Shown here: piece by piece, positions 1 through 64,000 of the stretch
Numbering within the stretch: the stretch's first letter is position 1
Layout: each line of letters begins with the position of its first letter
Source: Aequorivita todarodis
GTDB lineage: Bacteria > Bacteroidota > Bacteroidia > Flavobacteriales > Flavobacteriaceae
Assembly: GCF_028561335.1 (NCBI RefSeq)
Contig: NZ_JAQQTG010000019.1
Coordinates: 124,001-188,000, forward strand
DNA: 64,000 nt
Reading direction: 5' to 3'
The notes under the pieces: generated by a model
The model's input: the letters and a program-made list of their open reading frames with translations, nothing else
Told to the model about the DNA's origin: nothing
Database searches by the model: none
Translations under genes and position numbers: made by a program

Positions 1-1473
1 ATTATTGCAAGTCCCGATTACGCGGAATATCTGCGCCGTTTTGGGGAAGTGGGCGCAAAAGCAATTTCCAGCGCACACGATATAGATATGTATGAAGCCG
101 TTCGCGAGCTTTCCATTTTAAAGGAAAGCCCACCCCCCAGCCCCCTCCCGAAGGGAGGGGGAGTTTTAACTCCTCAACAACAGAAATATTTACAAAAAAT
201 TGAAGCAGCCGAAGCCCGGGTAGAGAAACTTCAAAATAAAAAAGTGAAACCTTCTGAAATTTCCCTGATTCGAAATCTGCATTGGTGGACCGTGGAGTAC
301 GGCTTGGTCGGGACGGTTGAAAATCCGAAGATTTACGGGGCCGGACTGCTTTCCTCCATTGGCGAAAGTGTTTGGTGTATGAAAGAGGAAGTGAAAAAAA
401 TCCCCTACTCCATTGATGCGGCTTATCAAGATTTCGACATTACAAAACCGCAACCGCAACTGTATGTAACGCCAGATTTTGCTTATTTGCAGGAAGTTTT
501 GGAGGAATTTGCAAATACTATGGCCGTTCGGAAAGGCGGTTGGCGAGGTTTGAAAAAACTCATAAAATCGAAACAGCTCGGCACTATTGAAATAAGCACG
601 GGACTTCAAATTAGCGGTCATTTCTCAAGAATGATAAAAAACGAGGATAACGAAGTGGTCTATTTTGAAACTGAAGGTGAAACTGCACTTTCCTACCGTG
701 AAAAAGAAGTAATTGGCCACGGAGTGAGCCGCCATAAAAATGGGTTCCGATCGCCTTTGGGGAAATTGAAAGGAATCAATCTCGCTATAGAAAATATGGG
801 GCCGCGCGATTTGCAGGCTTATAATTTTTACGACGGAAAACCGATTTCGTTTGAATTTGAAAGCGGAATAACCGTTGCAGGCCTGAACGTCACCGGAATA
901 CGAAACCTTCGCGGGGAATTGATGCTTATCCAGTTTACGGACTGTACCGTAAAATATAAAAACGAAGTGTTGTTTTCCCCAGAAATGGGCGATTTTGATA
1001 TGGCCGTGGGTAAGGAAATTGTTTCAGCCTTTGCGGGAGCGGCAGATTATCATTCGTTTGATTTGGTAACGCACACTGCTACCAGCGAAACCATCCGGCC
1101 CCAATTATCTGAAAAAGAAAAAGAATTAAATTCTCTTTACAAAGAGGTTCGGGAAATTCGGGAAATACATCCCTCCCCCAACCCCTCCCTTCAAAGGGAG
1201 GGGAGCAATAGCCCTCTGCCTTCGGCATCTTTCCCAAAAGGGGAGGAAATCAGGCTAATTTTTGAAAAATTGAAGGGAAACCATCCAACCGATTGGCTGC
1301 TGCCACTGGAAATTTATGAATTGGTCGCAGCCACCGATTCAGCTTTTTCAAAAGAAGTATTGGGTTATCTTTTAAATTTGAAAAAAGAGCGACCAAAAGT
1401 TGCGCATTTGATTGACGGCGGATTGGAACTTATCGATAAAGCGGAGATAACCATTCAAGCGGATGCGGAATAA
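1..1473 (+). CDS. phhA: Aromatic amino acid (phenylalanine 4-) hydroxylase, C-terminal part; 5' end outside window
   Basis: The frame is open from base 1, so the start and the two iron-binding histidines lie outside the window. The visible part contains WTVEYG, whose Glu (codon 295-297) matches the iron-ligand Glu of pterin-dependent aromatic amino acid hydroxylases, followed by YGAGLLSSIGE, another signature of the family. The usual role is tetrahydropterin-dependent conversion of phenylalanine to tyrosine. About 300 residues follow the catalytic core, as in the long Bacteroidetes form. Two Pro/Gly-rich stretches (about 129-165 and 1171-1246) are translated REP-like palindromes and look like insertions into the reading frame. 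The substrate could also be tyrosine or tryptophan, but phenylalanine is the usual bacterial substrate. Confidence 0.85.
   Translation: MIASPDYAEYLRRFGEVGAKAISSAHDIDMYEAVRELSILKESPPPSPLPKGGGVLTPQQQKYLQKIEAAEARVEKLQNKKVKPSEISLIRNLHWWTVEYGLVGTVENPKIYGAGLLSSIGESVWCMKEEVKKIPYSIDAAYQDFDITKPQPQLYVTPDFAYLQEVLEEFANTMAVRKGGWRGLKKLIKSKQLGTIEISTGLQISGHFSRMIKNEDNEVVYFETEGETALSYREKEVIGHGVSRHKNGFRSPLGKLKGINLAIENMGPRDLQAYNFYDGKPISFEFESGITVAGLNVTGIRNLRGELMLIQFTDCTVKYKNEVLFSPEMGDFDMAVGKEIVSAFAGAADYHSFDLVTHTATSETIRPQLSEKEKELNSLYKEVREIREIHPSPNPSLQREGSNSPLPSASFPKGEEIRLIFEKLKGNHPTDWLLPLEIYELVAATDSAFSKEVLGYLLNLKKERPKVAHLIDGGLELIDKAEITIQADAE
141..161. repeat. REP-like G/C palindrome inside phhA
   Basis: Perfect 9-bp inverted repeat CCCCCTCCC / GGGAGGGGG with a 3-base GAA loop, read in frame by the hydroxylase gene as Pro- and Gly-rich residues. 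Confidence 0.85.
1182..1246. repeat. Double REP-like palindrome inside phhA
   Basis: A perfect 10-bp stem (1182-1191 with 1194-1203) is followed by a second, less perfect C-run/G-run palindrome (about 1211-1246). Both are translated in frame without a stop. Confidence 0.75.
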
Positions 1474-1526
1474 ATCGGCATCGACAAAATTAATTAAAAA
1501 GTTACCCGATTTCTCGGGCAGTAAAC

Positions 1527-1832
1527 ATGGGACTATTTGATTTTTTATTCGGAAACAAAACAAAGAAAATACAGGATTTTAAAAGCCGCGGCGCCATAAT
1601 TGTAGATGTTCGCAGCAGAAGTGAATATGAAAGCGGGGCGATTCCGGGCTCTAAAAATATTCCGCTTCAGAATATTTCGTCAAAAATTGGCGAAATAAAA
1701 ATATGGAATAAACCCGTAATTGCCTGTTGCGCCAGTGGAATGCGCAGCGCCAGCGCGGCTGGAATTTTAAAAAGCAACGGCATAGAAGCGATGAATGGCG
1801 GCGGTTGGTTTAGTTTGAGCAAGAAATTATAA
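1527..1832 (+). CDS. Single-domain rhodanese-like sulfurtransferase
   Basis: A 101-residue protein consisting of one rhodanese domain and no signal peptide. Residues 27-46 carry the DVR..EY..G.IPGS.N.P pattern, and the active-site loop is CASGMRS with the presumed persulfide Cys at 68. Such cytoplasmic proteins carry sulfane sulfur; the partner is unknown. The start ATG at 1527 lies 51 bases after the hydroxylase stop, so co-transcription is possible. A REP-like palindrome plus T-run just after the stop may terminate transcription. The N-terminal 10 residues (GLFDFLFGN) resemble a short amphipathic helix often seen in flavobacterial members. Confidence 0.85.
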   Translation: MGLFDFLFGNKTKKIQDFKSRGAIIVDVRSRSEYESGAIPGSKNIPLQNISSKIGEIKIWNKPVIACCASGMRSASAAGILKSNGIEAMNGGGWFSLSKKL

Positions 1833-1843
1833 GCCCACCCCGA

Positions 1844-1877
1844 CCCTCCCGAAGGGAGGGAGAAAATTTGTTTTTTT
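1844..1877. repeat. REP-like palindrome followed by T-run
   Basis: CCCTCCC-GAA-GGGAGGG (1844-1860) lies 11 bases after the rhodanese stop and is followed by a T-rich stretch, so it may act as a terminator. Confidence 0.6.
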
Positions 1878-1935
1878 AAAGTGTTGAATTTCAGTTTTTT
1901 GTAGTTTTACAGTTCCTAATCATAAAACTGAAATT

Positions 1936-2262
1936 ATGTATCATTACAAAGCAAAAATTATTGATGTTTACGACGGCGATACCGTTACGGCCGTTGTGGA
2001 TCTGGGCTTTCTTCATTTCCAGGAAATGAAACTTCGCCTTTATGGTATTAATACACCCGAAATTCGCGGGGATGAAAGGGAAAAAGGCATTGCCGCCAGG
2101 GACATTTTACGCGAAATGGTGCTTGACAAAGAAGTGCAAATTCGCTCTTATAAAGACAAACAAGGAAAGTACGGCCGTTATTTGGCAAACATTATGCTTG
2201 GCGATCTAGACGTAAATGTTTGGCTTGTTGACAATGGTTATGCTGAAGAATATATGTTATAG
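1936..2262 (+). CDS. Thermonuclease (SNase)-like protein
   Basis: A 108-residue protein with the staphylococcal nuclease OB fold pattern: VYDGDTV (residues 11-17), LRLYGINTPE (33-42) and KYGRYLA (78-84). By alignment to staphylococcal nuclease, Arg34, Glu42 and Arg81 match catalytic Arg35, Glu43 and Arg87, but the position of Ca-ligand Asp40 is Asn39. No signal peptide is visible, unlike many secreted SNases, so it may act in the cytoplasm, or the true start may lie elsewhere. The gene ends convergently with, and overlaps by 6 bases, the DUF4230 gene on the other strand. Nuclease activity is inferred from the family only. Confidence 0.8.
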   Translation: MYHYKAKIIDVYDGDTVTAVVDLGFLHFQEMKLRLYGINTPEIRGDEREKGIAARDILREMVLDKEVQIRSYKDKQGKYGRYLANIMLGDLDVNVWLVDNGYAEEYML

Positions 2263-2871
2263 CTCAAGTCTCTCCAATTCCGCTTCGTTTTCAACTACTT
2301 TGGAATTGTATTTCAACGTCCACCCCATCGAGTTGGTGAGAATATAGATTTTCTGAAGTTCGGAAACTAACCTGTTTTCGGCATTCGTGCGCAATTCCGA
2401 AGCTTCAATTTTCTTTTTGAGTGATTTTTCAACCCGGCTTTTTATTTTGTTGTAATCAGATGCGGTGAATTGGTTCAAATAATCTTGAGTAACATCATAA
2501 TACTGGATGTTTGGATTTATCGAAAGCTCCGGTTCGGGAATATTTGTAATGGTTACCGTCTTTGTAGTTTCATCAATATCAGTTTTCACTTTACTTAAAT
2601 CGTAGGCGATAGTTGCTTTCGCATTAACCACAATCAATGCCCTTTTCCGTGCGTCGAATAAGCCGTACATCAAATCCTTACTGTCGCTATAACTAAAAAC
2701 CTGCGCATAGCTGCCTTCGGTAACAATCAATTTGCCCACGTTTTTCAGTTCTTTTTGAATGAGGGCGGTGTTGGCTTCAAGTATTTCGCGGTTTTCCTTT
2801 TTGTTTTCGCAATACCGCAGGCCGAAGACGATTACAAAGGCAATTACAATTCCGAGGAAGATATTTCTCAT
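2257..2871 (-). CDS. DUF4230 family membrane-anchored protein
   Basis: 204 residues with one N-terminal membrane helix (about 3-18, IFLGIVIAFVIVFGLRY) and a basic/acidic soluble domain. The body shows the DUF4230 layout: a GKLIVTEGSYAQVF strand near residue 46, AKATIAYDLSKVK near 85, and a C-terminal helical part rich in Lys/Glu. The family has no established function. The gene stands alone; its 3' end overlaps the SNase gene and its upstream region (2872-3156) carries a perfect 18-bp palindrome that could be an operator. Confidence 0.75.
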   Translation of the reverse strand: MRNIFLGIVIAFVIVFGLRYCENKKENREILEANTALIQKELKNVGKLIVTEGSYAQVFSYSDSKDLMYGLFDARKRALIVVNAKATIAYDLSKVKTDIDETTKTVTITNIPEPELSINPNIQYYDVTQDYLNQFTASDYNKIKSRVEKSLKKKIEASELRTNAENRLVSELQKIYILTNSMGWTLKYNSKVVENEAELERLEL

Positions 2872-2875
2872 AAAA

Positions 2876-2917
2876 AAGATTTAAGACCGCTGCGCTATAA
2901 GACTTAAGACATAAGAT
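2876..2917. repeat. 7-bp-period tandem repeat
   Basis: ATAAGAC, TTAAGAC and ATAAGAT follow each other at exact 7-base spacing (2897-2917), with weaker copies before them. The tract lies directly upstream of the DUF4230 gene. Confidence 0.7.
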
Positions 2918-3057
2918 GCCTTGCTTTGCAGAAATTCGTATCAAAAATAAAGATTCTTTTACAATGATTGGAGGATTTTCAAAAAGACATATGGGTTATG
3001 TTTTAATTGGTGGCGTGGGGGTTAGATCTAAAAATTATTTTGATGGGAAGGTAAAAA

Positions 3058-3075
3058 GTAATATTGCAATATTAC
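3058..3075. promoter_or_regulatory. Perfect 18-bp palindrome
   Basis: GTAATATTGCAATATTAC is its own reverse complement. It lies between the DUF4230 gene start and the barrel-protein 3' end, so it could be an operator for the former. No regulator is known. Confidence 0.4.
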
Positions 3076-3156
3076 ATTTCCTTACCGTTATTACTGATAT
3101 TACAGCCGTTTCTTCTAAAAAGAATTTTACTGAAAATAGGTGCGAATTGTTTTCAA

Positions 3157-5916
3157 CTACAAATCATATTTTATCACAAACATCACAATGCGGGGCATCA
3201 CGAAATACTGCGAAGTGGTGTTGAATTGGTCCGTAAAACTATCGTTGTTGATAGATTCGGTATCGAGAATGTTTGTGGCCCGCACCGAAAATTCCCAAGG
3301 ACTTTCGCCGTTTTGGTAATAAAGATTTGCGTTAAAGAAAGAGTAGCTGTTCTCTATCGTTTTGGCCTCGTTGGTATAATTGTAATAATCCCACTCCCCA
3401 AAGAGATTGAAGTTTTTCAAAAACCGAATATTCACGTTGGCATACGGGCGATTTGTAAAAAATATCTGGGTGGAACCGCCGTTGTCGTAATCGTTTTTCA
3501 TAAAGCGATAGCCCACCTCAAAATTTGGAAAGCTTTTGAAATTGCTTAAAACACTGGCGTTGTAATTCTGCGTAAAACTTTCACTCGCGCGGATTTCCCC
3601 GTTAATGATATTGTTGGTCTTGCTCAGAAAAACGGCTGCATCCAGCTTGAACTGTACTTTTTTGATTGTTTTGCTGAACCGTCCCACGGCTGAAAACGTT
3701 TCATCTGGAAAATTGCTGTCAAAATTAACAGCTCTGCTCACCTGGCTAATGCCCACCAAATCCGTATCGGTCTTGATGGCATCGATGCGTCGGGTATAGC
3801 TCAAATTTCCGCCAATGTTGGTGTAGTTGAAAAGATTAAAACTGAAATAGGTTAAATTATAACTGTGCGAAAGCGAATTTTCCAGCTCCCGATTTCCGCG
3901 GAAAAGACGGTTGTAATTATTGAAAACATAGGCTTCGGCATAATTGTTCACATCGCTATACTCTGAAGTGATTGCATAGTTAAAACGCAAATTTTCACTT
4001 TTCTTCAATTCCAAAACCACGTTTACGTCGGGCAGAACCCTCCAATCGTTTTGGGTGGAAGTGGCGCCCAATTGCTCGTTTTTCAGATTGTAATTGTGAA
4101 GCGTAACGCCCGGATTAAAGATGAATTTCCCACTTTTCAGTTTATAGTGAAGCCCGAAAAAAGCATCGGTAAATGTGTAGGTAACATCATTGTTGAAATC
4201 GTCCTCGGTGAAATCATTTTGGCCTCCGTTGTCCAAAATCTGAAATATACCGGAATTGAAATTTTGGCTGCTGAAGGTAGTTCCAAGGGTGAAATTCAAA
4301 TTGCTCACATTGTTGAGAACATAGTAATAATCAACCTTTGCATCCAACTTGTTACTTTTCACGGTTTTATTTTGGTTGATGTTATATCGGTCCGATTGCT
4401 CCAAAGGGTCAAACGTATCGGCATCGCTATTGAAGGGATCCATTTCATCTATCTCGGTGAAAACGCCGCGAAAAGGAACATCGTCCTGCACCGCTTGGTA
4501 AAACGGATCTTCGTTCTGATATAAATGCTGGACTTCCACGGCAAAAATATTATTGTCGTTTAAAGTATAGTAAGCGTTCGCCGTTTGATTTATGGAGAAT
4601 GGCTTGTTTTCCTTCACTTCGGAAATGTCGTTTTGATTGCCTCCAACTATTGAAATGGTGGCATCGTCCTCCGTTTGCTTTGAAGTTTTGATAAGCGCGT
4701 CGTAATCCAGCTGAAAATTTACATTCGGTTTATAGGTACTGCTCAATTTCAGCATTGCCAATTGGTTGCGCTGGTCGTTATTAGTGCTGGTGTTTTCAGT
4801 GATTCCCTCTTCAATAAACTGCCGAATGGAATTGTTTACGATGTTCGTTTTATTATCGCTCAAAATTCCAAAACCACTTATATCGAGTTTGTCATTCACC
4901 GCATAACTGAAATTTCCGGCTATAAATTTTGCGTCAATACTTTTTGCGCGGTCGTTCTGTGAAACCGCAAAGCCGAGGTCGCTATCGCTAATCCTAAAAC
5001 TGGTGCCTCCGCCCTTATTGAAATTTTTAAACCCGCCCGTAAAGTTGAAATAATCGCGAAATGTAAAAGGCACTTCGCCAATATTGTTGAAATCTGTTAT
5101 CACGTTTATACTGTACTTAGGGCTGTAATAGAAAAGTTTTGGGTGTGCCAAATACCTGCCGTTTTCTTCGCCGTATTCATCCGCAATTCCCGCACCTGCC
5201 GTAACTTCCCCGAACCAGAAATTCTTCTTTCCTTCCTTAAGTTTTATGTTTATGGCCACGTTGTCGCGGTCGTTTCCGAGGCCGCGCATTTGGTCCACTT
5301 CGTTATAATTTCGAAGCACTTCTACTTTATCCACGGCATCTGCGGGAATGTTTTTGGTTGCTAATTTGCTGTCGCCGTCAAAGAAATCCTTGCCTTCCAC
5401 CATTACTTTTGAAACGGTCTTTCCCTCCACCTGTATTTCGCCTTCATCGTTTACCTCAACGCCGGGAAGCTTTTTCATCACGTCGCCCAGCTTTCTTTCG
5501 TCGCCATTTGTGAAACTGTCTGCGTTGTAAACTATGGTATCGCCTTTTACGGTTACGGGCATTTCATACACAATTTCCACATCGTCCAATTGGTTTTCCT
5601 GCGGATTTAAGATGAAATCCAAATCGATATTTTCGGCGTCGGAGGGGACATTTACGGTTTGCTCCTTGGTTTCGTAACCCAGAAAACTTGCTCGCAAAAT
5701 GTAGGTATTTCCTTTGGGAAGGTCTAATTGATACCGGCCTTGGTGATTGGTAATTCCATAGGATTCCGTGGCGCCGGAGGATTTTATGGATGCGATAACA
5801 TTGGCAAATTCCAGCGGATTACCGATGCTGTCCTTGATGGTTCCTTTTACCTTTATGCTTTGGGCGGAAAGGGAAAACGTGAAGAGAAAGCTTATGGCAA
5901 ATATTATTTTATTCAT
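3157..5916 (-). CDS. TonB-dependent-receptor-like outer membrane barrel protein with carboxypeptidase-regulatory-like N-terminal domain
   Basis: A 919-residue protein. A signal peptide (1-18, ending LSAQS) precedes a carboxypeptidase D regulatory-like domain (about 20-105, with IKVKGTIKDS, NPLEFANV and FLGYETKEQ), then a plug-like domain (about 115-230, with KKLPGVEV) and a long beta barrel of the OMP_b-brl_3 type that ends in an aromatic-rich strand. It should sit in the outer membrane. The substrate is unknown. A GLPGLI gene lies immediately upstream on the same strand; such pairing is common in Bacteroidetes and suggests a shared unit. The gap between the two holds an octamer inverted repeat rather than an obvious promoter. 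Confidence 0.85.
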   Translation of the reverse strand: MNKIIFAISFLFTFSLSAQSIKVKGTIKDSIGNPLEFANVIASIKSSGATESYGITNHQGRYQLDLPKGNTYILRASFLGYETKEQTVNVPSDAENIDLDFILNPQENQLDDVEIVYEMPVTVKGDTIVYNADSFTNGDERKLGDVMKKLPGVEVNDEGEIQVEGKTVSKVMVEGKDFFDGDSKLATKNIPADAVDKVEVLRNYNEVDQMRGLGNDRDNVAINIKLKEGKKNFWFGEVTAGAGIADEYGEENGRYLAHPKLFYYSPKYSINVITDFNNIGEVPFTFRDYFNFTGGFKNFNKGGGTSFRISDSDLGFAVSQNDRAKSIDAKFIAGNFSYAVNDKLDISGFGILSDNKTNIVNNSIRQFIEEGITENTSTNNDQRNQLAMLKLSSTYKPNVNFQLDYDALIKTSKQTEDDATISIVGGNQNDISEVKENKPFSINQTANAYYTLNDNNIFAVEVQHLYQNEDPFYQAVQDDVPFRGVFTEIDEMDPFNSDADTFDPLEQSDRYNINQNKTVKSNKLDAKVDYYYVLNNVSNLNFTLGTTFSSQNFNSGIFQILDNGGQNDFTEDDFNNDVTYTFTDAFFGLHYKLKSGKFIFNPGVTLHNYNLKNEQLGATSTQNDWRVLPDVNVVLELKKSENLRFNYAITSEYSDVNNYAEAYVFNNYNRLFRGNRELENSLSHSYNLTYFSFNLFNYTNIGGNLSYTRRIDAIKTDTDLVGISQVSRAVNFDSNFPDETFSAVGRFSKTIKKVQFKLDAAVFLSKTNNIINGEIRASESFTQNYNASVLSNFKSFPNFEVGYRFMKNDYDNGGSTQIFFTNRPYANVNIRFLKNFNLFGEWDYYNYTNEAKTIENSYSFFNANLYYQNGESPWEFSVRATNILDTESINNDSFTDQFNTTSQYFVMPRIVMFVIKYDL

Positions 5917-5949
5917 TAAATATTTTATAGATTTTTAGATGGATTAGGC

Positions 5950-6118
5950 TTTTTAACCACAGACCCGCCTGCCGGCAGGCAGGGAACACGAAGCATTTCA
6001 CAGAGGGCACAGAGAAATTTACATTTTATTATTGGTAAAGGTTTCGTCAACACTTACACTTTGCGTCTTTGCGCCTTTGCGTGAAAATTTTCGCTCGCAA
6101 AGTCGCAAAGACGCAAAG
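5950..6118. repeat. Octamer inverted repeat with a GC-rich palindrome upstream
   Basis: 6059-6118 contains three copies of CTTTGCGN at 8-base period followed, after an AT-rich loop, by three copies of NCGCAAAG at 8-base period, forming a stem of more than 20 bp. Upstream lies a CCTGCCGGCAGG palindrome (about 5968-5981) and a CACAGAG-type tract. A related tract lies at 38750-38812. Confidence 0.75.
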
Positions 6119-6127
6119 GTTTAATTT

Positions 6128-7006
6128 TTAGCCACCAAATCCGCCACCGCGACGGCCATTGCCGCCCCTATTCTGAAAATTCTCCCGAAGCTCTTCCGTT
6201 TTTTCCTTTACGATTTTTACGTATTCCTCGCGGGTTACTTTTTTTCCCTTCGTTGGCGGCTCAATTTTTTCGGAATCTTTCGGGTTCATCACTATTTTGG
6301 AACATAAAAGCGTGGTTCTGTAAACGTTCAATTCCAAAATAAGTCCGGGTAAACCTGCGTACTCCCCGGGTCCATTGCTCACGGGTATTTGCGGCGTAAA
6401 CCAGGCCGTTACCTCAATTTCCTCTGGAATTTCAATCATATCCATCGGGTCTTGGGGTTGGGCGGTATCCTTTTTGGTTTCGGCGTTTTCTTTTTCGTCC
6501 TTCTTTTTTGGGCGCGCCATGCTGTAATCGTTCGGGTCCACCTTTTTGATTGCCGTGGCCTTGAAAGCGATATATTGTCCAATGGGCTTGGATTCCTTGG
6601 TTATTTGCCAATCCAAGGTTTTGATGGAATCTGTCACCAAAAACTGCTTTCCGAAGAACTCATTTTCCTCAATTATCTGTCCCGTTTTCAGGTTTTTGTA
6701 CTGTGCGCCGGGCGTGTAGCTGCTCATCATCATCTTAAAACCGGGATTCATCGGGGCGGCATCCAGCTTTTCCTGTTCATTATAAATGGATTCGTCTTTG
6801 TTGAAAGTAAGAATGTAGGTTTTCTCCAAGGCACTCTTCATCATTTGGGCGACGGTTTTCTTCATCTCCTCGCTCATTTCACGGCCCCCGCCAAGGGCGT
6901 CCATATCAACCGTGGTCTTGGATTCGTAAAAGGCTTGGCCGCTTATATTTTGGGCGTTAATGCTAAATGAAAAAAATAATAGGAATATTAGGGTATATCG
7001 TATCAT
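6128..7006 (-). CDS. GLPGLI family exported protein
   Basis: A 292-residue protein with a signal peptide (1-18, FSFSINAQ) and the family motif near residue 219 in the segment EYAGLPGLILELN. The C-terminus is Lys/Glu-rich and ends in a Gly/Arg-rich tail (NRGGNGRRGGGFGG). GLPGLI proteins are restricted to Bacteroidetes and have no proven function; several are encoded next to TonB-receptor-like proteins, as here (barrel gene 211 bases downstream on the same strand). The Asp/Lys/Glu-rich middle (about 160-195) looks disordered. A periplasmic partner role for the barrel protein is inference. Confidence 0.85.
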   Translation of the reverse strand: MIRYTLIFLLFFSFSINAQNISGQAFYESKTTVDMDALGGGREMSEEMKKTVAQMMKSALEKTYILTFNKDESIYNEQEKLDAAPMNPGFKMMMSSYTPGAQYKNLKTGQIIEENEFFGKQFLVTDSIKTLDWQITKESKPIGQYIAFKATAIKKVDPNDYSMARPKKKDEKENAETKKDTAQPQDPMDMIEIPEEIEVTAWFTPQIPVSNGPGEYAGLPGLILELNVYRTTLLCSKIVMNPKDSEKIEPPTKGKKVTREEYVKIVKEKTEELRENFQNRGGNGRRGGGFGG

Positions 7007-7177
7007 AAATAATATTTTGATGGTAAATGTAAAAGTAAAACACTTTGACCAAAATGTTTAAAAATAGTTTAATTTGTTTGAACAAATAGCGTTCTTAACA
7101 CTAAGACGTCCCAGTTTATAATCTGTTACATTATTTTTCGTTCAAATAAAACCTTCATTTTGTAACTTGCCAACTTT

Positions 7178-7978
7178 ATGAAACAGCTTTTCCTCTTTTT
7201 ATTGCTTGTTTGCCACCTTGGCATTGCCCAAAGCGTCACGCTTGAAAGTAAAGTTCCTTTTGTTGCCGATAGATTTATAGGTTTTGATAATTACAAAAAC
7301 AGTTATTTCATAAAAGACCGTGTAATCCACAAACAGGGCCCCGATGGTAATTTTCTCTTTAACGATCTGCAATTGGGGCGGATCACTTCCGTAGATATCA
7401 TCAACCCGCTGAAAGTTATCGTATTTTTTCAGGATACGAATACGGTGGTGATGCTGGACAACAAACTGAACGAGATTGAACGCATCAACTTTAACAACCT
7501 CCCGCAATTTTTGAACGTAAGTACCGCCACCAATGCCGGCGGCAACAGTCTTTGGCTTTTTAATGTGGACACGCAACAGTTGGAAATGTATAATTACGGC
7601 TCAAAATTGCAGACCGTGGTTTCGCAGCCCTTCCCGGGGAAATTGCTCTCGCAGGCCAGTAATTTCAATTATTGCTTCACTTTGACCGAAAAGAAATTGC
7701 GCGCCTTTAATATTTACGGAAGTATTCTGAATGAGGCACCTTCGGAAGGCTACGAAAAAATCATTCAGCAGAACGAAAACTTGGTCGCTCTAAAGGAAAA
7801 TTCGCTTTATTACCTTCCGGATTTTGCAAGAAGAAACACGGAAATGGACCATACCACCGTGCAGCTGAAGTTGCCCGAAATAACCATTAAAGACTTGCAG
7901 CTTACAAATGATTTCCTGTATATTTATGACGGCGAAATTTTGCACAAATTTAAACTAACCACCCCAAAGAAAGAATAG
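7178..7978 (+). CDS. Exported protein of unknown function, possibly beta-propeller
   Basis: 266 residues with a signal peptide (1-17, FLLLVCHLGIAQS). The rest is a run of short beta-strand-like segments with repeating aromatic/Asp patterns (FIGFDNYKNSYF, LWLFNVDTQQLEMYN, LYYLPDFARRN), as in a WD/NHL-like propeller, but no named family is recognised. It is followed after 2 bases by the deoxynucleoside kinase gene, so the two are co-transcribed. Whether they share a function is unknown; the pairing may simply be operon packing. Confidence 0.7.
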   Translation: MKQLFLFLLLVCHLGIAQSVTLESKVPFVADRFIGFDNYKNSYFIKDRVIHKQGPDGNFLFNDLQLGRITSVDIINPLKVIVFFQDTNTVVMLDNKLNEIERINFNNLPQFLNVSTATNAGGNSLWLFNVDTQQLEMYNYGSKLQTVVSQPFPGKLLSQASNFNYCFTLTEKKLRAFNIYGSILNEAPSEGYEKIIQQNENLVALKENSLYYLPDFARRNTEMDHTTVQLKLPEITIKDLQLTNDFLYIYDGEILHKFKLTTPKKE

Positions 7979-7980
7979 CT

Positions 7981-8595
7981 ATGCACGTTGCAATTGCAGG
8001 AAACATAGGTTCCGGAAAAACCACCCTTACCCGTTTATTGGCAAAACATTACAAATGGCAGGCCCATTATGAAGATGTGGAGGACAACCCCTATTTGGAC
8101 GATTTCTACAACCAAATGGAGCGTTGGTCCTTTAACCTTCAAATCTACTTTTTGAACAGCCGCTTTCGCCAGATTCTCGAAATTCGCGAAAAGGGAAAGA
8201 ACGTAATCCAGGATAGGACCATTTACGAAGATGCCTACATTTTTGCGCCAAACCTGCACGCTATGGGCTTGATGACCAACCGCGATTTTGAAAACTACCG
8301 CTCGCTTTTCGATTTAATGGAAAGCGTTACCGAAGGTCCCGATCTACTTATCTATTTGCGCAGCAGCATTCCAAATTTGGTGAACCAGATACACAAGCGC
8401 GGCCGCGATTATGAAAATTCCATCAGCATTGACTACCTAAGCCGTTTGAACGAAAGGTACGAAGCGTGGATCCACGGTTACGACAAGGGCAACCTCATTA
8501 TTTTTGACGTGGACAATATAAATTTTGTGGACGATCCCGAGCATTTGGGCCAGGTTATCAATAAAATAGACGCGGAACTGCATGGGTTGTTTTAA
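7981..8595 (+). CDS. Deoxynucleoside kinase
   Basis: 204 residues. The P-loop is GNIGSGKT (residues 7-14), the substrate-side acidic cluster is EDVEDNPYL (31-39), QDRTIYED (77-84) holds the D-R pair of the dNK/TK2 family, and HKRGRDYE (138-146) is the Arg-rich lid. The enzyme phosphorylates deoxynucleosides for salvage of dNTP precursors in the cytoplasm. The length is normal for the family. The nucleoside preference cannot be read from the sequence. The start ATG lies 2 bases after the preceding stop. Confidence 0.9.
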   Translation: MHVAIAGNIGSGKTTLTRLLAKHYKWQAHYEDVEDNPYLDDFYNQMERWSFNLQIYFLNSRFRQILEIREKGKNVIQDRTIYEDAYIFAPNLHAMGLMTNRDFENYRSLFDLMESVTEGPDLLIYLRSSIPNLVNQIHKRGRDYENSISIDYLSRLNERYEAWIHGYDKGNLIIFDVDNINFVDDPEHLGQVINKIDAELHGLF

Positions 8596-8605
8596 AATCC
8601 CCTAA

Positions 8606-8618
8606 CCCCCAAAGGGGG
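8606..8618. repeat. Short REP-like palindrome
   Basis: CCCCC-AAA-GGGGG just after the deoxynucleoside kinase stop; a member of the G/C palindrome family found at several places in this window. Confidence 0.6.
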
Positions 8619-8696
8619 AATTGAAAACCTTCACAAAAACTCAATATAGATACCGAATTGATTTTGAACGTTTCGTTATTTTCAATAACACATCTT

Positions 8697-9959
8697 CTAA
8701 AAATGCCAACCCTCGGGCCATAACCAAATCATTAAGAGGCCCGCAGCTATTGAAAGAAACATTGCCGCTCCCAACCATTTTGTCAGTTGGCGGTTTCCCA
8801 ATACGGAAGCAATAATAACCTTAAACACCATATTCGAGATTACTGCCGTCATAATCAGTTTCCATCCGAGGGAGACTTCGACCCCACTTTTTATGTGTTG
8901 CGACAAAGAAAGCGTAATAGCATCTTTGTTTGCCAAGCCGCCGATAATGGAAACAATGTACAAACCGCTGTCGCCAAATTTTTCTTGTGTAAAAGCGACT
9001 GCCAATAAAATCAATCCATAAAGAATTCCAAAAAACAAAGCGCTATTGAACTGCGCAGGGTTTTTGGGTTCGGGCATTTCAGAGGCATTCTTTTCTTTGT
9101 TAATCGTGTAAAAAAGGCCTACGGAAAGCAATGCCATAAAAATAAAAAGGACGACAAAGGGAAGGATTATTTGGGGAAGTTTTTCAGGAATCACCACTCC
9201 TACTTCTATTAGCACGCGAACCAATGACACGGTTACGGCCACCAAAATTACAAATGCCGAAATTTTTCCCGCAAACTTACTGTCCTTCGCCTTTCGGGCA
9301 TAACTCACGGTTGTTGCAGTGCTGCTGATGATCCCGCCCAGGATTCCGTTGGAAATCATCCCCGCTTTTTTTCCGAGCCATTTGTAAATGAAATATCCAA
9401 GAATACTGATTCCCACGATTAAAGTTACCATCAGCCAGATGTTCCGTGGGTTAAGCACATCAAAAGGCCCATAGGTCTTATCGGGAAGAAGCGGCAGGAT
9501 TACCAAAGAAATTCCCACAAAGGTCATAATTGCCGCGAGGTCCTTTTGCTTTAGGTTTTCAATAAAATTATGGAGGGTTTCCTTTATATAAAGTAGAATA
9601 GCCAACATTCCCCCAACGATTACGCCGATAAGCTGGTTTCCCAAAACCAGATAGGAACCTATGGCGAACATCAGCAAAATGGCTACTTCTGTGGTTTGCC
9701 CCACATTTGGATTGTCATCCCTTTTCGCTTTGATGCTATTTGCCGTAACCATTAAAGCGGTAACAGCAAGTCCAAAAACCGGAAGTATAAACGGATTTTC
9801 GAAATCGCGGGTAAGAAATCCCGCAAAGACCCCCAAGATGGCTACAAGCGTAAAGGTACGTACGCCCGCCATTTCGTGATCGCTCTTCTCGCTCTGCAAC
9901 CCAACCAATAGCCCAAGCCCAAAGGCAATGCCCAATGTAATTAGATCTGGATAATCCAT
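8697..9959 (-). CDS. MgtC/SapB family membrane protein with DUF4010 C-terminal domain
   Basis: A 420-residue integral membrane protein with roughly twelve hydrophobic segments. Residues 1-50 match the MgtC/SapB N-terminal pattern (LGIAFGLGLLVGLQSE, then GVRTFTLVAILGVFAGFL). The second half is a DUF4010-type domain with NGILGGIISSTATTVSYARK and GGLANKDAITLSLS. It acts in the inner membrane. The role is not established for this two-domain type; Mg homeostasis should not be assumed from the MgtC label. The gene is single, with its 3' end facing the deoxynucleoside kinase operon. Confidence 0.8.
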   Translation of the reverse strand: MDYPDLITLGIAFGLGLLVGLQSEKSDHEMAGVRTFTLVAILGVFAGFLTRDFENPFILPVFGLAVTALMVTANSIKAKRDDNPNVGQTTEVAILLMFAIGSYLVLGNQLIGVIVGGMLAILLYIKETLHNFIENLKQKDLAAIMTFVGISLVILPLLPDKTYGPFDVLNPRNIWLMVTLIVGISILGYFIYKWLGKKAGMISNGILGGIISSTATTVSYARKAKDSKFAGKISAFVILVAVTVSLVRVLIEVGVVIPEKLPQIILPFVVLFIFMALLSVGLFYTINKEKNASEMPEPKNPAQFNSALFFGILYGLILLAVAFTQEKFGDSGLYIVSIIGGLANKDAITLSLSQHIKSGVEVSLGWKLIMTAVISNMVFKVIIASVLGNRQLTKWLGAAMFLSIAAGLLMIWLWPEGWHF

Positions 9960-9983
9960 AGCAAAGCTAAGATAGGAAAAATT

Positions 9984-10036
9984 CAGTACTCAGTACTCAG
10001 TACTCAGTCTCAGTGTTCAGTGTTCAGTGTTCAGTA
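9984..10036. repeat. 7-bp-period tandem repeat
   Basis: Three copies of CAGTACT, one intermediate unit, then three copies of CAGTGTT, all at 7-base spacing, between the MgtC-like and pyrophosphatase genes. Confidence 0.85.
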
Positions 10037-10048
10037 TGCGAAATAAAA

Positions 10049-10079
10049 AACCTGCAAAGTTTTGGAAACCTTGCAGGTT
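10049..10079. terminator. Palindrome, probable terminator hairpin
   Basis: Arms AACCTGCAA and TTGCAGGTT around a 13-base spacer that itself holds a shorter inverted repeat. It lies 50 bases after the membrane pyrophosphatase stop (minus strand). Confidence 0.5.
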
Positions 10080-10128
10080 GGAATTTTGTCCCGATAGTTA
10101 TCGGGATTGTAATTTGGAATTTCCCCCG

Positions 10129-12666
10129 TTATTCCTTATCCTTTATTTTTATTTTCATTCCATCCACATCCTTCAGTTGCGCACGGACTTCTTCCTCGGT
10201 TCCAGTGAAAGTTTTGGTTTCGGTGGTCTCAACGCCGTCAACGGTTCTTGTGATGGTTACGTTTGCAGTTACCTGATCGTTGGTATCGTTTTTCAACATT
10301 TCAACCATTGTTTCGGTTTTGTTGTTTAAATCTTCGCCTTCTTCAATGGTGCTTCCGGTTTCAAGATATTGAACTTGTTTTTCGGTCAAGATAGTTTTGT
10401 TTCCTTCGGCATCAATAAAGTAAACCTCTTCTGAAGAAGTTGCAGGTGTCATAGCGCCAGTCGTATGGCCTCCAAGGATCGGTGCGATTACAAGCCCGAT
10501 CAAACAGGTAAGTTTAATCAAAATGTTCATAGAAGGCCCCGAAGTATCCTTGAAAGGATCACCCACGGTATCACCGGTTACGGCTGCTTTGTGGGCATCG
10601 CTTCCTTTGTAGGTCATTTCGCCGTTGATCATTACCCCGGCCTCAAAAGATTTTTTGGCGTTATCCCAAGCCCCGCCTGCGTTGTTTTGGAAAATAGCCC
10701 AAAGCACCCCACTCACGGTAACCCCGGCCATATAACCACCCAACATTTCGGCGATTGCCATATTGTCCATTCCGAAAATCATTGGAACGAACGCAATAAC
10801 CAATGGAAAACCAATAGTCATAATACCCGGCAACAACATTTCCCTTAAAGAAGCTTTTGTTGAAATTGCCACACATTTGTCGTATTCTGGTTTCCCAGTT
10901 CCTTCCATAATTCCTGGAATTTCACGGAACTGACGTCTTACTTCATTTACCATTTGCATGGCTGCTTTACCAACGGCGTTCATCGCCAAGGCAGAGAAAA
11001 CTACTGGAATCATTCCACCAACAAAAAGCATCGCCAAAACCGGCGCTTTAAAGATGTTTATTCCATCAATTCCCGTAAAGGTTACATACGCTGCAAAAAG
11101 TGCCAACGAAGTCAATGCAGCGGAAGCAATGGCAAAACCTTTACCGGTTGCTGCAGTTGTATTACCTACAGAATCCAAAATATCGGTACGCTCACGTACA
11201 ATTGGCTCTTGCTCGCTCATTTCGGCAATTCCACCCGCGTTATCGCTAATAGGGCCAAAAGCGTCAATGGCAAGCTGCATAGCCGTTGTAGCCATCATCG
11301 CAGAAGCTGCAAGCGCAACCCCATAAAAACCTGCAAAAGCGTAAGATGCCCAAATAGCACCTGCAAAAAGCAATACGGAAGGGAAGGTAGAAATCATCCC
11401 TGTTGCCAAACCGGCAATAATGTTGGTACCAGCACCCGTTGATGATTGTTGTACTATTTTAAGAATTGGTTTTTTACCCAAACCTGTATAATATTCAGTT
11501 ACCGATGAAATGGTGGCTCCTACCACAAGACCTACTAAAGTAGCATAGAACACACGCATCGAACTAATTTGGATTGGCTCAACCAAACCGAAGAAACGCA
11601 TTTGCATCGTTTCTGGCAGCATATAGTTACAAAGTACAAAGCAAGAAATTGCAACTAAAATAATTGAGGTCCAGTTACCAACGTTTAAGGCTCCCATCAC
11701 CTGTGCTTCTTTCGCATCGTTACTTTTTATCTTTACCAACATAGTACCAATAACCGAAATGATAATTCCTGCTCCGGCAATAGCCATAGGCAACAAAATA
11801 GGGCCAATACCGCCAAAAGCATCGTCAATGGCACCACCCATATCTTTTATCACGTAGTTTCCTAATACCATTGCGGCAAGTACCGTTGCAACATAACTAC
11901 CAAACAAATCGGCACCCATCCCAGCAACGTCACCAACGTTATCGCCAACGTTATCGGCGATAGTTGCAGGGTTACGAGGATCGTCTTCCGGGATTCCAGC
12001 TTCAACTTTACCAACAAGGTCGGCGCCAACATCGGCAGCTTTTGTGTAAATTCCACCGCCAACACGTGCGAAAAGTGCGATAGATTCAGCCCCTAAGCTA
12101 AATCCGGCCAATGTTTCCAGCACGATTGTCATCAATTCCTGTGGTGCCCTGGTTACACCATCAACCGTTGTTGGTTCCCAAACCCCGTTCATAAAAATGT
12201 GGAAGAAAACGATAAAGAACAAAGTAAGGCCCAAAACCGCAAGACCCGCAACACCTAAGCCCATAACCGTACCGCCGCCAAACGATATTTTTAAGGCCTG
12301 GGGCAGACTGGTACGCGCTGCTTGGGTGGTACGAACGTTCGTTTTGGTTGCTATTTTCATTCCCATATTACCTGCAAGGGCAGAGAATATAGCACCGAAT
12401 ATAAAGGCTACTACTATTAATATATGTGTTGTTGGAACAACGAAGGATACAACTGCCAAAGCAATACTAACGATAACAACAAATACGGCAAGTAATCTGT
12501 ATTCAGCGTTAAGAAAGGCCAAAGCTCCTTCGTATATGTGGTCGCTTATTTCTTTCATTTTACCATCGCCCGGGTTTTGTTTCAATACCCACGAACGTTT
12601 AACGGCCATAAAGATTAAGCCTAATACCGCCATTGCGATTGGCGCGTAAATCATCATTGATTCCAT
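10129..12666 (-). CDS. hppA: Membrane-bound ion-translocating pyrophosphatase
   Basis: An 845-residue protein with about 16 membrane helices. Catalytic signatures are present: [33 protein letters not shown], and [10 protein letters not shown], where Ala at the position that is Lys in K-independent enzymes predicts K-dependence. It hydrolyses PPi and pumps Na+ or H+ across the inner membrane. The gate-helix segment reads [11 protein letters not shown], and flavobacterial homologues include H+ pumps, so the ion is undecided. Usual family members end soon after the last helix ([10 protein letters not shown]), but here about 95 hydrophilic residues follow. The soluble pyrophosphatase gene lies 188 bases upstream on the same strand. 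Confidence 0.93.
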
Positions 12667-12763
12667 AATTTTTTTAAATTAAGATTGGTTTTCAAATTTG
12701 CGACTGCAAAAATAGGGAATTGGTTTGGGATACGAAACAGGAAAATGACGTAGTTTGTGAATA

Positions 12764-12849
12764 GACGTAAGACGATATGACTTAGGACGTAAGACCAAAG
12801 AATACGCAATAAATCAGTCCTACGCCTTACGTCCTACCGTCTCATGTCG
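12764..12849. repeat. 7-bp-period repeat in inverted orientation (hairpin)
   Basis: The left arm (12764-12797) consists of GACGTAA-type units; the right arm (12816-12849) holds complementary TACGTCC-type units at about 7-base spacing. Together they can form a long imperfect hairpin between the two pyrophosphatase genes and may act as terminator or attenuator. Confidence 0.7.
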
Positions 12850-12854
12850 TTTAA

Positions 12855-13367
12855 TTATATACTAAAATGCCCCTGCACCTCGGGAGTTTCCTTATAGCGT
12901 TTTACGCATTGGTTGTAGATTTCCCTGGCTTCGTTTACATCGCCAAAACCTTCCACGTCCACCTTTTTGTTCTCAAGATCTTTATAAACTTTGAAGAAAT
13001 GTTCTATTTCCTTAATTAAGTGGGGATTTACGTCCTGCAAGTCATTCAATTGGTTCCAAATGGGGTCAGACATGGGCACGCAGATTACCTTTTCATCCGG
13101 TCCCTTTTCATCGGCCATATGGAAAACGCCGATAGGCTTCACTTCCATCACACACATGGGGAAGGTAGGCTCGCCTCCCAACACCAAAACATCCAGCGGG
13201 TCGCCGTCCAGTGCCAAGGTTTCTGGTATAAAACCGTAATCGGCGGGATACATCATACTGCTGAAAAGCATTCTATCAAAACGGATTTTCTTCAGTTTAA
13301 AGTCGTATTCGTATTTGTTGCGGCTGCCTTTTGGGATTTCTATCAGTACGTCGAAGGTCTTTTTCAT
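12855..13367 (-). CDS. ppa: Soluble inorganic pyrophosphatase (family I)
   Basis: 170 residues, a normal length. The signature DGDPLDV (54-60) carries the metal-binding aspartates; upstream are FDRML (30-34) and PADYGFIP (41-48), and MADEKGPDEK (84-93) supplies further ligands. It hydrolyses cytoplasmic PPi to phosphate, pulling biosynthetic reactions forward. It lies upstream of the membrane pyrophosphatase gene on the same strand, so the cell has both a heat-dissipating and an energy-conserving enzyme encoded side by side. The gap holds a heptamer hairpin, so strict co-transcription is uncertain. Confidence 0.93.
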   Translation of the reverse strand: MKKTFDVLIEIPKGSRNKYEYDFKLKKIRFDRMLFSSMMYPADYGFIPETLALDGDPLDVLVLGGEPTFPMCVMEVKPIGVFHMADEKGPDEKVICVPMSDPIWNQLNDLQDVNPHLIKEIEHFFKVYKDLENKKVDVEGFGDVNEAREIYNQCVKRYKETPEVQGHFSI

Positions 13368-13486
13368 TTTGGGAATTTTGGATAATTATTTTGCTTTGGG
13401 CGGCAAAAATAACACTTAAAATCCAGTTCACCCCAACAACTGAAATGCTAATGTGAAAAAGTTAGGCATGGCAGCAGAAGAAATTT

Positions 13487-14437
13487 TCAATCGTTGTTGG
13501 AAGCCCACACGTCATGTAGCGCCTCAGCGCCATAACCGCCAATTACCCATAATTTGTCCTTGAATACCGTTGCAGTATGGTAATTGCGTTCCGAAAAAGC
13601 GGCATGCTCCAGAAATTGTGTCCAATTGACACCATCAGAACTATACCACACATCGTTGTAACGCTTTACCATATCCTTTCCCGCTATTACCCATAGTTTG
13701 TTCTCAAACACCGCGGTTGCTTGGCTAAATCGTGGCGCAAACCCGGCATCAGTTGTTGCTTGTGTCCAATTGGCCCCATCAGAGCTGTACCAAACATCGG
13801 CCAGTAAGCCAGAGTTACTATCGCCCGCAATGACCCACATTTTATTATCGAAGACGGCCGTGCTAAAAAAATCCCTTCCCATAAATACTGCATTATCGGT
13901 CACTTTAGTCCAAGTAATGCCATCGCCACTGTTCCAAACATCGGCCAGGTCAGAACCGTTGTAACCTCCTATTATCCATAGTTTATTATCAAAAACAAGA
14001 GTGCGGTGCCTTTCCCGTGGCGGAAATGCGGCATTGGCAGTGGCTTCTGTCCAATTAACCCCATCTGAAGAGTACCAAACATCATTTTTGAAATCACTGC
14101 CATTAGTGCCACCTATCACCCAAAGTTTGTTGTTGAACACCGTTGCGGTATGATCATATCTTGGCGGAAATGCGGCATTGGCAGTGGCTTCGATCCAGTT
14201 TTTTCCATCCTCGCTGTACCACACATCGTTCAGTGCGGGGCCGCCATCCACCCGTGCCCCAATTACCCATAGTTTTCCGTCAAAAGCAGTGGCAGTATGC
14301 TCATACCTTGCCGAAAAATCTGCATTGCCCACTTTTTCAAAATTGGTAAATGTACTTAAGGCGGGGCTGTCATCTTTTTTGCTGCAGCCCGTAAGGACAA
14401 ACAACAAAAACATCAAATAAAAAGATATTGTTTTCAT
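13487..14437 (-). CDS. Kelch-type repeat lipoprotein
   Basis: 316 residues. The lipobox LTGC places the lipidated Cys at 18. The rest is six near-identical repeats of about 45 residues, each with R..HTA.VF.NKLWVIGG followed by DVWYSSDGVNWT, a kelch-like beta-propeller pattern. The repeats are very alike, which points to recent internal expansion. It should be anchored in the outer or inner membrane with the propeller in the periplasm or outside. The ligand is unknown. The gene is the last of a minus-strand run of small lipoprotein genes. Confidence 0.8.
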   Translation of the reverse strand: MKTISFYLMFLLFVLTGCSKKDDSPALSTFTNFEKVGNADFSARYEHTATAFDGKLWVIGARVDGGPALNDVWYSEDGKNWIEATANAAFPPRYDHTATVFNNKLWVIGGTNGSDFKNDVWYSSDGVNWTEATANAAFPPRERHRTLVFDNKLWIIGGYNGSDLADVWNSGDGITWTKVTDNAVFMGRDFFSTAVFDNKMWVIAGDSNSGLLADVWYSSDGANWTQATTDAGFAPRFSQATAVFENKLWVIAGKDMVKRYNDVWYSSDGVNWTQFLEHAAFSERNYHTATVFKDKLWVIGGYGAEALHDVWASNND

Positions 14438-14477
14438 TTTTTATAAATTTTGCTATTATTTTCATTTTCTTCCCAAG

Positions 14478-14909
14478 CTATCGTTTCAAGGTATTTATTT
14501 CGCCATTGGCAAAGCCAAAGACCAGTTGCGATTCGCTGATGGAATTTATGGTCAACGTTTGGTTCCCGATAGCCCCGGAAATCATAAGTTGAGTTTCATC
14601 TGAGGATAAGGTATATGCACCATCCAAAACTGGGGAAGTAACACAATTTAGGGTGTCGTCATAATCAGATTCCTGAAAGGTAAAGGTGCCGTCGCCCTTA
14701 AAATCAAAATAGGTTTTTTCGGTACAGGCGTCCGCCATTTGGACCGTACCGTTGACCTCCCTTTTGGAGAAGTACCATTTATGGATCAATAATTCCGCTA
14801 CGGTAGGAGTTGGAGGTGGATTGTCATCATTTTTCTTCGAGCAGGACGAAATAGATACAAACATCATTAATACAACCAATACATTGTAACTGCTACGTGT
14901 TGTTTTCAT
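14478..14909 (-). CDS. Lipocalin-like lipoprotein, paralogue 1
   Basis: 143 residues with lipidated Cys at 23 (SISSC), a Pro-rich linker and a domain starting ELLIHKWYFSKRE with a conserved FDFKGDGTF strand and a pair of cysteines, as in lipocalin-like (DUF4923/lipocalin_4-type) Bacteroidetes lipoproteins. It is a close paralogue of the gene at 15272-15706: both share TRSS near the N-terminus, Cys23, AELL.HKW.FSK and the C-terminal NS.SE..L.F..G.I.T..R pattern. Function unknown. Between the two copies lies a decayed WYL regulator fragment, so the pair arose by tandem duplication. Confidence 0.75.
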   Translation of the reverse strand: MKTTRSSYNVLVVLMMFVSISSCSKKNDDNPPPTPTVAELLIHKWYFSKREVNGTVQMADACTEKTYFDFKGDGTFTFQESDYDDTLNCVTSPVLDGAYTLSSDETQLMISGAIGNQTLTINSISESQLVFGFANGEINTLKR

Positions 14910-15097
14910 ACTTAAAATTAATAAATTCTGAAAGACACTACTCTCAAAATTATACTAAAATATAGGGTAATTTAACCGAGGCCTATGTAATACATAGCAT
15001 TACGTATCGAGAAATTTTTGGTGCAACCGTGCTTGTAAATCAAGTTGAGACACCTCCGTGAATTTTCTGAAAAAATTACAGGTGAACCGTTCCCTGT

Positions 15098-15227
15098 TTA
15101 AAGAGAAAGCTGCTGCCCGGCATTTTTGCGCTATTTTCAAAAGATGTTCCTTCAAAGATTGTGGCTTTAGAAATTGTGCATAATCGCTGAACATGAAATA
15201 CGGGCGAGCAAAACCCGGTCCTGTGAT
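15098..15227 (-). pseudogene. Remnant of a WYL-domain transcriptional regulator (C-terminus only)
   Basis: Read on the minus strand from 15227, the frame gives PGFARPYFMFSDYAQFLKPQ, then SLKEHLLKI, which matches GFARWYLMFGDYAEVLEPES, then SLKQRLLKI, of the intact regulator at 15902-16864. The DNA match continues through the old stop codon (15098-15100) into the flanking sequence. One extra base before that stop shifts the frame, so the open frame now runs on to 15000. A stop lies directly upstream of the match (15228-15230). Only the last 40 or so codons remain. This is a degraded copy from tandem duplication. Confidence 0.8.
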
Positions 15228-15271
15228 TTATTAGGTTAATAAATGGCAAATAGATAGTTCATAATTCAAAG

Positions 15272-15706
15272 CTATCTATTGAAAGTATATATGGTACCTC
15301 CTTCAAATTTAAGTGCCAGAACAGTTTCACTGAGGGAATTGATTATAAAAGTTGATTGGCCTCCCATAGAGTTAGTTACCATAATTTTAGTGTCATTTTC
15401 AGTCAAGATGTACGTACTAATATCTACGAGGCCATGTGTACAGACATTGCCACTGTCATAATCAAATTCCTGAGAGAGGAAAGTATTGTCTGTTTTAAAA
15501 TCAAAAAAGGTTTGTTCCGTACAACTGTCTGCCAACCTGAACGTACCGTCGCTGGGATCCTCCCACTTGGAAAAAAACCACTTATGCGCCAGTAATTCGG
15601 CTTTGGTAGGTGGTGGCGGGGCATCATCTTTTTTTGAGCAAGAAGTAAACGAAGCCATTACGAAAAGCGCGATGATCAATCTGAGTGAACTGCGGGTTGG
15701 TATCAT
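15272..15706 (-). CDS. Lipocalin-like lipoprotein, paralogue 2
   Basis: 144 residues, lipidated Cys at 23 (SFTSC), Pro-rich linker, then AELLAHKWFFSKWE and a FDFKTDNTF strand with two cysteines. It is the sister copy of the gene at 14478-14909. It lies between the intact WYL regulator (upstream on the same strand) and that regulator's decayed copy (downstream), giving the order WYL - lipoprotein - WYL remnant - lipoprotein. Function unknown; an outer-membrane or periplasmic ligand-binding role is family-level inference. Confidence 0.75.
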   Translation of the reverse strand: MIPTRSSLRLIIALFVMASFTSCSKKDDAPPPPTKAELLAHKWFFSKWEDPSDGTFRLADSCTEQTFFDFKTDNTFLSQEFDYDSGNVCTHGLVDISTYILTENDTKIMVTNSMGGQSTFIINSLSETVLALKFEGGTIYTFNR

Positions 15707-15901
15707 AAGCTAGCATTTTTGAAATTATCAATATAGCCTCTTCAAATTTAAGGAATAAGGAAATAAAAAAATTGAAAACTATAGCATATTCTATATTTTA
15801 TAAATTAACCCCTTAATCCTTTTTGAAATACACACTCATAATAACCCAAGGAGGGTATATCAGTTGTTTTTCAAAAATTCGGGGAAGCACCACTTCCCCA
15901 T

Positions 15902-16864
15902 TTAACGGGAAAGCCGATGCTTGGTGTTTTCAACTATTTTTAAAAGACGCTGCTTTAAACTTTCAGGCTCCAAAACTTCGGCATAATCGCCAAACATTAA
16001 ATACCAGCGGGCAAAACCGTGTTCCGCACTGTGGGTGAGAAAGGTCATTTCCACGCCTTCCTTTTTTATTTCTTCGGAAACGAAACCGTAGTTTTTTCGG
16101 TGGCTTTTTATATACTTTACGATGCTTTTATCAACCAGAATACGCACTTTCGTTTTGTGCGACTCCTTTTCCTTTTTTCTGAAATCATCCAAAGTGCCGT
16201 GTTCCAGTTTAAAAGGAAGGGCTGTCCGCTGTATTTGAAGCAATCTATCCGTCCTGAACTGGCGGTAATCCTTTCTGAAATGGCAATAGGCCAAAATATA
16301 CCAATACTGGTTCTCGTGAAAAATATTGACGGGCTCCAAATATCTTTCGGAAGGCTTTTCAGCTTCCAACGATTGGTATTTCACATAAACCTGCCTCTTT
16401 TCAGCAATGCTTTCAAAAAGAATTTCCAAAGCGTTCGGAATGTTTTCATTGAAAAGCGTTTCCGCAGGATTTATAATTATTTGGGACTGGAGCGCATCAA
16501 TCCAGTCCTTTTCCTTTCCGCGCAAAACCGATTTCACCTTAAACATCGCCGATTCGTAATAAGCTCCAAAAGTTTTATCGGTAAATTTCTGCATCAGTTT
16601 TTCCGCAGCCACAAAGCTGCTGGCCTCTTCGCGGGTAAACATAACGGGCGGCAAACGGTAGCCATCCATAATGGAATAGCCCACTCCGGCCTCACTAATA
16701 ATAGGCACTCCCGATGATTCCAAAGAACGGATATCGCGGTAAATGGTGCGCAGGCTTACGTCAAACCTATCGGCCAATTCCTGCGCTTTTACAATTTTTT
16801 TGGACTGCAACTGTATCAGGATTGCTACAATTCTGTCAAAACGGTTTAGGGGGGCGTCGCTCAT
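15902..16864 (-). CDS. YafY-type transcriptional regulator (HTH_11 + WYL)
   Basis: 320 residues. The N-terminal helix-turn-helix (about 6-65) includes KIVKAQELADRFDVSLRTIYRDIRSL split over the motif, followed by GVPIISEAGVGYSIMDGYRLPP, typical of the YafY family. The C-terminal half is a WYL ligand-sensing domain, with QYWYILAYCHFRKDYRQFRT as the WYL-like core. It is divergent from the DinB gene at 17211, a common arrangement suggesting control of that gene and of itself through the 346-base intergenic region, which carries strong inverted repeats. A decayed copy lies at 15098-15227. Confidence 0.85.
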   Translation of the reverse strand: MSDAPLNRFDRIVAILIQLQSKKIVKAQELADRFDVSLRTIYRDIRSLESSGVPIISEAGVGYSIMDGYRLPPVMFTREEASSFVAAEKLMQKFTDKTFGAYYESAMFKVKSVLRGKEKDWIDALQSQIIINPAETLFNENIPNALEILFESIAEKRQVYVKYQSLEAEKPSERYLEPVNIFHENQYWYILAYCHFRKDYRQFRTDRLLQIQRTALPFKLEHGTLDDFRKKEKESHKTKVRILVDKSIVKYIKSHRKNYGFVSEEIKKEGVEMTFLTHSAEHGFARWYLMFGDYAEVLEPESLKQRLLKIVENTKHRLSR

Positions 16865-17210
16865 GCTTCAAAGATAGTGTTTCGAGTAAAATGCGTCATG
16901 ATAACTTTAATTTGACATTTAATTTCTTGTTTCAAATTTAAACTGATAAAGCTTTCAAGACAGCTGAATATAGAAAATTCAATCATTCCCTTTAGGGTTA
17001 GGGTAAAAATGATTGAATTTTCGGCATTTGGTTTTGCCCCAACCCTAAAGAACTAAAGTAATCATGACCTAAACGTTCGGCATTTAGTTTTGCCCCAACC
17101 CTAAAGGGTGACTAAATGCCGAAAATTTATTTTTTCCTACTGACAAACCCTTGTCACTTGCCCCAATTAATTTTGGTTTCAGAAACAATAATCACTTAAA
17201 AACCATAATT
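16865..17210. other. Divergent intergenic region with repeated inverted elements
   Basis: 346 bases between the WYL regulator and the DinB gene. A 29-base element starting CGGCATTT is present at 17022-17050 and again at 17078-17106 with one mismatch. Partial reverse copies lie on both sides (about 16988-17008 and 17107-17122), and AAAATTCAATCATT / ATGATTGAATTTT form a further inverted pair (about 16975-17022). No gene is seen. It probably holds both promoters and may be the operator region. Confidence 0.65.
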
Positions 17211-17699
17211 ATGAATGCAACAGCAAACAAAACAGCACAGGTAATTTCTTCGGAAGCATTGCTTAACCATTTACAGGGACACAGAAACTTGACAAGAAGA
17301 ACGATTGAAGCCTTTCCCGAAAAAGAATTTTTCAACCATTCCATTGGGGGCATGCGAACCTTTGCCGAAATGACGATGGAGCTTTTGGGCATTGCCGGCC
17401 CGGGAATACAGGAAATTGTTTCGGGGAAATCAGAGCCTTTGAATGAAAAAATTGAGCACGGCAATAGCAAGTTGAAAATACTTCAACTTTGGGATGAAGC
17501 CACCGAACAAATCAATATGCTGTGGCCACAGATCCCGACTGAGCGTTTTCAGGAAAACATTCTGCTTTTTGGAATGTATGAAGGCACCGTTATCTCCTCC
17601 ATATTTTATTTTATCGATAACGAAATCCACCACCGCGGACAAGGGTATGTATATCTGCGTTCGCTGGGTATTGAACCGCCAGCTTTTTATGAAAGATAG
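17211..17699 (+). CDS. DinB family protein
   Basis: 162 residues from ATG 17211 (the frame is open further upstream but the earlier possible starts lie in the repeat region). A four-helix DinB/YfiT-type fold is suggested by RNLTRRTIEAFPEKEFF, GMRTFAEMTMELLG and DNEIHHRGQGYVYLR; the EIHHRGQ motif gives the C-terminal metal-binding His. The first and second His positions of the usual DinB triad are less clear, H-box 'FNHSIGGMRTFA' being the best candidate. Such proteins often act as thiol transferases or damage-inducible metalloproteins. It is divergent from a WYL regulator and is followed after one base by a small conserved gene. Confidence 0.8.
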   Translation: MNATANKTAQVISSEALLNHLQGHRNLTRRTIEAFPEKEFFNHSIGGMRTFAEMTMELLGIAGPGIQEIVSGKSEPLNEKIEHGNSKLKILQLWDEATEQINMLWPQIPTERFQENILLFGMYEGTVISSIFYFIDNEIHHRGQGYVYLRSLGIEPPAFYER

Positions 17700-17700
17700 T

Positions 17701-17913
17701 ATGGTGCTGGTTTTTAAAACATCGGTTTCAGTGAAGAACCAAGTGAAAAAACTTCGGCCCTTGCTGGACAAATTGACCCGCCAAAACGGCAATTGGAATT
17801 TCGACCTGGAGGATTGCGACAACATTCTCCGGGTGGAAACCCAACTGCTGAAAGCAGAAAACATTGCTACTACCCTACGAAATCAGGGTTTTTATTGCGA
17901 GGAACTGCACTAA
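17701..17913 (+). CDS. Small conserved protein, ferredoxin-like (HMA-like) fold
   Basis: 70 residues starting MVLVFKTSVSVKNQVKKL, with WNFDLEDCDNILRVET and IATTLRNQGFYCEELH. The beta-alpha-beta-beta-alpha-beta spacing resembles the heavy-metal-associated fold but without the CxxC metal site. I recall such proteins as conserved in flavobacteria, without known function. The ATG overlaps nothing and sits one base after the DinB stop, so it is co-expressed with it. Because a longer alternative frame start exists upstream inside the DinB gene, the start at 17701 is chosen for its operon spacing. Confidence 0.65.
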   Translation: MVLVFKTSVSVKNQVKKLRPLLDKLTRQNGNWNFDLEDCDNILRVETQLLKAENIATTLRNQGFYCEELH

Positions 17914-17960
17914 TCCATACTTTTTTAAACCAATTCGAAGCATTGCTATTTTCCATACCG

Positions 17961-18012
17961 AACAGGTTTTACTTATCCGCAGAAGCTTTTTAGTGAAGGA
18001 GGAAAACCTGTT
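17961..18012. repeat. Inverted repeat AACAGGTTTT / AAAACCTGTT
   Basis: Arms at 17961-17970 and 18003-18012 flank a 32-base spacer, between two convergent genes; it belongs to the AACCTGTTAGG palindrome group and could terminate either gene. Confidence 0.5.
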
Positions 18013-18997
18013 AGGTTTCTGTTTGTGCCATTTTGCGGTATCTATTCATATAATCCAGTGGCGTCATATCGGTTATTTTTCGGAACACGTCGCGGAAGGC
18101 CTTGGGATCGTTATAGCCAACGTCATACATTACCTCGTTCACGTTTTTTCGGCCGCTTTCCAGTTCCTTTTTGGCGGCTTCTACCTTTACGCGCTGCATA
18201 TATTCCACTACCGTATTGCTGGTTGCCTTTTTGAAACGTCTTTCAAACGTTCTTCGGCTTAAGGCCATATCTGCGCAAAGGTCGTCAACGTTCAGTTTTT
18301 CCTGAAAGTTGGCTTCAATGAATTCCTGCACTTTCAATATTTCATCATCATCGTGGCTTTTCTGGCCTTTAAAAATGATGAACGGGCTTTGGCTGTTGCG
18401 GCTGATGTCTATTTCAAAAACTTTGGAAGAGAGCACCGCCATTTCCCTGCCCGCGAACTTTTCAACCAAATAAAGGTTTAGGTTCAATGATGAATAAGCG
18501 CCGCCGCTGGTGTAAAGGCCGTGCTCGTCCGTGATTATTTTATCGTCCACCAAATTCACTTTTGGGAACATCGCCCTAAAATCATCTGCCGCAATCCAAT
18601 GCGTTGCGCAGTTTCTTCCGTCCAAAAGGCCCGTGCTTGCCAACAGAAAAGCACCGATGCACAGGCTGGCAATCTCTGCGCCGTTTTTATATTGCTGTAC
18701 GATCCACGGAATAAAGTCCTTATTGGCTTCAACCACTTTTTCATAATTGCCGTGGATGGCTGGAATGATTACCAAATCGGTTTGTTTCACTTCTGCAATG
18801 GTGGCATCGGGAATAATGGTAAAAATTCCGTTGCTTAAACGCGCGTCCTTATGTGTGGCCACAAGCTGGGTCTTGAAAACAGGCGCCTTCCCCATTTTGA
18901 CAAGAAAATCATTCGCCATATTGAACATTTTATGTGTTGCCTCCAAATTGCTGAGGCTGGAATTGCCTTCGGGGACTAAGATTGATATATGTTTCAT
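18011..18997 (-). CDS. GlxA-type transcriptional regulator (DJ-1/PfpI domain + AraC HTH)
   Basis: 328 residues. The N-terminal DJ-1/PfpI-like domain (about 1-195) has the nucleophile-elbow-like IASLCIGAFLLASTG and GLYTSGGAYSSLNL. The C-terminal AraC domain (about 225-325) has two helix-turn-helix units: LSRRTFERRFKKATS and VGYNDPKAFRDVFRKITDM. The DJ-1 part normally senses a small molecule and is not a protease. No obvious target gene is adjacent; the divergent VOC gene at 19255 is a possible target, but a tandem repeat lies in between. Confidence 0.9.
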   Translation of the reverse strand: MKHISILVPEGNSSLSNLEATHKMFNMANDFLVKMGKAPVFKTQLVATHKDARLSNGIFTIIPDATIAEVKQTDLVIIPAIHGNYEKVVEANKDFIPWIVQQYKNGAEIASLCIGAFLLASTGLLDGRNCATHWIAADDFRAMFPKVNLVDDKIITDEHGLYTSGGAYSSLNLNLYLVEKFAGREMAVLSSKVFEIDISRNSQSPFIIFKGQKSHDDDEILKVQEFIEANFQEKLNVDDLCADMALSRRTFERRFKKATSNTVVEYMQRVKVEAAKKELESGRKNVNEVMYDVGYNDPKAFRDVFRKITDMTPLDYMNRYRKMAQTET

Positions 18998-19023
18998 AAA
19001 AAATGGTTTACATCCCCTCCTAG

Positions 19024-19044
19024 CCTCCCTTTCGAAGGGGAGGG
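19024..19044. repeat. REP-like palindrome
   Basis: CCTCCCTTTCGAAGGGGAGG-type inverted repeat 27 bases upstream of the GlxA-type regulator start. Confidence 0.65.
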
Positions 19045-19155
19045 ACCGGAGGTACTACAAATTTAATTAAATACCGTGTCGCGATCAACCCATTACATTG
19101 GCGCAAATGCACCTCTGGAATCGTGGAATTCCTATTTATCTTTACATTGTTAAAC

Positions 19156-19183
19156 GACGAGGGACGAGCGACGAGGGACGAAC
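19156..19183. repeat. 7-bp-period tandem repeat
   Basis: Four units at exact 7-base spacing: GACGAGG, GACGAGC, GACGAGG, GACGAAC, upstream of the VOC gene. Confidence 0.85.
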
Positions 19184-19254
19184 ATAGATTTAAGAACCAG
19201 AATTAAATTTCCAATACGTATTACTTATTTATAAACTTTTAAAACCGAAAAATT

Positions 19255-19695
19255 ATGGCAACAAAATTAAATCCGTATTTAAATTTTGACGGAAACTGTG
19301 AAGCGGCGTTCAATCATTACAAAAAAGTATTTGGCGGCGAATTTGCCGGGCAAGGCGTAATGCGCTATGGCGATATGCCGGCATGCGATGAAATGCCTCC
19401 GCTTGCCGAGGAGCACAAAAATCGCGTAATGCACGTGTCGCTTCCCATTGGAAGCGAGTTATTAATGGGCTCCGATATTATGCCGGGATTTGGCAACGGA
19501 CCATTTAAGATGGGAGACACTACTTATATAAGCATCCACCCAGATAGCAGGGAAGAAGCAGACCGTTTGTTTAAGGAATTATCAGAAGGCGGCGAAGTAG
19601 AAATGCCTATGGACGATATGTTTTGGGGCGACTATTTCGGTTCCCTGCGCGATCGGTTTGGGATTCAGTGGATGATTAATTTTTCTAAAGGGTAA
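19255..19695 (+). CDS. VOC family protein (PhnB-like)
   Basis: 146 residues starting TKLNPYLNFDGNCEAAFNHY, with KVFGGEF, MHVSLPIGSELLMGSD and DYFGSLRDRFGIQWMIN, which is the PhnB/3-demethylubiquinone-like branch of the vicinal-oxygen-chelate fold. These are small cytoplasmic metal-binding proteins; the reaction of this branch is generally not known. It is a single gene preceded by a tandem repeat and followed by a Kazal lipoprotein on the same strand. Confidence 0.88.
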   Translation: MATKLNPYLNFDGNCEAAFNHYKKVFGGEFAGQGVMRYGDMPACDEMPPLAEEHKNRVMHVSLPIGSELLMGSDIMPGFGNGPFKMGDTTYISIHPDSREEADRLFKELSEGGEVEMPMDDMFWGDYFGSLRDRFGIQWMINFSKG

Positions 19696-19836
19696 GTTTG
19701 TGAATTTGGGATTTGGGATAATCTAACAAAACCAAAACTATTCTTTTTGAGCACGAATACGCAGAAATTACAAAGCTTCCTTATTATGTTATGCAAGTTT
19801 AGCGTATTTTAGTAGGTACAAATAAACCCTAAAACT

Positions 19837-20082
19837 ATGCTTACTATCCCTAAAAAATCCTGTTTTGCCGCATCCCTGCTGTTGGTGGGGATGCTGGCTA
19901 TATCCTCTTGTGGCGCCGGAAAGACGGTTGCCTGTATCGATACATCCAAAATAAGTGACGGGCCCTGCACGATGGAATACAACCCCGTTTGTGGCTGTGA
20001 CGGGAAAACGTATGGCAACCCATGTATGGCTGAACGGGCTGGGCTTACTTCTTGGGCTGGTGGGGAGTGTGGGGAGGAATAG
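19837..20082 (+). CDS. Kazal-type domain lipoprotein
   Basis: 81 residues. The lipobox AISSC puts the lipidated Cys at 25. The mature domain has six further cysteines (33, 44, 52, 54, 63, 78) with the Kazal signature YNPVCGCDGKTYGNPC and AGL....GGEC. Kazal domains inhibit serine proteases by presenting a tight loop; in bacteria the target is unknown. Surface or periplasmic exposure is expected, where the disulfides can form. It is the last ordinary gene before the AT-rich defence-like cassette. Confidence 0.85.
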   Translation: MLTIPKKSCFAASLLLVGMLAISSCGAGKTVACIDTSKISDGPCTMEYNPVCGCDGKTYGNPCMAERAGLTSWAGGECGEE

Positions 20083-20248
20083 CAATTTTCATCCTTTTTA
20101 ATTTATACTCCATCAGGCAGTAATCTGGCACCATTTTTTCTTTGGTTGGAATTTCGTTTTTTAGTGATATATATAGGGGATGCGGATTTCGAGGTTTAGT
20201 TGAGAAACTAAAAAATTACTGTTTAAAATCATTAAAAACGATAAAAAA

Positions 20249-20288
20249 GATTGAGTATATTTGAAAGATCATAAAATTTTACTCAATC
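20249..20288. promoter_or_regulatory. 9-bp inverted repeat upstream of the GHKL/methyltransferase operon
   Basis: GATTGAGTA (20249-20257) and TACTCAATC (20280-20288) are perfect inverted arms 22 bases apart, ending 21 bases before the operon start codon. It could be an operator or an mRNA leader hairpin. The surrounding region is strongly AT-rich. Confidence 0.5.
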
Positions 20289-20309
20289 ATTTATTGCTCT
20301 GTACATAAA

Positions 20310-23036
20310 ATGAAAGAAAGAAACTGTTTAATTTTAACACAATATAGAGATGACAGCCAATATAATGACTTTATTGGAAAATTCTATCATTTTCCAGCTA
20401 CGGAAAAGAAGAACTACCTTAAACAGTTTGAAAATCTTCCTATTGAAATAATATATTATGAGCCAGATAAAAGAGGGGCAGGGGAGTTTTATGGATATGG
20501 GAAAATAATAAAACAACCATTTCAAGACAAAAGAGAACCTGACCACTACTTTGTAGAGATAACTGATTTTCGTCCGTTTGCTCAACCAGTCAATTTCAAA
20601 AATGAGAAAGGGGAGATACTCGAAAAGCTTTATAACTCTGATTACTACAATTATAACAATGCTGTCAGGAGAATTAAACCTAAGTTCTTAGACGAGTTAT
20701 GTCTTGATGGAGGAATCGTATTAAATTTCAAAGCCGATGCCCATCTTGTCCAGGTTCTTGGAGAACAACTCATTGCTTCTGAAAGGGTTGGTATTTTAGA
20801 ACTAGTAAAAAACGCTTTTGATGCCGGTGCATCATACTGCAACGTAATAATTGAAAAAGTACCTGGTTTAACAAAAATAACTGAAAGCTTATATCAATAT
20901 AATGAGTATGAAGGTCCTGTAATTGTAATTGAAGATGATGGATCTGGAATGACCAAAGAGCAAATTGAACTAGGTTGGTTAAGGCCTGCATCTACCCTTA
21001 AGACAAACGTTAAACAACGATTAAAGGCCGAAAAAGAAATTGCAATTAAAAAAGGTCAACTTAAAACTTTCGAAAGTTTTGTAAAATTGCTCAAAGTGGA
21101 ACATAAAGGAAGGATACCTTTAGGCGAAAAAGGTGTGGGAAGGTTTGCAACACACAGATTAGGTTCCAAATTAATCCTTAAATCCAAGATCGCAGAAAAT
21201 GACTATGAATTTGTTCTAAAAATTAATTGGGATGATTTTATTTCCCAAAATAATGCTCCAATGGATTTAGATTCAGTCGGATTATCATTAACTCGTCAAC
21301 CAGCTTCAAGGGATTATGGCGTAAAAAACTCAGGAACACAGCTAATTATTTACGGAGGAAGAGAGGGTCTTGAATTGACGGAAGCAGAGATAAATGAAAT
21401 AAACAATACCATTCTCAAATTAAATAGTCCGAATCCACCACCTACTATTAAGGTTCAGGAATTCAAAGTAAATTTCAATTGTATTCAAGTAAAAAATTTA
21501 AGCACTAAATCTTCCTTTAGCCGGGATAATCAAGTTTTCAGGATATATGGTATAGTAGATGAAAAAGGAATTTTTGAATACGATTATTTTTTCACTCCTC
21601 CATACAGTGATAAAATACCGTTAAATGGGTTTGAGAAACGAAATGAAACTGTAGATATAAAAAAGCATAATAAGAAATACTTTCTCAAAGAAATTGACGG
21701 TAGAAGATTGTGGAAGATACCTACTTGTGGCTCCTTTTACATCCATATCGATATTTGGTATAGAGATAATCCTTGGGTTGAAAAAACAGATAGACCATTT
21801 TTAGATTACCTTAAGGAATATGGTGGACTTTCCATTTATCGAGATGGAATAAATGTATATCCGGCAGAATGGGGAGCAAAATATGATTGGTTAGGATTAA
21901 GACAAAGACAAATATCACAAGCAAAGAGAATTTCCTATTATCATATGATAGGAAATATAGAAATAGAACAGTCTAATAATATTGAATTAATTGATAAGAC
22001 TAACAGGGAAGGGATGATTCAAAATACCGCTTTCCATGATTTGGCAGAACTAACAAAAGCGGTTGTCCAGTATGTTGAGTTGGATTATATGGGCAAACGT
22101 GAAGAGTTAACAAAATTGACAGGTGGCTTAATAAGAGAACCCAGAACACTTAACGAATTCTCTAAGCAATCTTCAAAGATTATAGCTAATATCCATGATA
22201 AATACGATGTGGTTTCTGACCCGTATCTTCTTTTATCAGAATTAGGGGATATTAGCGAAAGGAAAAAGAAACTAGTCGACCTCGCAAAATCATCCAAAAA
22301 TCTGCAAAAGAACCTTGAGCTTATGACTGAAGTACAAGATTTGCTAACTGAGCAAGCAGGTTTTGGATTAGGAATTGCTGTGGCACTTCATGAAATCAAT
22401 AAAGTGGCATCTAACTTCTATTATGGAATTATGGAAGTCATTAAAAAAAAGCAATTCGATAAAGTTAAATTAGAAGATTTAAAGAATACCTCGGCAGCTC
22501 TTGAATCCGAATTAATGCGAATAAGCCCATTAAGAGCTTTAAGAAATGAAAAGGACACACTTTTTAGAGTATCTGAATCTATAGAATATGTCAAGTCAAT
22601 TTTTCAATGGCAATTTGACAAAATAGGAATTAACATTTCCTATAATTCAGAAGAAGACTTTCAAGTCATTGCTCGATTTGGGGCGGTAAATCAAATTCTT
22701 ACTAATTTATTTGACAATTCCTGCTACTGGTTAGATGATCCTGATTTATTAAAACAAGAAATTAAATTAGAGCTTGATTCAAAAAACAGAACAATCATTG
22801 TTGCAGATAGCGGACCAGGAATAGCGGAATCGATTTTACCTTATTTATTTCAGCCAGGCTATAGTTTGAAGGAACCCCAGAGCGGTCTAGGCTTATATGT
22901 ATGCAAGCATTATATGAACTTAATGAAAAAACGAGGAGATATTTATTTGGTTAAAGAAAGAGATCGTATAGAGAATTTATCGGGAGCTCAATTTCTACTT
23001 GATTTTTCTAATGTAAAAAGCGAATATGAAGAATAA
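20310..23036 (+). CDS. Putative PUA/EVE-like reader - MORC/Hsp90-type GHKL ATPase - histidine kinase fusion protein
   Basis: A 908-residue cytoplasmic protein. Residues 1-125 resemble the PUA-superfamily modified-base reader found at the N-terminus of some HNH restriction proteins: FYHFPA, IIYYEPDKRGAGEFYGYGKI, HYFVEITDFRPFAQPV, NAVRRI. Residues 150-400 form a GHKL ATPase (N-box ELVKNAFDA 164-172, EDDGSGM 208-214, GEKGVGRFA 272-280) followed by an S5-like segment (LSIYRDGINVYP, DWLGLRQRQ, 507-533). Residues 685-905 look like a histidine kinase: ALHEINK with His694, NQILTNLFDN, ADSGPGI (832-838), SGLGLYVCK (858-866). It overlaps the receiver gene by 11 bases and is first in an operon ending in a cytosine methyltransferase. 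A modification-sensing kinase/ATPase is inference. Confidence 0.8.
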   Translation: MKERNCLILTQYRDDSQYNDFIGKFYHFPATEKKNYLKQFENLPIEIIYYEPDKRGAGEFYGYGKIIKQPFQDKREPDHYFVEITDFRPFAQPVNFKNEKGEILEKLYNSDYYNYNNAVRRIKPKFLDELCLDGGIVLNFKADAHLVQVLGEQLIASERVGILELVKNAFDAGASYCNVIIEKVPGLTKITESLYQYNEYEGPVIVIEDDGSGMTKEQIELGWLRPASTLKTNVKQRLKAEKEIAIKKGQLKTFESFVKLLKVEHKGRIPLGEKGVGRFATHRLGSKLILKSKIAENDYEFVLKINWDDFISQNNAPMDLDSVGLSLTRQPASRDYGVKNSGTQLIIYGGREGLELTEAEINEINNTILKLNSPNPPPTIKVQEFKVNFNCIQVKNLSTKSSFSRDNQVFRIYGIVDEKGIFEYDYFFTPPYSDKIPLNGFEKRNETVDIKKHNKKYFLKEIDGRRLWKIPTCGSFYIHIDIWYRDNPWVEKTDRPFLDYLKEYGGLSIYRDGINVYPAEWGAKYDWLGLRQRQISQAKRISYYHMIGNIEIEQSNNIELIDKTNREGMIQNTAFHDLAELTKAVVQYVELDYMGKREELTKLTGGLIREPRTLNEFSKQSSKIIANIHDKYDVVSDPYLLLSELGDISERKKKLVDLAKSSKNLQKNLELMTEVQDLLTEQAGFGLGIAVALHEINKVASNFYYGIMEVIKKKQFDKVKLEDLKNTSAALESELMRISPLRALRNEKDTLFRVSESIEYVKSIFQWQFDKIGINISYNSEEDFQVIARFGAVNQILTNLFDNSCYWLDDPDLLKQEIKLELDSKNRTIIVADSGPGIAESILPYLFQPGYSLKEPQSGLGLYVCKHYMNLMKKRGDIYLVKERDRIENLSGAQFLLDFSNVKSEYEE

Positions 23037-23925
23037 GCCAATAACAACCGTTTTTATTATTGATGATGAGTTTCCTCGGGACCCTGAATTTAGAGCACGT
23101 GGAATATACAATTCTGCTATCTCAACAAATGACCTATATCATCTCGCAATAAATTGCGATTGGGAAAATCATTTAGGGGAATTACAACAACTTATTAAAG
23201 ATATTGTCTCCAATCCTGTCTGTAAAGAAGAAGGTCATATTGAACTTATGGGTTTTACATCACCAACTCAAGCTCTTTACTCAATTGATCAAGGAAACAT
23301 TCCGAACATTATTATTTATGATTGGGAATATCTGAATGCTCCAAGTTATAGCCTTAATGCAAAGAATTGGTTATTAGAGCTTTTACATACGGCAAGGGAA
23401 GCTTTTATATTTGTTTATTCTAAAAGAAGGGATGAGATTCCTCCATTTTTAAATATAGCAGAATTTGCTAAATTTTCGGAAAGATTCCAATTGTTAATGA
23501 AAGGTGGCAAAATTAAATCATCATTTTCAGCAGAGGAATTTATTCTTCAATATATTATTGGATCTGCTTCAAATAGTGGTAAAATTAAAATAGATGGTAT
23601 ACCTATTGAATTTGCAGCTAACAATTATCTTCTTTCGGCTTCTGACATTCTATATCTTCAAAGAATTTTAGGAAATCAGTACGTACTTGACGAACTGAAT
23701 AATGTTGATTTTTTAATTAATGAAGCTTCAGTAGAAAAAATATTAAATGATTCAGAAGGATTCCTGTACTACAATGAAGAAAAGAAAATTTTAATTAATC
23801 CGAACGAAAATTATGATATGGAAAAATTTCATCCTTATGGAAAATTGAGCTATTTGGAAGTAGTGAAAAAGTTTTCAATTGCTCAACTAGAAGACGCATT
23901 GGAAAGAGGTGTTTTGCCAGTTTAA
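23026..23925 (+). CDS. Atypical response-regulator receiver protein
   Basis: 299 residues. The N-terminus TTVFIIDDEFPRD supplies the acidic pair (Asp13/14) of a receiver, NIIIYDWEYL gives a candidate phosphoacceptor Asp99, and FIFVYSKRR (128-134) the beta-4/5 region. The 30-90 stretch is longer than a usual receiver, and the C-terminal 130 residues match no output domain that I recognise; no helix-turn-helix is seen. Its ATG overlaps the kinase-like gene by 11 bases, so it is very likely the kinase's phosphoacceptor partner. It could regulate or gate an effector by protein contact. Confidence 0.65.
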   Translation: MKNKPITTVFIIDDEFPRDPEFRARGIYNSAISTNDLYHLAINCDWENHLGELQQLIKDIVSNPVCKEEGHIELMGFTSPTQALYSIDQGNIPNIIIYDWEYLNAPSYSLNAKNWLLELLHTAREAFIFVYSKRRDEIPPFLNIAEFAKFSERFQLLMKGGKIKSSFSAEEFILQYIIGSASNSGKIKIDGIPIEFAANNYLLSASDILYLQRILGNQYVLDELNNVDFLINEASVEKILNDSEGFLYYNEEKKILINPNENYDMEKFHPYGKLSYLEVVKKFSIAQLEDALERGVLPV

Positions 23926-23936
23926 CATTATGAATT

Positions 23937-24470
23937 ATGCCAGCATTGACGAAACAACATATTGAAGTTTTAGGACCATTAATTAAGCCTTTTGAGAGAA
24001 GCTCAAAAAAACCTGAGCTTAAAAGAATTAGACCTGGAGAAGGACATAATGAAGAGTTTTTACCATATATACACGATGGTATAAATAACCATAAACCAGA
24101 ACCATATTATGAGCTTACTATTCAGGAGTTAGAAGAAAATAGAATCATGGATGGATTTAAATTATTAGAAAAATGCTATCTCTGGGTAATTGATGATGTA
24201 AGTATTAAGATAATCTGGGAAAAGACATTGAATGTACTACGGGGAGAAGAATTACCTAAAAAAATGTATGTCTGCCATACTAACATTACTGGATGCAAAC
24301 CAGCATATATAGGAGGAGAACTTCATTTCTGTGAAAATGGTAACATTTATGTAAATTTTGCTTCAGATCGTTATGGTCGGCCGGAAACTGAAGAAAAAAA
24401 GCAAATGGCAATTCAATACATGAAAGATTGTGGATATAAAAACGTAATTATGACTAATTATTTAGGTTAA
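23937..24470 (+). CDS. Unknown protein of the GHKL/methyltransferase operon
   Basis: 177 residues, no signal peptide or membrane helix. The N-terminal third is basic and polar (RSSKKPELKRIRPGEGH). The C-terminal half has a compact conserved-looking segment YVCHTNITGCKPAYIGGELH (111-130) then ENGNIYVNFASDRYGRP, with candidate functional residues His114, Glu128, Arg145 and Tyr146. This reminds me weakly of a H-[ST]-x-G-x-A-GE ... SGHY pattern seen in some toxin and effector domains, but the match is not firm. It sits 11 bases after the receiver gene and overlaps the methyltransferase start by one base. As the only uncharacterised member it is the best candidate effector. Confidence 0.6.
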   Translation: MPALTKQHIEVLGPLIKPFERSSKKPELKRIRPGEGHNEEFLPYIHDGINNHKPEPYYELTIQELEENRIMDGFKLLEKCYLWVIDDVSIKIIWEKTLNVLRGEELPKKMYVCHTNITGCKPAYIGGELHFCENGNIYVNFASDRYGRPETEEKKQMAIQYMKDCGYKNVIMTNYLG

Positions 24471-25495
24471 TGGAACTGCTTTCAATCGACATATTTAGTG
24501 GTGTAGGAGGTCTAACAGAAGGAATGCACCAAGCTAATTTCAAAACAGTACTTGCTTTGGAAATTGATGAATTAGCATCTAAAGCCTATCAGTTAAATCA
24601 TTCGGATACTACCATAATTACAAAAGATATTCGTAAGGTTTCAATTGCTGAAATCAAAAGAAAGTTAGATGGGAAGATAATTCATTTGCTTGCAGGTTGC
24701 CCACCATGTCAAGGGTTTTCCTCTATTCGTAGACTAAACAGAACTACACCGGTTAATGATGAACGAAATAACCTTATAATGGAATATGTGAGGTTAGTAA
24801 AAGCTTTAAAGCCTTATACTATCATGATGGAGAATGTGCCTGGCCTTGTTGAATATGATTTGTTTAAAAAAGCAATTAAAATACTTAATGAAGAGCTAAA
24901 TTATGAGATTGATTATAAAGTTGTAAATGTGAAAGATTATGGTGTTCCACAAAGCCGCCGAAGATTGGTTTTAGTTGGTTCTCGTTTAGGAAAAATAAAG
25001 GTAGCAGAACCTAATGCCAAAAAAATGACAGTAAAAGATGTTATTGGAAGTCTTGCGAATCCTGAAAAATCTAATGATGCATTACATAAAATTTTTCCCA
25101 AGCATACTCCAAAAGTTCAAAAAAGAATTGCCTTAACACCAAAAGACGGAGGAAGTAGAAAAGACCTACCAAAAGAATACATACTTGAATGCCACAAAGC
25201 CGATAATGTTGGTTTTAATGATGTATATGGCAGATTGAGATGGGATAATTATTCTACAACAATAACGGGAGGTTGTTTAAATCCTTCTAAGGGACGTTTT
25301 TTACATCCAGAACAGAATCGTAATATTTCAGCTCGTGAGGCGTCCCTACTACAATCTTTTCCGTCAGATTATATTTTTCCTATCGACGCTCCAGTTTCAA
25401 AAATAGCTTTAATGATAGGAAATGCTTTGCCACCAAAGTTTAGTTATTATCAATCATTGAATATTCGTGAGCATCTGGAAAATCATTTAAAATAA
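24470..25495 (+). CDS. DNA (cytosine-5)-methyltransferase
   Basis: 341 residues with all key C5-methyltransferase motifs: FSGVGG (9-14, AdoMet), PPCQGFSS with catalytic Cys80, ENV (121-123), QSRRR (161-165), target-side STTITGG (262-268), REASLLQSFP (289-298) and GNALPP (317-322). It transfers a methyl group to a cytosine in a DNA site that cannot be read from the sequence. The variable region is short, as in small type II orphan or restriction-modification enzymes. The start overlaps the preceding stop by one base. No restriction nuclease is recognisable nearby. Base composition matches the three preceding genes and not the flanks. Confidence 0.93.
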   Translation: MELLSIDIFSGVGGLTEGMHQANFKTVLALEIDELASKAYQLNHSDTTIITKDIRKVSIAEIKRKLDGKIIHLLAGCPPCQGFSSIRRLNRTTPVNDERNNLIMEYVRLVKALKPYTIMMENVPGLVEYDLFKKAIKILNEELNYEIDYKVVNVKDYGVPQSRRRLVLVGSRLGKIKVAEPNAKKMTVKDVIGSLANPEKSNDALHKIFPKHTPKVQKRIALTPKDGGSRKDLPKEYILECHKADNVGFNDVYGRLRWDNYSTTITGGCLNPSKGRFLHPEQNRNISAREASLLQSFPSDYIFPIDAPVSKIALMIGNALPPKFSYYQSLNIREHLENHLK

Positions 25496-25497
25496 AA

Positions 25498-25872
25498 TTG
25501 ATATTTAAGAACAATCCCACCACCCACCTCATCACCACAGTCTGGCTAATAAACGGCCTTTTCTGCAAAGTCCTAAACCTAGTCCCCCGCCACCAAGAAA
25601 TAGTAGAAACCATTTTGCATTTGGAAAACGGAAGGGCGTTAACCATCGCCATCGGCCTTGCCGAAACGGGTATGGCCTTTTGGATAGTCAGTGGGTTTCG
25701 CAGTAGGCTTAATGCCATCCTTCAAATTGTAGTAATTGCAATTATGAACATCTTGGAGTCTATTTACGCACCAGACCTCTTGCTGTGGGGAAGATGGAAT
25801 GGCGTGTTTGCATTCCTGTTTATTTTAGTAATTTACGCACACGAATTCCACCTTAAAAAACGGGCGCACTGA
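25498..25872 (+). CDS. DoxX-like family membrane protein
   Basis: 124 residues with four hydrophobic helices and the family's VWLINGLFCKVLNLVPRHQ start region, then GRALTIAIGLAETGMAFW and ILESIYAPDLLLWGRWNG. It is an inner-membrane protein of unknown activity. The apparent start is TTG (25498), two bases after the methyltransferase stop, and base composition changes sharply here, so the first codons may have been altered at an insertion junction. It leads a run of four closely packed plus-strand genes (25498-27748). Confidence 0.75.
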   Translation: MIFKNNPTTHLITTVWLINGLFCKVLNLVPRHQEIVETILHLENGRALTIAIGLAETGMAFWIVSGFRSRLNAILQIVVIAIMNILESIYAPDLLLWGRWNGVFAFLFILVIYAHEFHLKKRAH

Positions 25873-25873
25873 T

Positions 25874-26614
25874 ATGTTTTCCTTTTTAAAAGACCATCCC
25901 TTTGCCGTGGAGGCTTTTTTTGAAAGCTCGCTCGTTCTTACCTACGCCGTGCCCAAAGAACAGTTGGCACATTTGGTGCCCAAGTGTTTGGAAGTGGAAA
26001 CTTTTGACGACAAATGGGGCTTCGTCGCCTTGGCCATGGTGCAGACCAAAAACCTGCGCCCCAAGGGGTTTCCGGAATATTTGGGCAATGATTTTTTTCT
26101 AACGGGCTATCGGGTATTTGTGCGCTACACCAGCGCCATAGGCAAGAAATATCGCGGACTTTACATCTTGAAATCTGAAACCAACAAACGGAAGATGGCG
26201 TTTTTCGGGAATATATTTACACATTACAAATACACAACTACCGATATAACCTTAACGGAAACAAACGACCGGCTTCAAATTAACTCACAAAAATCTGGAT
26301 TGAACGTAGTGGTGGCAACAGAAACAACGGAAGTGCCCTTGCCTGAAAACTCCCCCTTTAAAAACTGGAAGGAAGCTCGCAAGTTCGCCGGCCCGCTGCC
26401 CTTTACGTTTACCTATACTCCCGAAGCCCAGGAAGTGCTTATCATCGAAGGGGTGCGGAAAAACTGGAAGCCACAGCCCGTAAAGGTGTTAGCACAGCAC
26501 AGTGATTTTTTGGAGTCGCTACAATTGAAAGGAATGGTGCTCGCCAATGCCTTTATCATTAAAAACATTCCGTATTGGTGGAAAAAAGGCAGAAAGGAAC
26601 TATGGCAACTGTAA
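25874..26614 (+). CDS. DUF2071 family protein
   Basis: 246 residues with LTYAVPKEQLAHLVPKCLEV near the N-terminus, GYRVFVRYTS and GLYILKSETNKRKMAFFGN, matching the DUF2071 (YqjF-like, acetoacetate-decarboxylase-like fold) pattern. No catalytic role is known for this branch. It starts one base after the DoxX-like stop and ends overlapping the next gene by 13 bases, so the cluster is one operon. Cytoplasmic location is expected. Confidence 0.8.
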   Translation: MFSFLKDHPFAVEAFFESSLVLTYAVPKEQLAHLVPKCLEVETFDDKWGFVALAMVQTKNLRPKGFPEYLGNDFFLTGYRVFVRYTSAIGKKYRGLYILKSETNKRKMAFFGNIFTHYKYTTTDITLTETNDRLQINSQKSGLNVVVATETTEVPLPENSPFKNWKEARKFAGPLPFTFTYTPEAQEVLIIEGVRKNWKPQPVKVLAQHSDFLESLQLKGMVLANAFIIKNIPYWWKKGRKELWQL

Positions 26615-27366
26615 GAAAACCTTTGCAAGGGGTACGGAATATCGTGCGGTTCAACTGGCACTTTTATCTTTTGGCGCTTGCCTTCGTTGGGGTCTTATTG
26701 TTTTTGGGGTATTTTTTGAATAATTCCTTTGCCGGAATGGTTTTTACCATTGCGATAATGATTGTCTTTTTAACATTAGTTTCACTCGGCGTGTCCTGCT
26801 ATATTTATGATTTTTCCGGTTTGTACAGCTTTAATTGGATGGAAAGGTTTACTTCGGAAAAAGAAAGCAGGGTGGTAAACATCCACGCAGGTTTTGATGA
26901 GACCAGTGAAATTTTGCAGCGAAAGTTTCCAAAAAGTAAATTGACCGTTTTGGATTTTTACGACCCACAAAAGCATACCGAAGTCTCCATCAAAAGAGCT
27001 CGAAAAGCCTATCCGCCCTATCCGGGCACCCAACAAATTACCACTGCTTCCCTGCCCCTTGCCCACCAAAGCGCCGATTCTGTCTTTCTAATTTTTGCCG
27101 CACATGAAATTCGCGACATGAAGGAAAGGGAATTGTTTTTTAAGGAATTACGAAGAATTGTTGCTCCAAACGGAAAGATAATAGTTACCGAACATCTTCG
27201 GGATATTCCAAATTTTTTGGCCTATACCGTTGGCTTTTTTCACTTTTACAGCAAGGCTTCTTGGAAGAAACTTTTTAAGACTTCCGGCTTTAAAATTTCC
27301 TCTGAAATCAAATGCACGCCTTTTATATCCACCTTTATACTTGAGCCCGATGGAACTTCACCTTAA
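26602..27366 (+). CDS. Membrane-anchored class I SAM-dependent methyltransferase-like protein
   Basis: 254 residues from ATG 26602, chosen because AAAGGA precedes it; an upstream GTG at 26575 would overlap the DUF2071 gene more deeply. Two hydrophobic helices (about 20-65) are followed by a Rossmann-type domain: VVNIHAGFDETSEIL, KLTVLDFYDP, then LIFAAHEIRDMKERELFFKEL and NGKIIVTEHLRD, typical of the methyltransferase post-motif region. The AdoMet-binding GxG of motif I is degenerate (HAGFDE), so activity is not certain. It may act on a lipid or quinone, given the anchor; this is inference. Confidence 0.7.
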   Translation: MATVRKPLQGVRNIVRFNWHFYLLALAFVGVLLFLGYFLNNSFAGMVFTIAIMIVFLTLVSLGVSCYIYDFSGLYSFNWMERFTSEKESRVVNIHAGFDETSEILQRKFPKSKLTVLDFYDPQKHTEVSIKRARKAYPPYPGTQQITTASLPLAHQSADSVFLIFAAHEIRDMKERELFFKELRRIVAPNGKIIVTEHLRDIPNFLAYTVGFFHFYSKASWKKLFKTSGFKISSEIKCTPFISTFILEPDGTSP

Positions 27367-27748
27367 AATAGTAGGAGCGATTTTGATGGTTCTTTCCATG
27401 GTCCACGTTCGCTTTCCCAAATATTTTAACTGGGCGAAAGAGCTGGGCGGAATGAGCCTTATAAACAGGCAGATGATGTATGTGCACACTTTCTTCGTGG
27501 CATTGGTGGTTTTTTTGATGGGCGTGCTTTGCCTGAGCTCGGCATCTTTATTGGTTTCCACGGAACTGGGACATAGAATCTGTTTGGGTTTAGGCGTATT
27601 TTGGGGGTTACGGCTGTTTTTTCAATTCTTCGTCTATTCAAAAGAGCTTTGGAAAGGGAAACGCTTTGAAAGTGTTGTGCACATTGTGTTTTCGCTGCTT
27701 TGGATTTATTTTACCGTGGTGTTCTGGAGTGTTGGATTGTTATACTAA
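27350..27748 (+). CDS. Four-helix membrane protein of unknown function
   Basis: 132 residues from ATG 27350, overlapping the methyltransferase end by 17 bases. Hydrophobic segments at about 5-20, 45-65, 72-95 and 108-130 with a conserved-looking RFPKYFNWAKELGGMSLINRQMMYVHTFF loop and helix. No family is recognised. It ends the operon that starts at 25498. A longer upstream start (27230) would run through the methyltransferase gene in another frame and is rejected. Confidence 0.7.
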   Translation: MELHLKIVGAILMVLSMVHVRFPKYFNWAKELGGMSLINRQMMYVHTFFVALVVFLMGVLCLSSASLLVSTELGHRICLGLGVFWGLRLFFQFFVYSKELWKGKRFESVVHIVFSLLWIYFTVVFWSVGLLY

Positions 27749-27780
27749 TCTTTTTTCCTGAAATTCTTGATTTATAGTTT

Positions 27781-27813
27781 AAACCTAACAGGTCTTGGAG
27801 ACCTGTTAGGTTT
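27781..27813. terminator. Perfect palindrome, probable terminator
   Basis: A 14-bp stem (27781-27794 with 27800-27813, arm AAACCTAACAGGTC) and a 5-base loop, 33 bases after the preceding gene. The right arm ends in TTTT, fitting a factor-independent terminator. Confidence 0.7.
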
Positions 27814-27899
27814 TGCCGTATGGATTATTTCCATTTAACAGGAAATATTCCAAATATTTAAAATTCTTTCCCTACATTTGTTTTCCCAGCAAACAAAAA

Positions 27900-29363
27900 A
27901 TGCACTCACAACTTTTCGCAATTATAGACGTAGAAACCACTGGCGGCGGCATTGCCGGCAATCGTATTACGGAAATCTGTATCGCCCTTTTGAAGGATGG
28001 CGAAGTGGTGGATAAATACACCACGCTCGTAAACCCTGAGCGGGACATTCCTCAGCATATTACGGCTTTAACTGGTATTGACAATGAAATGGTTGCCGAT
28101 GCGCCATGTTTTTTTGAAGTTGCAGAAAAAATAGAAGAATTCACTAAAGACGCTGTGTTTGTGGCGCACAACGTGAGCTTTGACTATAATGTAATCCGCG
28201 GCGAGTTTCGGCTTTTGGGGCAACACTACAACCGAAAAAAACTCTGCACCGTCCGGCTTTCGCGCAAATTGATTCCCGGACATTTGTCTTATAGTTTGGG
28301 AAGGCTTTGCAGTACCATAAACATTCCGCACCTCAACCGCCACCGTGCAGAGGGCGATGTGGATGCCACGGTAATCCTCTTTCAACGCTTGCTTTCGTTG
28401 GACGAAGATTTCAGCACTATTAATTCCTTTTTGAATCCACGTTCCAAACAGGCTACGCTTCCCCCGCACATCCCAACGGAACAGATTAACGAACTGCCCG
28501 AGGAAGCTGGTATCTATTTATTCAAAAACCAAAAACACCAAGTGATTTATGCCGGAAAGGCAAAGAACATCAAAAAGCGGGTTTTGAGCCATTTTTATGA
28601 TAAAAAGACAAAGGAATACCAGCTTGGGCAGGAAACGCATTTTATAGATTACGAACTTACAGGAAATGAATTATTGGCGCTGTTAGTTGAATCGGAACAC
28701 ATTCGGAAACATTACCCAAAATACAATCGGGCTCAGAAATGGCCTGCTACAACCTATCAAATAATCAGCTATATAAACCAGCGCGGCATCGTCCAACTTG
28801 CATTGGGAAAAACCAAGGTGCTGCACGATTCGGTGGGCACGTTTTACAACAAAACGGAAGCGATTGAGAAGTTGGAGGAAATATGCGAGACTTTTAAACT
28901 ATGTCCGCGTTTTTGCACCTTGCAGAGCACTTCTGAAAAATGCTCCCACTACCGAATCAAAAACTGTGAGGGCATTTGCGAAGGCACGGAAACTGTGGAA
29001 AGCTACAATCTAAAAGTGGAGGCTGCTATCCAAGCTTTAAAGGAAAACAAACAGAGTTTTGCCATTCAAGGAAAAGGAAGGACAAAGGGCGAAATAGCTT
29101 TTGCATTGGTTGCTGATGGGCAATACAAAGGTTTTGGTTTTTTTGACCAGAGCGAAGCCATTTGCAATATTGAAGATTATGAACCCTTTTTAAATTTGCA
29201 GCCAGCCAGTTATCATACGCACGCAATTATCCGAAGTCATCTTAAAAAGCATGGGGAGCGGAATGTGGTTTATTTTGAAGAACCCATTCGGCTCGCAACG
29301 CATAGAATTAAAGCTATTAAGAAAAGCTCACCGAAAGACAATATTTTCTCTGAATGGAGATGA
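27900..29363 (+). CDS. DEDDh exonuclease - GIY-YIG nuclease fusion
   Basis: 487 residues from ATG 27900. Residues 5-170 form a DnaQ-like exonuclease: FAIIDVETTGG (Exo I Asp/Glu), VFVAHNVSFDYNV (Exo II) and HRAEGDVDATVIL (Exo III His/Asp). Residues about 195-275 are a GIY-YIG nuclease as in UvrC/Cho: EEAGIYLFKNQKHQVIYAGKAK split over the motif, then KRVLSH and ESEHIRKHYPKYN with the catalytic Glu. The rest has a four-Cys stretch (CETFKLCPRFC, CSHYRIKNCEGIC). Such fusions act in nucleotide excision or related DNA repair. It is flanked by palindromes and is not in an operon. Confidence 0.88.
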   Translation: MHSQLFAIIDVETTGGGIAGNRITEICIALLKDGEVVDKYTTLVNPERDIPQHITALTGIDNEMVADAPCFFEVAEKIEEFTKDAVFVAHNVSFDYNVIRGEFRLLGQHYNRKKLCTVRLSRKLIPGHLSYSLGRLCSTINIPHLNRHRAEGDVDATVILFQRLLSLDEDFSTINSFLNPRSKQATLPPHIPTEQINELPEEAGIYLFKNQKHQVIYAGKAKNIKKRVLSHFYDKKTKEYQLGQETHFIDYELTGNELLALLVESEHIRKHYPKYNRAQKWPATTYQIISYINQRGIVQLALGKTKVLHDSVGTFYNKTEAIEKLEEICETFKLCPRFCTLQSTSEKCSHYRIKNCEGICEGTETVESYNLKVEAAIQALKENKQSFAIQGKGRTKGEIAFALVADGQYKGFGFFDQSEAICNIEDYEPFLNLQPASYHTHAIIRSHLKKHGERNVVYFEEPIRLATHRIKAIKKSSPKDNIFSEWR

Positions 29364-29371
29364 ATACATCC

Positions 29372-29422
29372 CCCCGCAATAAATGCGGGGCAAGCTCTCC
29401 CAGCCTCCCCTTCAAAGGGAGG
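29372..29422. repeat. Tandem REP-like palindromes
   Basis: CCCCGC..GCGGGG hairpin (29372-29390) followed by CCTCCC..GGGAGG (29404-29422), between two convergent genes. Confidence 0.7.
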
Positions 29423-29432
29423 AACTAATTAC

Positions 29433-30086
29433 CTAAAAATTCGTTAGATTCGAAAACGCAATTTCACCAAAACTCGTGATTACCCTATCCGCTTTGCTGT
29501 AATCCTGATTTACGGAATGCGGACTTTTAAAACCTACGCAGTAAATATTTGCGGCTTTGGCGGCGGCAATGCCGTTGGTGGAGTCTTCAATTACCATACA
29601 ATTTTCAGTGTGCTCCCCGGCAAGTTCGGCGGCTTTCAAAAAAATCTCGGGGTGTGGCTTGGATGCCTTCAAATCGGCGCCGCTTATTTTTGCCTTAAAA
29701 TATTTATCGAGGTCGAAACGCTCAAAAATACGGTTGATGTTTGGCATGGAAGCCGAAGATGCCAAAACCAATGTCAATCCGTTCCTGTGATAATCTTTTA
29801 TTAAATCGTGAACGCCATCCAAAAGCGCAAGGTCGTTATCGTTTTCAAAAAGATATTTAAAATGTTTTCTTTTGGTTGCAACCAGATGTTCGGGACTTTC
29901 AGAAATACCGAAATGCCCGCAAAGTGTCCTGCAAATAGGCAAGGTTGCCTGCCCAGTAAAGGAATCATACATTGCTTGGCCCACGTCAATTTTCATATCC
30001 TCAAACATTCTGAAGTAGGCTTTGCGGTGTAGGGGTTCGGTATCCACAATTACCCCATCCATATCAAAAAGTACAGCTTTTAGCAT
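29433..30086 (-). CDS. HAD family hydrolase, beta-phosphoglucomutase-like
   Basis: 217 residues with motif I DMDGVIVDTEP (nucleophile Asp8 and acid/base Asp10), motif II LVLASSAS, motif III Lys in KASKPHPEIF and motif IV MVIEDSTNGIAAAKAA. The helical cap (about 17-85) and the GVIVDTEP segment place it in the phosphoglucomutase/phosphatase subfamily. Substrate not determined. It is followed on the minus strand by no close gene; the next upstream gene on the same strand ends 37 bases away, so co-transcription with the flavin enzymes is possible. Confidence 0.88.
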   Translation of the reverse strand: MLKAVLFDMDGVIVDTEPLHRKAYFRMFEDMKIDVGQAMYDSFTGQATLPICRTLCGHFGISESPEHLVATKRKHFKYLFENDNDLALLDGVHDLIKDYHRNGLTLVLASSASMPNINRIFERFDLDKYFKAKISGADLKASKPHPEIFLKAAELAGEHTENCMVIEDSTNGIAAAKAANIYCVGFKSPHSVNQDYSKADRVITSFGEIAFSNLTNF

Positions 30087-30123
30087 ATCGGCTTTTTTTG
30101 CGAAGGTACAGAAAACAAACTTT

Positions 30124-31125
30124 TTATTTTTTCAGTTGCGCCAATAACTCAAAAGTCTTCAGCCTGGCTTGTTGGTCATAAATATGGGCGACGGTAATCA
30201 GTTCGTCAATCCTTGTTTCGGCAACAAACGCATTTAATTTTTTTTGTACTGTTTCGGTGCTTCCTACGAAAGAATATTGCATCATTTGTGAAATGTGCGC
30301 CTCTTCAAGGGAATTCCAAAGTCCATCCATACTTTTTACCGGCGGTTGCAACGGTTTCCGGGTATTTCGGATTACGTTCAGCATAAATAATTTCATGCTT
30401 GTGGACAAATATTCAGCGTCCTCATCGGTATCCGCTACCACTACGTTAACACAGGCCATGGTATAGGGTTTTTGCAACTGTTTTGAAGGCTCAAAGTTTG
30501 AATGATATAATCGCAGTGCATCGTGCAGATGGGTGGGCGCAAAATGGCTCGCGAAAGCGTAGGGCAATCCCAATGCGCCTGCCAGTTGGGCACTAAACGT
30601 ACTCGAACCCAAAAGATATAGCGGCACTTCCAAGCCTTCCCCCGGAATGGCACGGACGGGGCTGTGGGAATTGGATTTTGAAAAATAATTTGAAAGTTCC
30701 TGAACGTCATTTGGAAAATCATTAACCGTTTCTATCCGTTCCCGCCTAAGCGCTCTGGCGGTAACTTGATCGGTTCCCGGTGCACGTCCCAAACCCAGGT
30801 CAATCCTATCTGGATATAAGGTGGCGAGGGTTCCAAATTGTTCGGCAACAATAAGCGGGGCGTGATTGGGCAGCATAACCCCGCCCGAACCTACGCGAAT
30901 AGTTTTGGTGTTTTCCGCTACATAGCCTATCAGCAACGGTGTGGCGGAACTTACAAGGCTTTCGGCGTTGTGGTGTTCCGAAATCCAAAAGCGCTTATAT
31001 CCTAATTTCTCTGCCTGTTGGGCCAAAGCCAAACTATTTTCCATAGCCTTTTTATGGCTGCTTCCCTGAATAACGGGTACCAAATCCAACACAGAAAAAG
31101 GGATATTTTGTAACAAAGCTTTCAT
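30124..31125 (-). CDS. Luciferase-like (LLM class) flavin-dependent monooxygenase
   Basis: 333 residues from ATG 31125, chosen because a CAGG sequence lies 7 bases before it; ATG 31131 is the alternative. The start [14 protein letters not shown], then [35 protein letters not shown] and [11 protein letters not shown] mark the bacterial luciferase fold of the LLM family (YhbW-like). It should use FMNH2 and O2. Substrate unknown. The gene follows an Old-Yellow-Enzyme gene by 11 bases, so two flavin enzymes form one operon. Confidence 0.88.
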
Positions 31126-31136
31126 ATTCATCCTGT

Positions 31137-32204
31137 TTATATTTTGGCCCTTTGGTATTGTAATGGCCATTCCACATCCACTCCCAACTCAGTAGCGGCG
31201 TGCAACGGAAAATACGGTTGCCTTAGACTTTCGCGGGCATAGAGAATCAAGTCGGCCTTTTTAGTCTTTAAAATTTCCTCAGACTGTTTAGCGGTTGTGA
31301 TTTGGCCCACGGCACCCGTTAAAATATTCGCCTCTTTTTTAATCTTCGCCGCAAAGGGAACTTGATAGCTCGGTTTGCTGGGAATGGTTGCCTTGGGAAC
31401 ATTTCCGCCGGAAGAAGTATCAATCAAATCAACCCCCAATTCCTTTAGCTTCATTGAAAGTTTTACGGCATCTTCAACCGTCCAACCGCCTTCGGTCCAA
31501 TCGGTCGCGGAAATTCTTACGAATAATGGTTTTTCTTCCGGCCATTCCTTGCGGACAACTTCAGTGACTTCCAAAAGAAATCGAATTCTGTTTTCAAAAC
31601 TACCGCCGTAATTGTCTGTTCGATTATTTGCCAAAGGCGAATAAAATTGGTGAAATAAGTAACCGTGGGCGGCGTGTATTTCGACTACATCATAACCGAC
31701 TTTTTCTGCACGACGGGTTGCTTCGGCATAATCGTTCTTTACTTTTTCAATCCCTGAAGTATCCAAGGCAATCGGGGCTGGCTCTCCTTCGCGAAAAGGC
31801 AAAGGCGATGCAGAAACCGTTTGCCAACCGTTTTTATCTTTTGGTGCAATTTTTCTAGCACCATCCTTTGGCAATTGATAGCTCGCTTTTCTGCCCGCGT
31901 GCGCCAATTGGATTCCTATCAAAGCATCTTGCGAGTGGACGAAATCTACAATCTGTTTCGATTTTTCAATATGTGCGTCTTTCCAAAGACCCATATCACC
32001 GTGGGTAATTCTTCCCTCGGGCGAAACGGCCGTTGCTTCCTGAATTATCAAGGCAGAGCCCCCAACGGCACGGCTTCCCAAATGTACGAGATGAAAATCG
32101 TTTGCAAAACCATCAGTGCTGCTGTACATGCACATAGGCGAAACGACCATTCGGTTTTTAAAGGTTTTCGATTTTATTTTTATTGGGGAAAAGAGGATGC
32201 TCAT
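31137..32204 (-). CDS. Old Yellow Enzyme family NAD(P)H:flavin oxidoreductase (YqjM-like)
   Basis: 355 residues forming an FMN-binding barrel. [12 protein letters not shown] carries the redox-tuning Cys and the Tyr of the YqjM class; [14 protein letters not shown] holds the paired substrate-binding histidines; [17 protein letters not shown] is the family signature. It reduces activated C=C bonds such as those of enals and enones, usually in stress response. It heads a two-gene minus-strand operon with the luciferase-like enzyme. A cytoplasmic location is expected. Confidence 0.92.
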
Positions 32205-32276
32205 TTTTTACTATTTATTGCTATTTTTTATTATCCAGTGGAAACGCCCACATTATGTCTTTTTGGGACAAGACTT

Positions 32277-32603
32277 TTAAATAAATTTCAGAAATCCGAA
32301 AATACTTCTGCTTTTTAAATAACTGAAATCACTTTCGTGATGATAGGCTTCGCGTTCAAAGGAAATATTTCGGTATGCTTTATGGCGATTTCCGAATTGA
32401 ATCCAACGAAAAAGAAATTCGATACCATACCATACATAGAAAAAAATAACCAGCAATTCCGATTGTTGGCGGAGGTGAATGCTTTCGTGGTTTAGGAAGA
32501 TCAAATCCTCTTTAAGGGATTGATGCTTTAAAACCACAAACGGCCAGAGCGTCATTCCGTTAAAGTTTTTTCGAAGGAGTTTTGGGCGGACTATTATGAT
32601 CAT
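32277..32603 (-). CDS. Small putative metallopeptidase-like protein with HExxH
   Basis: 108 residues. NHESIHLRQQSE contains an HESIH zinc-ligand-type motif near residue 39, and the following hydrophobic helix VIFFYVWYGIEFLFRWIQF and FEREAYHHE (a possible third acidic ligand) resemble a minimal M56/M48-like fold. I recall similar short flavobacterial proteins without a known function. It has one membrane helix and no signal peptide. The gene stands alone between an Old Yellow Enzyme and aconitase. Confidence 0.55.
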   Translation of the reverse strand: MIIIVRPKLLRKNFNGMTLWPFVVLKHQSLKEDLIFLNHESIHLRQQSELLVIFFYVWYGIEFLFRWIQFGNRHKAYRNISFEREAYHHESDFSYLKSRSIFGFLKFI

Positions 32604-32638
32604 TTATTTTTATTAGGAGATTGGTAAACATCTCCCTA

Positions 32639-32653
32639 CCCCTTCAAAGGGGG
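32639..32653. repeat. Short REP-like palindrome
   Basis: CCCCTTCAAAGGGGG-type palindrome just upstream of the HExxH protein gene. Confidence 0.55.
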
Positions 32654-32703
32654 AATCGTTAGGTGCTTCAATTCAATTTTAGAGATTTCGAATTCACGAA
32701 TTA

Positions 32704-32738
32704 ACAAATCACGAATCACGAATCCCGAATCCCGAAAC
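32704..32738. repeat. 7-bp-period tandem repeat
   Basis: ACGAATC, ACGAATC, CCGAATC, CCGAAAC at exact 7-base spacing, ending at the aconitase stop codon. Confidence 0.8.
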
Positions 32739-35521
32739 TACTGTTTCAAAAATTGTCGTAAAACATATTGCAGGATTCCTTCGTTTTGGTAATAGGCAAC
32801 TTCTATTGGGGAATCTAAGCGTGCGATAACTTTGAACTCCGTTTTTTTGCCATTCTCGTCTTTGGCGATTACCGTTACTTTTTTTAAAGGGGACAAATCG
32901 TTTTCAATACCAATAATACTGAAATATTCCTTCCCTGTAAGTCCGTGGGTTTTGGCGGATTCACCCTTTATATACTCCATTGGCAAGACCCCCATCATAA
33001 TTAAATTACTTCGGTGAATACGTTCGTAGCTCTCTGCCAAAACGGCTTTAACGCCCAAAAGAATAGTTCCTTTGGCAGCCCAATCTCGGGAAGAACCGCT
33101 ACCGTATTCTTTTCCGGTAAGTACAATCAGTGGAGTTTCGTCTGCAATATATTTCTGTGCCGCATCATAAACCATCATTTGTTCTCCAGAGGGAAGGTAA
33201 GTGGTATAACCGCCTTCCCTGTCGGCCAATTGATTTTTTATTCGCACATTGGCAAAAGTGCCGCGTACCATCACCTCATCGTTTCCACGACGCGAGCCAT
33301 AACTGTTGAAGTTTTTCTTTTCAACGCCTCTCGATATCAAGTATTTTCCTGCGGCGGAATCTTCTGAAAAAGCTCCCGCAGGCGAGATATGATCTGTAGT
33401 TATACTATCGCCCAGCATCAATAAGGCTCTTGCTCCCTCAATATTTTTCAAGGGTTTAGGGTCGACGGAAAGATTGTGGAAAAACGGCACCTCTTTAATA
33501 TAAGTGGAATCGTCATCCCACTGGTAAAGACTATCATTTGGAACTTCCAGGTTTTTCCATATTTCGTTGCCTTCAAATATTTCATCATAATTCTTTTTGA
33601 AATCTTTTGGAGTGAGCACTTCTTCCATAACTGCGTGAATTTCATCATCTGTGGGCCAAATATCTTTTAGATATATCGGCTTGCCGTTTCTATCGCAGCT
33701 CAAAGGTTCGGTTGTAAGGTCAATATCTACCCTTCCCGCTATCGCGAAAGCCACAACTAGCATTGGCGACATCAGAAAGTTCATTTTTACTTGAGCATGG
33801 ATTCGCGCCTCAAAATTTCGGTTTCCAGAAAGCACCGAAGTCACTATTAAATCGTTATCATCAACCGCCTTTGAAATCGCGGGCGGAAGCGGCCCCGAGT
33901 TTCCGATACAGGAAGTACATCCATATCCAACTAAGTGAAATTGCAATGCTTCAAGATCTTTGAGCAAATCGGCTTTTTTCAAATAGTCCGTCACCACTTT
34001 TGATCCCGGAGCAAGCGATGTTTTCACCCAAGGTTTTACATCAATACCGTGTTCCCGGGCTTTTTTAGCTACCAAACCAGCACCTATCATCACAAAAGGG
34101 TTGGATGTATTGGTGCAAGAGGTTATTGCGGCAATGGCAACAGCTCCGTCTGAAAGCATATATTTTTCGTTTCCGTGTGAAATCCAAACGGTTTTTAAAC
34201 CATCTTTTATTTGGGCTTCTTCTACTACCACATCCGGATCCGTATCGTGCGACTGTTCTGCGGGCTGACTTCCACCCTCTGCTTTCCAGCGAGTAATTGC
34301 CTCTTCCCGATCTGAAGGTTCTATATATTTTCTGCCGAAGGAAGCATGTTCCAGTTCTATGAATTTTTCTTTTAAATCTGTAAGAAGAATTTTATCCTGT
34401 GGACGTTTTGGGCCGGCAACACTTGGCATTACTGTTGAAATATCCAACTCCACCACATCGGTATATTCAATTTTATCTTCATCCTGACGCCATAACATAT
34501 TGGCTTTGCAATAATCTTCAACCAGTTTGATCTGTTCTTCACTTCGGTTACTGCCTCGCATATATTCCAAAGTTTTGTGGTCTATGGGGAAGTAGGTAAT
34601 AGTACAGCCAAATTCTGGCGACATATTACCGATAGTGGCTCTATCTGGAACTGAAAGATGGTCCAAGCCAGGGCCGAAAACCTCAACAAATTTTCCAACC
34701 ACGCCGTATTTACGAAGCAGGTTGGCGATGGTAAGTACCAAATCTGTTGCCGTAGAACCCACGGGGAGTTTTCCCGTAAGTCTTAAGCCAATAACTTCGG
34801 GACTAATAAAGTAGATAGGCTGGCCGAGGATTGCGGCTTCGGCTTCTATTCCGCCAACGCCCCAAGCAACTACACCAATTCCGTTTACCATTGGGGTATG
34901 GCTATCGGTTCCCACAAGTGTATCGGGAAAAACCATGCCGTCGCGGGCAATGGCGCCTTTGGAGAAATATTCGAGGTTTACTTGGTGGCAAATCCCCATT
35001 CCGGGTGGAACTACGCTGAAGTTATCAAACGATTTCTGCGCCCATTTCAAAAAAGTATAGCGCTCGTTGTTGCGCTTGTACTCCTCTTCCATATTTTGCT
35101 GATAGGCGTACTGTGCCGCAAAATAATCTACCTGCACGCTGTGGTCTATCACCAAATCCACGGGAATCAACGGGTTTATTTTGGAGGCATCGCCGCCTTT
35201 ACGCGCCATTTCGGAACGCAGCGAAGCAATATCGACCACCGCGGGAACACCCGTAAAATCCTGCATCAAAACCCGGGCTGGCTTAAAGGCAATATCGTCA
35301 TCGGTCTGTTTTGGTTTCCAATTTAAAATAGATTCCAAATGCTTCTTGGTTACTGAAAAATCGTCGTAATTGCGGAGTGCGTTTTCAAGAAGAATCCGAA
35401 TTGAAAAGGGCATTTTTTTTATGTTGTGTCCTTGTTTTTCCAGTTCGGGAAGACTGTAATAAGTGAGCTTTTCTTTGGAGGTATCAAGTGTTTTTTTGAG
35501 GCTGTAGATATCTTGTTGCAT
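32738..35521 (-). CDS. acnA: Aconitate hydratase (AcnA/IRP type)
   Basis: 927 residues, a normal length. The [4Fe-4S] ligands are Cys of AITSCTNTSNP and the two Cys of GYGCTSCIGNSG. GTDSHTPMVNGIGVVAWGVGG and GKEYGSGSSRDWAAKGT are the substrate and swivel-domain signatures. The enzyme converts citrate to isocitrate in the TCA cycle; under iron starvation AcnA-type proteins lose the cluster. It lies alone on the minus strand. The next gene cluster on the plus strand is haem/iron uptake; no shared regulation is visible. Confidence 0.96.
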   Translation of the reverse strand: MQQDIYSLKKTLDTSKEKLTYYSLPELEKQGHNIKKMPFSIRILLENALRNYDDFSVTKKHLESILNWKPKQTDDDIAFKPARVLMQDFTGVPAVVDIASLRSEMARKGGDASKINPLIPVDLVIDHSVQVDYFAAQYAYQQNMEEEYKRNNERYTFLKWAQKSFDNFSVVPPGMGICHQVNLEYFSKGAIARDGMVFPDTLVGTDSHTPMVNGIGVVAWGVGGIEAEAAILGQPIYFISPEVIGLRLTGKLPVGSTATDLVLTIANLLRKYGVVGKFVEVFGPGLDHLSVPDRATIGNMSPEFGCTITYFPIDHKTLEYMRGSNRSEEQIKLVEDYCKANMLWRQDEDKIEYTDVVELDISTVMPSVAGPKRPQDKILLTDLKEKFIELEHASFGRKYIEPSDREEAITRWKAEGGSQPAEQSHDTDPDVVVEEAQIKDGLKTVWISHGNEKYMLSDGAVAIAAITSCTNTSNPFVMIGAGLVAKKAREHGIDVKPWVKTSLAPGSKVVTDYLKKADLLKDLEALQFHLVGYGCTSCIGNSGPLPPAISKAVDDNDLIVTSVLSGNRNFEARIHAQVKMNFLMSPMLVVAFAIAGRVDIDLTTEPLSCDRNGKPIYLKDIWPTDDEIHAVMEEVLTPKDFKKNYDEIFEGNEIWKNLEVPNDSLYQWDDDSTYIKEVPFFHNLSVDPKPLKNIEGARALLMLGDSITTDHISPAGAFSEDSAAGKYLISRGVEKKNFNSYGSRRGNDEVMVRGTFANVRIKNQLADREGGYTTYLPSGEQMMVYDAAQKYIADETPLIVLTGKEYGSGSSRDWAAKGTILLGVKAVLAESYERIHRSNLIMMGVLPMEYIKGESAKTHGLTGKEYFSIIGIENDLSPLKKVTVIAKDENGKKTEFKVIARLDSPIEVAYYQNEGILQYVLRQFLKQ

Positions 35522-35759
35522 GATGTGATAATTTAGATACTAAAATTACTCAATAAAAACGGTGTCGGCACGCAAAGCGATTGGTTTAACAGGGCATTAA
35601 CAAATCTTGAAGCAGCTCTAAAATTTATATTCCGAAAAGACTATTTAACGAATCATTCGCCAAGACGAAGCGTTCGTCATCCCAACAAATTATAAGTAAA
35701 TATAACCGCTTCGTTATTTTTAATTAAATTAGCCGTCATTAATAAAAAATCACAAGGCA

Positions 35760-36287
35760 TTGAAAAATGCGACCGTATTTTTTCTACTTTTTGTGTTCAC
35801 CTTCAATCTTGGGGGCTCCTTTATTATTTTAAAAATCCAGCAACATCAAATTCGAAGGGAAATAATCCATCAAATAAAGCAGGGTATTTCTGAAAAGGAG
35901 TTGACGAGCATTACCGTTTCTTCCGAAAACGAAAACGAACTTCTTTGGAAGGACCGGGAGGAATTCAGCTATAGAGGAACGATGTATGATGTTGTGCGCA
36001 TGGAGATTTTGAACGAAAACACCAAAGTCTATCATTGTATTTCGGACGATCAGGAAACGAATTTGATTGCCAAATACAACAAGGAACTCCAGAAAAAACA
36101 GAAGAACAAAAACAACAGAACAAACGCTACAAAAACCGTAAAATTTCTTCAGAAAATAAGTCCGTTTCCACAGAAAGAGGATTTGGCGTTTTCGAATAAA
36201 GTGATACGCCCCAATTACGTGTATCACGAAAACTATGCATCGCTTTCACTGGAAATATCGAGCCCTCCCCCCAAACAATTTTTATAA
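35760..36287 (+). CDS. Unknown exported or anchored protein upstream of a TonB receptor
   Basis: 175 residues from TTG 35760. One N-terminal hydrophobic segment (about 4-24, FFLLFVFTFNLGGSFIIL) is followed by a charged helix (QHQIRREIIHQIKQGI), a beta-rich middle and a basic Lys/Asn-rich stretch (KELQKKQKNKNNR). It ends with SPPPKQFL. No family is recognised, though small genes of this shape are often found directly before TonB receptors in flavobacteria. It lies 93 bases before the receptor gene, so it may belong to the uptake operon. Confidence 0.6.
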   Translation: MKNATVFFLLFVFTFNLGGSFIILKIQQHQIRREIIHQIKQGISEKELTSITVSSENENELLWKDREEFSYRGTMYDVVRMEILNENTKVYHCISDDQETNLIAKYNKELQKKQKNKNNRTNATKTVKFLQKISPFPQKEDLAFSNKVIRPNYVYHENYASLSLEISSPPPKQFL

Positions 36288-36380
36288 TTTATTTTGAAGC
36301 CATCTTGCTTCCCTTAAAATGCACTCGGCGCCATTGCGGGCCGTTCGGCATATATTTTAAATTATAAAACTTTAAAAAAA

Positions 36381-38747
36381 ATGACAAAATTTTATCTGTC
36401 CCTTTTGGGATTGCTTATAACCGTATCATTATTTGGCCAGGAAAAACTTTCGGGGAAAATATTTGATGCGGCCACCAACACTCCTTTGGTGGGAGCCAAA
36501 ATAGAAATGAACGGAACGGAAGTTTCCAGTACAGATTCCGAAGGAAATTTTTCCATTCCCTGTTCCAACAACCAAACCTTGAGCATAAGTTATATCGGTT
36601 ATGAAACAAAAACAGTCAAAATAAACAACTGCGCAGAATTTTTAAGCATCGGTTTAAAAACCTCCGTAAACGCGCTGGACGAAGTGCAACTGAGCGGGGC
36701 TTTGGACAACGATAATAGAGTGCTTGAAAAACCGATTTCGGTAATCCATTTGGAGGAGAAAGAACTGGACCGCGGCATAGGCCTGTATCTTGACGATGCC
36801 ATAAACGCCAACGTCCCGGGCGTTACGATGAACCGGAGAGGGGTTTCGTCCGGGCAACAGTTCAACATCCGTGGCTACGGAAATGGCGTGGGGTTTAGAG
36901 GCGCCACCAACAATTTTGACGGGCAGGGCTATAAAGTGTATTACAACAACATTCCGTTAACAGATGCTGAAGGAATCACACTTTTGGACGACATCGATTT
37001 TGGTTCCGTGGGTTCGGTTGATGTAATTAAAGGACCGGCAGGTTCGCTCTACGGTTTTGCGATTGCCGGGGTTGTAAACCTCACCACCATTCGCCCCAAA
37101 AATGGCGAAACTTCCCTAAGCGAAAACGTTACCGTTGGCAGCTACGGCTTGGCGCGTTTCACTACCCAATTGCAGATGGGGATGGAAAAATCTTCCGTTC
37201 TGTTGAACTACGGCCACCAAATTTCTGATGGATATATGGATCACAACGCTTCGCGGAAGGACTTTTTGAACGCCGTTTTGGATTTTCATCCAAATCAAAA
37301 GCAATCGGTCAGTACCTACTTCGGGTTTAGCAACAGTTACGACGAACGCGCCGGAGAGCTTACCATTGGTCAATACGACACTTTGGATTACAGCGGAAAC
37401 CCACGTTACATCAAAAACAACGCCCACAGCGAAGTGATCAGTTTCCGGGCTGGTTTGAGCCATAAATACGACTTTACAAAATGGCTTTCAAACACGACCA
37501 CCGTTTACGGTTCCGGCCTGAACACGAACGCAAGCTCTGCGGGCGGTTGGACCGATAAAGACCCGATCAATTACGGCACGCGACTAACTTTTGATTTGAA
37601 TTTTGATTTAAGCGAGGATTTCAGCCTTTCGGGTATTGCCGGACTTGAATTTCAGGAGCAACGGTCGCAATCCATTAGCTACGGAATGGTTGAAAATCCC
37701 AACGATCCCGACGGTTACAACATAATTGGCGCCGTACGGAGCAACCAATATTCAAAATCGAAAAACAAATCACTTTTTACCGAATGGATTTTGAAAATGC
37801 CCTATGATATTTCCTTTACAGCTGGCGTTGGAAAAAGCTCTTTGAATCTTGATTTGGAAGACCGTGCCTATGACCCAACAACTGGCAAACCGCAAGTAGT
37901 TTCGGCAAATTATGAAGATCTGTTTTCGCCACATTTCGCCGTGAACAAAATTTTCAACACTACTATTTCACTTTACGCTTCCTACAGCAAAGGCTACAAA
38001 GCACCCGTTAGCGGTAACGTGATTATTGGTTTCACGGGCCAATTGAATACAGGTCTTGAACCCGAGGAAGGCGACCAGTTTGAAATTGGTTCAAAAGGAA
38101 ATCTTTTGGACAGCAAATTGCATTATGAAGTGGCGTTGTTTCAGGCAAAATTCAAAAATAAATTTACCTCCGTGGCTGTTCCCGCAGGCGACGGCACAAC
38201 GCTCTATTCCTACATTGCGAACGGTGGCGAATTGAACAACAAAGGCGTGGAAGCATTGGTAAAATATACCGCTTATGAATCCGCAACAGGTTTCTTCGGA
38301 AATGTGAGCCCTTATTTAAACCTTGCCTATTCCGATTTTAAATATGAAGATTTTGTTTATGAAGCCTTGAGCAGACAAGGGGAATTAACCGTAAATGATT
38401 ACAGCGGAAAGGCGGTTGCAGGCGTTGCGCCGTGGGTTGTGAATGCGGGGGTTGACTTCAATACCAACCTCGGCCTTTACGGGACCGTGAACTATTCCTA
38501 TCACGATCCGGTTCCTTTCACTTCGGATGGCTTGAACGTTGCGGACAGCTACAGCTTGCTGAATACCAAACTGGGGTACAGAATCAATTTTGGCCATTTT
38601 GACCTTGAAGCTTATGCAGGGGCGGACAACATTACTGGCGAAAAGTATTATATCATGCTTTTCCTCAACCAATTGGACGATGCCTACATCCCTGCCCCGC
38701 TCGATACCGTTTTTTATGGCGGACTTAATTTGAAATACAACTTTTAA
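36381..38747 (+). CDS. TonB-dependent outer membrane receptor, probably iron/haem
   Basis: 788 residues. Signal peptide (1-19, ending LFGQE), carboxypeptidase-regulatory-like domain (about 22-100: GKIFDAATNTPLVGAKIEM, then SYIGYETK), plug (about 115-235: NVPGVTMNRRG, VDVIKGPAGSLYGFAIAGVV) and a 22-strand-type barrel ending in LKYNF. It takes up a chelated metal or haem through the outer membrane with TonB energy. The genes downstream encode a HmuTUV-like ABC importer, so haem is likely, but no firm haem motif (FRAP/NPNL) is seen. A CGCAAAG-type repeat sits between this gene and the next. Confidence 0.88.
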   Translation: MTKFYLSLLGLLITVSLFGQEKLSGKIFDAATNTPLVGAKIEMNGTEVSSTDSEGNFSIPCSNNQTLSISYIGYETKTVKINNCAEFLSIGLKTSVNALDEVQLSGALDNDNRVLEKPISVIHLEEKELDRGIGLYLDDAINANVPGVTMNRRGVSSGQQFNIRGYGNGVGFRGATNNFDGQGYKVYYNNIPLTDAEGITLLDDIDFGSVGSVDVIKGPAGSLYGFAIAGVVNLTTIRPKNGETSLSENVTVGSYGLARFTTQLQMGMEKSSVLLNYGHQISDGYMDHNASRKDFLNAVLDFHPNQKQSVSTYFGFSNSYDERAGELTIGQYDTLDYSGNPRYIKNNAHSEVISFRAGLSHKYDFTKWLSNTTTVYGSGLNTNASSAGGWTDKDPINYGTRLTFDLNFDLSEDFSLSGIAGLEFQEQRSQSISYGMVENPNDPDGYNIIGAVRSNQYSKSKNKSLFTEWILKMPYDISFTAGVGKSSLNLDLEDRAYDPTTGKPQVVSANYEDLFSPHFAVNKIFNTTISLYASYSKGYKAPVSGNVIIGFTGQLNTGLEPEEGDQFEIGSKGNLLDSKLHYEVALFQAKFKNKFTSVAVPAGDGTTLYSYIANGGELNNKGVEALVKYTAYESATGFFGNVSPYLNLAYSDFKYEDFVYEALSRQGELTVNDYSGKAVAGVAPWVVNAGVDFNTNLGLYGTVNYSYHDPVPFTSDGLNVADSYSLLNTKLGYRINFGHFDLEAYAGADNITGEKYYIMLFLNQLDDAYIPAPLDTVFYGGLNLKYNF

Positions 38748-38749
38748 AA

Positions 38750-38812
38750 CTCTGCGACCTCTGCGCCTCTGCGGTGAAAATTATACCGCAAAGGCCCGGA
38801 GAACGCAAAGAA
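38750..38812. repeat. CTCTGCG / CGCAAAG inverted tract
   Basis: CTCTGCGACCTCTGCGCCTCTGCGG-like units and, after an AT-rich loop, complementary CGCAAAG-type units between the receptor and binding-protein genes; related to the octamer inverted repeat at 6059-6118. Confidence 0.6.
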
Positions 38813-38826
38813 AAATCCCTATTAAT

Positions 38827-39696
38827 ATGAAGAAATCAATCACATTAATAATTATTGCCATAACTTTTATATCCTGCGGAAGGTTCGGCAATGAGGACAA
38901 AAAACAAGACCACGAGGAGCGAATCGTCTGCATTTCAAAACAATACAGCGAAATAATCTATGCCCTCGGCGCGGAAGAAGATATCGTAGCCGTAGATGTT
39001 TCCAGTACCTATCCGCCCGAAATAAAGGATTTGCCAACCATTGGCTATCACCGTGCACTTGCCGCGGAACCCATTCTTTCCATGAAACCGACCTTAATTT
39101 TGGAAGACAACAACATTGGGCCGGAGCACGTGGTTACACAGTTGAAGGATTTAAAAATCCCGATGAAGCAATTTGGGCAGTATGAAAACACCATTGCAGG
39201 AACCGATTCGTTGATTCGCGAAATGGGCAGCTATTTTCACAAAGAGGAAAAAGCAGAGGAACTCTGCAAAAAGCTAAATGCCGATATGAATTACGCAAAA
39301 CAACAAGCCCTTTGGTACGAAAAGAAACCGAAAGTGTTGGTAATCCATTTTGGACAGGCAAACAACATCTATTTGGTTATGACCAAAAACAGCACCGCGG
39401 GAAAATTGATTGCTTGGGCCGGCGGCGAAATGGCCGTGGACGGCGAGCGCGGCATGACACAGTTTTCTCCCGAAGTGGTCGCCCAAAGTGACCCAGACGT
39501 CATTTTGCTGACCGATTTTGGCTATGACAAATTGGGCTCCACCGAAGGGGTGGGCACGCTTCCGGGAATTTCAAGTACGCGTGCATTTAAAGAGGGAAAA
39601 GTGTATCGCGTGGAGGAACACGATATGGTTTATTTGGGACCGCGAACTGGCGAGAATGTGGTTGCGTTGCAGAAGTTGATACACTCTGATAAGTAG
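38827..39696 (+). CDS. hmuT: Haem/iron ABC transporter substrate-binding lipoprotein (HmuT-like)
   Basis: 289 residues with a lipobox ITFISC (lipidated Cys 17). The domain starts RIVCISKQYSEIIYALG, followed by IGYHRALAAEPILSMKPTLI, the pattern of haemin-binding HmuT-type proteins, and GVGTLPGISSTRAFKEGKVY near the C-terminus. It binds its ligand in the periplasm and hands it to the permease encoded next. The IGYHRAL segment is typical of HmuT rather than BtuF (vitamin B12), so haem is favoured. It lies 79 bases after the receptor gene and 48 before the permease. Confidence 0.8.
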   Translation: MKKSITLIIIAITFISCGRFGNEDKKQDHEERIVCISKQYSEIIYALGAEEDIVAVDVSSTYPPEIKDLPTIGYHRALAAEPILSMKPTLILEDNNIGPEHVVTQLKDLKIPMKQFGQYENTIAGTDSLIREMGSYFHKEEKAEELCKKLNADMNYAKQQALWYEKKPKVLVIHFGQANNIYLVMTKNSTAGKLIAWAGGEMAVDGERGMTQFSPEVVAQSDPDVILLTDFGYDKLGSTEGVGTLPGISSTRAFKEGKVYRVEEHDMVYLGPRTGENVVALQKLIHSDK

Positions 39697-39701
39697 CGGT
39701 T

Positions 39702-39735
39702 TGCAGTCGCGGTGTTCAGTCGCAGTTTGCAGTAA
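39702..39735. repeat. 7-bp-period degenerate tandem repeat
   Basis: GCAGTCG, CGGTGTT, CAGTCGC, AGTTTGC-type units at 7-base period between the binding-protein and permease genes. Confidence 0.55.
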
Positions 39736-39744
39736 AATTTTTAA

Positions 39745-40782
39745 ATGTTGAAAAAGAAAAACTATAAATACAAAGGAACTTTCCCAATTTTGATAATTCT
39801 TTTGGTGATTATTACTTTCTTCTCCATTAGCTATGGGGCGGTTTCTATTTCGTTTGAAGCAATAATTTCCTCGTTGAAAAAATATTTTACTACCCCCGAA
39901 ACCATGGATTTAACGGAACGTATTTTTATGGAAATACGTTTGCCGCGGGCCATTCTTTGCATTTTTGTGGGTGCAAGTTTAGCCGTTGGCGGAACGTTGT
40001 TGCAAGCTCTTTTTAGAAACCCAATTGTTGAGCCGGGACTTATTGGTACTTCCTGCGGGGCGGCTTTTGGGGCAGCTTTGTACTTTGCTTTGGGAGCAAC
40101 GTTCGGGTTTAGCGTTGGCAAATGGACATTGCCATTGGCAGCTTGTTTGGGCGCAATGCTATCTACGGGTATGGTTTTTTTCCTTTCGCAATCGCGCAAT
40201 AGCGGGAAAAGTTCCATCGTGGCTTTGTTGCTTACGGGCATTGCAATAAACGCTTTGTTTTTAAGCGGCGTTGGCTTTTTAAGTTACATTGCCCGCGATC
40301 CGCAGGCGCGTTCCATTGTTTTTTGGAATCTGGGAACACTGAGCGGCGCCAATTGGACTTCAGTTACAATCGTTGGCATTTCGACAGTAGCAACCATATT
40401 AATTTCCCTTCGCTATGCAAAACATTTAAATGCGTTGATGATTGGCGAAGAGGAAGCCCAATTTTTAGGCGTAAACATCAAAAGCCTAAAGTGGAAAATT
40501 TTATTGATAAACGTAATTATGGTTGCCGTGGCAACGGCCTTTGTGGGCGTCATCAGTTTTGTGGGGTTGATCGTTCCGCATCTTTTGCGAATCATCAACG
40601 GCAGCGACAATCGGTTTCTTATAAGAAATAGCGCCCTGCTGGGGGGAATACTTCTGTGTGTGGCAGATTTAATTTCACGAATGGTATTGCGCCCGGCGGA
40701 GCTTCCCATTGGTATTGTAACTTCAGTAGTTGGTGTACCTATTTTTATTTTTTTGTTGCAACGGAAAAATTACTTTTTTTGA
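39745..40782 (+). CDS. hmuU: FecCD family ABC permease (HmuU-like)
   Basis: 345 residues with about ten membrane helices. The family signatures are RLPRAILCIFVGASLAVGG, FRNPIVEPGLIGTSCGAAFG and GEEEAQFLGVNI (coupling helix for the ATPase), then FVGLIVPHLLRIINGSDNR. It forms the inner-membrane channel for haem or siderophore import with the neighbouring ATP-binding protein. The gene is 48 bases after the binding protein, but a heptamer repeat tract lies after it and before the ATPase gene. Confidence 0.9.
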   Translation: MLKKKNYKYKGTFPILIILLVIITFFSISYGAVSISFEAIISSLKKYFTTPETMDLTERIFMEIRLPRAILCIFVGASLAVGGTLLQALFRNPIVEPGLIGTSCGAAFGAALYFALGATFGFSVGKWTLPLAACLGAMLSTGMVFFLSQSRNSGKSSIVALLLTGIAINALFLSGVGFLSYIARDPQARSIVFWNLGTLSGANWTSVTIVGISTVATILISLRYAKHLNALMIGEEEAQFLGVNIKSLKWKILLINVIMVAVATAFVGVISFVGLIVPHLLRIINGSDNRFLIRNSALLGGILLCVADLISRMVLRPAELPIGIVTSVVGVPIFIFLLQRKNYFF

Positions 40783-40786
40783 AAAA

Positions 40787-40875
40787 GAATCAAGAAACAA
40801 GACCCAAGAATCAGAACGGAACCGTGAAAGATTTTATAACCGGTCCTGTTTCCTGTTTCCTTTTTTCCTGTTTCA
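40787..40875. repeat. 7-bp-period tandem repeats in two complementary blocks
   Basis: AAGAATC, AAGAAAC, AAGACCC, AAGAATC at 7-base spacing, then further right CCTGTTT, CCTGTTT, CCTTTTTT, CCTGTTT; the second block is roughly complementary to the first, so a hairpin is possible. Lies between permease and ATPase genes. Confidence 0.75.
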
Positions 40876-40914
40876 AAATAGAATGATTGACTAATTTTGA
40901 TTAACGAATAAAAA

Positions 40915-41691
40915 TTGATTCAAACAAACAACATAACATACCGAATAAGAAACAAAACTATCCTCAAAGATATTTCCGTACACTTTGAAGCTGGAAAAAT
41001 CAACCTCATCCTCGGGCCAAACGGGGCGGGAAAATCTACGCTGGTAAAAATAATCTGTAACCAATTGAAACCGCAGCAAGGCGCTGTTTTTTATGAAGAA
41101 AAAAACATCCGCGAGACTTCCGTGGCCGAGCTTGCGAAAGTGCGCGCGGTACTTTCACAAAACACAGAGCTCGCATTTCCCCTAAAAGTGAAGGAAGTGG
41201 TGATGATGGGCCGCTATCCGCATTTCTCGGTAAACCCAACTACCAAAGACGAGAAGGCTGTAACGGAAGCGATGCAGTTTTTTGATGTGGAAACTATGGC
41301 CGATCGCGATTACCTAACTTTGAGCGGTGGCGAAAAACAGCGGGTACATTTTGCAAGAGTTGTTTCGCAACTATGGTATCCTTCGGAAAAAGGTTGTAGG
41401 TATTTGGTTTTGGACGAGCCGCTCACTTTTTTGGACGTGCATTACCAGTTTCAGTTTATGCACAAATTGCGAGAGTTATTAAAACAACAGAATTTGGTAA
41501 TTGTTGGCGTGGTGCACGACCTGAACCTCGCCGCCAAGTTTGCCGATCATTTGGTATTGCTGAACAACGGTGAATTGCTGGCAGCCGGAACCAAAGAAGA
41601 AGTGCTGAACGCCGAAAACATGAAAACCGCCTACCGCTTGGAACCGGTAATCCATAACGATGAGCGGGGGATGTATTTGTTTTTTGAATAG
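40915..41691 (+). CDS. hmuV: Haem/iron ABC transporter ATP-binding protein (HmuV-like)
   Basis: 258 residues from TTG 40915. Walker A LGPNGAGKST (33-42), signature LSGGEKQR, Walker B YLVLDEPLTFLD, and the H-loop in GVVHDLNLA. It powers the HmuU-like permease. The start codon is TTG because no ATG lies in frame near the beginning of the conserved domain. It ends the receptor-binding protein-permease-ATPase locus. Confidence 0.92.
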   Translation: MIQTNNITYRIRNKTILKDISVHFEAGKINLILGPNGAGKSTLVKIICNQLKPQQGAVFYEEKNIRETSVAELAKVRAVLSQNTELAFPLKVKEVVMMGRYPHFSVNPTTKDEKAVTEAMQFFDVETMADRDYLTLSGGEKQRVHFARVVSQLWYPSEKGCRYLVLDEPLTFLDVHYQFQFMHKLRELLKQQNLVIVGVVHDLNLAAKFADHLVLLNNGELLAAGTKEEVLNAENMKTAYRLEPVIHNDERGMYLFFE

Positions 41692-41736
41692 ATTTCAGGA
41701 AGTTTTTAATAGATTTGAATTTTACAGTGAAACAAA

Positions 41737-42450
41737 ATGAATTTTATTAAAGTCTTACTTCTTATCTTTTTATTTGCCTGTTGCGCTCAAAACAAGGAAG
41801 AGGAAGCCTTTGAAAATGATTTAGGAAAAGAGAACAGTGAAACGCTCAACTATCTTGTTTCAGCATTTGAAAAGGATTTTTTGAAAAAGCAATATCCTAA
41901 ACTAAAAATAAATGAGGCCTACAGAAAGTTTCTTGAAGATTTGAGGGATGGAAATACAAATAATTGGAAAGAGAGACCCGCAGAAGCCGTAAAAATATTT
42001 AATGAAAGTAAATTAAGACTGGAAATTTATAATTTTCCCGATTCCATTTGGGTTGTTCCAAATAGTACAAAGGACAAAATAGAAGAAGATTCATTATCTA
42101 TTTTATATTATCCACTTCCTTACATAAAATATAGGCGAAAAGATTATATCGATTCCATTGGAAAACAACATTATTTATATTCAAGATCGTATGTTCAGTT
42201 AGATTCGTTAAACACGGATTCCATTATAAATTATGTCAAAAAGATTCGGGAATTCAGATATGACGGAGAATATTTTAAACTTATCGATAGGTATAAAAAT
42301 AAAAACTCTTTTTGGTCAGAAATGAATGAATATGTTATTTCCCTAAATAATGAAAATTCGAAAGTATTTGCCCAAATGATACTCAAAAATAATTTTGACT
42401 TAAACAATCCCACAGTCCGAAAATTTATAGTTCTTGAATGTGTTTATTAA
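41737..42450 (+). CDS. Lipoprotein of unknown function
   Basis: 237 residues with a lipobox FLFACC (lipidated Cys 15 or 16). The mature part is charged and helical (EEEAFENDLGKENSETLN, KDFLKKQYPKLKINEAYRKF) and no family is recognised. Base composition is more AT-rich than the neighbours. A strong hairpin terminator follows immediately. It lies 45 bases after the HmuV-like gene but a role in haem uptake is only positional. Confidence 0.6.
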   Translation: MNFIKVLLLIFLFACCAQNKEEEAFENDLGKENSETLNYLVSAFEKDFLKKQYPKLKINEAYRKFLEDLRDGNTNNWKERPAEAVKIFNESKLRLEIYNFPDSIWVVPNSTKDKIEEDSLSILYYPLPYIKYRRKDYIDSIGKQHYLYSRSYVQLDSLNTDSIINYVKKIREFRYDGEYFKLIDRYKNKNSFWSEMNEYVISLNNENSKVFAQMILKNNFDLNNPTVRKFIVLECVY

Positions 42451-42451
42451 T

Positions 42452-42490
42452 AAAAAAAGCCCCCGAGTCACAACTCCCGGAAGCTTTTTT
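42452..42490. terminator. Bidirectional factor-independent terminator
   Basis: AAAAAAGC and CCGAG arms pair with CTCCCGG and GCTTTTTT arms across a short loop, with an A-run on the left and T-run on the right, between two convergent genes. Confidence 0.85.
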
Positions 42491-42514
42491 CCCCTCACAT
42501 TATTAAACCTAAAA

Positions 42515-43561
42515 CTATTTTTTCACTATCTTTTTTGTTGCAGTGCCATTTTCAGTTTCTATCTGGAGTAGGTACATGCCTTTCGATAGGTTTTCAATAT
42601 TCATTTCACCATTTATCAAAACGGCCCCTGTGTTTCTGCCAAGCATATCAAAAAGCTTCGCTCCTTTTATCTGTGCACCTTGTGGGTTGTCAATTTTAAG
42701 TACGTTAGCAGCGGGGTTTGGATACACTGTAAAGGATTCCAGATTTTGGTCCTCCACCCCAAGGCCGTCTTCCTTTATAACAAACAGGCTATACTTTCTG
42801 GATCCGCCAAAACCAAGTTCGGTAACTTCGCCGGTAGTAGTATTCACCGTATTGAAATAGGACCAGATTACCCCACTCCTATTTTGCAGCACCGCATAAA
42901 GTGTATTGGTACTGTGATCTACCGTAAACCCACTTCGTACCGGATATAGCCCACCCGGATACATATTGCCCACACTTGTGCCCACGCCAGTATTCACGTC
43001 AATGGTAAAAAGATCGCCAGAAACGGCATCGGCGGCATATACTATACCGTTGTTATCAATTTCCATGGCAACAACGTTTGGGATTCCCGTACCTGTGCCT
43101 ATTTCGGTCAGTACACCCGTAGCAAGGTTAAGCGAATAAAAATGTGATCCATTTTCGTTATTGGGATCCGAGCTTATGGCGTAAAAGGTATCATTGGTAT
43201 AGTTATAGGATAATTGGCTCATAAACTGACCGCCAACAATCCCTGAAACCGTTGCCGCATAATTAACAGCGCCCGTATTCAAATCAACAATTCCCAAAAC
43301 ATAATCTGGGGCTTGGTAAACAAAGGTATACATTACCCCGGCATTGTTGTAATCGCCGCCCAGCATCGTAAACGCGTTGTTGGTTATTACATTTTGGATT
43401 GGAAAATAAGGTCCCGCAACGGGAATGGTGCCAAACTGGCCTGGGTTGGTAAAGGTTTCCATCACATAAAAATCTGTGGCGGCCCTGCCAAAATCCTGAG
43501 CTTGGGCGGGGTTTGCCATCACTGTAACACAAAAAGCAAAAAGAAAGATAATTTTTTTCAT
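42515..43561 (-). CDS. Secreted protein with type IX secretion (type A) sorting domain
   Basis: 348 residues. Signal peptide 1-21 (ending PAQAQ), then a beta-propeller-like body of repeats with LYAV, TGVLTEIG and DLFTIDVNTG motifs. The C-terminal 75 residues are a T9SS type A domain: ESFTVYPNPAANVLKI, then KGMYLLQIETENG and a basic end KKIVKK. The protein should be secreted across the outer membrane and released or attached to the surface. No enzyme signature is visible in the body. It converges on the lipoprotein gene at the terminator. Confidence 0.88.
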   Translation of the reverse strand: MKKIIFLFAFCVTVMANPAQAQDFGRAATDFYVMETFTNPGQFGTIPVAGPYFPIQNVITNNAFTMLGGDYNNAGVMYTFVYQAPDYVLGIVDLNTGAVNYAATVSGIVGGQFMSQLSYNYTNDTFYAISSDPNNENGSHFYSLNLATGVLTEIGTGTGIPNVVAMEIDNNGIVYAADAVSGDLFTIDVNTGVGTSVGNMYPGGLYPVRSGFTVDHSTNTLYAVLQNRSGVIWSYFNTVNTTTGEVTELGFGGSRKYSLFVIKEDGLGVEDQNLESFTVYPNPAANVLKIDNPQGAQIKGAKLFDMLGRNTGAVLINGEMNIENLSKGMYLLQIETENGTATKKIVKK

Positions 43562-43698
43562 GATTAAAATTTTTAAAGGATTATACTCCTATATCGTAAA
43601 AGCTTAAATAAGTCATCAATAATTTGGGCGGGAAATTTGTAGCTTTAACTTTTCAAATCTTTCTTAACTATGGTTGTAAGTTTTAAAAAATCATTTAA

Positions 43699-44166
43699 AT
43701 GACAGAAAAAGAAATACTATTAAAACCCAAAAAATTAACCACCATAATACTTCTTCTAATAAGTTCTCTTTTTGTAATTGCAGGATTAATTGTGATGGAA
43801 GAAGAAACTTTTATAAAATGGGGCACAATACTATTTTTTGGTTCAGGGGTTATTGTATTTACTATTCAATTATTCCCAAATTCAAGTTATTTAAAGTTAA
43901 CCAACGAGGGATTTGAAGTACGGTCTTTATATCATTCCCATTTTACGAAATGGACAGATGTAAATTGTTTCGGAATCCTCGCTATTAGATTCAACACCTT
44001 AGTCGTTTTCAACTATACCGACAACCATAAAAAACATACTCCAGGAAAGAAAATTGCAAGGTTCCTTTCCAAAAGTCAAGGAGCCTTGCCAGATAACTAT
44101 GGAATGAAGGCCATAAAACTTGTGGAGCTGATGAATGAATGGAAATTTAAAAATGTAAAAACATAG
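43699..44166 (+). CDS. Two-helix membrane protein, PH-like (STM3941-type)
   Basis: 155 residues with two hydrophobic helices (about 15-35 and 40-60) and a C-terminal domain with LKLTNEGFEVRSLYHSHFTKW and WTDVNCFGIL, the layout of small bacterial PH-domain-like membrane proteins (STM3941 family). Function unknown. AT-rich. Transcribed away from the T9SS gene and followed by a palindrome-containing gap. Confidence 0.6.
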   Translation: MTEKEILLKPKKLTTIILLLISSLFVIAGLIVMEEETFIKWGTILFFGSGVIVFTIQLFPNSSYLKLTNEGFEVRSLYHSHFTKWTDVNCFGILAIRFNTLVVFNYTDNHKKHTPGKKIARFLSKSQGALPDNYGMKAIKLVELMNEWKFKNVKT

Positions 44167-44180
44167 TATAGATAACACTT

Positions 44181-44209
44181 GCTACCGCGCGTTTGCAACG
44201 CGTGGCTAC
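44181..44209. repeat. GC-rich imperfect palindrome
   Basis: CTACCGCGCGTT-TGC-AACGCGTGGCTAC forms an imperfect hairpin between the PH-like and VOC genes. Confidence 0.6.
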
Positions 44210-44271
44210 GCAGAACAAGCAATCCCTCCCCTAAAACAATAACAATATAAAAACGTATAAACTATTTCAAA

Positions 44272-44661
44272 ATGACAAAAATAGACCCCATAATAGCAGT
44301 AAAAAATGTAGAAACAAGCGCCAAGTGGTACCAAGCAATATTGGGCTGTAAAAGAGAACACGGCGGAGATGAGTTTGCAGTCTTGGTCTCCGAAAATGAC
44401 GAAGTGTTGCTCTGCCTCCACAAATGGGGCGCGCACGAACATCCAACGATGAAAGACCCCAATACTCCAATCGGGAATGGACTCATCCTTTACTATAAAA
44501 CGGAAGACATCAACGCGATAAGACAAAATGTTGAAAAATGGGGCCATCCCGTGGCAGAAGAAATACACTTAAACGAAAATTCCACAAAAATGGAATTTTC
44601 ACTACGCGACCCAGACGGTTACTATTTAACGATCACCGAATACCATAATTACGAAGGTTAA
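44272..44661 (+). CDS. VOC family glyoxalase-like protein
   Basis: 129 residues: DPIIAVKNVETSAKWYQAIL, then HKWGAHEHPTM, NGLILYYKTEDINAIRQNV and FSLRDPDGYYLTITEY, the vicinal-oxygen-chelate fold with a typical DPDGY C-terminus. Small cytoplasmic protein of the glyoxalase/bleomycin-resistance type; substrate unknown. Followed after 89 bases by a DUF2945 gene on the same strand. Confidence 0.85.
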   Translation: MTKIDPIIAVKNVETSAKWYQAILGCKREHGGDEFAVLVSENDEVLLCLHKWGAHEHPTMKDPNTPIGNGLILYYKTEDINAIRQNVEKWGHPVAEEIHLNENSTKMEFSLRDPDGYYLTITEYHNYEG

Positions 44662-44750
44662 AACAAAGCTAAAAGCAATAGACAGCTTTCCAAAAAACCC
44701 AACAAATTCCTATCTTTAGATTAAAAGAAAAATTAATTTAAAAAAATGTC

Positions 44751-44957
44751 ATGAAAAATTATAAGGTAGGCGACCATGTAAAATGGAACTCAGAGGCCGG
44801 GGAAGTATCCGGAAAAATAATCAAGGTTCACCATTCAGATTTTCAGTACAAGGGCCACACCCACCACGCCAGCAAGGACGACCCGCAGTATGAAATAAAA
44901 AGCGACAAGACAGACCACATTGCGGCGCATAAAGGTTCCGCGCTTTCAAAAGTTTAA
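44751..44957 (+). CDS. DUF2945 / hypervirulence-associated TUDOR domain protein
   Basis: 68 residues: KVGDHVKWNSEAGEVSGKII, KVHHSDFQYKGHTHHASKDD, and ASKDDPQYEIKSDKTDHIAAHKGSAL in part match the small DUF2945 (TUDOR-like) family. No known activity. It is too short for more inference. Convergent with the DUF1697 gene. Confidence 0.8.
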   Translation: MKNYKVGDHVKWNSEAGEVSGKIIKVHHSDFQYKGHTHHASKDDPQYEIKSDKTDHIAAHKGSALSKV

Positions 44958-44966
44958 AGAAGAGAC

Positions 44967-45488
44967 TTATTTTGCAAGTTCAATAAGTTTCGCGAGGGTG
45001 CGGTAGTTTCGGGTGGTGGCTTCAACTTTCAGCTTTTTCTCAAAAAAATTGTTGTTGCATTTGGCAACGCCATATCCTTTGGAAGCAAAAAGATACACGC
45101 AATTTTCAGTAATATTGAATTCTTCGCCGGGATACGTCTCTTGGCTCACTTTTTCTGTCAAATTTTTTGCGGGCGGTTCATTGAGCAGGATAAAATAGGA
45201 AGCCTTTTTCTTTTCTTCGGAAAATGGACAGGCGGCAAGAATCCTTTCAATTTCAGAAGCTGTTTTTACCAATACGGGAACTTCAAAACCGAACGATTTC
45301 TGTATGCCCTTGCCAATTTTTTTGGCCAAATTGTTATTGGCACTCGCAGAAAAAACAACGTTTCCGCTCTGTATATAAGTAACAACATCAGCAAAGCCCA
45401 ACTCCTCAAAAAGAAGTTTTAGGTCCGCCATTTTCATCTGTTTGTTGCCCACGTTTATTCCGCGCAACAGGGCTATGTAGGTTTGCAT
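44967..45488 (-). CDS. DUF1697 family protein
   Basis: 173 residues: YIALLRGINVGNKQMKMADL, LFEELGFADVVTYIQSGNVVF and SFGFEVPVLVKTASEIERIL give the DUF1697 pattern. Cytoplasmic, function unknown. Its start lies one base after the stop of the toxin gene on the same strand, so it may be co-transcribed with the toxin-antitoxin pair upstream. Confidence 0.88.
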   Translation of the reverse strand: MQTYIALLRGINVGNKQMKMADLKLLFEELGFADVVTYIQSGNVVFSASANNNLAKKIGKGIQKSFGFEVPVLVKTASEIERILAACPFSEEKKKASYFILLNEPPAKNLTEKVSQETYPGEEFNITENCVYLFASKGYGVAKCNNNFFEKKLKVEATTRNYRTLAKLIELAK

Positions 45489-45489
45489 A

Positions 45490-45759
45490 TTAATAGGATT
45501 GGCTTTGTCTTATTATATTTATTACTGTTACTACATCATCTTTAATATTATAGTGAAGCGAATACGGAAATATTTTGAAATGGACAATGCGCAAATTCCG
45601 ATAACGAATTTGGAACAAATAAGGGTTTTGTTCTAAAAACTCAATCTGCTCGTCAAAATCAAAAAGAAATTCCATTTTCTTGTCCATGGCATCGTAAAAA
45701 CATTCGGCTTTTTTAAGCTCACGTTCGGCGTCAATCGACAGTATTACGGGAAATGCCAT
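45490..45759 (-). CDS. RelE/ParE-type toxin
   Basis: 89 residues: FPVILSIDAERELKKAECFY at the N-terminus and RYRNLRIVHFKIFPYSLHY, then VTVINIIRQSQSY, the layout of the ParE/RelE fold with its Arg-rich core strand. It would act on ribosomes or gyrase if active. It overlaps the upstream antitoxin gene by 29 bases, the standard type II arrangement with antitoxin first. Confidence 0.8.
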   Translation of the reverse strand: MAFPVILSIDAERELKKAECFYDAMDKKMEFLFDFDEQIEFLEQNPYLFQIRYRNLRIVHFKIFPYSLHYNIKDDVVTVINIIRQSQSY

Positions 45760-45994
45760 ATTTCTTTCTTATTTCTTCTATCGGAATCGTTTTCAAAGTG
45801 CCTTTTTCTTGGCGGTCCAAAATGTCATCCATCATGGTTTTATATTCCTCAGACGGTTCGGCCAATTGTCGAGCCAAATTTTCAATATAATTTTCAATAT
45901 AATTCTTCAGCGATCTATTATCAGCTTTTGCCTGTTTTTCCAAGATTTCCCAGACCTCATCTTTTAGTTCGATTATTTTTTTCTTTTTTCCCAT
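45731..45994 (-). CDS. Antitoxin of a RelE/ParE toxin-antitoxin pair
   Basis: 87 residues: a basic ribbon-helix-helix-like N-terminus (GKKKKIIELKDEVWEILEKQ, RSLKNYIENYIENLA) and an acidic, flexible C-terminus (SEEYKTMMDDILDRQEK) that would neutralise the toxin encoded with a 29-base overlap downstream. It should also bind its own promoter, which lies in the AT-rich stretch before the start. Confidence 0.75.
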   Translation of the reverse strand: MGKKKKIIELKDEVWEILEKQAKADNRSLKNYIENYIENLARQLAEPSEEYKTMMDDILDRQEKGTLKTIPIEEIRKKYGISRNTVD

Positions 45995-46033
45995 TGTATA
46001 TAGATTTTATATATCAAATATATAAAAATTATA

Positions 46034-47296
46034 TTAAAATACGCTATCTCTCCCCTCCTTTGGAGGGCAGGGGGAGGCCAGATTTTGCGAAACAATATAC
46101 CCGCCCGTCCAAGCATTCTGAAAGTTAAAACCTCCCGTAATAGCATCTATATTTAAAACCTCGCCGGCAAAATAAAGTCCGTCAACCTTTCTGCTTTCAA
46201 AGGTTTTGAAGTTCACTTCCGTTAAATCTACGCCACCGGCGGTTACAAATTCTTCCTTAAACGTACTTTTCCCCGTAACCTCAAAAATGCCCGCCGTGAG
46301 TTGGTTGGCCAAATTCTGAAGATTTTCCCGCGTGGCATCGGCCCAAGTAAGAGTTTCGGCAATTCCGGAGGCTTTTACCAGACTTTGCCAAAGCCGTTTC
46401 GGCAGTTCGAACTGCGCATATTTATAGATGGTTTGCTTTCCTTGGGAAGATTTCATTGCTTTTAAAGAATCCAAGATATCTTCCTCGGAAACATCGTTCA
46501 ACCAATTTACCTCTATTTTGAAGTGATATTTCAAAGGCTCCAACAATCGCGCCCCCCAAGCCGAAAGTTTTAAAATTGCGGGACCGCTCATTCCCCAGTG
46601 GGTAATTAATAGCGGAAGCCCCCTGACCCCCAAAGGGGGAAATTGCGGTTGCAATAATACTTTAACGCTTGCAATTACTGAAATCCCCGGTAAGTCAATG
46701 ATTCTGGAATCCTTAATATTAAAGGTGAAAAGTGACGGAACCGCGGGAATTATTTTGTGTCCCAAATCTTTTAGCAATTGCCAAATCTTGGGATTGCTGC
46801 CCGTGGCAACCACAACTTTTTTTGCTGAAAAAGTATCTGTAGTTGTAGTTATTTTGAAGCAATCTGTTTCTTTTTGAATTTCCTTTGCGGCTTGATTGAG
46901 AAGCACCTCAACGCCGAATCTTTTCGCTTCGGAAAGAAAACAATCGATTATCGTTTGTGAAGAATCCGAAACTGGAAACATCCGTCCGTCTTCTTCAATT
47001 TTTAGCTCCACTCCCCTTTTCTCAAACCAGGCAATGGTATCGCCAGTCATAAACGTGTGGAATGGGCCCAAAAGTTCCTTTTCGCCGCGCGGATAGTTCT
47101 GAGTCAATTCCTTCGGAAGAAATTCGGCGTGGGTTACGTTGCATCTTCCACCGCCGGAAACTTTCACTTTGGTCAGCACTTCCTTTCCGCGTTCAAGAAT
47201 GATTATTTTAAGTTTCGGATTATTCTCAGCAGCGTTGATTGCCGTGAAAAAGCCCGCAGCACCGCCGCCGATTATTATGACATCGGCCTGTATCAA
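46034..47296 (-). CDS. HI0933/YhiN family FAD-dependent oxidoreductase
   Basis: 420 residues from TTG 47296, which overlaps the decarboxylase stop by 4 bases (TTGA). FAD-binding is shown by DVIIIGGGAAGFFTAINAAE, then SGGGRCNVTH, and the end DAITGGFNFQNAWTGGYIVSQ is typical of the family. Function of the family is not settled. Two REP-like palindromes lie inside the gene: one in the middle, translated as FPPLGVRGLP, and one at the very C-terminus, translated as SPCPPKEGRDSVF. The frame is kept in both, so they are recent insertions tolerated by the protein or encode neutral loops. Confidence 0.85.
   Translation of the reverse strand: MIQADVIIIGGGAAGFFTAINAAENNPKLKIIILERGKEVLTKVKVSGGGRCNVTHAEFLPKELTQNYPRGEKELLGPFHTFMTGDTIAWFEKRGVELKIEEDGRMFPVSDSSQTIIDCFLSEAKRFGVEVLLNQAAKEIQKETDCFKITTTTDTFSAKKVVVATGSNPKIWQLLKDLGHKIIPAVPSLFTFNIKDSRIIDLPGISVIASVKVLLQPQFPPLGVRGLPLLITHWGMSGPAILKLSAWGARLLEPLKYHFKIEVNWLNDVSEEDILDSLKAMKSSQGKQTIYKYAQFELPKRLWQSLVKASGIAETLTWADATRENLQNLANQLTAGIFEVTGKSTFKEEFVTAGGVDLTEVNFKTFESRKVDGLYFAGEVLNIDAITGGFNFQNAWTGGYIVSQNLASPCPPKEGRDSVF
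46051..46080. repeat. REP-like palindrome at the 3' end of the HI0933-type gene
   Basis: CCTCCTTTGGAGG followed by a G-run; translated in frame as the last residues of the flavoprotein. Confidence 0.75.
46627..46639. repeat. REP-like palindrome inside the HI0933-type gene
   Basis: CCCCC-AAA-GGGGG read in frame; an approximately 30-base element starting CCCCCTGA. Confidence 0.75.
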
Positions 47297-48732
47297 GCCA
47301 AGACTTTTTCTTTCGCAAAACTTTCGCAGAGGGCGATGGTTTCTTTTACATCTTCCAAGGTAGTGCGCGGATTTATCAAACACATGCGTAAAACCACTTG
47401 TCCGTTAAGTACCGTTGTTACCAATAATGCTTGTTGGGAATCCACTACGTTTTTTGAAATTCTTTGGTTAAGTGCATCCAATTTTTTCTCGGAAAGTTTA
47501 TTCCCAATCGGGTTGTATCTAAAATTGATAACGGCCAGAGTAGCTGGTGAAATCACTTCCCAATTGGGACTTTTACGAAGAAATGCTTCCGTAGCCTCGG
47601 CAAGTTTTATGTTATATGTAATGGCTTTTCGAAATTCGCCCATTCCAAAGGTTTTTACGGACATGTAAAATTTCAATGCTCGGAAACGGCGCGTCAATTC
47701 AATGCCGTGATCGTAAAAATTTATTTCGGAAGTATTGCCTTCAATATCCCTTAAATATTCGGGTTTTTCGGTGAAAGTTCCTTTTAGCCATTTGTGGTTT
47801 TTAATCAACAGGCAGCCAATTTCATACGGCTGGAAAAACCATTTATGCGGGTCCACGGTAAGCGAATCGGCCTTTTCGATTCCCTTTAAAAGCTGTTTTC
47901 CGTTTTCGGCAAGAATTGCAAACCCGCCGTAAGCGCCGTCAATATGGAACCAAATGTCTTCTTTTTTACAAATCTTAGCTATGTCTGAAAGTGGATCAAC
48001 CGTTCCCGTATTTGTGGTTCCGGCTGTTGCAATCAAACAGAAAGGCTGCAGGCCTTCCAAACGGTCCTTTGCGATTGCGTTTTTCAATTTATTCAATGAA
48101 AACTTGAATTCGCTATCCGTTGGAATCACGCGAATCTGTTCCTTTCTAAAGCCCAAAACGCGGATTGCCTTTATGTTTGAAGAATGTGCTTGATCAGAAA
48201 GATAGATTACGGCCTTGCTAAAATCGTCGCCACACTTTACGGCACGCGCGGTAACCAAGGCAGTCAAATTGGCCATGGAGCCGCCGCTGGTAAAAATCCC
48301 GCCGCCCTTTTTCTGCGGAAAGCCGAACATTTTCAGCAGCCAGTTCATCGCCACGATCTCCATTTCGGCAGCTGCGGGCGAGGCCGCCCAACCCCCGGAA
48401 AATATATTGAACCCCGAAGCCAAACTATCGGCCATCGCACTGATGTAATTGCTCGGGCCTGGCACGAAGGAATACGATTTTGGATGCGAAACGATGTTGC
48501 TTTTGGTCATTACCTCTTCCAAAACAAAATTTAAGACTTCTCTTGGATCGCTGGCTTTTTCGGGGGCGTCCTCAAGAAATAATTTCTCCATTTCTTCACG
48601 GGATCCCGAAACCACTGGCAGCTTTTCGTTCTGCGTTGCAAAGTGTTCCACAATGGCGTCAACCACTTGGTAGCCATAGGTTTTCATTTCCTCTTTGCCC
48701 AATTCCAGCGTAGCTTTATTCTGAATTTTCAC
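47293..48732 (-). CDS. Group II PLP-dependent decarboxylase (aromatic amino acid / diaminobutyrate type)
   Basis: 479 residues. The PLP lysine lies in SLTVDPHKWFFQPYE; IWFHIDGAYGG and FTSGGSMANLTALVTAR are the cofactor-binding and active-site signatures. It decarboxylates an L-amino acid; tyrosine, DOPA, tryptophan or 2,4-diaminobutyrate are possible substrates. The gene starts near a T-rich palindrome region and its stop overlaps the HI0933-type gene start, so the two form one transcription unit. Confidence 0.88.
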   Translation of the reverse strand: MKIQNKATLELGKEEMKTYGYQVVDAIVEHFATQNEKLPVVSGSREEMEKLFLEDAPEKASDPREVLNFVLEEVMTKSNIVSHPKSYSFVPGPSNYISAMADSLASGFNIFSGGWAASPAAAEMEIVAMNWLLKMFGFPQKKGGGIFTSGGSMANLTALVTARAVKCGDDFSKAVIYLSDQAHSSNIKAIRVLGFRKEQIRVIPTDSEFKFSLNKLKNAIAKDRLEGLQPFCLIATAGTTNTGTVDPLSDIAKICKKEDIWFHIDGAYGGFAILAENGKQLLKGIEKADSLTVDPHKWFFQPYEIGCLLIKNHKWLKGTFTEKPEYLRDIEGNTSEINFYDHGIELTRRFRALKFYMSVKTFGMGEFRKAITYNIKLAEATEAFLRKSPNWEVISPATLAVINFRYNPIGNKLSEKKLDALNQRISKNVVDSQQALLVTTVLNGQVVLRMCLINPRTTLEDVKETIALCESFAKEKVLA

Positions 48733-48844
48733 GTATTTGTTTTTTGAATTTTTTTGAAAGCCTACCGAAAAGGGGCAGGCGGGTGCAAAATTACGGTTTT
48801 AGGAAGGGATTTACAGATTTACGATAAAAAAATCCTGAAAAAAA

Positions 48845-48871
48845 CCCCAAAGGTTTTCGAAACCTTTGGGG
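48845..48871. terminator. Perfect palindrome, probable terminator
   Basis: A 12-bp stem CCCCAAAGGTTT / AAACCTTTGGGG with loop TCG, just downstream of the T9SS protein gene (minus strand). Confidence 0.65.
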
Positions 48872-48894
48872 TCTGTTACTATTTGATAGATAGA

Positions 48895-50361
48895 TTACTC
48901 CACCACCATTTTCTTCGTAACGTTTTGTATGTCATTGCTGAAATTCACAAAATATAAACCTGAAGGAAGATGAATTGGCAACACATTTTGCCCTTCGGAA
49001 ATGGTTTCGGAAACAATCAAATTGCCCTGTACACCATAAATTTCAATTGTTGAAAAAGAAAAGATATTGTTGAAATTGATTTCGTTTTTCACCGGATTTG
49101 GATAAAAGCTGAAGTTTTCAACCGCATTATCGGCAACTCCCAAAATACCGCAGAGGAATGGTTCGAAAATTACTTCGCCTAAAGTTGGGTCATCTACCTT
49201 ATGATATATTACATCCTCTACTTGTTGCTCCGTACTTTGTTGGTTCTCGATCCAGCAGTTATTTTTAGCAAAAATTGTATTTGGTGTATTATTATAGAGC
49301 GCAAAAGTTTGTCCATTGTTTCCGTTTTCAGAAAATATATTTTCTCCATTTCCAGAACCACCCATCCCCAAATTGATGGTTGCTGAACCTTGAAGCGTAA
49401 TTCCCCATAAGTTTCTACGTATGTGGTTGCCCGAAGCTAGAACCGGCGTCCCTATTTGTGAGGAATTTACATTTATGCCGCTTCCGCCCGTAAGTGGGTC
49501 GCCTTCAATATTGTTATCTTCAATACTATTATCTGAAATTACGGCACTATTTATTGTGCCTAAAATGGTGATTCCATAACGATTGTTCCTTATGATGTTG
49601 CCCTCAATTAATACATTTACCGTAGCTCCCACGAAATTGGCTATTGCAATCCCCCCAACTTTTGTGTTTTGAGCATCCCCAATAATTGTGTTCTGAACAA
49701 TCTGCAATGCTTCAAATTGATAGGTTGGCCCCATATTTATTTGCGGACGATTGCTATTGGCTGTATTATTGCCTTCAATAATATTGCTGAAAATATATCC
49801 AGACACAGCTGTGTTTGCCGCAGACCCTATTGCTGGATTTTCATTGAAAGAAATGGTATTGTTTGAAATTTGAGGCATTCCACGGGAAAGCTGGATCACG
49901 GCACTGGTGGTTGCGCCCGATACGTTATTTGTCAGCGTACAACCATCTATCGAAAACGTTTCGGTCAAAACGCGAAGTCCGCCGCCGTATTTAATGGTCG
50001 CGTTATTGATATTTATTTCTGAAAACTCTTCAAAACGGAAACCTTCGTAAGGGGCGTTTTCATCCAAAGCAGTAATGGTTACCGCGTTTGCATTTACGGT
50101 AAATGCTCCAAAAACGGTTATGAGTTTTGCATCATCAATTAGGAGTGTCAAGTCTGAATCTATGATTACTGCATCATTTTCCGCAATTGTAAGATTTCCC
50201 CAAAGGGTATAATCGCTGCCGGAAATTGTGATGGTCGTAGGGCTTGCCGCTGCAATGTCGTCCAATGTCCAGGTTACGCCAGTATTTGGCGTTGTATAAT
50301 CCTGCGCAAAGGCGATAAAAGTTAGAAAAAGTAAAAAAGTACTGAGGATAATTTTTTTCAT
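48895..50361 (-). CDS. Secreted right-handed beta-helix protein with type IX secretion sorting domain
   Basis: 488 residues from ATG 50361, chosen because it opens a clean signal peptide (1-19, FLLFLTFIAFAQ); the frame is open upstream. The body contains repeated NNT/NVIRNN/NSIEDN-type turns (GNIIRNNRYGITILGT, ISDNSIEDNNIEG), a parallel beta-helix pattern. The C-terminal 75 residues are a T9SS type A domain (ENFSFYPNPVKNEINF, LPIHLPSGLYFVNFS). Secreted or surface-bound; polysaccharide or matrix binding is a guess. Confidence 0.85.
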   Translation of the reverse strand: MKKIILSTFLLFLTFIAFAQDYTTPNTGVTWTLDDIAAASPTTITISGSDYTLWGNLTIAENDAVIIDSDLTLLIDDAKLITVFGAFTVNANAVTITALDENAPYEGFRFEEFSEININNATIKYGGGLRVLTETFSIDGCTLTNNVSGATTSAVIQLSRGMPQISNNTISFNENPAIGSAANTAVSGYIFSNIIEGNNTANSNRPQINMGPTYQFEALQIVQNTIIGDAQNTKVGGIAIANFVGATVNVLIEGNIIRNNRYGITILGTINSAVISDNSIEDNNIEGDPLTGGSGINVNSSQIGTPVLASGNHIRRNLWGITLQGSATINLGMGGSGNGENIFSENGNNGQTFALYNNTPNTIFAKNNCWIENQQSTEQQVEDVIYHKVDDPTLGEVIFEPFLCGILGVADNAVENFSFYPNPVKNEINFNNIFSFSTIEIYGVQGNLIVSETISEGQNVLPIHLPSGLYFVNFSNDIQNVTKKMVVE

Positions 50362-50459
50362 GATTTTGTTTTTTTTTGAAAGCGTAAAAGTAGGGATATG
50401 TGTTTTAGCAAAAAAGATAATTGTACGGTTTAGCACTTTGAAAAAACTATCTTTGAAAA

Positions 50460-51494
50460 ATGGCGCTATACATCCTGATAATCTTCTTTATCATCAGCCC
50501 TTTCTTTCCGGCCATGGGAAACCCGCATTGGTTTTTCCGCACGGCTGATTTTGTGAGGCTTCAATCGTTATTTATCCAACTTATTTTATTGTGTTTGTTT
50601 CTGTATTTCGAAGAAAATTTTACTGTTTTTAGTTGGATATTGCTTGCAGCTTTGGGCGCCACCATGCTTTATCAGCTTTATAAAGTATTTCCATACAGTT
50701 CTTTTTTTCCCAGAAGGAGATCGCAGGCCGAGAGCGATGGCCATGTCTCTATTCTGGCGGGAAATGTGCTGCAGACCAATTCCTGCTACCCAGATTTTTT
50801 GAATGAAATAAAACGTTTTGACCCCGATTTGGTTTTAACGATGGAAAGCAACAAAGACTGGGAAAACTGTCTTTCGGAAATTGAAAAGGAGTATCCGTTC
50901 ACCGTAAAAGTGCCTTTGGAAAATTTTTACGGAATGCATCTTTACTCCAAAAAGGAAGTGAAAAACGCGGAAGTGAAATACCAGATTGAAGATGATAAGC
51001 CTTCAATCTTTTTCGATTTTCCTCTTGCAGGAAATCCTCCTATCTTTTTCTGTTGCCTGCATCCCGCGCCGCCCAGCCCAACCGAAAACGAAACTTCAAA
51101 AGAGCGCGATGCCGAACTGATGCTTACCGGAAAAAGAATTCGTGATTTGGACAAGCCTACCGTAGTTTGCGGCGATATGAACGATGTGGTCTGGAGCCGC
51201 ACCACCCGACTTTTCAAAAAAATGACGGGAATGATCGATCCGCGCGTGGGCCGGGGTTTCTTTTCTACCTATCACGCAGATTATTTCTTTTTGCGTTTTC
51301 CGTTGGACCATCTTTTCCACACCCGCGATCTGTACGTAGGGAAAATGGTGCGTTCCAGAAATTTTGGTAGTGACCATTTCGCCATGTATTATGAAATTCA
51401 CCACAAAAAAAAAGTCCAAACCCCAAAAAACCCGAAGCTGAATGGGGATGAAAAAGGGGAGATTGAGGAGTTGATTGAGGAAGGAAAAGACTAG
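50460..51494 (+). CDS. Membrane-anchored endonuclease/exonuclease/phosphatase family protein
   Basis: 344 residues. Two or three N-terminal membrane helices (about 3-20, 35-60, 63-80) precede an EEP phosphohydrolase domain: LTMESNKDW (catalytic Glu), FCCLHPAPP, VCGDMNDV (Asp-Asn), FPLDHLFH and FGSDHFAMY (catalytic His pair). Such proteins cleave phosphodiesters of nucleic acids, lipids or inositides. The active domain probably faces the periplasm. No close operon partner. Confidence 0.85.
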   Translation: MALYILIIFFIISPFFPAMGNPHWFFRTADFVRLQSLFIQLILLCLFLYFEENFTVFSWILLAALGATMLYQLYKVFPYSSFFPRRRSQAESDGHVSILAGNVLQTNSCYPDFLNEIKRFDPDLVLTMESNKDWENCLSEIEKEYPFTVKVPLENFYGMHLYSKKEVKNAEVKYQIEDDKPSIFFDFPLAGNPPIFFCCLHPAPPSPTENETSKERDAELMLTGKRIRDLDKPTVVCGDMNDVVWSRTTRLFKKMTGMIDPRVGRGFFSTYHADYFFLRFPLDHLFHTRDLYVGKMVRSRNFGSDHFAMYYEIHHKKKVQTPKNPKLNGDEKGEIEELIEEGKD

Positions 51495-51632
51495 ATTGCA
51501 AAAAATCATTGAAATATGATGATGCACGCAGCTTATAAGCAACAAGAAAGCTATGGTTTTCGGTTCTGAAGCGCTTGTGAATGTGATGTTAAAAGCTTTA
51601 TTGTTGCTCCAATTTCTTAAATAGCGTGCATC

Positions 51633-52646
51633 TTACAGTTCCCAACCAAAAGAGGTCTGAAAGATATAATCGTATTCATTGGAGGCCTGGGTGGATCTAT
51701 TATCATAGTTCACGGTAAAACCAAGTTTGATAAAAAAGTCCAAAGGCAAATCATATTGTAAATCCATCAACCCATCCATACGCAGTCTTCCGGATTCGGT
51801 GATTCCAGGATAAGCCACTACGCGGGTAAGCAAACTCAAATCCCCAATATCAAAAAGGTTTAGTTCGGAACCTATAAAACCCTCTAAACTATTTTGGGAA
51901 GTTACAGCTCCCTCGGTAAAGCTCTCATTGTTATAGGACGTGCCCACTTGAACGCCCCAATACATATCGTTTGTACGTTTAATATACTTTCCTATTCCAA
52001 CTCGGGTAACAGTACGTAGTTTTATATTTTGTTCGGTATTGGCAAGCCAGTTAATCTCGACCAGCGGATACCAGTCTTTTTTCAAAAAATAACGATACGA
52101 TAACGCAGCATCCAATCGCTGCACATCTTCAACATCATCCCTGGTTGCCGAAATACCGTTAAAATTCCCTTGGATTGTCCACTTTCGTGCTTTATATCCC
52201 AAAGTGCTTCGCAGGTTGATTTGGCCAAGATTATTAGATTTGGTAAAATTATATCCCAAGGCAAGTGAGGCAGAAAGCCTGCTTATAAAAGTGGCTTTTA
52301 AGGTCCGTAGGTAAACAATGTTCTCTGAAGGAATAGTTGTAATTATAGAATCAGCACTGTAAATAACGATTTCATTATCATTCTCACTGCCCAGTGCACC
52401 ATTATAAATCTCGCCGTCTGTAGATGAAATGATATATTCCTTTTCAGAAAATATACGTTTTACCTGGGACCAGTCTATCGCAAAATCACTGTCGCTGTAA
52501 CTTGTCTTCATTTTGAGAACTCCCCTGTACATATCTTTTATAGTACCGACAATAAGGTGATTATTGCTCACGACGATGGTATCGTTTTGAGCTGATAATT
52601 GAAATGTAGCGCTTAGGAATAAAAATAGAAGAATTAGCTGTTTCAA
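51633..52646 (-). CDS. DUF481 outer membrane protein
   Basis: 337 residues with a signal peptide (1-19, ATFQLSAQ), an N-terminal beta-rich domain (residues 20-115) and a C-terminal barrel with alternating hydrophobic strands and a terminal aromatic residue region (FQTSFGWEL). DUF481 proteins are outer-membrane proteins of unknown role. An operator copy (GTTCG-N8-CGAAC) lies 25 bases upstream of the start codon (52671-52688) and the regulator gene at 52772 is divergent, so this gene is likely under that regulator's control. Confidence 0.82.
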   Translation of the reverse strand: MKQLILLFLFLSATFQLSAQNDTIVVSNNHLIVGTIKDMYRGVLKMKTSYSDSDFAIDWSQVKRIFSEKEYIISSTDGEIYNGALGSENDNEIVIYSADSIITTIPSENIVYLRTLKATFISRLSASLALGYNFTKSNNLGQINLRSTLGYKARKWTIQGNFNGISATRDDVEDVQRLDAALSYRYFLKKDWYPLVEINWLANTEQNIKLRTVTRVGIGKYIKRTNDMYWGVQVGTSYNNESFTEGAVTSQNSLEGFIGSELNLFDIGDLSLLTRVVAYPGITESGRLRMDGLMDLQYDLPLDFFIKLGFTVNYDNRSTQASNEYDYIFQTSFGWEL

Positions 52647-52670
52647 GTTTAAAATGCTTAGGAATTATTG

Positions 52671-52688
52671 GTTCGCGAAAATACGAAC
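52671..52688. promoter_or_regulatory. GTTCG-N8-CGAAC operator, copy 1
   Basis: Inverted half-sites upstream of the DUF481 gene; first of four matching sites in this window. Confidence 0.75.
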
Positions 52689-52719
52689 TATAATATTAAC
52701 ATAGATTTATTCACTTTTG

Positions 52720-52737
52720 GTTCGTCAACACACGAAC
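52720..52737 (+). promoter_or_regulatory. GTTCG-N8-CGAAC operator, copy 2, within a Bacteroidetes promoter
   Basis: The site follows TTTG (52716-52719) and is followed after 6 bases by TAAATTAG (52744-52751), giving 24 bases between boxes. It lies upstream of the first GbsR-type regulator, so autoregulation is likely. Confidence 0.75.
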
Positions 52738-52771
52738 TAAATGTAAATTAGCATTTAAAAACAAATTTATT

Positions 52772-53260
52772 ATGTCCCAACAACAAGAACAAGCGCAACT
52801 CATAGAGCAAATTGGTTTTAGTCTTGAGGAGCGGCTAAAGCTCTCCCCGTTGGCCGCAAGAATCTATACACTTTTAATTCTATCGACTTACGAGGGGCTT
52901 ACTTTTGACGAAATTAGGGAAACAATAAAGGCCAGTAAGAGCGCCACTTCCGTAAATATCAATGTGCTTATGCAACTCGATTACGTCGCTTCATATACCA
53001 AGCCCGGAGACCGTAAGCGATATTTTAAACTTGCCAAAGATTCCCAAATAATTTCACTGGAGGCCGAACTTCAAAAGATAAATGTGGAAATGCAAATGGT
53101 AGAAAAAATAAACGCCTACAATAAGAAATACCACCCCGACAAATTTATGGAGGAAAAAACCTTAGGCAATATCTTTCAGGAATATCTACTGAACAAGCAA
53201 AAGCTCCTTGAAACGGTTATTGATAATATGAAGCATTTTCGCGAAAGCGAGAAGCAATAA
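52772..53260 (+). CDS. GbsR/MarR-type transcriptional regulator
   Basis: 162 residues. The winged helix-turn-helix begins LSPLAARIYTLLILSTYEGL and contains TFDEIRETIKASKSATSVNI and KPGDRKRYFKL, matching the GbsR-like branch of MarR. The C-terminal half is helical (dimerisation). Its own promoter carries an operator, and the divergent DUF481 gene and two downstream operons carry matching sites, so it is a likely local repressor. Ligand unknown. A paralogue lies at 61319. Confidence 0.85.
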   Translation: MSQQQEQAQLIEQIGFSLEERLKLSPLAARIYTLLILSTYEGLTFDEIRETIKASKSATSVNINVLMQLDYVASYTKPGDRKRYFKLAKDSQIISLEAELQKINVEMQMVEKINAYNKKYHPDKFMEEKTLGNIFQEYLLNKQKLLETVIDNMKHFRESEKQ

Positions 53261-53320
53261 GTCGCCGCACCGCCTGTAATTCCTGAAAATCAAACTTTAA
53301 CAATACTTTGACATAATTTG

Positions 53321-53338
53321 GTTCGTTTAGTTACGAAC
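53321..53338 (+). promoter_or_regulatory. GTTCG-N8-CGAAC operator, copy 3, within a promoter
   Basis: Lies between TTTG (53317-53320) and TACTTTTG (53345-53352), again with 24 bases between boxes, driving the 4-TM/amidohydrolase/SDR operon. Confidence 0.8.
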
Positions 53339-53395
53339 TAATTGTACTTTTGTACTTTAATTCAGAAAAACTTTCCAACTAAACCAATAATTAAA

Positions 53396-53845
53396 ATGAG
53401 AACTACACTTATAAAAGGTGCCATAACCACAGGTATTATCAATGCTATCATTAATGGCGGAATTCAGTATTTTTTCCTAAAGGATATGGACTCCATTCCC
53501 ATTTCGGTCGATTCAATAACCAATAGTGAGGTTACCGTTTTGGGTACGGCAGTTATGCTGGCCATTACTTTGGCAATGATTCTTACCTTGGTTGCCTACT
53601 TCGGGATCAAAGAGAAAAAAGCACCGTTTTTCCCAACCACTCTTTGGCTTACAATAAAGCACGGATTTTTCACTTTTGGGGTTTTAACCTCATTGGCGGT
53701 TTTATGGCAAAAATATATGGGAACAGTTGAAGTATCGCTGGTTTCTGCATTGGTTATCATAGGAATTATCGCCGGGATTGTCTCTGGAATTGTGAATTAT
53801 CTTACCTTAAAGGAAAGCATTATAATTGAAGAACTTGAAAATTAA
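53396..53845 (+). CDS. Four-helix membrane protein
   Basis: 149 residues from ATG 53396; a weaker upstream start (53342) lies inside the promoter. Four hydrophobic segments (about 8-25, 46-65, 82-102, 112-135). No family name is certain. It leads an operon with the amidohydrolase (5 bases after its stop) and SDR genes and has an operator in its promoter. Confidence 0.75.
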   Translation: MRTTLIKGAITTGIINAIINGGIQYFFLKDMDSIPISVDSITNSEVTVLGTAVMLAITLAMILTLVAYFGIKEKKAPFFPTTLWLTIKHGFFTFGVLTSLAVLWQKYMGTVEVSLVSALVIIGIIAGIVSGIVNYLTLKESIIIEELEN

Positions 53846-53849
53846 TCAA

Positions 53850-55577
53850 ATGAAAAACGCATTATACATTTTAATGGCAGCAGTCTTTTTTTACAGTTGT
53901 AAAGACGGGGCAGCTTCAAAAGCTGTAGAAACAAAACCGGCATCTTCTTCTCAATTGTTTTACAATGGAGATATAATTACAATGAATTCTGATACACCAG
54001 AATATGCTGAATCTGTGGTTGAACAAAACGGTAAGATTGTTTTCGTCGGAAGCAGAAAGGATGCCGAAGCAAAATATCCCGAAGTGGAAAGAATAGACCT
54101 AAAAGGTAAAACATTATTGCCTGGTTTCATTGACCCACATAGTCATTTTGGCATGGTTTCAAATTCAATGGGTCAAGTCGATTTGAACCCGGAGCCAGTA
54201 GGAACGGTTACAAACATTCCAGATATCACCAAAAAAATAAAAGCCTATAAAGTTGATAATAACATACCCGATGGCGAATGGATTTTTGGTTGGGGTTACG
54301 ACGATGGCCAGTTGGAGGAAAAACGCCACCCGACCAAAAGTGAAATTGATGCAGTTCTTCCCAACAATCCAGTCTATCTGCAACACACAAGCGGACATAT
54401 GGGCGTTGCAAACTCGATGGCACTTAAGAAAATGAATGTTACAGCAGAAACGCCAAATCCCGATGGCGGCAATATTGAGAGAATGCCAAACTCTAAAGAA
54501 CCAAACGGTTTGGTACAGGAAACGGCTATGTATCCATTTGTGGGCAATATGCTTCAAATTCTCGCGAAAGACCAAGCTAAATATTTTGATGCCACGCAAG
54601 AATATTATGCATCAAACGGGATTACAACCGCACAAGATGGAATGACTGACCGGAATACTATTAAATTTTTCCAATCCCAAGCAGATGCAGGTAAATTGAA
54701 GATAGATTTGATAGCATTAGGGGGCAACAATGATTTGAAAGCGAATCTAAAGGATAGTACAATTCATTTTAAAACCTATAAAAACCACTTTAAAGTTCAG
54801 GGAACAAAAATAGTAGCAGACGGTTCGCCACAAGGAAAGACTGCATTTTTTACAAAACCATTTAAAACGGAAGTACCAGGCTGTTCTCACGATTGTAGAG
54901 GATTACCGAGTTTATCAAAAGAAGCACTGAACGACTTATTTGTAACCGCCTATGCCGACGACAATCAGCTTTTTATTCATAGCAATGGCGATGCGACTAT
55001 TGATATGGTCATTGAGGCTCACGAATATGCTTGCGCACAATTAAATCAGCCATTGGACAAAGACCGAAGAACCATTGTAATCCACTCGCAGTTTGTCCGC
55101 CCAGACCAGTTGGCAACCTTTAAAAAGTACAATATGGAACCTTCGTTTTTTACCAATCACGCGTTCTTTTGGGGCGATGAGCACGTTAAGAATTTAGGAA
55201 AAGAACGTGCAGGTTTTTTAAGTCCGATGGCTATTGCGATACGCATAGGTCTAAAACCAACAAATCACTCTGATGCCACGGTAACACCAGTGAATCCATT
55301 ATTTACAATATGGTCTGCAGTCAATCGTGTCTCGCGTTCGGGTGCAACTATAGGAGAAAGTGAAAAAGCTACGCCGTATCAAGCACTTCAAGCCATTACC
55401 ACAAATGCAGCCTACGAATATTTTGAAGAGGATTCAAAAGGAAGTTTATCTGAAGGAAAATTGGCAGACTTCGTGATTTTGGATAAAAATCCTTTGAAAG
55501 TTGATGCTATGGCCATTAAAGATATCCAAGTGCTGGAAACCATTAAAGAAGGTAAAACAGTATTTAAAAAACAATAA
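53850..55577 (+). CDS. Amidohydrolase family lipoprotein (YtcJ-like)
   Basis: 575 residues from ATG 53850. Lipobox FFYSC (Cys 17), then ITMNSDTPEYAESVVEQNGK and PGFIDPHSHFGMV (metal-binding HxH), further signatures FIHSNGDATIDMVIEAHE and NHSDATVTPVNPLFTIW of the YtcJ/amidohydrolase_3 group. It is exported and membrane-anchored, unlike cytoplasmic members. Hydrolysis of an amide or ester bond is expected; the substrate is unknown. It is co-transcribed with a 4-TM protein and an SDR enzyme and shares the efflux operon's operator. Confidence 0.85.
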   Translation: MKNALYILMAAVFFYSCKDGAASKAVETKPASSSQLFYNGDIITMNSDTPEYAESVVEQNGKIVFVGSRKDAEAKYPEVERIDLKGKTLLPGFIDPHSHFGMVSNSMGQVDLNPEPVGTVTNIPDITKKIKAYKVDNNIPDGEWIFGWGYDDGQLEEKRHPTKSEIDAVLPNNPVYLQHTSGHMGVANSMALKKMNVTAETPNPDGGNIERMPNSKEPNGLVQETAMYPFVGNMLQILAKDQAKYFDATQEYYASNGITTAQDGMTDRNTIKFFQSQADAGKLKIDLIALGGNNDLKANLKDSTIHFKTYKNHFKVQGTKIVADGSPQGKTAFFTKPFKTEVPGCSHDCRGLPSLSKEALNDLFVTAYADDNQLFIHSNGDATIDMVIEAHEYACAQLNQPLDKDRRTIVIHSQFVRPDQLATFKKYNMEPSFFTNHAFFWGDEHVKNLGKERAGFLSPMAIAIRIGLKPTNHSDATVTPVNPLFTIWSAVNRVSRSGATIGESEKATPYQALQAITTNAAYEYFEEDSKGSLSEGKLADFVILDKNPLKVDAMAIKDIQVLETIKEGKTVFKKQ

Positions 55578-55600
55578 ATAATAATTTAAAACAGATTAAA

Positions 55601-56374
55601 ATGAAAACATCGGAATTATTCAATCTAAAAGGAAAAACAGCTATCGTAACAGGCGGTGCAAACGGAATAGGAAAAGCGACTGCCTTAATTTTGGCAAAGC
55701 ACGGCGCAAATATCTCTATTGGGGATTTCAATTTAGAGGATGCTAAAAAAGCAGCTAAAGAAATTGAAGCATTAGGCGTAAAGGCTATTGCTGTGGAATG
55801 TAATGTATTAAAAGATGATAACCTAGTAAACCTTGTTGAAACAACAGTAAAGGAATTAGGCGGGATCCACATCTTAATCAACAACGCTGGCGGCGGCGGG
55901 GGCGGACGCGAAAATCCCTCAAAAATTTCCGTAGATGATATTAAACGTGATTATGAACTTAACGTTTTTAGCGGTTGGAGGTTATGCCAATTGGTAGTAC
56001 CGTATATGAAAAAGGACGGCTACGGCTCTATCGTTTTTACAACCTCTATGTCTAGCGTAAACAAAAGCCCTAATATGAGTGGTTATGGCGGTTCCAAAGC
56101 AGCCGTAAACCATACCGTGGCAAATTTGGCCCACGATTTTGGCCCGGAAGTACGTATAAATGCCGTAGGCCCTGGCGCAACTAGAACGGCGGCCCTTGAA
56201 AGTGTATTGACACCGGAGATTGAAGAAACAATGTTGAAGCACACTCCTATCAAACGTTTAGGTACTGCGGATGATATTGCAGGTGCTATGCTGTATTTTG
56301 CATCGCCTATCTCTGAATGGGTAAGCGGACAGACCATTTTTGTAAATGGCGGTGGAGAGCAGACGCTTGAGTAA
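55601..56374 (+). CDS. Short-chain dehydrogenase/reductase
   Basis: 257 residues. Nucleotide binding: TAIVTGGANGIGKATA; NNAGGGGG (poly-Gly after the NNAG motif); catalytic Ser in TTSMSSVN and Tyr/Lys in YGGSKAA. The pattern resembles 7-alpha-hydroxysteroid dehydrogenases (HdhA-type), but SDR substrate cannot be read from sequence. It lies 23 bases after the amidohydrolase and ends the operon at a strong hairpin terminator. Confidence 0.9.
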   Translation: MKTSELFNLKGKTAIVTGGANGIGKATALILAKHGANISIGDFNLEDAKKAAKEIEALGVKAIAVECNVLKDDNLVNLVETTVKELGGIHILINNAGGGGGGRENPSKISVDDIKRDYELNVFSGWRLCQLVVPYMKKDGYGSIVFTTSMSSVNKSPNMSGYGGSKAAVNHTVANLAHDFGPEVRINAVGPGATRTAALESVLTPEIEETMLKHTPIKRLGTADDIAGAMLYFASPISEWVSGQTIFVNGGGEQTLE

Positions 56375-56399
56375 GTTGTAAGAAGTGTTAACTTTTAAA

Positions 56400-56428
56400 A
56401 AAGCGACTATTATGGCTATGGTCGCTTT
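56400..56428. terminator. Bidirectional terminator
   Basis: AAAGCGAC / GTCGCTTT stem (8 bp) with a 13-base loop, followed by an AT-rich stretch, 25 bases after the SDR stop. Confidence 0.8.
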
Positions 56429-56639
56429 AATTATTTCATATATTGTTTATCCGTAATCAGTAATACGACTATTTTATTAGGCTGCGTGCTTAGTTTCCCA
56501 CGCAAACCTTTTGAAGATGAAGAAAACAAGAACCAACCTTGTGTTTTTGAAAAGGCATCTTATGGAAGCGATGCACTAATCAGGTTATAATCGCGAGCGC
56601 CCCGCTCAAGTTATCCACGAAATAAAAACCATCCCGTAA

Positions 56640-56880
56640 TCAGCTATAAAACGAATATGCCCTGAAAGGGCAACCTACCATAACATAAGGCAACACCTTA
56701 TGGGTGCGCAACTAGTCTAAAACCAGCCCTGAAAGGGCGGCATAAAGGGCAATGGCAACCGTTCCTTAACTATTACGACCTTTCAGGGCTTTGGAAGTAT
56801 AAGGTCCATCATCGAGCGTTGCCCGATGTTAAAGTATTTCCGCCCTTTCAGGGCGAATTTATTATTGTCCCCCAGATGTA
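56640..56880. repeat. Cluster of CCCTGAAAGGG / CCCTTTCAGGG palindromes
   Basis: GCCCTGAAAGGGC at 56659-56671 and again at 56726-56738; related CCTTTCAGGG at 56779-56788 and CGCCCTTTCAGGGCG at 56841-56855. A hairpin CATAAGG-CAACA-CCTTATG lies at 56684-56702. The layout is a composite mobile-repeat-like element as seen in Bacteroidetes genomes. Confidence 0.8.
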
Positions 56881-57074
56881 AACTATAGTGAATTTGGAAG
56901 ATGGGTTTTTAGTATCATAAGAATGAAAACCCAGGACTTGTCAATCGGTCCCAGCGGAACCTTCAGGGTATTTGGGAAAGGGTGGCAATTATATTATAAG
57001 GCATTGCGAACAATCAAATTTCATATAAAAGTCATACCATAGCTAAAAATTTAACATAATATTAATCCCGTTTA

Positions 57075-57092
57075 GTTCGTAATGTTACGAAC
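57075..57092 (+). promoter_or_regulatory. GTTCG-N8-CGAAC operator, copy 4, within the efflux promoter
   Basis: Lies between TTTA (57071-57074, a weak -33 box) and TAATTTTG (57099-57106) with 24 bases between boxes, 60 bases before the TolC gene start. Confidence 0.8.
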
Positions 57093-57151
57093 TAAACGTA
57101 ATTTTGTACTCAATTTAGTATTGAAATAAAGTAAAAACAATAAACTTGAAA

Positions 57152-58483
57152 ATGCAAAAGATGAAAAATTTAAAATATCTAATGCTTCTAAGCTTTACGC
57201 TGCTCGGTTTGAATACCCATACAATAGTTGCACAACAAATGCAGGAACGAATAATGACGATTCAAGAACTTGCCGAAAGCGTTCAGACAAATAACATTCA
57301 ACTAAAATTGGCAAACACAGCTGTGAACGTCGCCGATGCCCGCATTGGCGAAGCGAAAGTCAACAGGCTTCCAAATATAAGTACCGATGTGAGCGGGTTC
57401 TATCTAAGCGATGTGAGCATTTACGATACGAACTTCAAAAAATTGCAAACAGTAGATATTCCAAATTTCGGTAATCAGTTTAATATGAATGTCAGTCAAT
57501 TGATTTTTGCAGGTGGAAAAATCAACAAATCCATCCAACTTGCTGAAATGAGCAAAACGCTTTCTGAAAACCAACTGGAAGACACTGAGCAAGGCATTAA
57601 GCTAAGTGCGACGGAACTATATCTCAACCTTTACAATCTACAAAACCAAAAAAAGATTCTCGAAAAAAATAAGGATTTAGCTACGGAGCGTACAAAAAAT
57701 ACCGAGTATTTCTATGAGCAGGATATGATTACAAAGAACGAAATGCTCCGTGCCCAAGTACTGGAACGCCAATTGGAACAAAGCATTTTACAGATTGAAA
57801 ACGCTATTTTAATTACCAATAAAAATCTTACCCTGCTCGCAGGACTTGACGAGAATATTTTAATTGTTCCTACTATAGACAATATCAACCATCAAATTCG
57901 GGAACAAGACGAAGCGTTTTATCGGGAAATTGCTTTTCAGAAAAACCCACAATTAACCGCAAGCGATACACAGATAGCAATAGCCGAAAAAAATCTGGAA
58001 CTCACCCGAACGGATAGGTTTCCTGTTTTAGCTGGATTTGCGGGTTATAATGCCAATCGCCCACAAACCTCGGGCACCCCAGCAGATTTATATTCAAACA
58101 CCTATCAAGTGGGCTTAAGTCTCACTTATAATATTGAATCTTTGTTTAAAAATCCTAAAAAGGAGGCAGTCGATAAAATATTAATTGACCAAGCCGCACA
58201 AGCAAAAGAAGCGGTAAGACAACGTATTGAAGGCGATGTGAACGCCGCATTTAACAACTATCATCAGGCGATTGAACAGTTGGAGGTAAGTTCAATCAAC
58301 CAAACGGCCGCAGATGAAAATTACCGAATCACGGAATTGAAATACAAAAACCAGTTGGTCACCTATATTGAAATAATCGATGCGGCAAACACAAAATTGC
58401 AGGCAGAATTGCAGATGCTCGATGACCAGACAGACATTATTTTGAATTACGTAAAACTCCTTCGGGTTACAGGACAATTATAA
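57152..58483 (+). CDS. TolC family outer membrane efflux protein
   Basis: 443 residues from ATG 57152 (a TTG at 57146 and an ATG at 57161 are alternatives). Signal peptide ends near TIVAQQ. The rest is long helices with TolC-type features: IQELAESVQTNNIQLKLANT, VSQLIFAGGKINKSIQLAEM, and QAKEAVRQRIEGDVNAAFNNYHQ. It forms the outer-membrane channel of a tripartite pump with the HlyD and MFS proteins encoded next. Operator in its promoter. Confidence 0.88.
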   Translation: MQKMKNLKYLMLLSFTLLGLNTHTIVAQQMQERIMTIQELAESVQTNNIQLKLANTAVNVADARIGEAKVNRLPNISTDVSGFYLSDVSIYDTNFKKLQTVDIPNFGNQFNMNVSQLIFAGGKINKSIQLAEMSKTLSENQLEDTEQGIKLSATELYLNLYNLQNQKKILEKNKDLATERTKNTEYFYEQDMITKNEMLRAQVLERQLEQSILQIENAILITNKNLTLLAGLDENILIVPTIDNINHQIREQDEAFYREIAFQKNPQLTASDTQIAIAEKNLELTRTDRFPVLAGFAGYNANRPQTSGTPADLYSNTYQVGLSLTYNIESLFKNPKKEAVDKILIDQAAQAKEAVRQRIEGDVNAAFNNYHQAIEQLEVSSINQTAADENYRITELKYKNQLVTYIEIIDAANTKLQAELQMLDDQTDIILNYVKLLRVTGQL

Positions 58484-58506
58484 AACCATCAATTAAAGTT
58501 TATACT

Positions 58507-59622
58507 ATGGCAACTAAAGAATCAAAATCAGAAACAAAACAGCAAACAACTCCTGAAGCGGCACCCAAAGCAGCACCGAAAGTGAAGAAAAAAAACAAAC
58601 TGTATCTAACGCTTTTGAACGCCTTTGTATTTATCGTCACTTTACTGGTTATCTGGTTTGTGGTGAAAAATTATCTTCATATTAATGATGACACCTATGT
58701 GAGCGATGCCCAGGTAAAGGCGTATATAAGCCCGGTAAATTCGAGAGTTCCGGGATATATAGACGAAATATATTTCACAGAGCACAAGGCAGTTAAAAAA
58801 GGAGATACACTTCTTACACTCGATAAAACAGATTTTCTGAATGCCATTGCCCAAGCCGAGGCAGGTTTAAGCCAAGCCATAGCGGGTAAGGCTGCGGTAG
58901 TGTCTTCCATAGCGCGTGTGGGTAGCGGTGAAAGTACGGTTGCGGCAAATATGTTGGGCGTACAGGCACAGCTCAATAACGCAAAAGCAGATTTGGCACG
59001 TTATAAAAACCTGTTGGAAAATGACGCCGTTACCTTGCAGCAATATCAGCAAATTGAAACCCAAGTAAAAACCTTACAGTCGCAATACAACGCCTTGAGC
59101 AAACAAAAAAACACGGCACAGCTTTCCACAAATGAAACAGAATCGCAACTTGCCGTTAGCGATGCACAAATTGAGGCCGCAAAAGCAGGGCTGGAAAGGG
59201 CAAAACTCAATTTAAAATATACGGTAATCACCGCTCCCGAAGATGGCGTAATGGGAAGAAGAACCATTACCGTGGGGCAGTACATCCAGCCAGGACAACA
59301 GATTGCCGCCTTGGTGCAAAACGATAAGAAGTGGATTGAAGCCAATTTGCTCGAAACGCAATTGCCATTGGTTCAAATAGGCGATAAAATTCCTTTTACC
59401 ATAGATGCCATTGGAAAGACCGAATTTGAAGGCAAAGTAGTTTCAATTTCAGCCGCCACCGGCTCCGAATATTCCGCAATCCCTACCGATAATTCTGCAG
59501 GAAACTTTGTAAAGGTGCAACAACGTATTCCCGTAAAAATAGAATTTACTGAAAACAACGACCCAAAAGCATTAGAAAAAGTACGTGTGGGAATGAACGT
59601 GGTAATGACGCTAAAAGATTAA
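58507..59622 (+). CDS. HlyD/EmrA family membrane fusion protein
   Basis: 371 residues. A basic Ala/Pro/Lys-rich N-terminus precedes one membrane helix (about 40-57, VFIVTLLVIWFV). The periplasmic part starts with DDTYVSDAQVKAYISPVNSR (lipoyl-like half), then two long helices and LKYTVITAPEDGVMGRRTIT, typical of EmrA/HlyD adaptors. It joins the inner-membrane MFS pump to TolC. The gene is 23 bases after the TolC gene and 4 bases before the MFS gene. Confidence 0.9.
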   Translation: MATKESKSETKQQTTPEAAPKAAPKVKKKNKLYLTLLNAFVFIVTLLVIWFVVKNYLHINDDTYVSDAQVKAYISPVNSRVPGYIDEIYFTEHKAVKKGDTLLTLDKTDFLNAIAQAEAGLSQAIAGKAAVVSSIARVGSGESTVAANMLGVQAQLNNAKADLARYKNLLENDAVTLQQYQQIETQVKTLQSQYNALSKQKNTAQLSTNETESQLAVSDAQIEAAKAGLERAKLNLKYTVITAPEDGVMGRRTITVGQYIQPGQQIAALVQNDKKWIEANLLETQLPLVQIGDKIPFTIDAIGKTEFEGKVVSISAATGSEYSAIPTDNSAGNFVKVQQRIPVKIEFTENNDPKALEKVRVGMNVVMTLKD

Positions 59623-59626
59623 TAAA

Positions 59627-61240
59627 ATGTACAACAAAGGCTTATTTGCAGATTGGGTTCCCAAGCCGTTGATGCTAATTTTAATCATTGTTTTCCTCAT
59701 CCCTATTTTAGTGGTAAATGGGGTTTATACGGGAAATATCAGTTATATGGTAGGCAGCCTCGGCACCCATAACGAGTGGATTGTCTTTGCCAATTATGCC
59801 GGGGTGGTAGGAATGGGCGTTAGCCTGCCACTCATCTTCAGATATAAATTGCGGTTTTACACCAAGTTTTTAATGGTGCGCACGCTCCTGTTTCTGGCCA
59901 TTGCAAGCTTTATGATCGGAACTACCGATAGTGTTATCGTAATTGTTTCCTCTACCTTCTTCATCGGGTTTCTTAAAATGTTTGCGCTCATCGAACTTAT
60001 TTTACCGACGATGTTTATAATCAGTCCCGATGGCAACAGACCAAAATTCTATTCCATATTCTATCCTTCGGCAATCGTGTTTCCGCAATTGGCAGGGTAT
60101 CTAATGGTGCGTTTTGGCTTTGGCACGTTTTGGCAAAACGCCAATTTTATCATGGCAATTGTTATGTTGGCACTGGCCGCCCTGGCATTGATTTTTATGC
60201 ACAACCAGCGGTATGATAAAAAGGTTCCACTAAAAGGAATCGACTGGACTGGAATATTTTTGTTTACGAGCGTGTTTTTGGCTTTGGCGTATTTCATCTC
60301 CTTTGCAAAACAGCAAAACTATTTCAGGTCAGATAATATTATGCTGGCCGTGGGAATAATGGTGGTGGGAAGCATTCTGTACGCCATCAACCAACGATTG
60401 AAAGAAAACCCGTTTATACAATTTGGGTTTCTTAAAAACTATAGTGTCGTTCACGGAACTATGATGCTATTGATGCTTGGTTTCTTTTTGGCGGGAGGTT
60501 CGCTTCAAAGTAAAATCACGATGGGAATTCTTGGTTTTGATTCAGTGATGGACAATTCCTTTAACCTTTGGATGATTCCGGGGCTGCTTATCGCAATCGT
60601 TTTTAGTATGAAATGGTTGGTAAAGAACAAATCGCTCAAAATATACATCCTTACGGGGTTTACGGCTTTTATCCTGTACTACGTATTGATGTATTTCTTG
60701 GTTTCGCGCGGCTTGAGTTATGAGCAATTGATTATCCCAAATATAATCCGCGGGTTTGGGATGGCGGTCTTGTTTATTGGCGTCTGGTTGTACGCGCTCG
60801 GAAATCTAAATCCGGATGCCATGTTGGGAGCTGCGGCGGTAATGATTATTGTAAGAACGATGATAGGCCCTGGATTATGGAGTCTTGGATTCAATTATAT
60901 AGACAGTATTTGGAGTTTGGAAGCCTTGACCAATATGGCAGGAAAAATGGATGCCTCTGCCTATTCCCCACAAACCGCAATGGGATTGTACAAAACCCTG
61001 AACCTCGATGCACTTCTTATTTCCACAAAGCGGTTGTACGGATTATTGGTACTGCTCGGTGGCGCGGTACTGGTATATGTCTCATTTCTAAATCTCGAAG
61101 GTTTGAGCAAACGCGGTGTTGTATTACTGCGCAAACGTCTTAAAGGCCAATCTACAAAAGGCTATGTACGCGAAGTAGAATTGGAGGAAGAAGAAGCATT
61201 GGAAGAAGAAATTAAATCCGCAAGTGCTGTGGCGGTTTAG
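59627..61240 (+). CDS. MFS (DHA2/EmrB-like) drug efflux transporter
   Basis: 537 residues with about 14 membrane helices, the DHA2 layout. Overall architecture and its place after an EmrA-like adaptor and TolC identify the inner-membrane antiporter of a tripartite efflux system. The classic DHA2 motifs are weak, so it is a divergent flavobacterial EmrB-type protein. The C-terminus is acidic (ELEEEEALEEEIK). It should export a hydrophobic or anionic compound using proton motive force. Confidence 0.85.
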   Translation: MYNKGLFADWVPKPLMLILIIVFLIPILVVNGVYTGNISYMVGSLGTHNEWIVFANYAGVVGMGVSLPLIFRYKLRFYTKFLMVRTLLFLAIASFMIGTTDSVIVIVSSTFFIGFLKMFALIELILPTMFIISPDGNRPKFYSIFYPSAIVFPQLAGYLMVRFGFGTFWQNANFIMAIVMLALAALALIFMHNQRYDKKVPLKGIDWTGIFLFTSVFLALAYFISFAKQQNYFRSDNIMLAVGIMVVGSILYAINQRLKENPFIQFGFLKNYSVVHGTMMLLMLGFFLAGGSLQSKITMGILGFDSVMDNSFNLWMIPGLLIAIVFSMKWLVKNKSLKIYILTGFTAFILYYVLMYFLVSRGLSYEQLIIPNIIRGFGMAVLFIGVWLYALGNLNPDAMLGAAAVMIIVRTMIGPGLWSLGFNYIDSIWSLEALTNMAGKMDASAYSPQTAMGLYKTLNLDALLISTKRLYGLLVLLGGAVLVYVSFLNLEGLSKRGVVLLRKRLKGQSTKGYVREVELEEEEALEEEIKSASAVAV

Positions 61241-61242
61241 AT

Positions 61243-61287
61243 AGACATAAGACTGTAGGACATAAGACCTAAGATCTAAGATCTAAA
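61243..61287. repeat. 7-bp-period tandem repeat
   Basis: GACATAA, GACTGTA, GGACATA, AGACCTA, AGATCTA, AGATCTA-type units at 7-base period between the MFS and second regulator genes. Confidence 0.75.
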
Positions 61288-61318
61288 CCTGTTTGTTTAA
61301 GAAATATTAAAAAAAGGT

Positions 61319-61798
61319 ATGCTAAAAGAAAAAATATCGAAGGAACACAGCTCGTTAATTGAAGAAATAGGCATAGTGATAGAAGAACGGGCTGGCTTGC
61401 CCCCACTTGCCGCGCGCATTTACGCCACGCTGATTCTCGCCTCGGATGACGGATTTACGTTTGAAGATATTTCAGAGATACATCAAGCTAGTAAAAGCGC
61501 GGTCTCCAACAGTCTTAGCGTATTGGTCAAACTTGAATATATAGAATATTTCACAAAACCCGGGGAACGCAAACGCTACATTAAAGCTTCAAAATTCTAC
61601 GTAAAAACTGCCATAGAAAAGTACAGCCAGTTATTTGAAAAAGAAGTTAAGGTAGTAAGGAAGATAAACGAGTTTAATAAAAAGCACAATCCGGAAAAGT
61701 TTAAAAATGAACAATCCGCAGCAATCCTATATCAGGAATATCTCACGAGATTAAGCGAAGGATTTAGGCGGAAAATGGACGAAATTGAAGGTTTATAA
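61319..61798 (+). CDS. GbsR/MarR-type transcriptional regulator, paralogue
   Basis: 159 residues. GLPPLAARIYATLILASDDG and FTFEDISEIHQASKSAVSNS are shared with the regulator at 52772, as is KPGERKRYIK. It lies 78 bases after the MFS gene, separated by a heptamer repeat tract, so it is probably read with the efflux operon. No operator copy lies directly in front of it. It may bind the same GTTCG-N8-CGAAC sites, competing or cooperating with its paralogue; this is inference. Confidence 0.83.
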   Translation: MLKEKISKEHSSLIEEIGIVIEERAGLPPLAARIYATLILASDDGFTFEDISEIHQASKSAVSNSLSVLVKLEYIEYFTKPGERKRYIKASKFYVKTAIEKYSQLFEKEVKVVRKINEFNKKHNPEKFKNEQSAAILYQEYLTRLSEGFRRKMDEIEGL

Positions 61799-62289
61799 TA
61801 GCCATAAACGACTTTAAATTATTAAAAAGACGAATAAGCCAAATTCGATTAAGCATAGAAAGACACGGTTCCAGCTTTTTTTCGGGAGTCTTTATAAAAA
61901 AAACTCCAGTTTTCACTGAAGCTTTTCTACTAAGTACAGACGGATAGTAGATCATCCTCAAAACGGGATGAACGATTCGTTTCCGGACGTGGCAAGTGGT
62001 TTTTGTCCAGTTTTTCAAAACAAAGATAGAGGCCATGGATTTTGAAAAATATCTCAAGAGCAGTATGGGGCGCGAATGGATCCGCCGGAACCTACCATTT
62101 GAATAGTCCGCTGGCCCATATCCGCCGCCGCGGACACAGGTTCCCCCGAGACTTCGGGGCAGTTCCCGCTACTATCAAAGACAAGGCTCGACAGAAATGC
62201 GGAGCCTTTCTTTTTTGCAATGGGTACAGAGTAGGTACATAATAATTCCTTTTTTCAGAAATATATTTCAAATAATATAAAATGAGTTA
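61799..62289. other. Gene-poor region with orphan hairpin terminator
   Basis: 491 bases without a convincing gene. It holds GC-rich segments with small inverted repeats (CCCCGAGACTTCGGGG at about 62144-62159) and then a strong plus-strand hairpin plus T-run at 62183-62216. The sequence just after has GGGTACAGAGTAGGTAC, which reminds me of sequence seen beside flavobacterial integrase att sites. No tRNA fold could be made by eye. Confidence 0.5.
62183..62216 (+). terminator. Factor-independent terminator
   Basis: AAGGCTC / GAGCCTT stem (7 bp) with 12-base loop followed by CTTTTTT. Confidence 0.75.
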
Positions 62290-63459
62290 TTATTTATCCG
62301 ATTTCTGCTTTCTTTTTCCCAAGAGATAGCCCGCATAAAACGGCAGGCCCAAAAGCACGATCAAAAAAATGATTGCGAAAATGGTCATGATACCAATGAT
62401 TTTTCTTACTTCCGCCATGGTATTTTCCACACCTTCAGTAACGATTATATGGGCTTCTTCAGTGAGGGCTTGGCGCTCGCGTTTTATTAATGAATCCAAG
62501 GCAATCCTTTCCCGTTCAACCATAAAATCTACGGCTGCAAGCTCGGCAGAAAGCCTTAAAACTGAGGATGACACGCCTCGCTCCAACCCCATAAAAATAG
62601 GGTCTATTTGGTTTCGGAAATTTACCAAAGCACTGTCCAGCAGTTCCGGGGAGTTTTCGGCCACTACAATCAAACGGTCTATTTGGGCCTGAAATTCTTC
62701 AAACTTTTCTTCCACATTAACGGTATCCAGACCTTTTTCCTTTAAGTAAAGCTGGGTTTCCCATTTCAGTTGCTTTCTGGTAAGTTCGGTTCCATAACTT
62801 ATCCGGTTGCCAAGATCTGACACAACTTCAGACAAGGTTCCTACGGTTTTGACTGAAAGGCTGTCCGGGGTATTTGTCATTTCCAAATAGGCTTCCCTTA
62901 CCGAGGTGATTTTTTCAAAATTGGTAGATCTGAACGGGGCTGTTCTTGCCTGCTCCCCAACGAAAACAGCATATTTTTGAAATTCTTTTTTATTCAGGAC
63001 CTTGTTGGCAATCCTTTCAATTTTGGAAGCGTTTTTGGAAGTGGCATCTTCTATAATGTTGGCGGTTTGTGAAGACAAATTCACAATATCCTGATCCTCA
63101 AAAAAATACTTGGTCTTCAACATATAGGTCCAAACATCCAGCAGCGCAACCTGTGGCGATGCCTGAAACGCCAGTTCCTTGAGTTGGCCGGCGGTATTGA
63201 TTTGCCAAAGCAATAGCATTTTTTTGGTCTCCTCGGGCGGATTCTCTTTTAGGATGCTATCGGCAGCTCTTTGGGTCAAATCCATGGCCTGCCCAACGAA
63301 TTCCTGGGTAAGCAGGCGCGTATTTAGGTCCTTAACAGCCAAGGGTTCCTGCGCGCTTTCTATACGGATCAGGGAGCAGGATTGCAGTGTAAGCAATATC
63401 ATCCCTGTGCAAAGAAAGAATGTGATTAATCTTAAGCTATTTTTTCCAAATACAGACAT
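62290..63459 (-). CDS. Lipoprotein with C-terminal membrane helix, unknown function
   Basis: 389 residues. Lipobox LQSC (Cys 28) after a hydrophobic signal; long alpha-helical body with coiled-coil-like heptads (SQTANIIEDATSKNASKI, EEKFEEFQAQIDRLIVVAE), and one C-terminal transmembrane helix (about 358-380, FAIIFLIVLLGLPFYAGYLL) ending in a basic KRKQK tail. It could be a periplasmic bridge or scaffold between the two membranes. No family recognised. Next to an outer-membrane barrel gene upstream on the same strand. Confidence 0.65.
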   Translation of the reverse strand: MSVFGKNSLRLITFFLCTGMILLTLQSCSLIRIESAQEPLAVKDLNTRLLTQEFVGQAMDLTQRAADSILKENPPEETKKMLLLWQINTAGQLKELAFQASPQVALLDVWTYMLKTKYFFEDQDIVNLSSQTANIIEDATSKNASKIERIANKVLNKKEFQKYAVFVGEQARTAPFRSTNFEKITSVREAYLEMTNTPDSLSVKTVGTLSEVVSDLGNRISYGTELTRKQLKWETQLYLKEKGLDTVNVEEKFEEFQAQIDRLIVVAENSPELLDSALVNFRNQIDPIFMGLERGVSSSVLRLSAELAAVDFMVERERIALDSLIKRERQALTEEAHIIVTEGVENTMAEVRKIIGIMTIFAIIFLIVLLGLPFYAGYLLGKRKQKSDK

Positions 63460-63483
63460 TTGTTTTCAGAGCATAGGTATTTG

Positions 63484-64000
63484 CTACAAATAAAAGGTAG
63501 CGCCAAGTCGAAATACGTGTACCTCGTTAGTGAAATTGGGCAGCCACCCGACATTCATTTTAAATTTATTGGGGATTATTATCTTGTTGAGGTTCGTTTC
63601 TCCGCTCCAAATGGTCTTCCAATCGCCATCCGTGTTCAGAAATGTGGGCGTTGGATTGATGAACATATAAAGCGATTTGCTGAATACATAACTGGCGTTG
63701 AATTGCAGCCCAATCCCGTTACTGCTGAATTTTACGGCCTCCGGAATCAAATCGGTGGTAGGTTTGGTAAGATGCACATAGCTTATTCCGGGAAATAGCG
63801 ATAGCTTTTCGCTCGCCACAAAACCAAAAATAACCCCGCCGGCCAAGGACCAACTACTGGAACCCAGCCCATTTTCAAAAGAACCCGTGGGGAAGGAAAC
63901 ATCGGCAAAGGGGACGATGGCGATAAACCTTTCGGTGATATTTCGCTTTACGGCGTTAAAATACCGGATACGCATATCTGCCAGTCCAAACTTGGAAGTC
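63484..64000 (-). CDS. Outer membrane beta-barrel protein, C-terminal part; start outside window
   Basis: The frame is open to base 64000, so the gene continues beyond the window. The visible 172 residues consist of amphipathic strands with aromatic girdles (FIAIVPFADVSFPTG, LSLFPGISYVHLTK, MFINPTPTFLN) and end in HVFRLGATFYL, a C-terminal aromatic typical of outer-membrane barrels. Family not determined. The stop lies 24 bases before the start of the lipoprotein gene, suggesting co-transcription. Confidence 0.7.
   Translation of the reverse strand, partial: TSKFGLADMRIRYFNAVKRNITERFIAIVPFADVSFPTGSFENGLGSSSWSLAGGVIFGFVASEKLSLFPGISYVHLTKPTTDLIPEAVKFSSNGIGLQFNASYVFSKSLYMFINPTPTFLNTDGDWKTIWSGETNLNKIIIPNKFKMNVGWLPNFTNEVHVFRLGATFYL

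Follow-up and report, generated by a model that had tools for sequence, protein, structure and literature searches.

The window analyzed here, a stretch of 64,000 nucleotides from Aequorivita todarodis, contains four closely spaced genes (g1 to g4) in which a sensor kinase and a receiver stand beside a cytosine methyltransferase, raising the question of what such an arrangement does. We propose, with moderate confidence, that the four genes arrived by horizontal transfer as an accessory to a C5-methyltransferase restriction–modification (R-M) system, and that they would read DNA modification and relay this information by His-Asp transfer.

Layout and origin of the cassette

An earlier note on this DNA had described a four-gene cassette at 20310–25495, and its positions, overlaps and AT-richness were all borne out on recheck (Table 1). 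The genes g1 and g2 overlap by 11 bases, and g3 and g4 by a single base. The GC content of the cassette is 0.33, compared to 0.41 for the window, and the minimum for any segment of equal length outside the cassette, sampled in 200-base steps, is 0.38. Third-position GC is 0.20–0.26 in g1–g4 versus 0.43–0.56 in ten flanking ORFs.

Table 1. Features of the cassette and their coordinates in the window.
Feature	Position	Strand	Basis
g1, hybrid sensor kinase, 908 aa	20310..23036	+	ORF, Pfam and model
g1 residues 1–135, putative DNA-modification reader	20310..20714	+	hhalign, tblastn
g1 residues 141–605, MORC/MutL/Hsp90-type GHKL + S5 ATPase module	20730..22124	+	
g1 residues 683–905, histidine-kinase DHp helix + CA domain	22356..23024	+	
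g2, divergent receiver protein, 299 aa	23026..23925	+	hhalign to partners of relatives
g3, 177 aa, matches no known family	23937..24470	+	11-base gap after g2
g4, C5-cytosine DNA methyltransferase, 341 aa	24470..25495	+	Pfam, PADLOC
Acquired segment, approximate extent	20072..25525	.	DNA similarity to same-genus genomes

DNA similarity to a genome of the same genus (G024) stops at 20071 and restarts at 25526, on two separate contigs, and that to three other same-genus genomes stops at 20048. Because the flanks in G024, the single informative relative, sit on different contigs, no empty site was demonstrated. The closest relative found was from Pedobacter (77%), and when 98 further genomes from the same genus, family and order were compared, the best other match reached 62 bits versus 2065. 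Judging from its AT-richness and these comparisons, the cassette was most likely acquired horizontally. The search for an operator-like inverted repeat upstream of g1 gave no result: 80 of 500 random samples contain a repeat of equal length, and the one seen here does not recur in the upstream regions of five other loci, although two of these have nine-base repeats of another sequence. The native flank common to G024 includes an ORF (27813–29363) that appeared DnaQ/GIY-YIG-like by eye.

The hybrid kinase g1 and its N-terminal domain

The structure model of g1, made from 37 sequences, has a MORC/MutL/Hsp90-like GHKL-S5 ATPase followed by a histidine-kinase core, and the structure aligner's list spans residues 141–605 and 685–904. 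(The underlying alignment consisted of 35 of the 79 g1 ORFs from viral contigs described below, the window protein and L033.) Pfam placed HATPase_c_3 at residues 161–316 (E 1e-13) and HATPase_c at 793–884 (E 8e-16). GHKL motifs I–IV are intact in the first module (E164, N168, D209xGxG, GxKGxG), and the S5 domain is present. The DHp helix of the kinase core carries His694-Glu695, and its CA domain N799, N803, D833xGxG and GxGL. His694 is kept in all 37 aligned g1 proteins, and residue 695 is E or D in 36 of them. The two GHKL modules, the histidine-kinase core and the methyltransferase that had been recognized by motif were recovered by Pfam profiles and the model; profile searches, of the kind proposed in the earlier note, returned GHKL domains in g1 and, by hhalign, receiver homology in g2. 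No nuclease domain was recognized in g1, and the PADLOC search of g1–g3 gave no match. PDLC03419 matched 30 of the 37 aligned g1 proteins, the window g1 excepted, and NF050001 matched g1 residues 142–225 weakly (E 2e-4), far under its cut-off.

The N-terminal domain, previously suggested to sense methylation, proved homologous to the sensor part of endonucleases: residues 1–135 aligned by hhalign with the sensor part of HNH_2/NOV_C proteins (probability 99.1, E 7e-19), and tblastn found matches in "HNH endonuclease" genes of Rhizobium and Sinorhizobium. HNH_2 and NOV_C domains both occur in proteins sharing this domain, and the HNH part of one such HNH_2 protein matched PDB 6yex (E 2e-4), which we take to be VcaM4I. 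The domain, a candidate PUA/EVE-type reader, is beta-rich in the model, in a block with pLDDT 54–81; PDB sequence searches with the domain and with the NOV_C protein gave no convincing match. Fusion of the putative reader to the kinase was seen in one well-supported clade (n = 6). The fusion looks new, and no description of it was found in the literature searched, which covers few subscription papers.

At E 0.001, the reader domain was found in 0 of 394 other genomes in one class sample and in 4 of 394 in one phylum sample, one of the four being weak (E 3e-4). In a class sample, g3 was present in 1 of 394; housekeeping genes were ruled out on these counts. A counterexample is G059, a same-family genome from another sample, where a NOV_C protein (L050) contains the reader domain with no kinase.

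Receiver, methyltransferase and the company kept by relatives

The product of g2 is a divergent receiver. By hhalign, it aligned with the receiver portion of the partner proteins in L065/L066 (probability 97.7, E 2e-12) and with 67 downstream partners of relatives (probability 74, E 2.8e-5), in line with the receiver protein named in the earlier note, and its Asp99 is kept. The candidate receiver residues are D13, D14, D99 and S132, with K159 as the presumptive receiver lysine by position. Four g2 orthologues retain the receiver residues, with D13, D14 and D99 in 4/4, and the receiver Asp column is kept in 67/67 aligned partners. (These derive from 69 downstream ORFs, from which L075 and L139 were omitted as they matched L074 and L137 in length and position.)

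No recognized output domain was seen in g2, and Pfam gave no DNA-binding family. The latter argues against a role as an epigenetic regulator of host genes, in which g1–g2 would tune methylation by g4 according to DNA state or nucleotide level, as does a patchy, AT-rich distribution unlike that of a core regulator. Such a role would fit the two-component make-up, and NTP sensing and control of R-M systems are both raised as speculation by Bellieny-Rabelo et al. (PMC8011034), but we consider it very improbable.

Neither g2 nor g3 has a Pfam family above cut-off or a PADLOC match at E 1; PHROGs gave only weak matches of unknown function, those of g3 at E 0.09 or worse, and PDB sequence searches with either protein gave no convincing match. 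Comparison of g3 with the longer receivers of L065/L066 and with the 67 downstream partners yielded E 0.25 and E 0.32, respectively, and a structure model from two sequences was unusable (pLDDT 41). The conserved residues of g3 are CHTNxTG ... GGE ... N..S.R.G. It is found in four of the six complete loci of the reader clade and goes with the Bacteroidota members, an association that looks new.

The methyltransferase assignment of g4 is clear from Pfam (DNA_methylase, PF00145, E 7e-59) and PADLOC (MTase_II, E 8e-85). Its translation shows the PCQ, ENV and QxRxR motifs, and its orthologues are 65–75% identical.

The earlier remark that no nuclease was visible holds for the cassette, and Pfam also found none in three scanned neighbours, but it does not hold for the relatives. 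The other complete loci of the reader clade carry Vsr in 5/5, HNH_2 in one and a HaeII enzyme in one; in L059, Vsr and the four cassette genes make up a contiguous set of five. (L061, which ends inside g1 at a contig end, was excluded from the six complete loci.) By gene content, the absence of a nuclease is a peculiarity of the window copy, not of its relatives, and since the cassette lacks a nuclease gene, restriction by the window copy is unsupported. When Vsr and HNH_2 were sought in the rest of the genome, HNH_2 had no match and Vsr a single one, on contig C46. This sole Vsr match is accompanied there by a methyltransferase of its own and is part of another R-M set.

These observations would also be compatible with a remnant of an R-M system that lost its nuclease, leaving a solitary methyltransferase and an idle sensor: Vsr is missing only from the window copy among the six complete loci, and the genome's single Vsr match is accounted for elsewhere. 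However, none of the four ORFs is truncated and g1 and g2 retain the catalytic residues examined, which argues for use, and we regard a remnant as unlikely. A nuclease-free phage defence, the view taken in the earlier note, appears quite unlikely. Here, infection would shift the modification state seen by g1, and the relay would halt the cell through an effector residing in g2 or g3, while g4 would mark self. Putative reader, relay and methyltransferase are all present with no nuclease, g3 retains a cluster of polar residues, and homologues occur on viral contigs; against it stand the Vsr genes of the other five loci, the absence of g3 from two of the six, and the lack of Pfam matches above cut-off, or of PADLOC matches at E 1, for g2 and g3.

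The viral contigs were surveyed through the best 80 of 106 matches, of which 79 had a g1 ORF (L113 gave none), with flanks of at most 5 kb, some of them cut. A same-strand ORF directly follows g1 in at least 69 of the 79 loci. In L065, a long alternative start hid the downstream ORF and the partner was recovered by BLAST, so 69/79 is too low by at least one. With profiles built from first BLAST hits, a C5-methyltransferase ORF was found in 37/79 and Vsr in 13/79 of these loci; one of five opened plasmid loci had neither. Thus, the kinase pair is not always accompanied by a methyltransferase or Vsr. In eight genus-to-order relatives, chosen from the best g1 matches reaching the N-terminal ATPase, the C5-methyltransferase adjoins g1 in four and is one gene off in a fifth. 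One relative lies on a phage contig, flanked by a terminase gene and head genes. Nothing came of scanning viral contigs with g1 by itself or with alignments of g2 and g3, nor of searching plasmids with g2.

Proposed function and relation to known systems

In the accessory cassette that we favor, the N-terminal domain of g1 and the MORC-like clamp would inspect DNA for modification, and ATP-driven closure of the clamp dimer would switch the histidine-kinase core. His694 would be phosphorylated and the phosphate would move to g2 at Asp99; the C-terminal part of g2, perhaps together with g3, may then govern how active or how strongly expressed the methyltransferase and its cognate nuclease are. 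As the cassette has no gene for the cognate nuclease, the window copy can be expected to methylate and signal without cutting, barring an unrecognized effector. A stronger version, rather unlikely in our estimation, is a phosphorelay alarm for self and non-self DNA, in which the putative reader and the clamp, both on one polypeptide, would gauge the modification of incoming or resident DNA and use His-Asp signalling to switch restriction, which in the window copy would be replaced by a non-nuclease output by g2/g3. The switched restriction would then be by Vsr or HNH partners.

If the proposed chain is true, the modification state of DNA would directly drive a two-component system, a function would be supplied for a system type predicted from genomes (PMC8011034), and there would be a bacterial setting where the action of a MORC-type clamp can be measured, as phosphotransfer. 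If the anatomy alone holds, the cassette still defines a subfamily that is useful because its reader is built in, so that what is sensed becomes testable.

Detocs combines a histidine kinase and a receiver in a defence setting with a phosphatase effector; the pairing of kinase and receiver may be shared, and no phosphatase effector was seen in the cassette. Compared to type II restriction–modification, the methyltransferase is present and the cognate nuclease absent from the cassette. The GHKL part of g1 is weakly similar to that of type II restriction enzymes with GHKL (BbrUII/HgiDII; PADLOC REase_II) but, unlike these, g1 has no recognized nuclease domain. The N-terminus of g1 is homologous to that of HNH_2 proteins similar in length and plan to the EVE-HNH endonucleases (VcaM4I, PMC7897488), although in g1 the putative sensor is joined to a kinase rather than a nuclease, and the likeness observed is one of sequence. 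With the MORC/paraMORC ATPases known from R-M operons (Iyer, Abhiman and Aravind 2008, PMC2292703), g1 has in common the GHKL + S5 module, the methyltransferase and Vsr neighbourhood and the patchy distribution; unlike these, it adds a C-terminal histidine-kinase core and a receiver partner, and the word "receiver" is absent from that paper.

The closest precedent is the system of Bellieny-Rabelo et al. (2021; PMC8011034), who describe, in 628 strains, proteins with HATPase_c_3, histidine kinase and HATPase_c beside a divergent receiver and C5-methyltransferases, with a kinase–receiver linkage of 91.6% across 644 regions and R-M enrichment, the elements being named HEF_HK (PF19191) and Response_reg_2 (PF19192). 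At E 1, PF19191 matched neither the window g1 nor five relatives; it matched 1/37 aligned g1 proteins at E 0.01, and L041 at E 0.0075, under cut-off. PF19192 had none at E 1 in the window g2 or five relatives and matched 0/67 partners at E 0.01. The core combination of GHKL, histidine kinase, receiver and C5-methyltransferase, often with Vsr, has nonetheless been known since that publication, and for this reason the suggestion of an undescribed defence type was rejected. From the earlier reading, the domains, the receiver, the methyltransferase and the N-terminal homology remain; the novelty of the core and the lack of a nuclease as a general feature do not. The window differs from the HEF_HK system, near which Vsr or HNH_2 is often found, by its extra reader domain, the extra gene g3 and the missing nuclease. 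Like its kinase, g1 is soluble and has HATPase_c_3 on the N-terminal side, HATPase_c at the C-terminus and a DHp-like part between, with a DHp His and acidic residue facing a receiver Asp and acidic pair, and a C5-methyltransferase lies nearby, g3 standing between g2 and g4.

The cassette and its surroundings

The four ORFs (g1–g4) proposed in the earlier note held up in position, in their overlaps or abutments and in their AT-richness relative to both flanks. Its domain reading was also good: a Pfam search found HATPase_c_3 and HATPase_c in g1, the hybrid sensor kinase, and DNA_methylase in g4; g2 and g3 matched no Pfam family above the cut-off, and the receiver (g2) was recovered by profile comparison. 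The three scanned neighbours look ordinary by Pfam (glyoxalase-family and Kazal-domain proteins upstream, a DoxX-like protein downstream). The DnaQ/GIY-YIG ORF listed in the table lies within the native flank common to G024, a genome of the same genus (86% DNA identity), and was therefore left out of the cassette. The sequence TATATTTG upstream of g1 fits the Bacteroidota -7 consensus. Of 500 random samples, 80 contain a repeat as long as the nine-base one around it, which did not recur in five other upstream regions. In the window's own genome (G000), the only Vsr match sits in a separate R-M-like set on contig C46, and HNH_2 gave no matches. Contig C10 carries a third C5-methyltransferase.

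Coordinates of features in the window, its genome and related loci (L-numbers)
Sequence	Position	Feature	Context
Window	20249-20288	Inverted repeat, nine bases, loop 22, around TATATTTG	Just upstream of g1
Window	27813-29363	ORF; by eye, DnaQ-type exonuclease joined to UvrC-like GIY-YIG nuclease	
G000 contig C46 (L149)	63.4-66 kb	C5-methyltransferase, 263-residue ORF, Vsr	
L048	5087-10576	Related kinase and downstream ORF, with Eco57I-type N6-methyltransferase and HNH gene	Same-genus genome
L049	9068-9550	g3 homologue	Adjoins unknown ORF of 187 residues
L051	9603-10247	g3 homologue	Adjoins XRE/IrrE-type gene; Rhizobium plasmid
L065	7603-9171	Receiver partner	522-524 residues (with L066); long C-terminal part, lacking in g2
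L066	7691-9265	Receiver partner	As L065
L065	10374-11477	Reverse-transcriptase ORF (phrog_1423, E 3e-117)	Beside cassette that also has HaeII R-M pair

The N-terminal 135 residues of g1

Most g1 homologues lack the N-terminal 135 residues, which were reached by only two of the best 80 of 106 viral-contig matches. Profile comparison (probability 99.1, E 7e-19) showed that this region is homologous to the N-terminal parts of two kinds of protein: HNH_2 proteins about 303 residues long, encoded on plasmids of Rhizobium and Sinorhizobium, and a NOV_C protein from a same-family genome. In the Rhizobium protein, the HNH part is similar to PDB entry 6yex (E 2e-4), the structure of VcaM4I. VcaM4I is described in PMC7897488 as an endonuclease whose EVE domain, binding modified cytosine, is placed where the Rhizobium protein has its g1-like part. 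These likenesses favour a modified-DNA reader, and our best guess from sequence is that residues 1–135 are a putative domain of this kind.

In a tree of 46 proteins built on the shared core, the six reader-bearing proteins are set apart from the rest by a branch supported at 100/100. Their six complete loci, including the window, all have a methyltransferase and a receiver; Vsr is present in five, the window being the sole exception, and g3 in four. L033, from Pedobacter panaciterrae, is 77%, 60% and 52% identical to the window in g1, g2 and g3; there, a Fic gene and two ORFs judged by eye, one of them helicase-like, separate g3 from the methyltransferase, after which comes Vsr. L059 has g1, g2, g3, methyltransferase and Vsr in one run, and L060 keeps this order, but with Vsr convergent and an HNH_2 gene upstream. 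L065 reads methyltransferase, HaeII enzyme, Vsr, g1 (51%), partner and second methyltransferase, and L066 reads Vsr, g1 (38%), partner and methyltransferase. In L066 the set sits on a phage contig, flanked at one end by a head-protein gene and at the opposite end by the gene for the terminase large subunit.

Partner genes and wider relatives

Profile alignment of g2 gave a probability of 97.7 (E 2e-12) against the receiver part of partners from two reader-bearing relatives, and of 74 (E 2.8e-5) against 67 downstream partners. Response_reg was matched by 17 of these 67, and the phospho-acceptor Asp column is common to all. The L065 and L066 partners, with their long C-terminal part, showed no relation to g3 by profile comparison. 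No known family was found for g3; its two homologues elsewhere (L049, L051) lie in fetched stretches without a g1 relative. The g4 protein shares 65-75% identity with the methyltransferase of each of the three nearest cassettes.

Among the 79 viral-contig loci with a g1 ORF (from the best 80 of 106 matches), an ORF directly follows g1 in 69; 37 of the loci include a C5-methyltransferase ORF, and 13 a Vsr ORF. Of 94 plasmid records that match g1, 31 cover at least 80% of it; five opened loci had methyltransferase and Vsr close by (two), methyltransferase only (one), both further off (one) or neither (one). In eight genus-to-order relatives with flanks, a C5-methyltransferase adjoins g1 in four and is one gene away in one. 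Its place is taken in L048, one of the remaining three, by the N6-methyltransferase and HNH gene.

Proposed mechanism and published systems

Sequence and structural model show a sensor-like domain, a clamp-type ATPase, a kinase core, a receiver and a methyltransferase. DNA would be read by domain 1 and the clamp, phosphate would pass from His694 of g1 to Asp99 of g2, and the relay would control modification and restriction. The cutting step in the relatives is most simply assigned to the neighbouring Vsr, HNH_2 or HaeII proteins as candidate nucleases; the window copy has no such part. The restriction role of Vsr is putative, mismatch repair being the alternative.

Bellieny-Rabelo et al. (2021; PMC8011034) describe a soluble kinase with HATPase_c_3, DHp and HATPase_c, adjoined by a divergent receiver (91.6% linkage, 644 regions), with R-M enrichment and C5-methyltransferases, Vsr and HNH_2 as neighbours; paraMORCs are proposed there as ancestors. 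Neighbourhoods of MORC/paraMORC, methyltransferase and Vsr are described in Iyer et al. (2008; PMC2292703). The core arrangement in the window is the same as in the kinase–receiver systems described in PMC8011034, so the earlier suggestion of an undescribed defence type fails for the core. The Pfam profiles of that paper, PF19191 and PF19192, matched neither g1 nor g2, nor most homologues; by this test g1 and g2 therefore lie outside both named families, yet they share the same plan. The paper's main text contains none of PUA, EVE or phage as a whole word. The cassette is a reader-fused, g3-bearing subfamily of a known system type, of which the window copy lacks the nuclease; what looks new relative to the known core is the reader fusion and g3.
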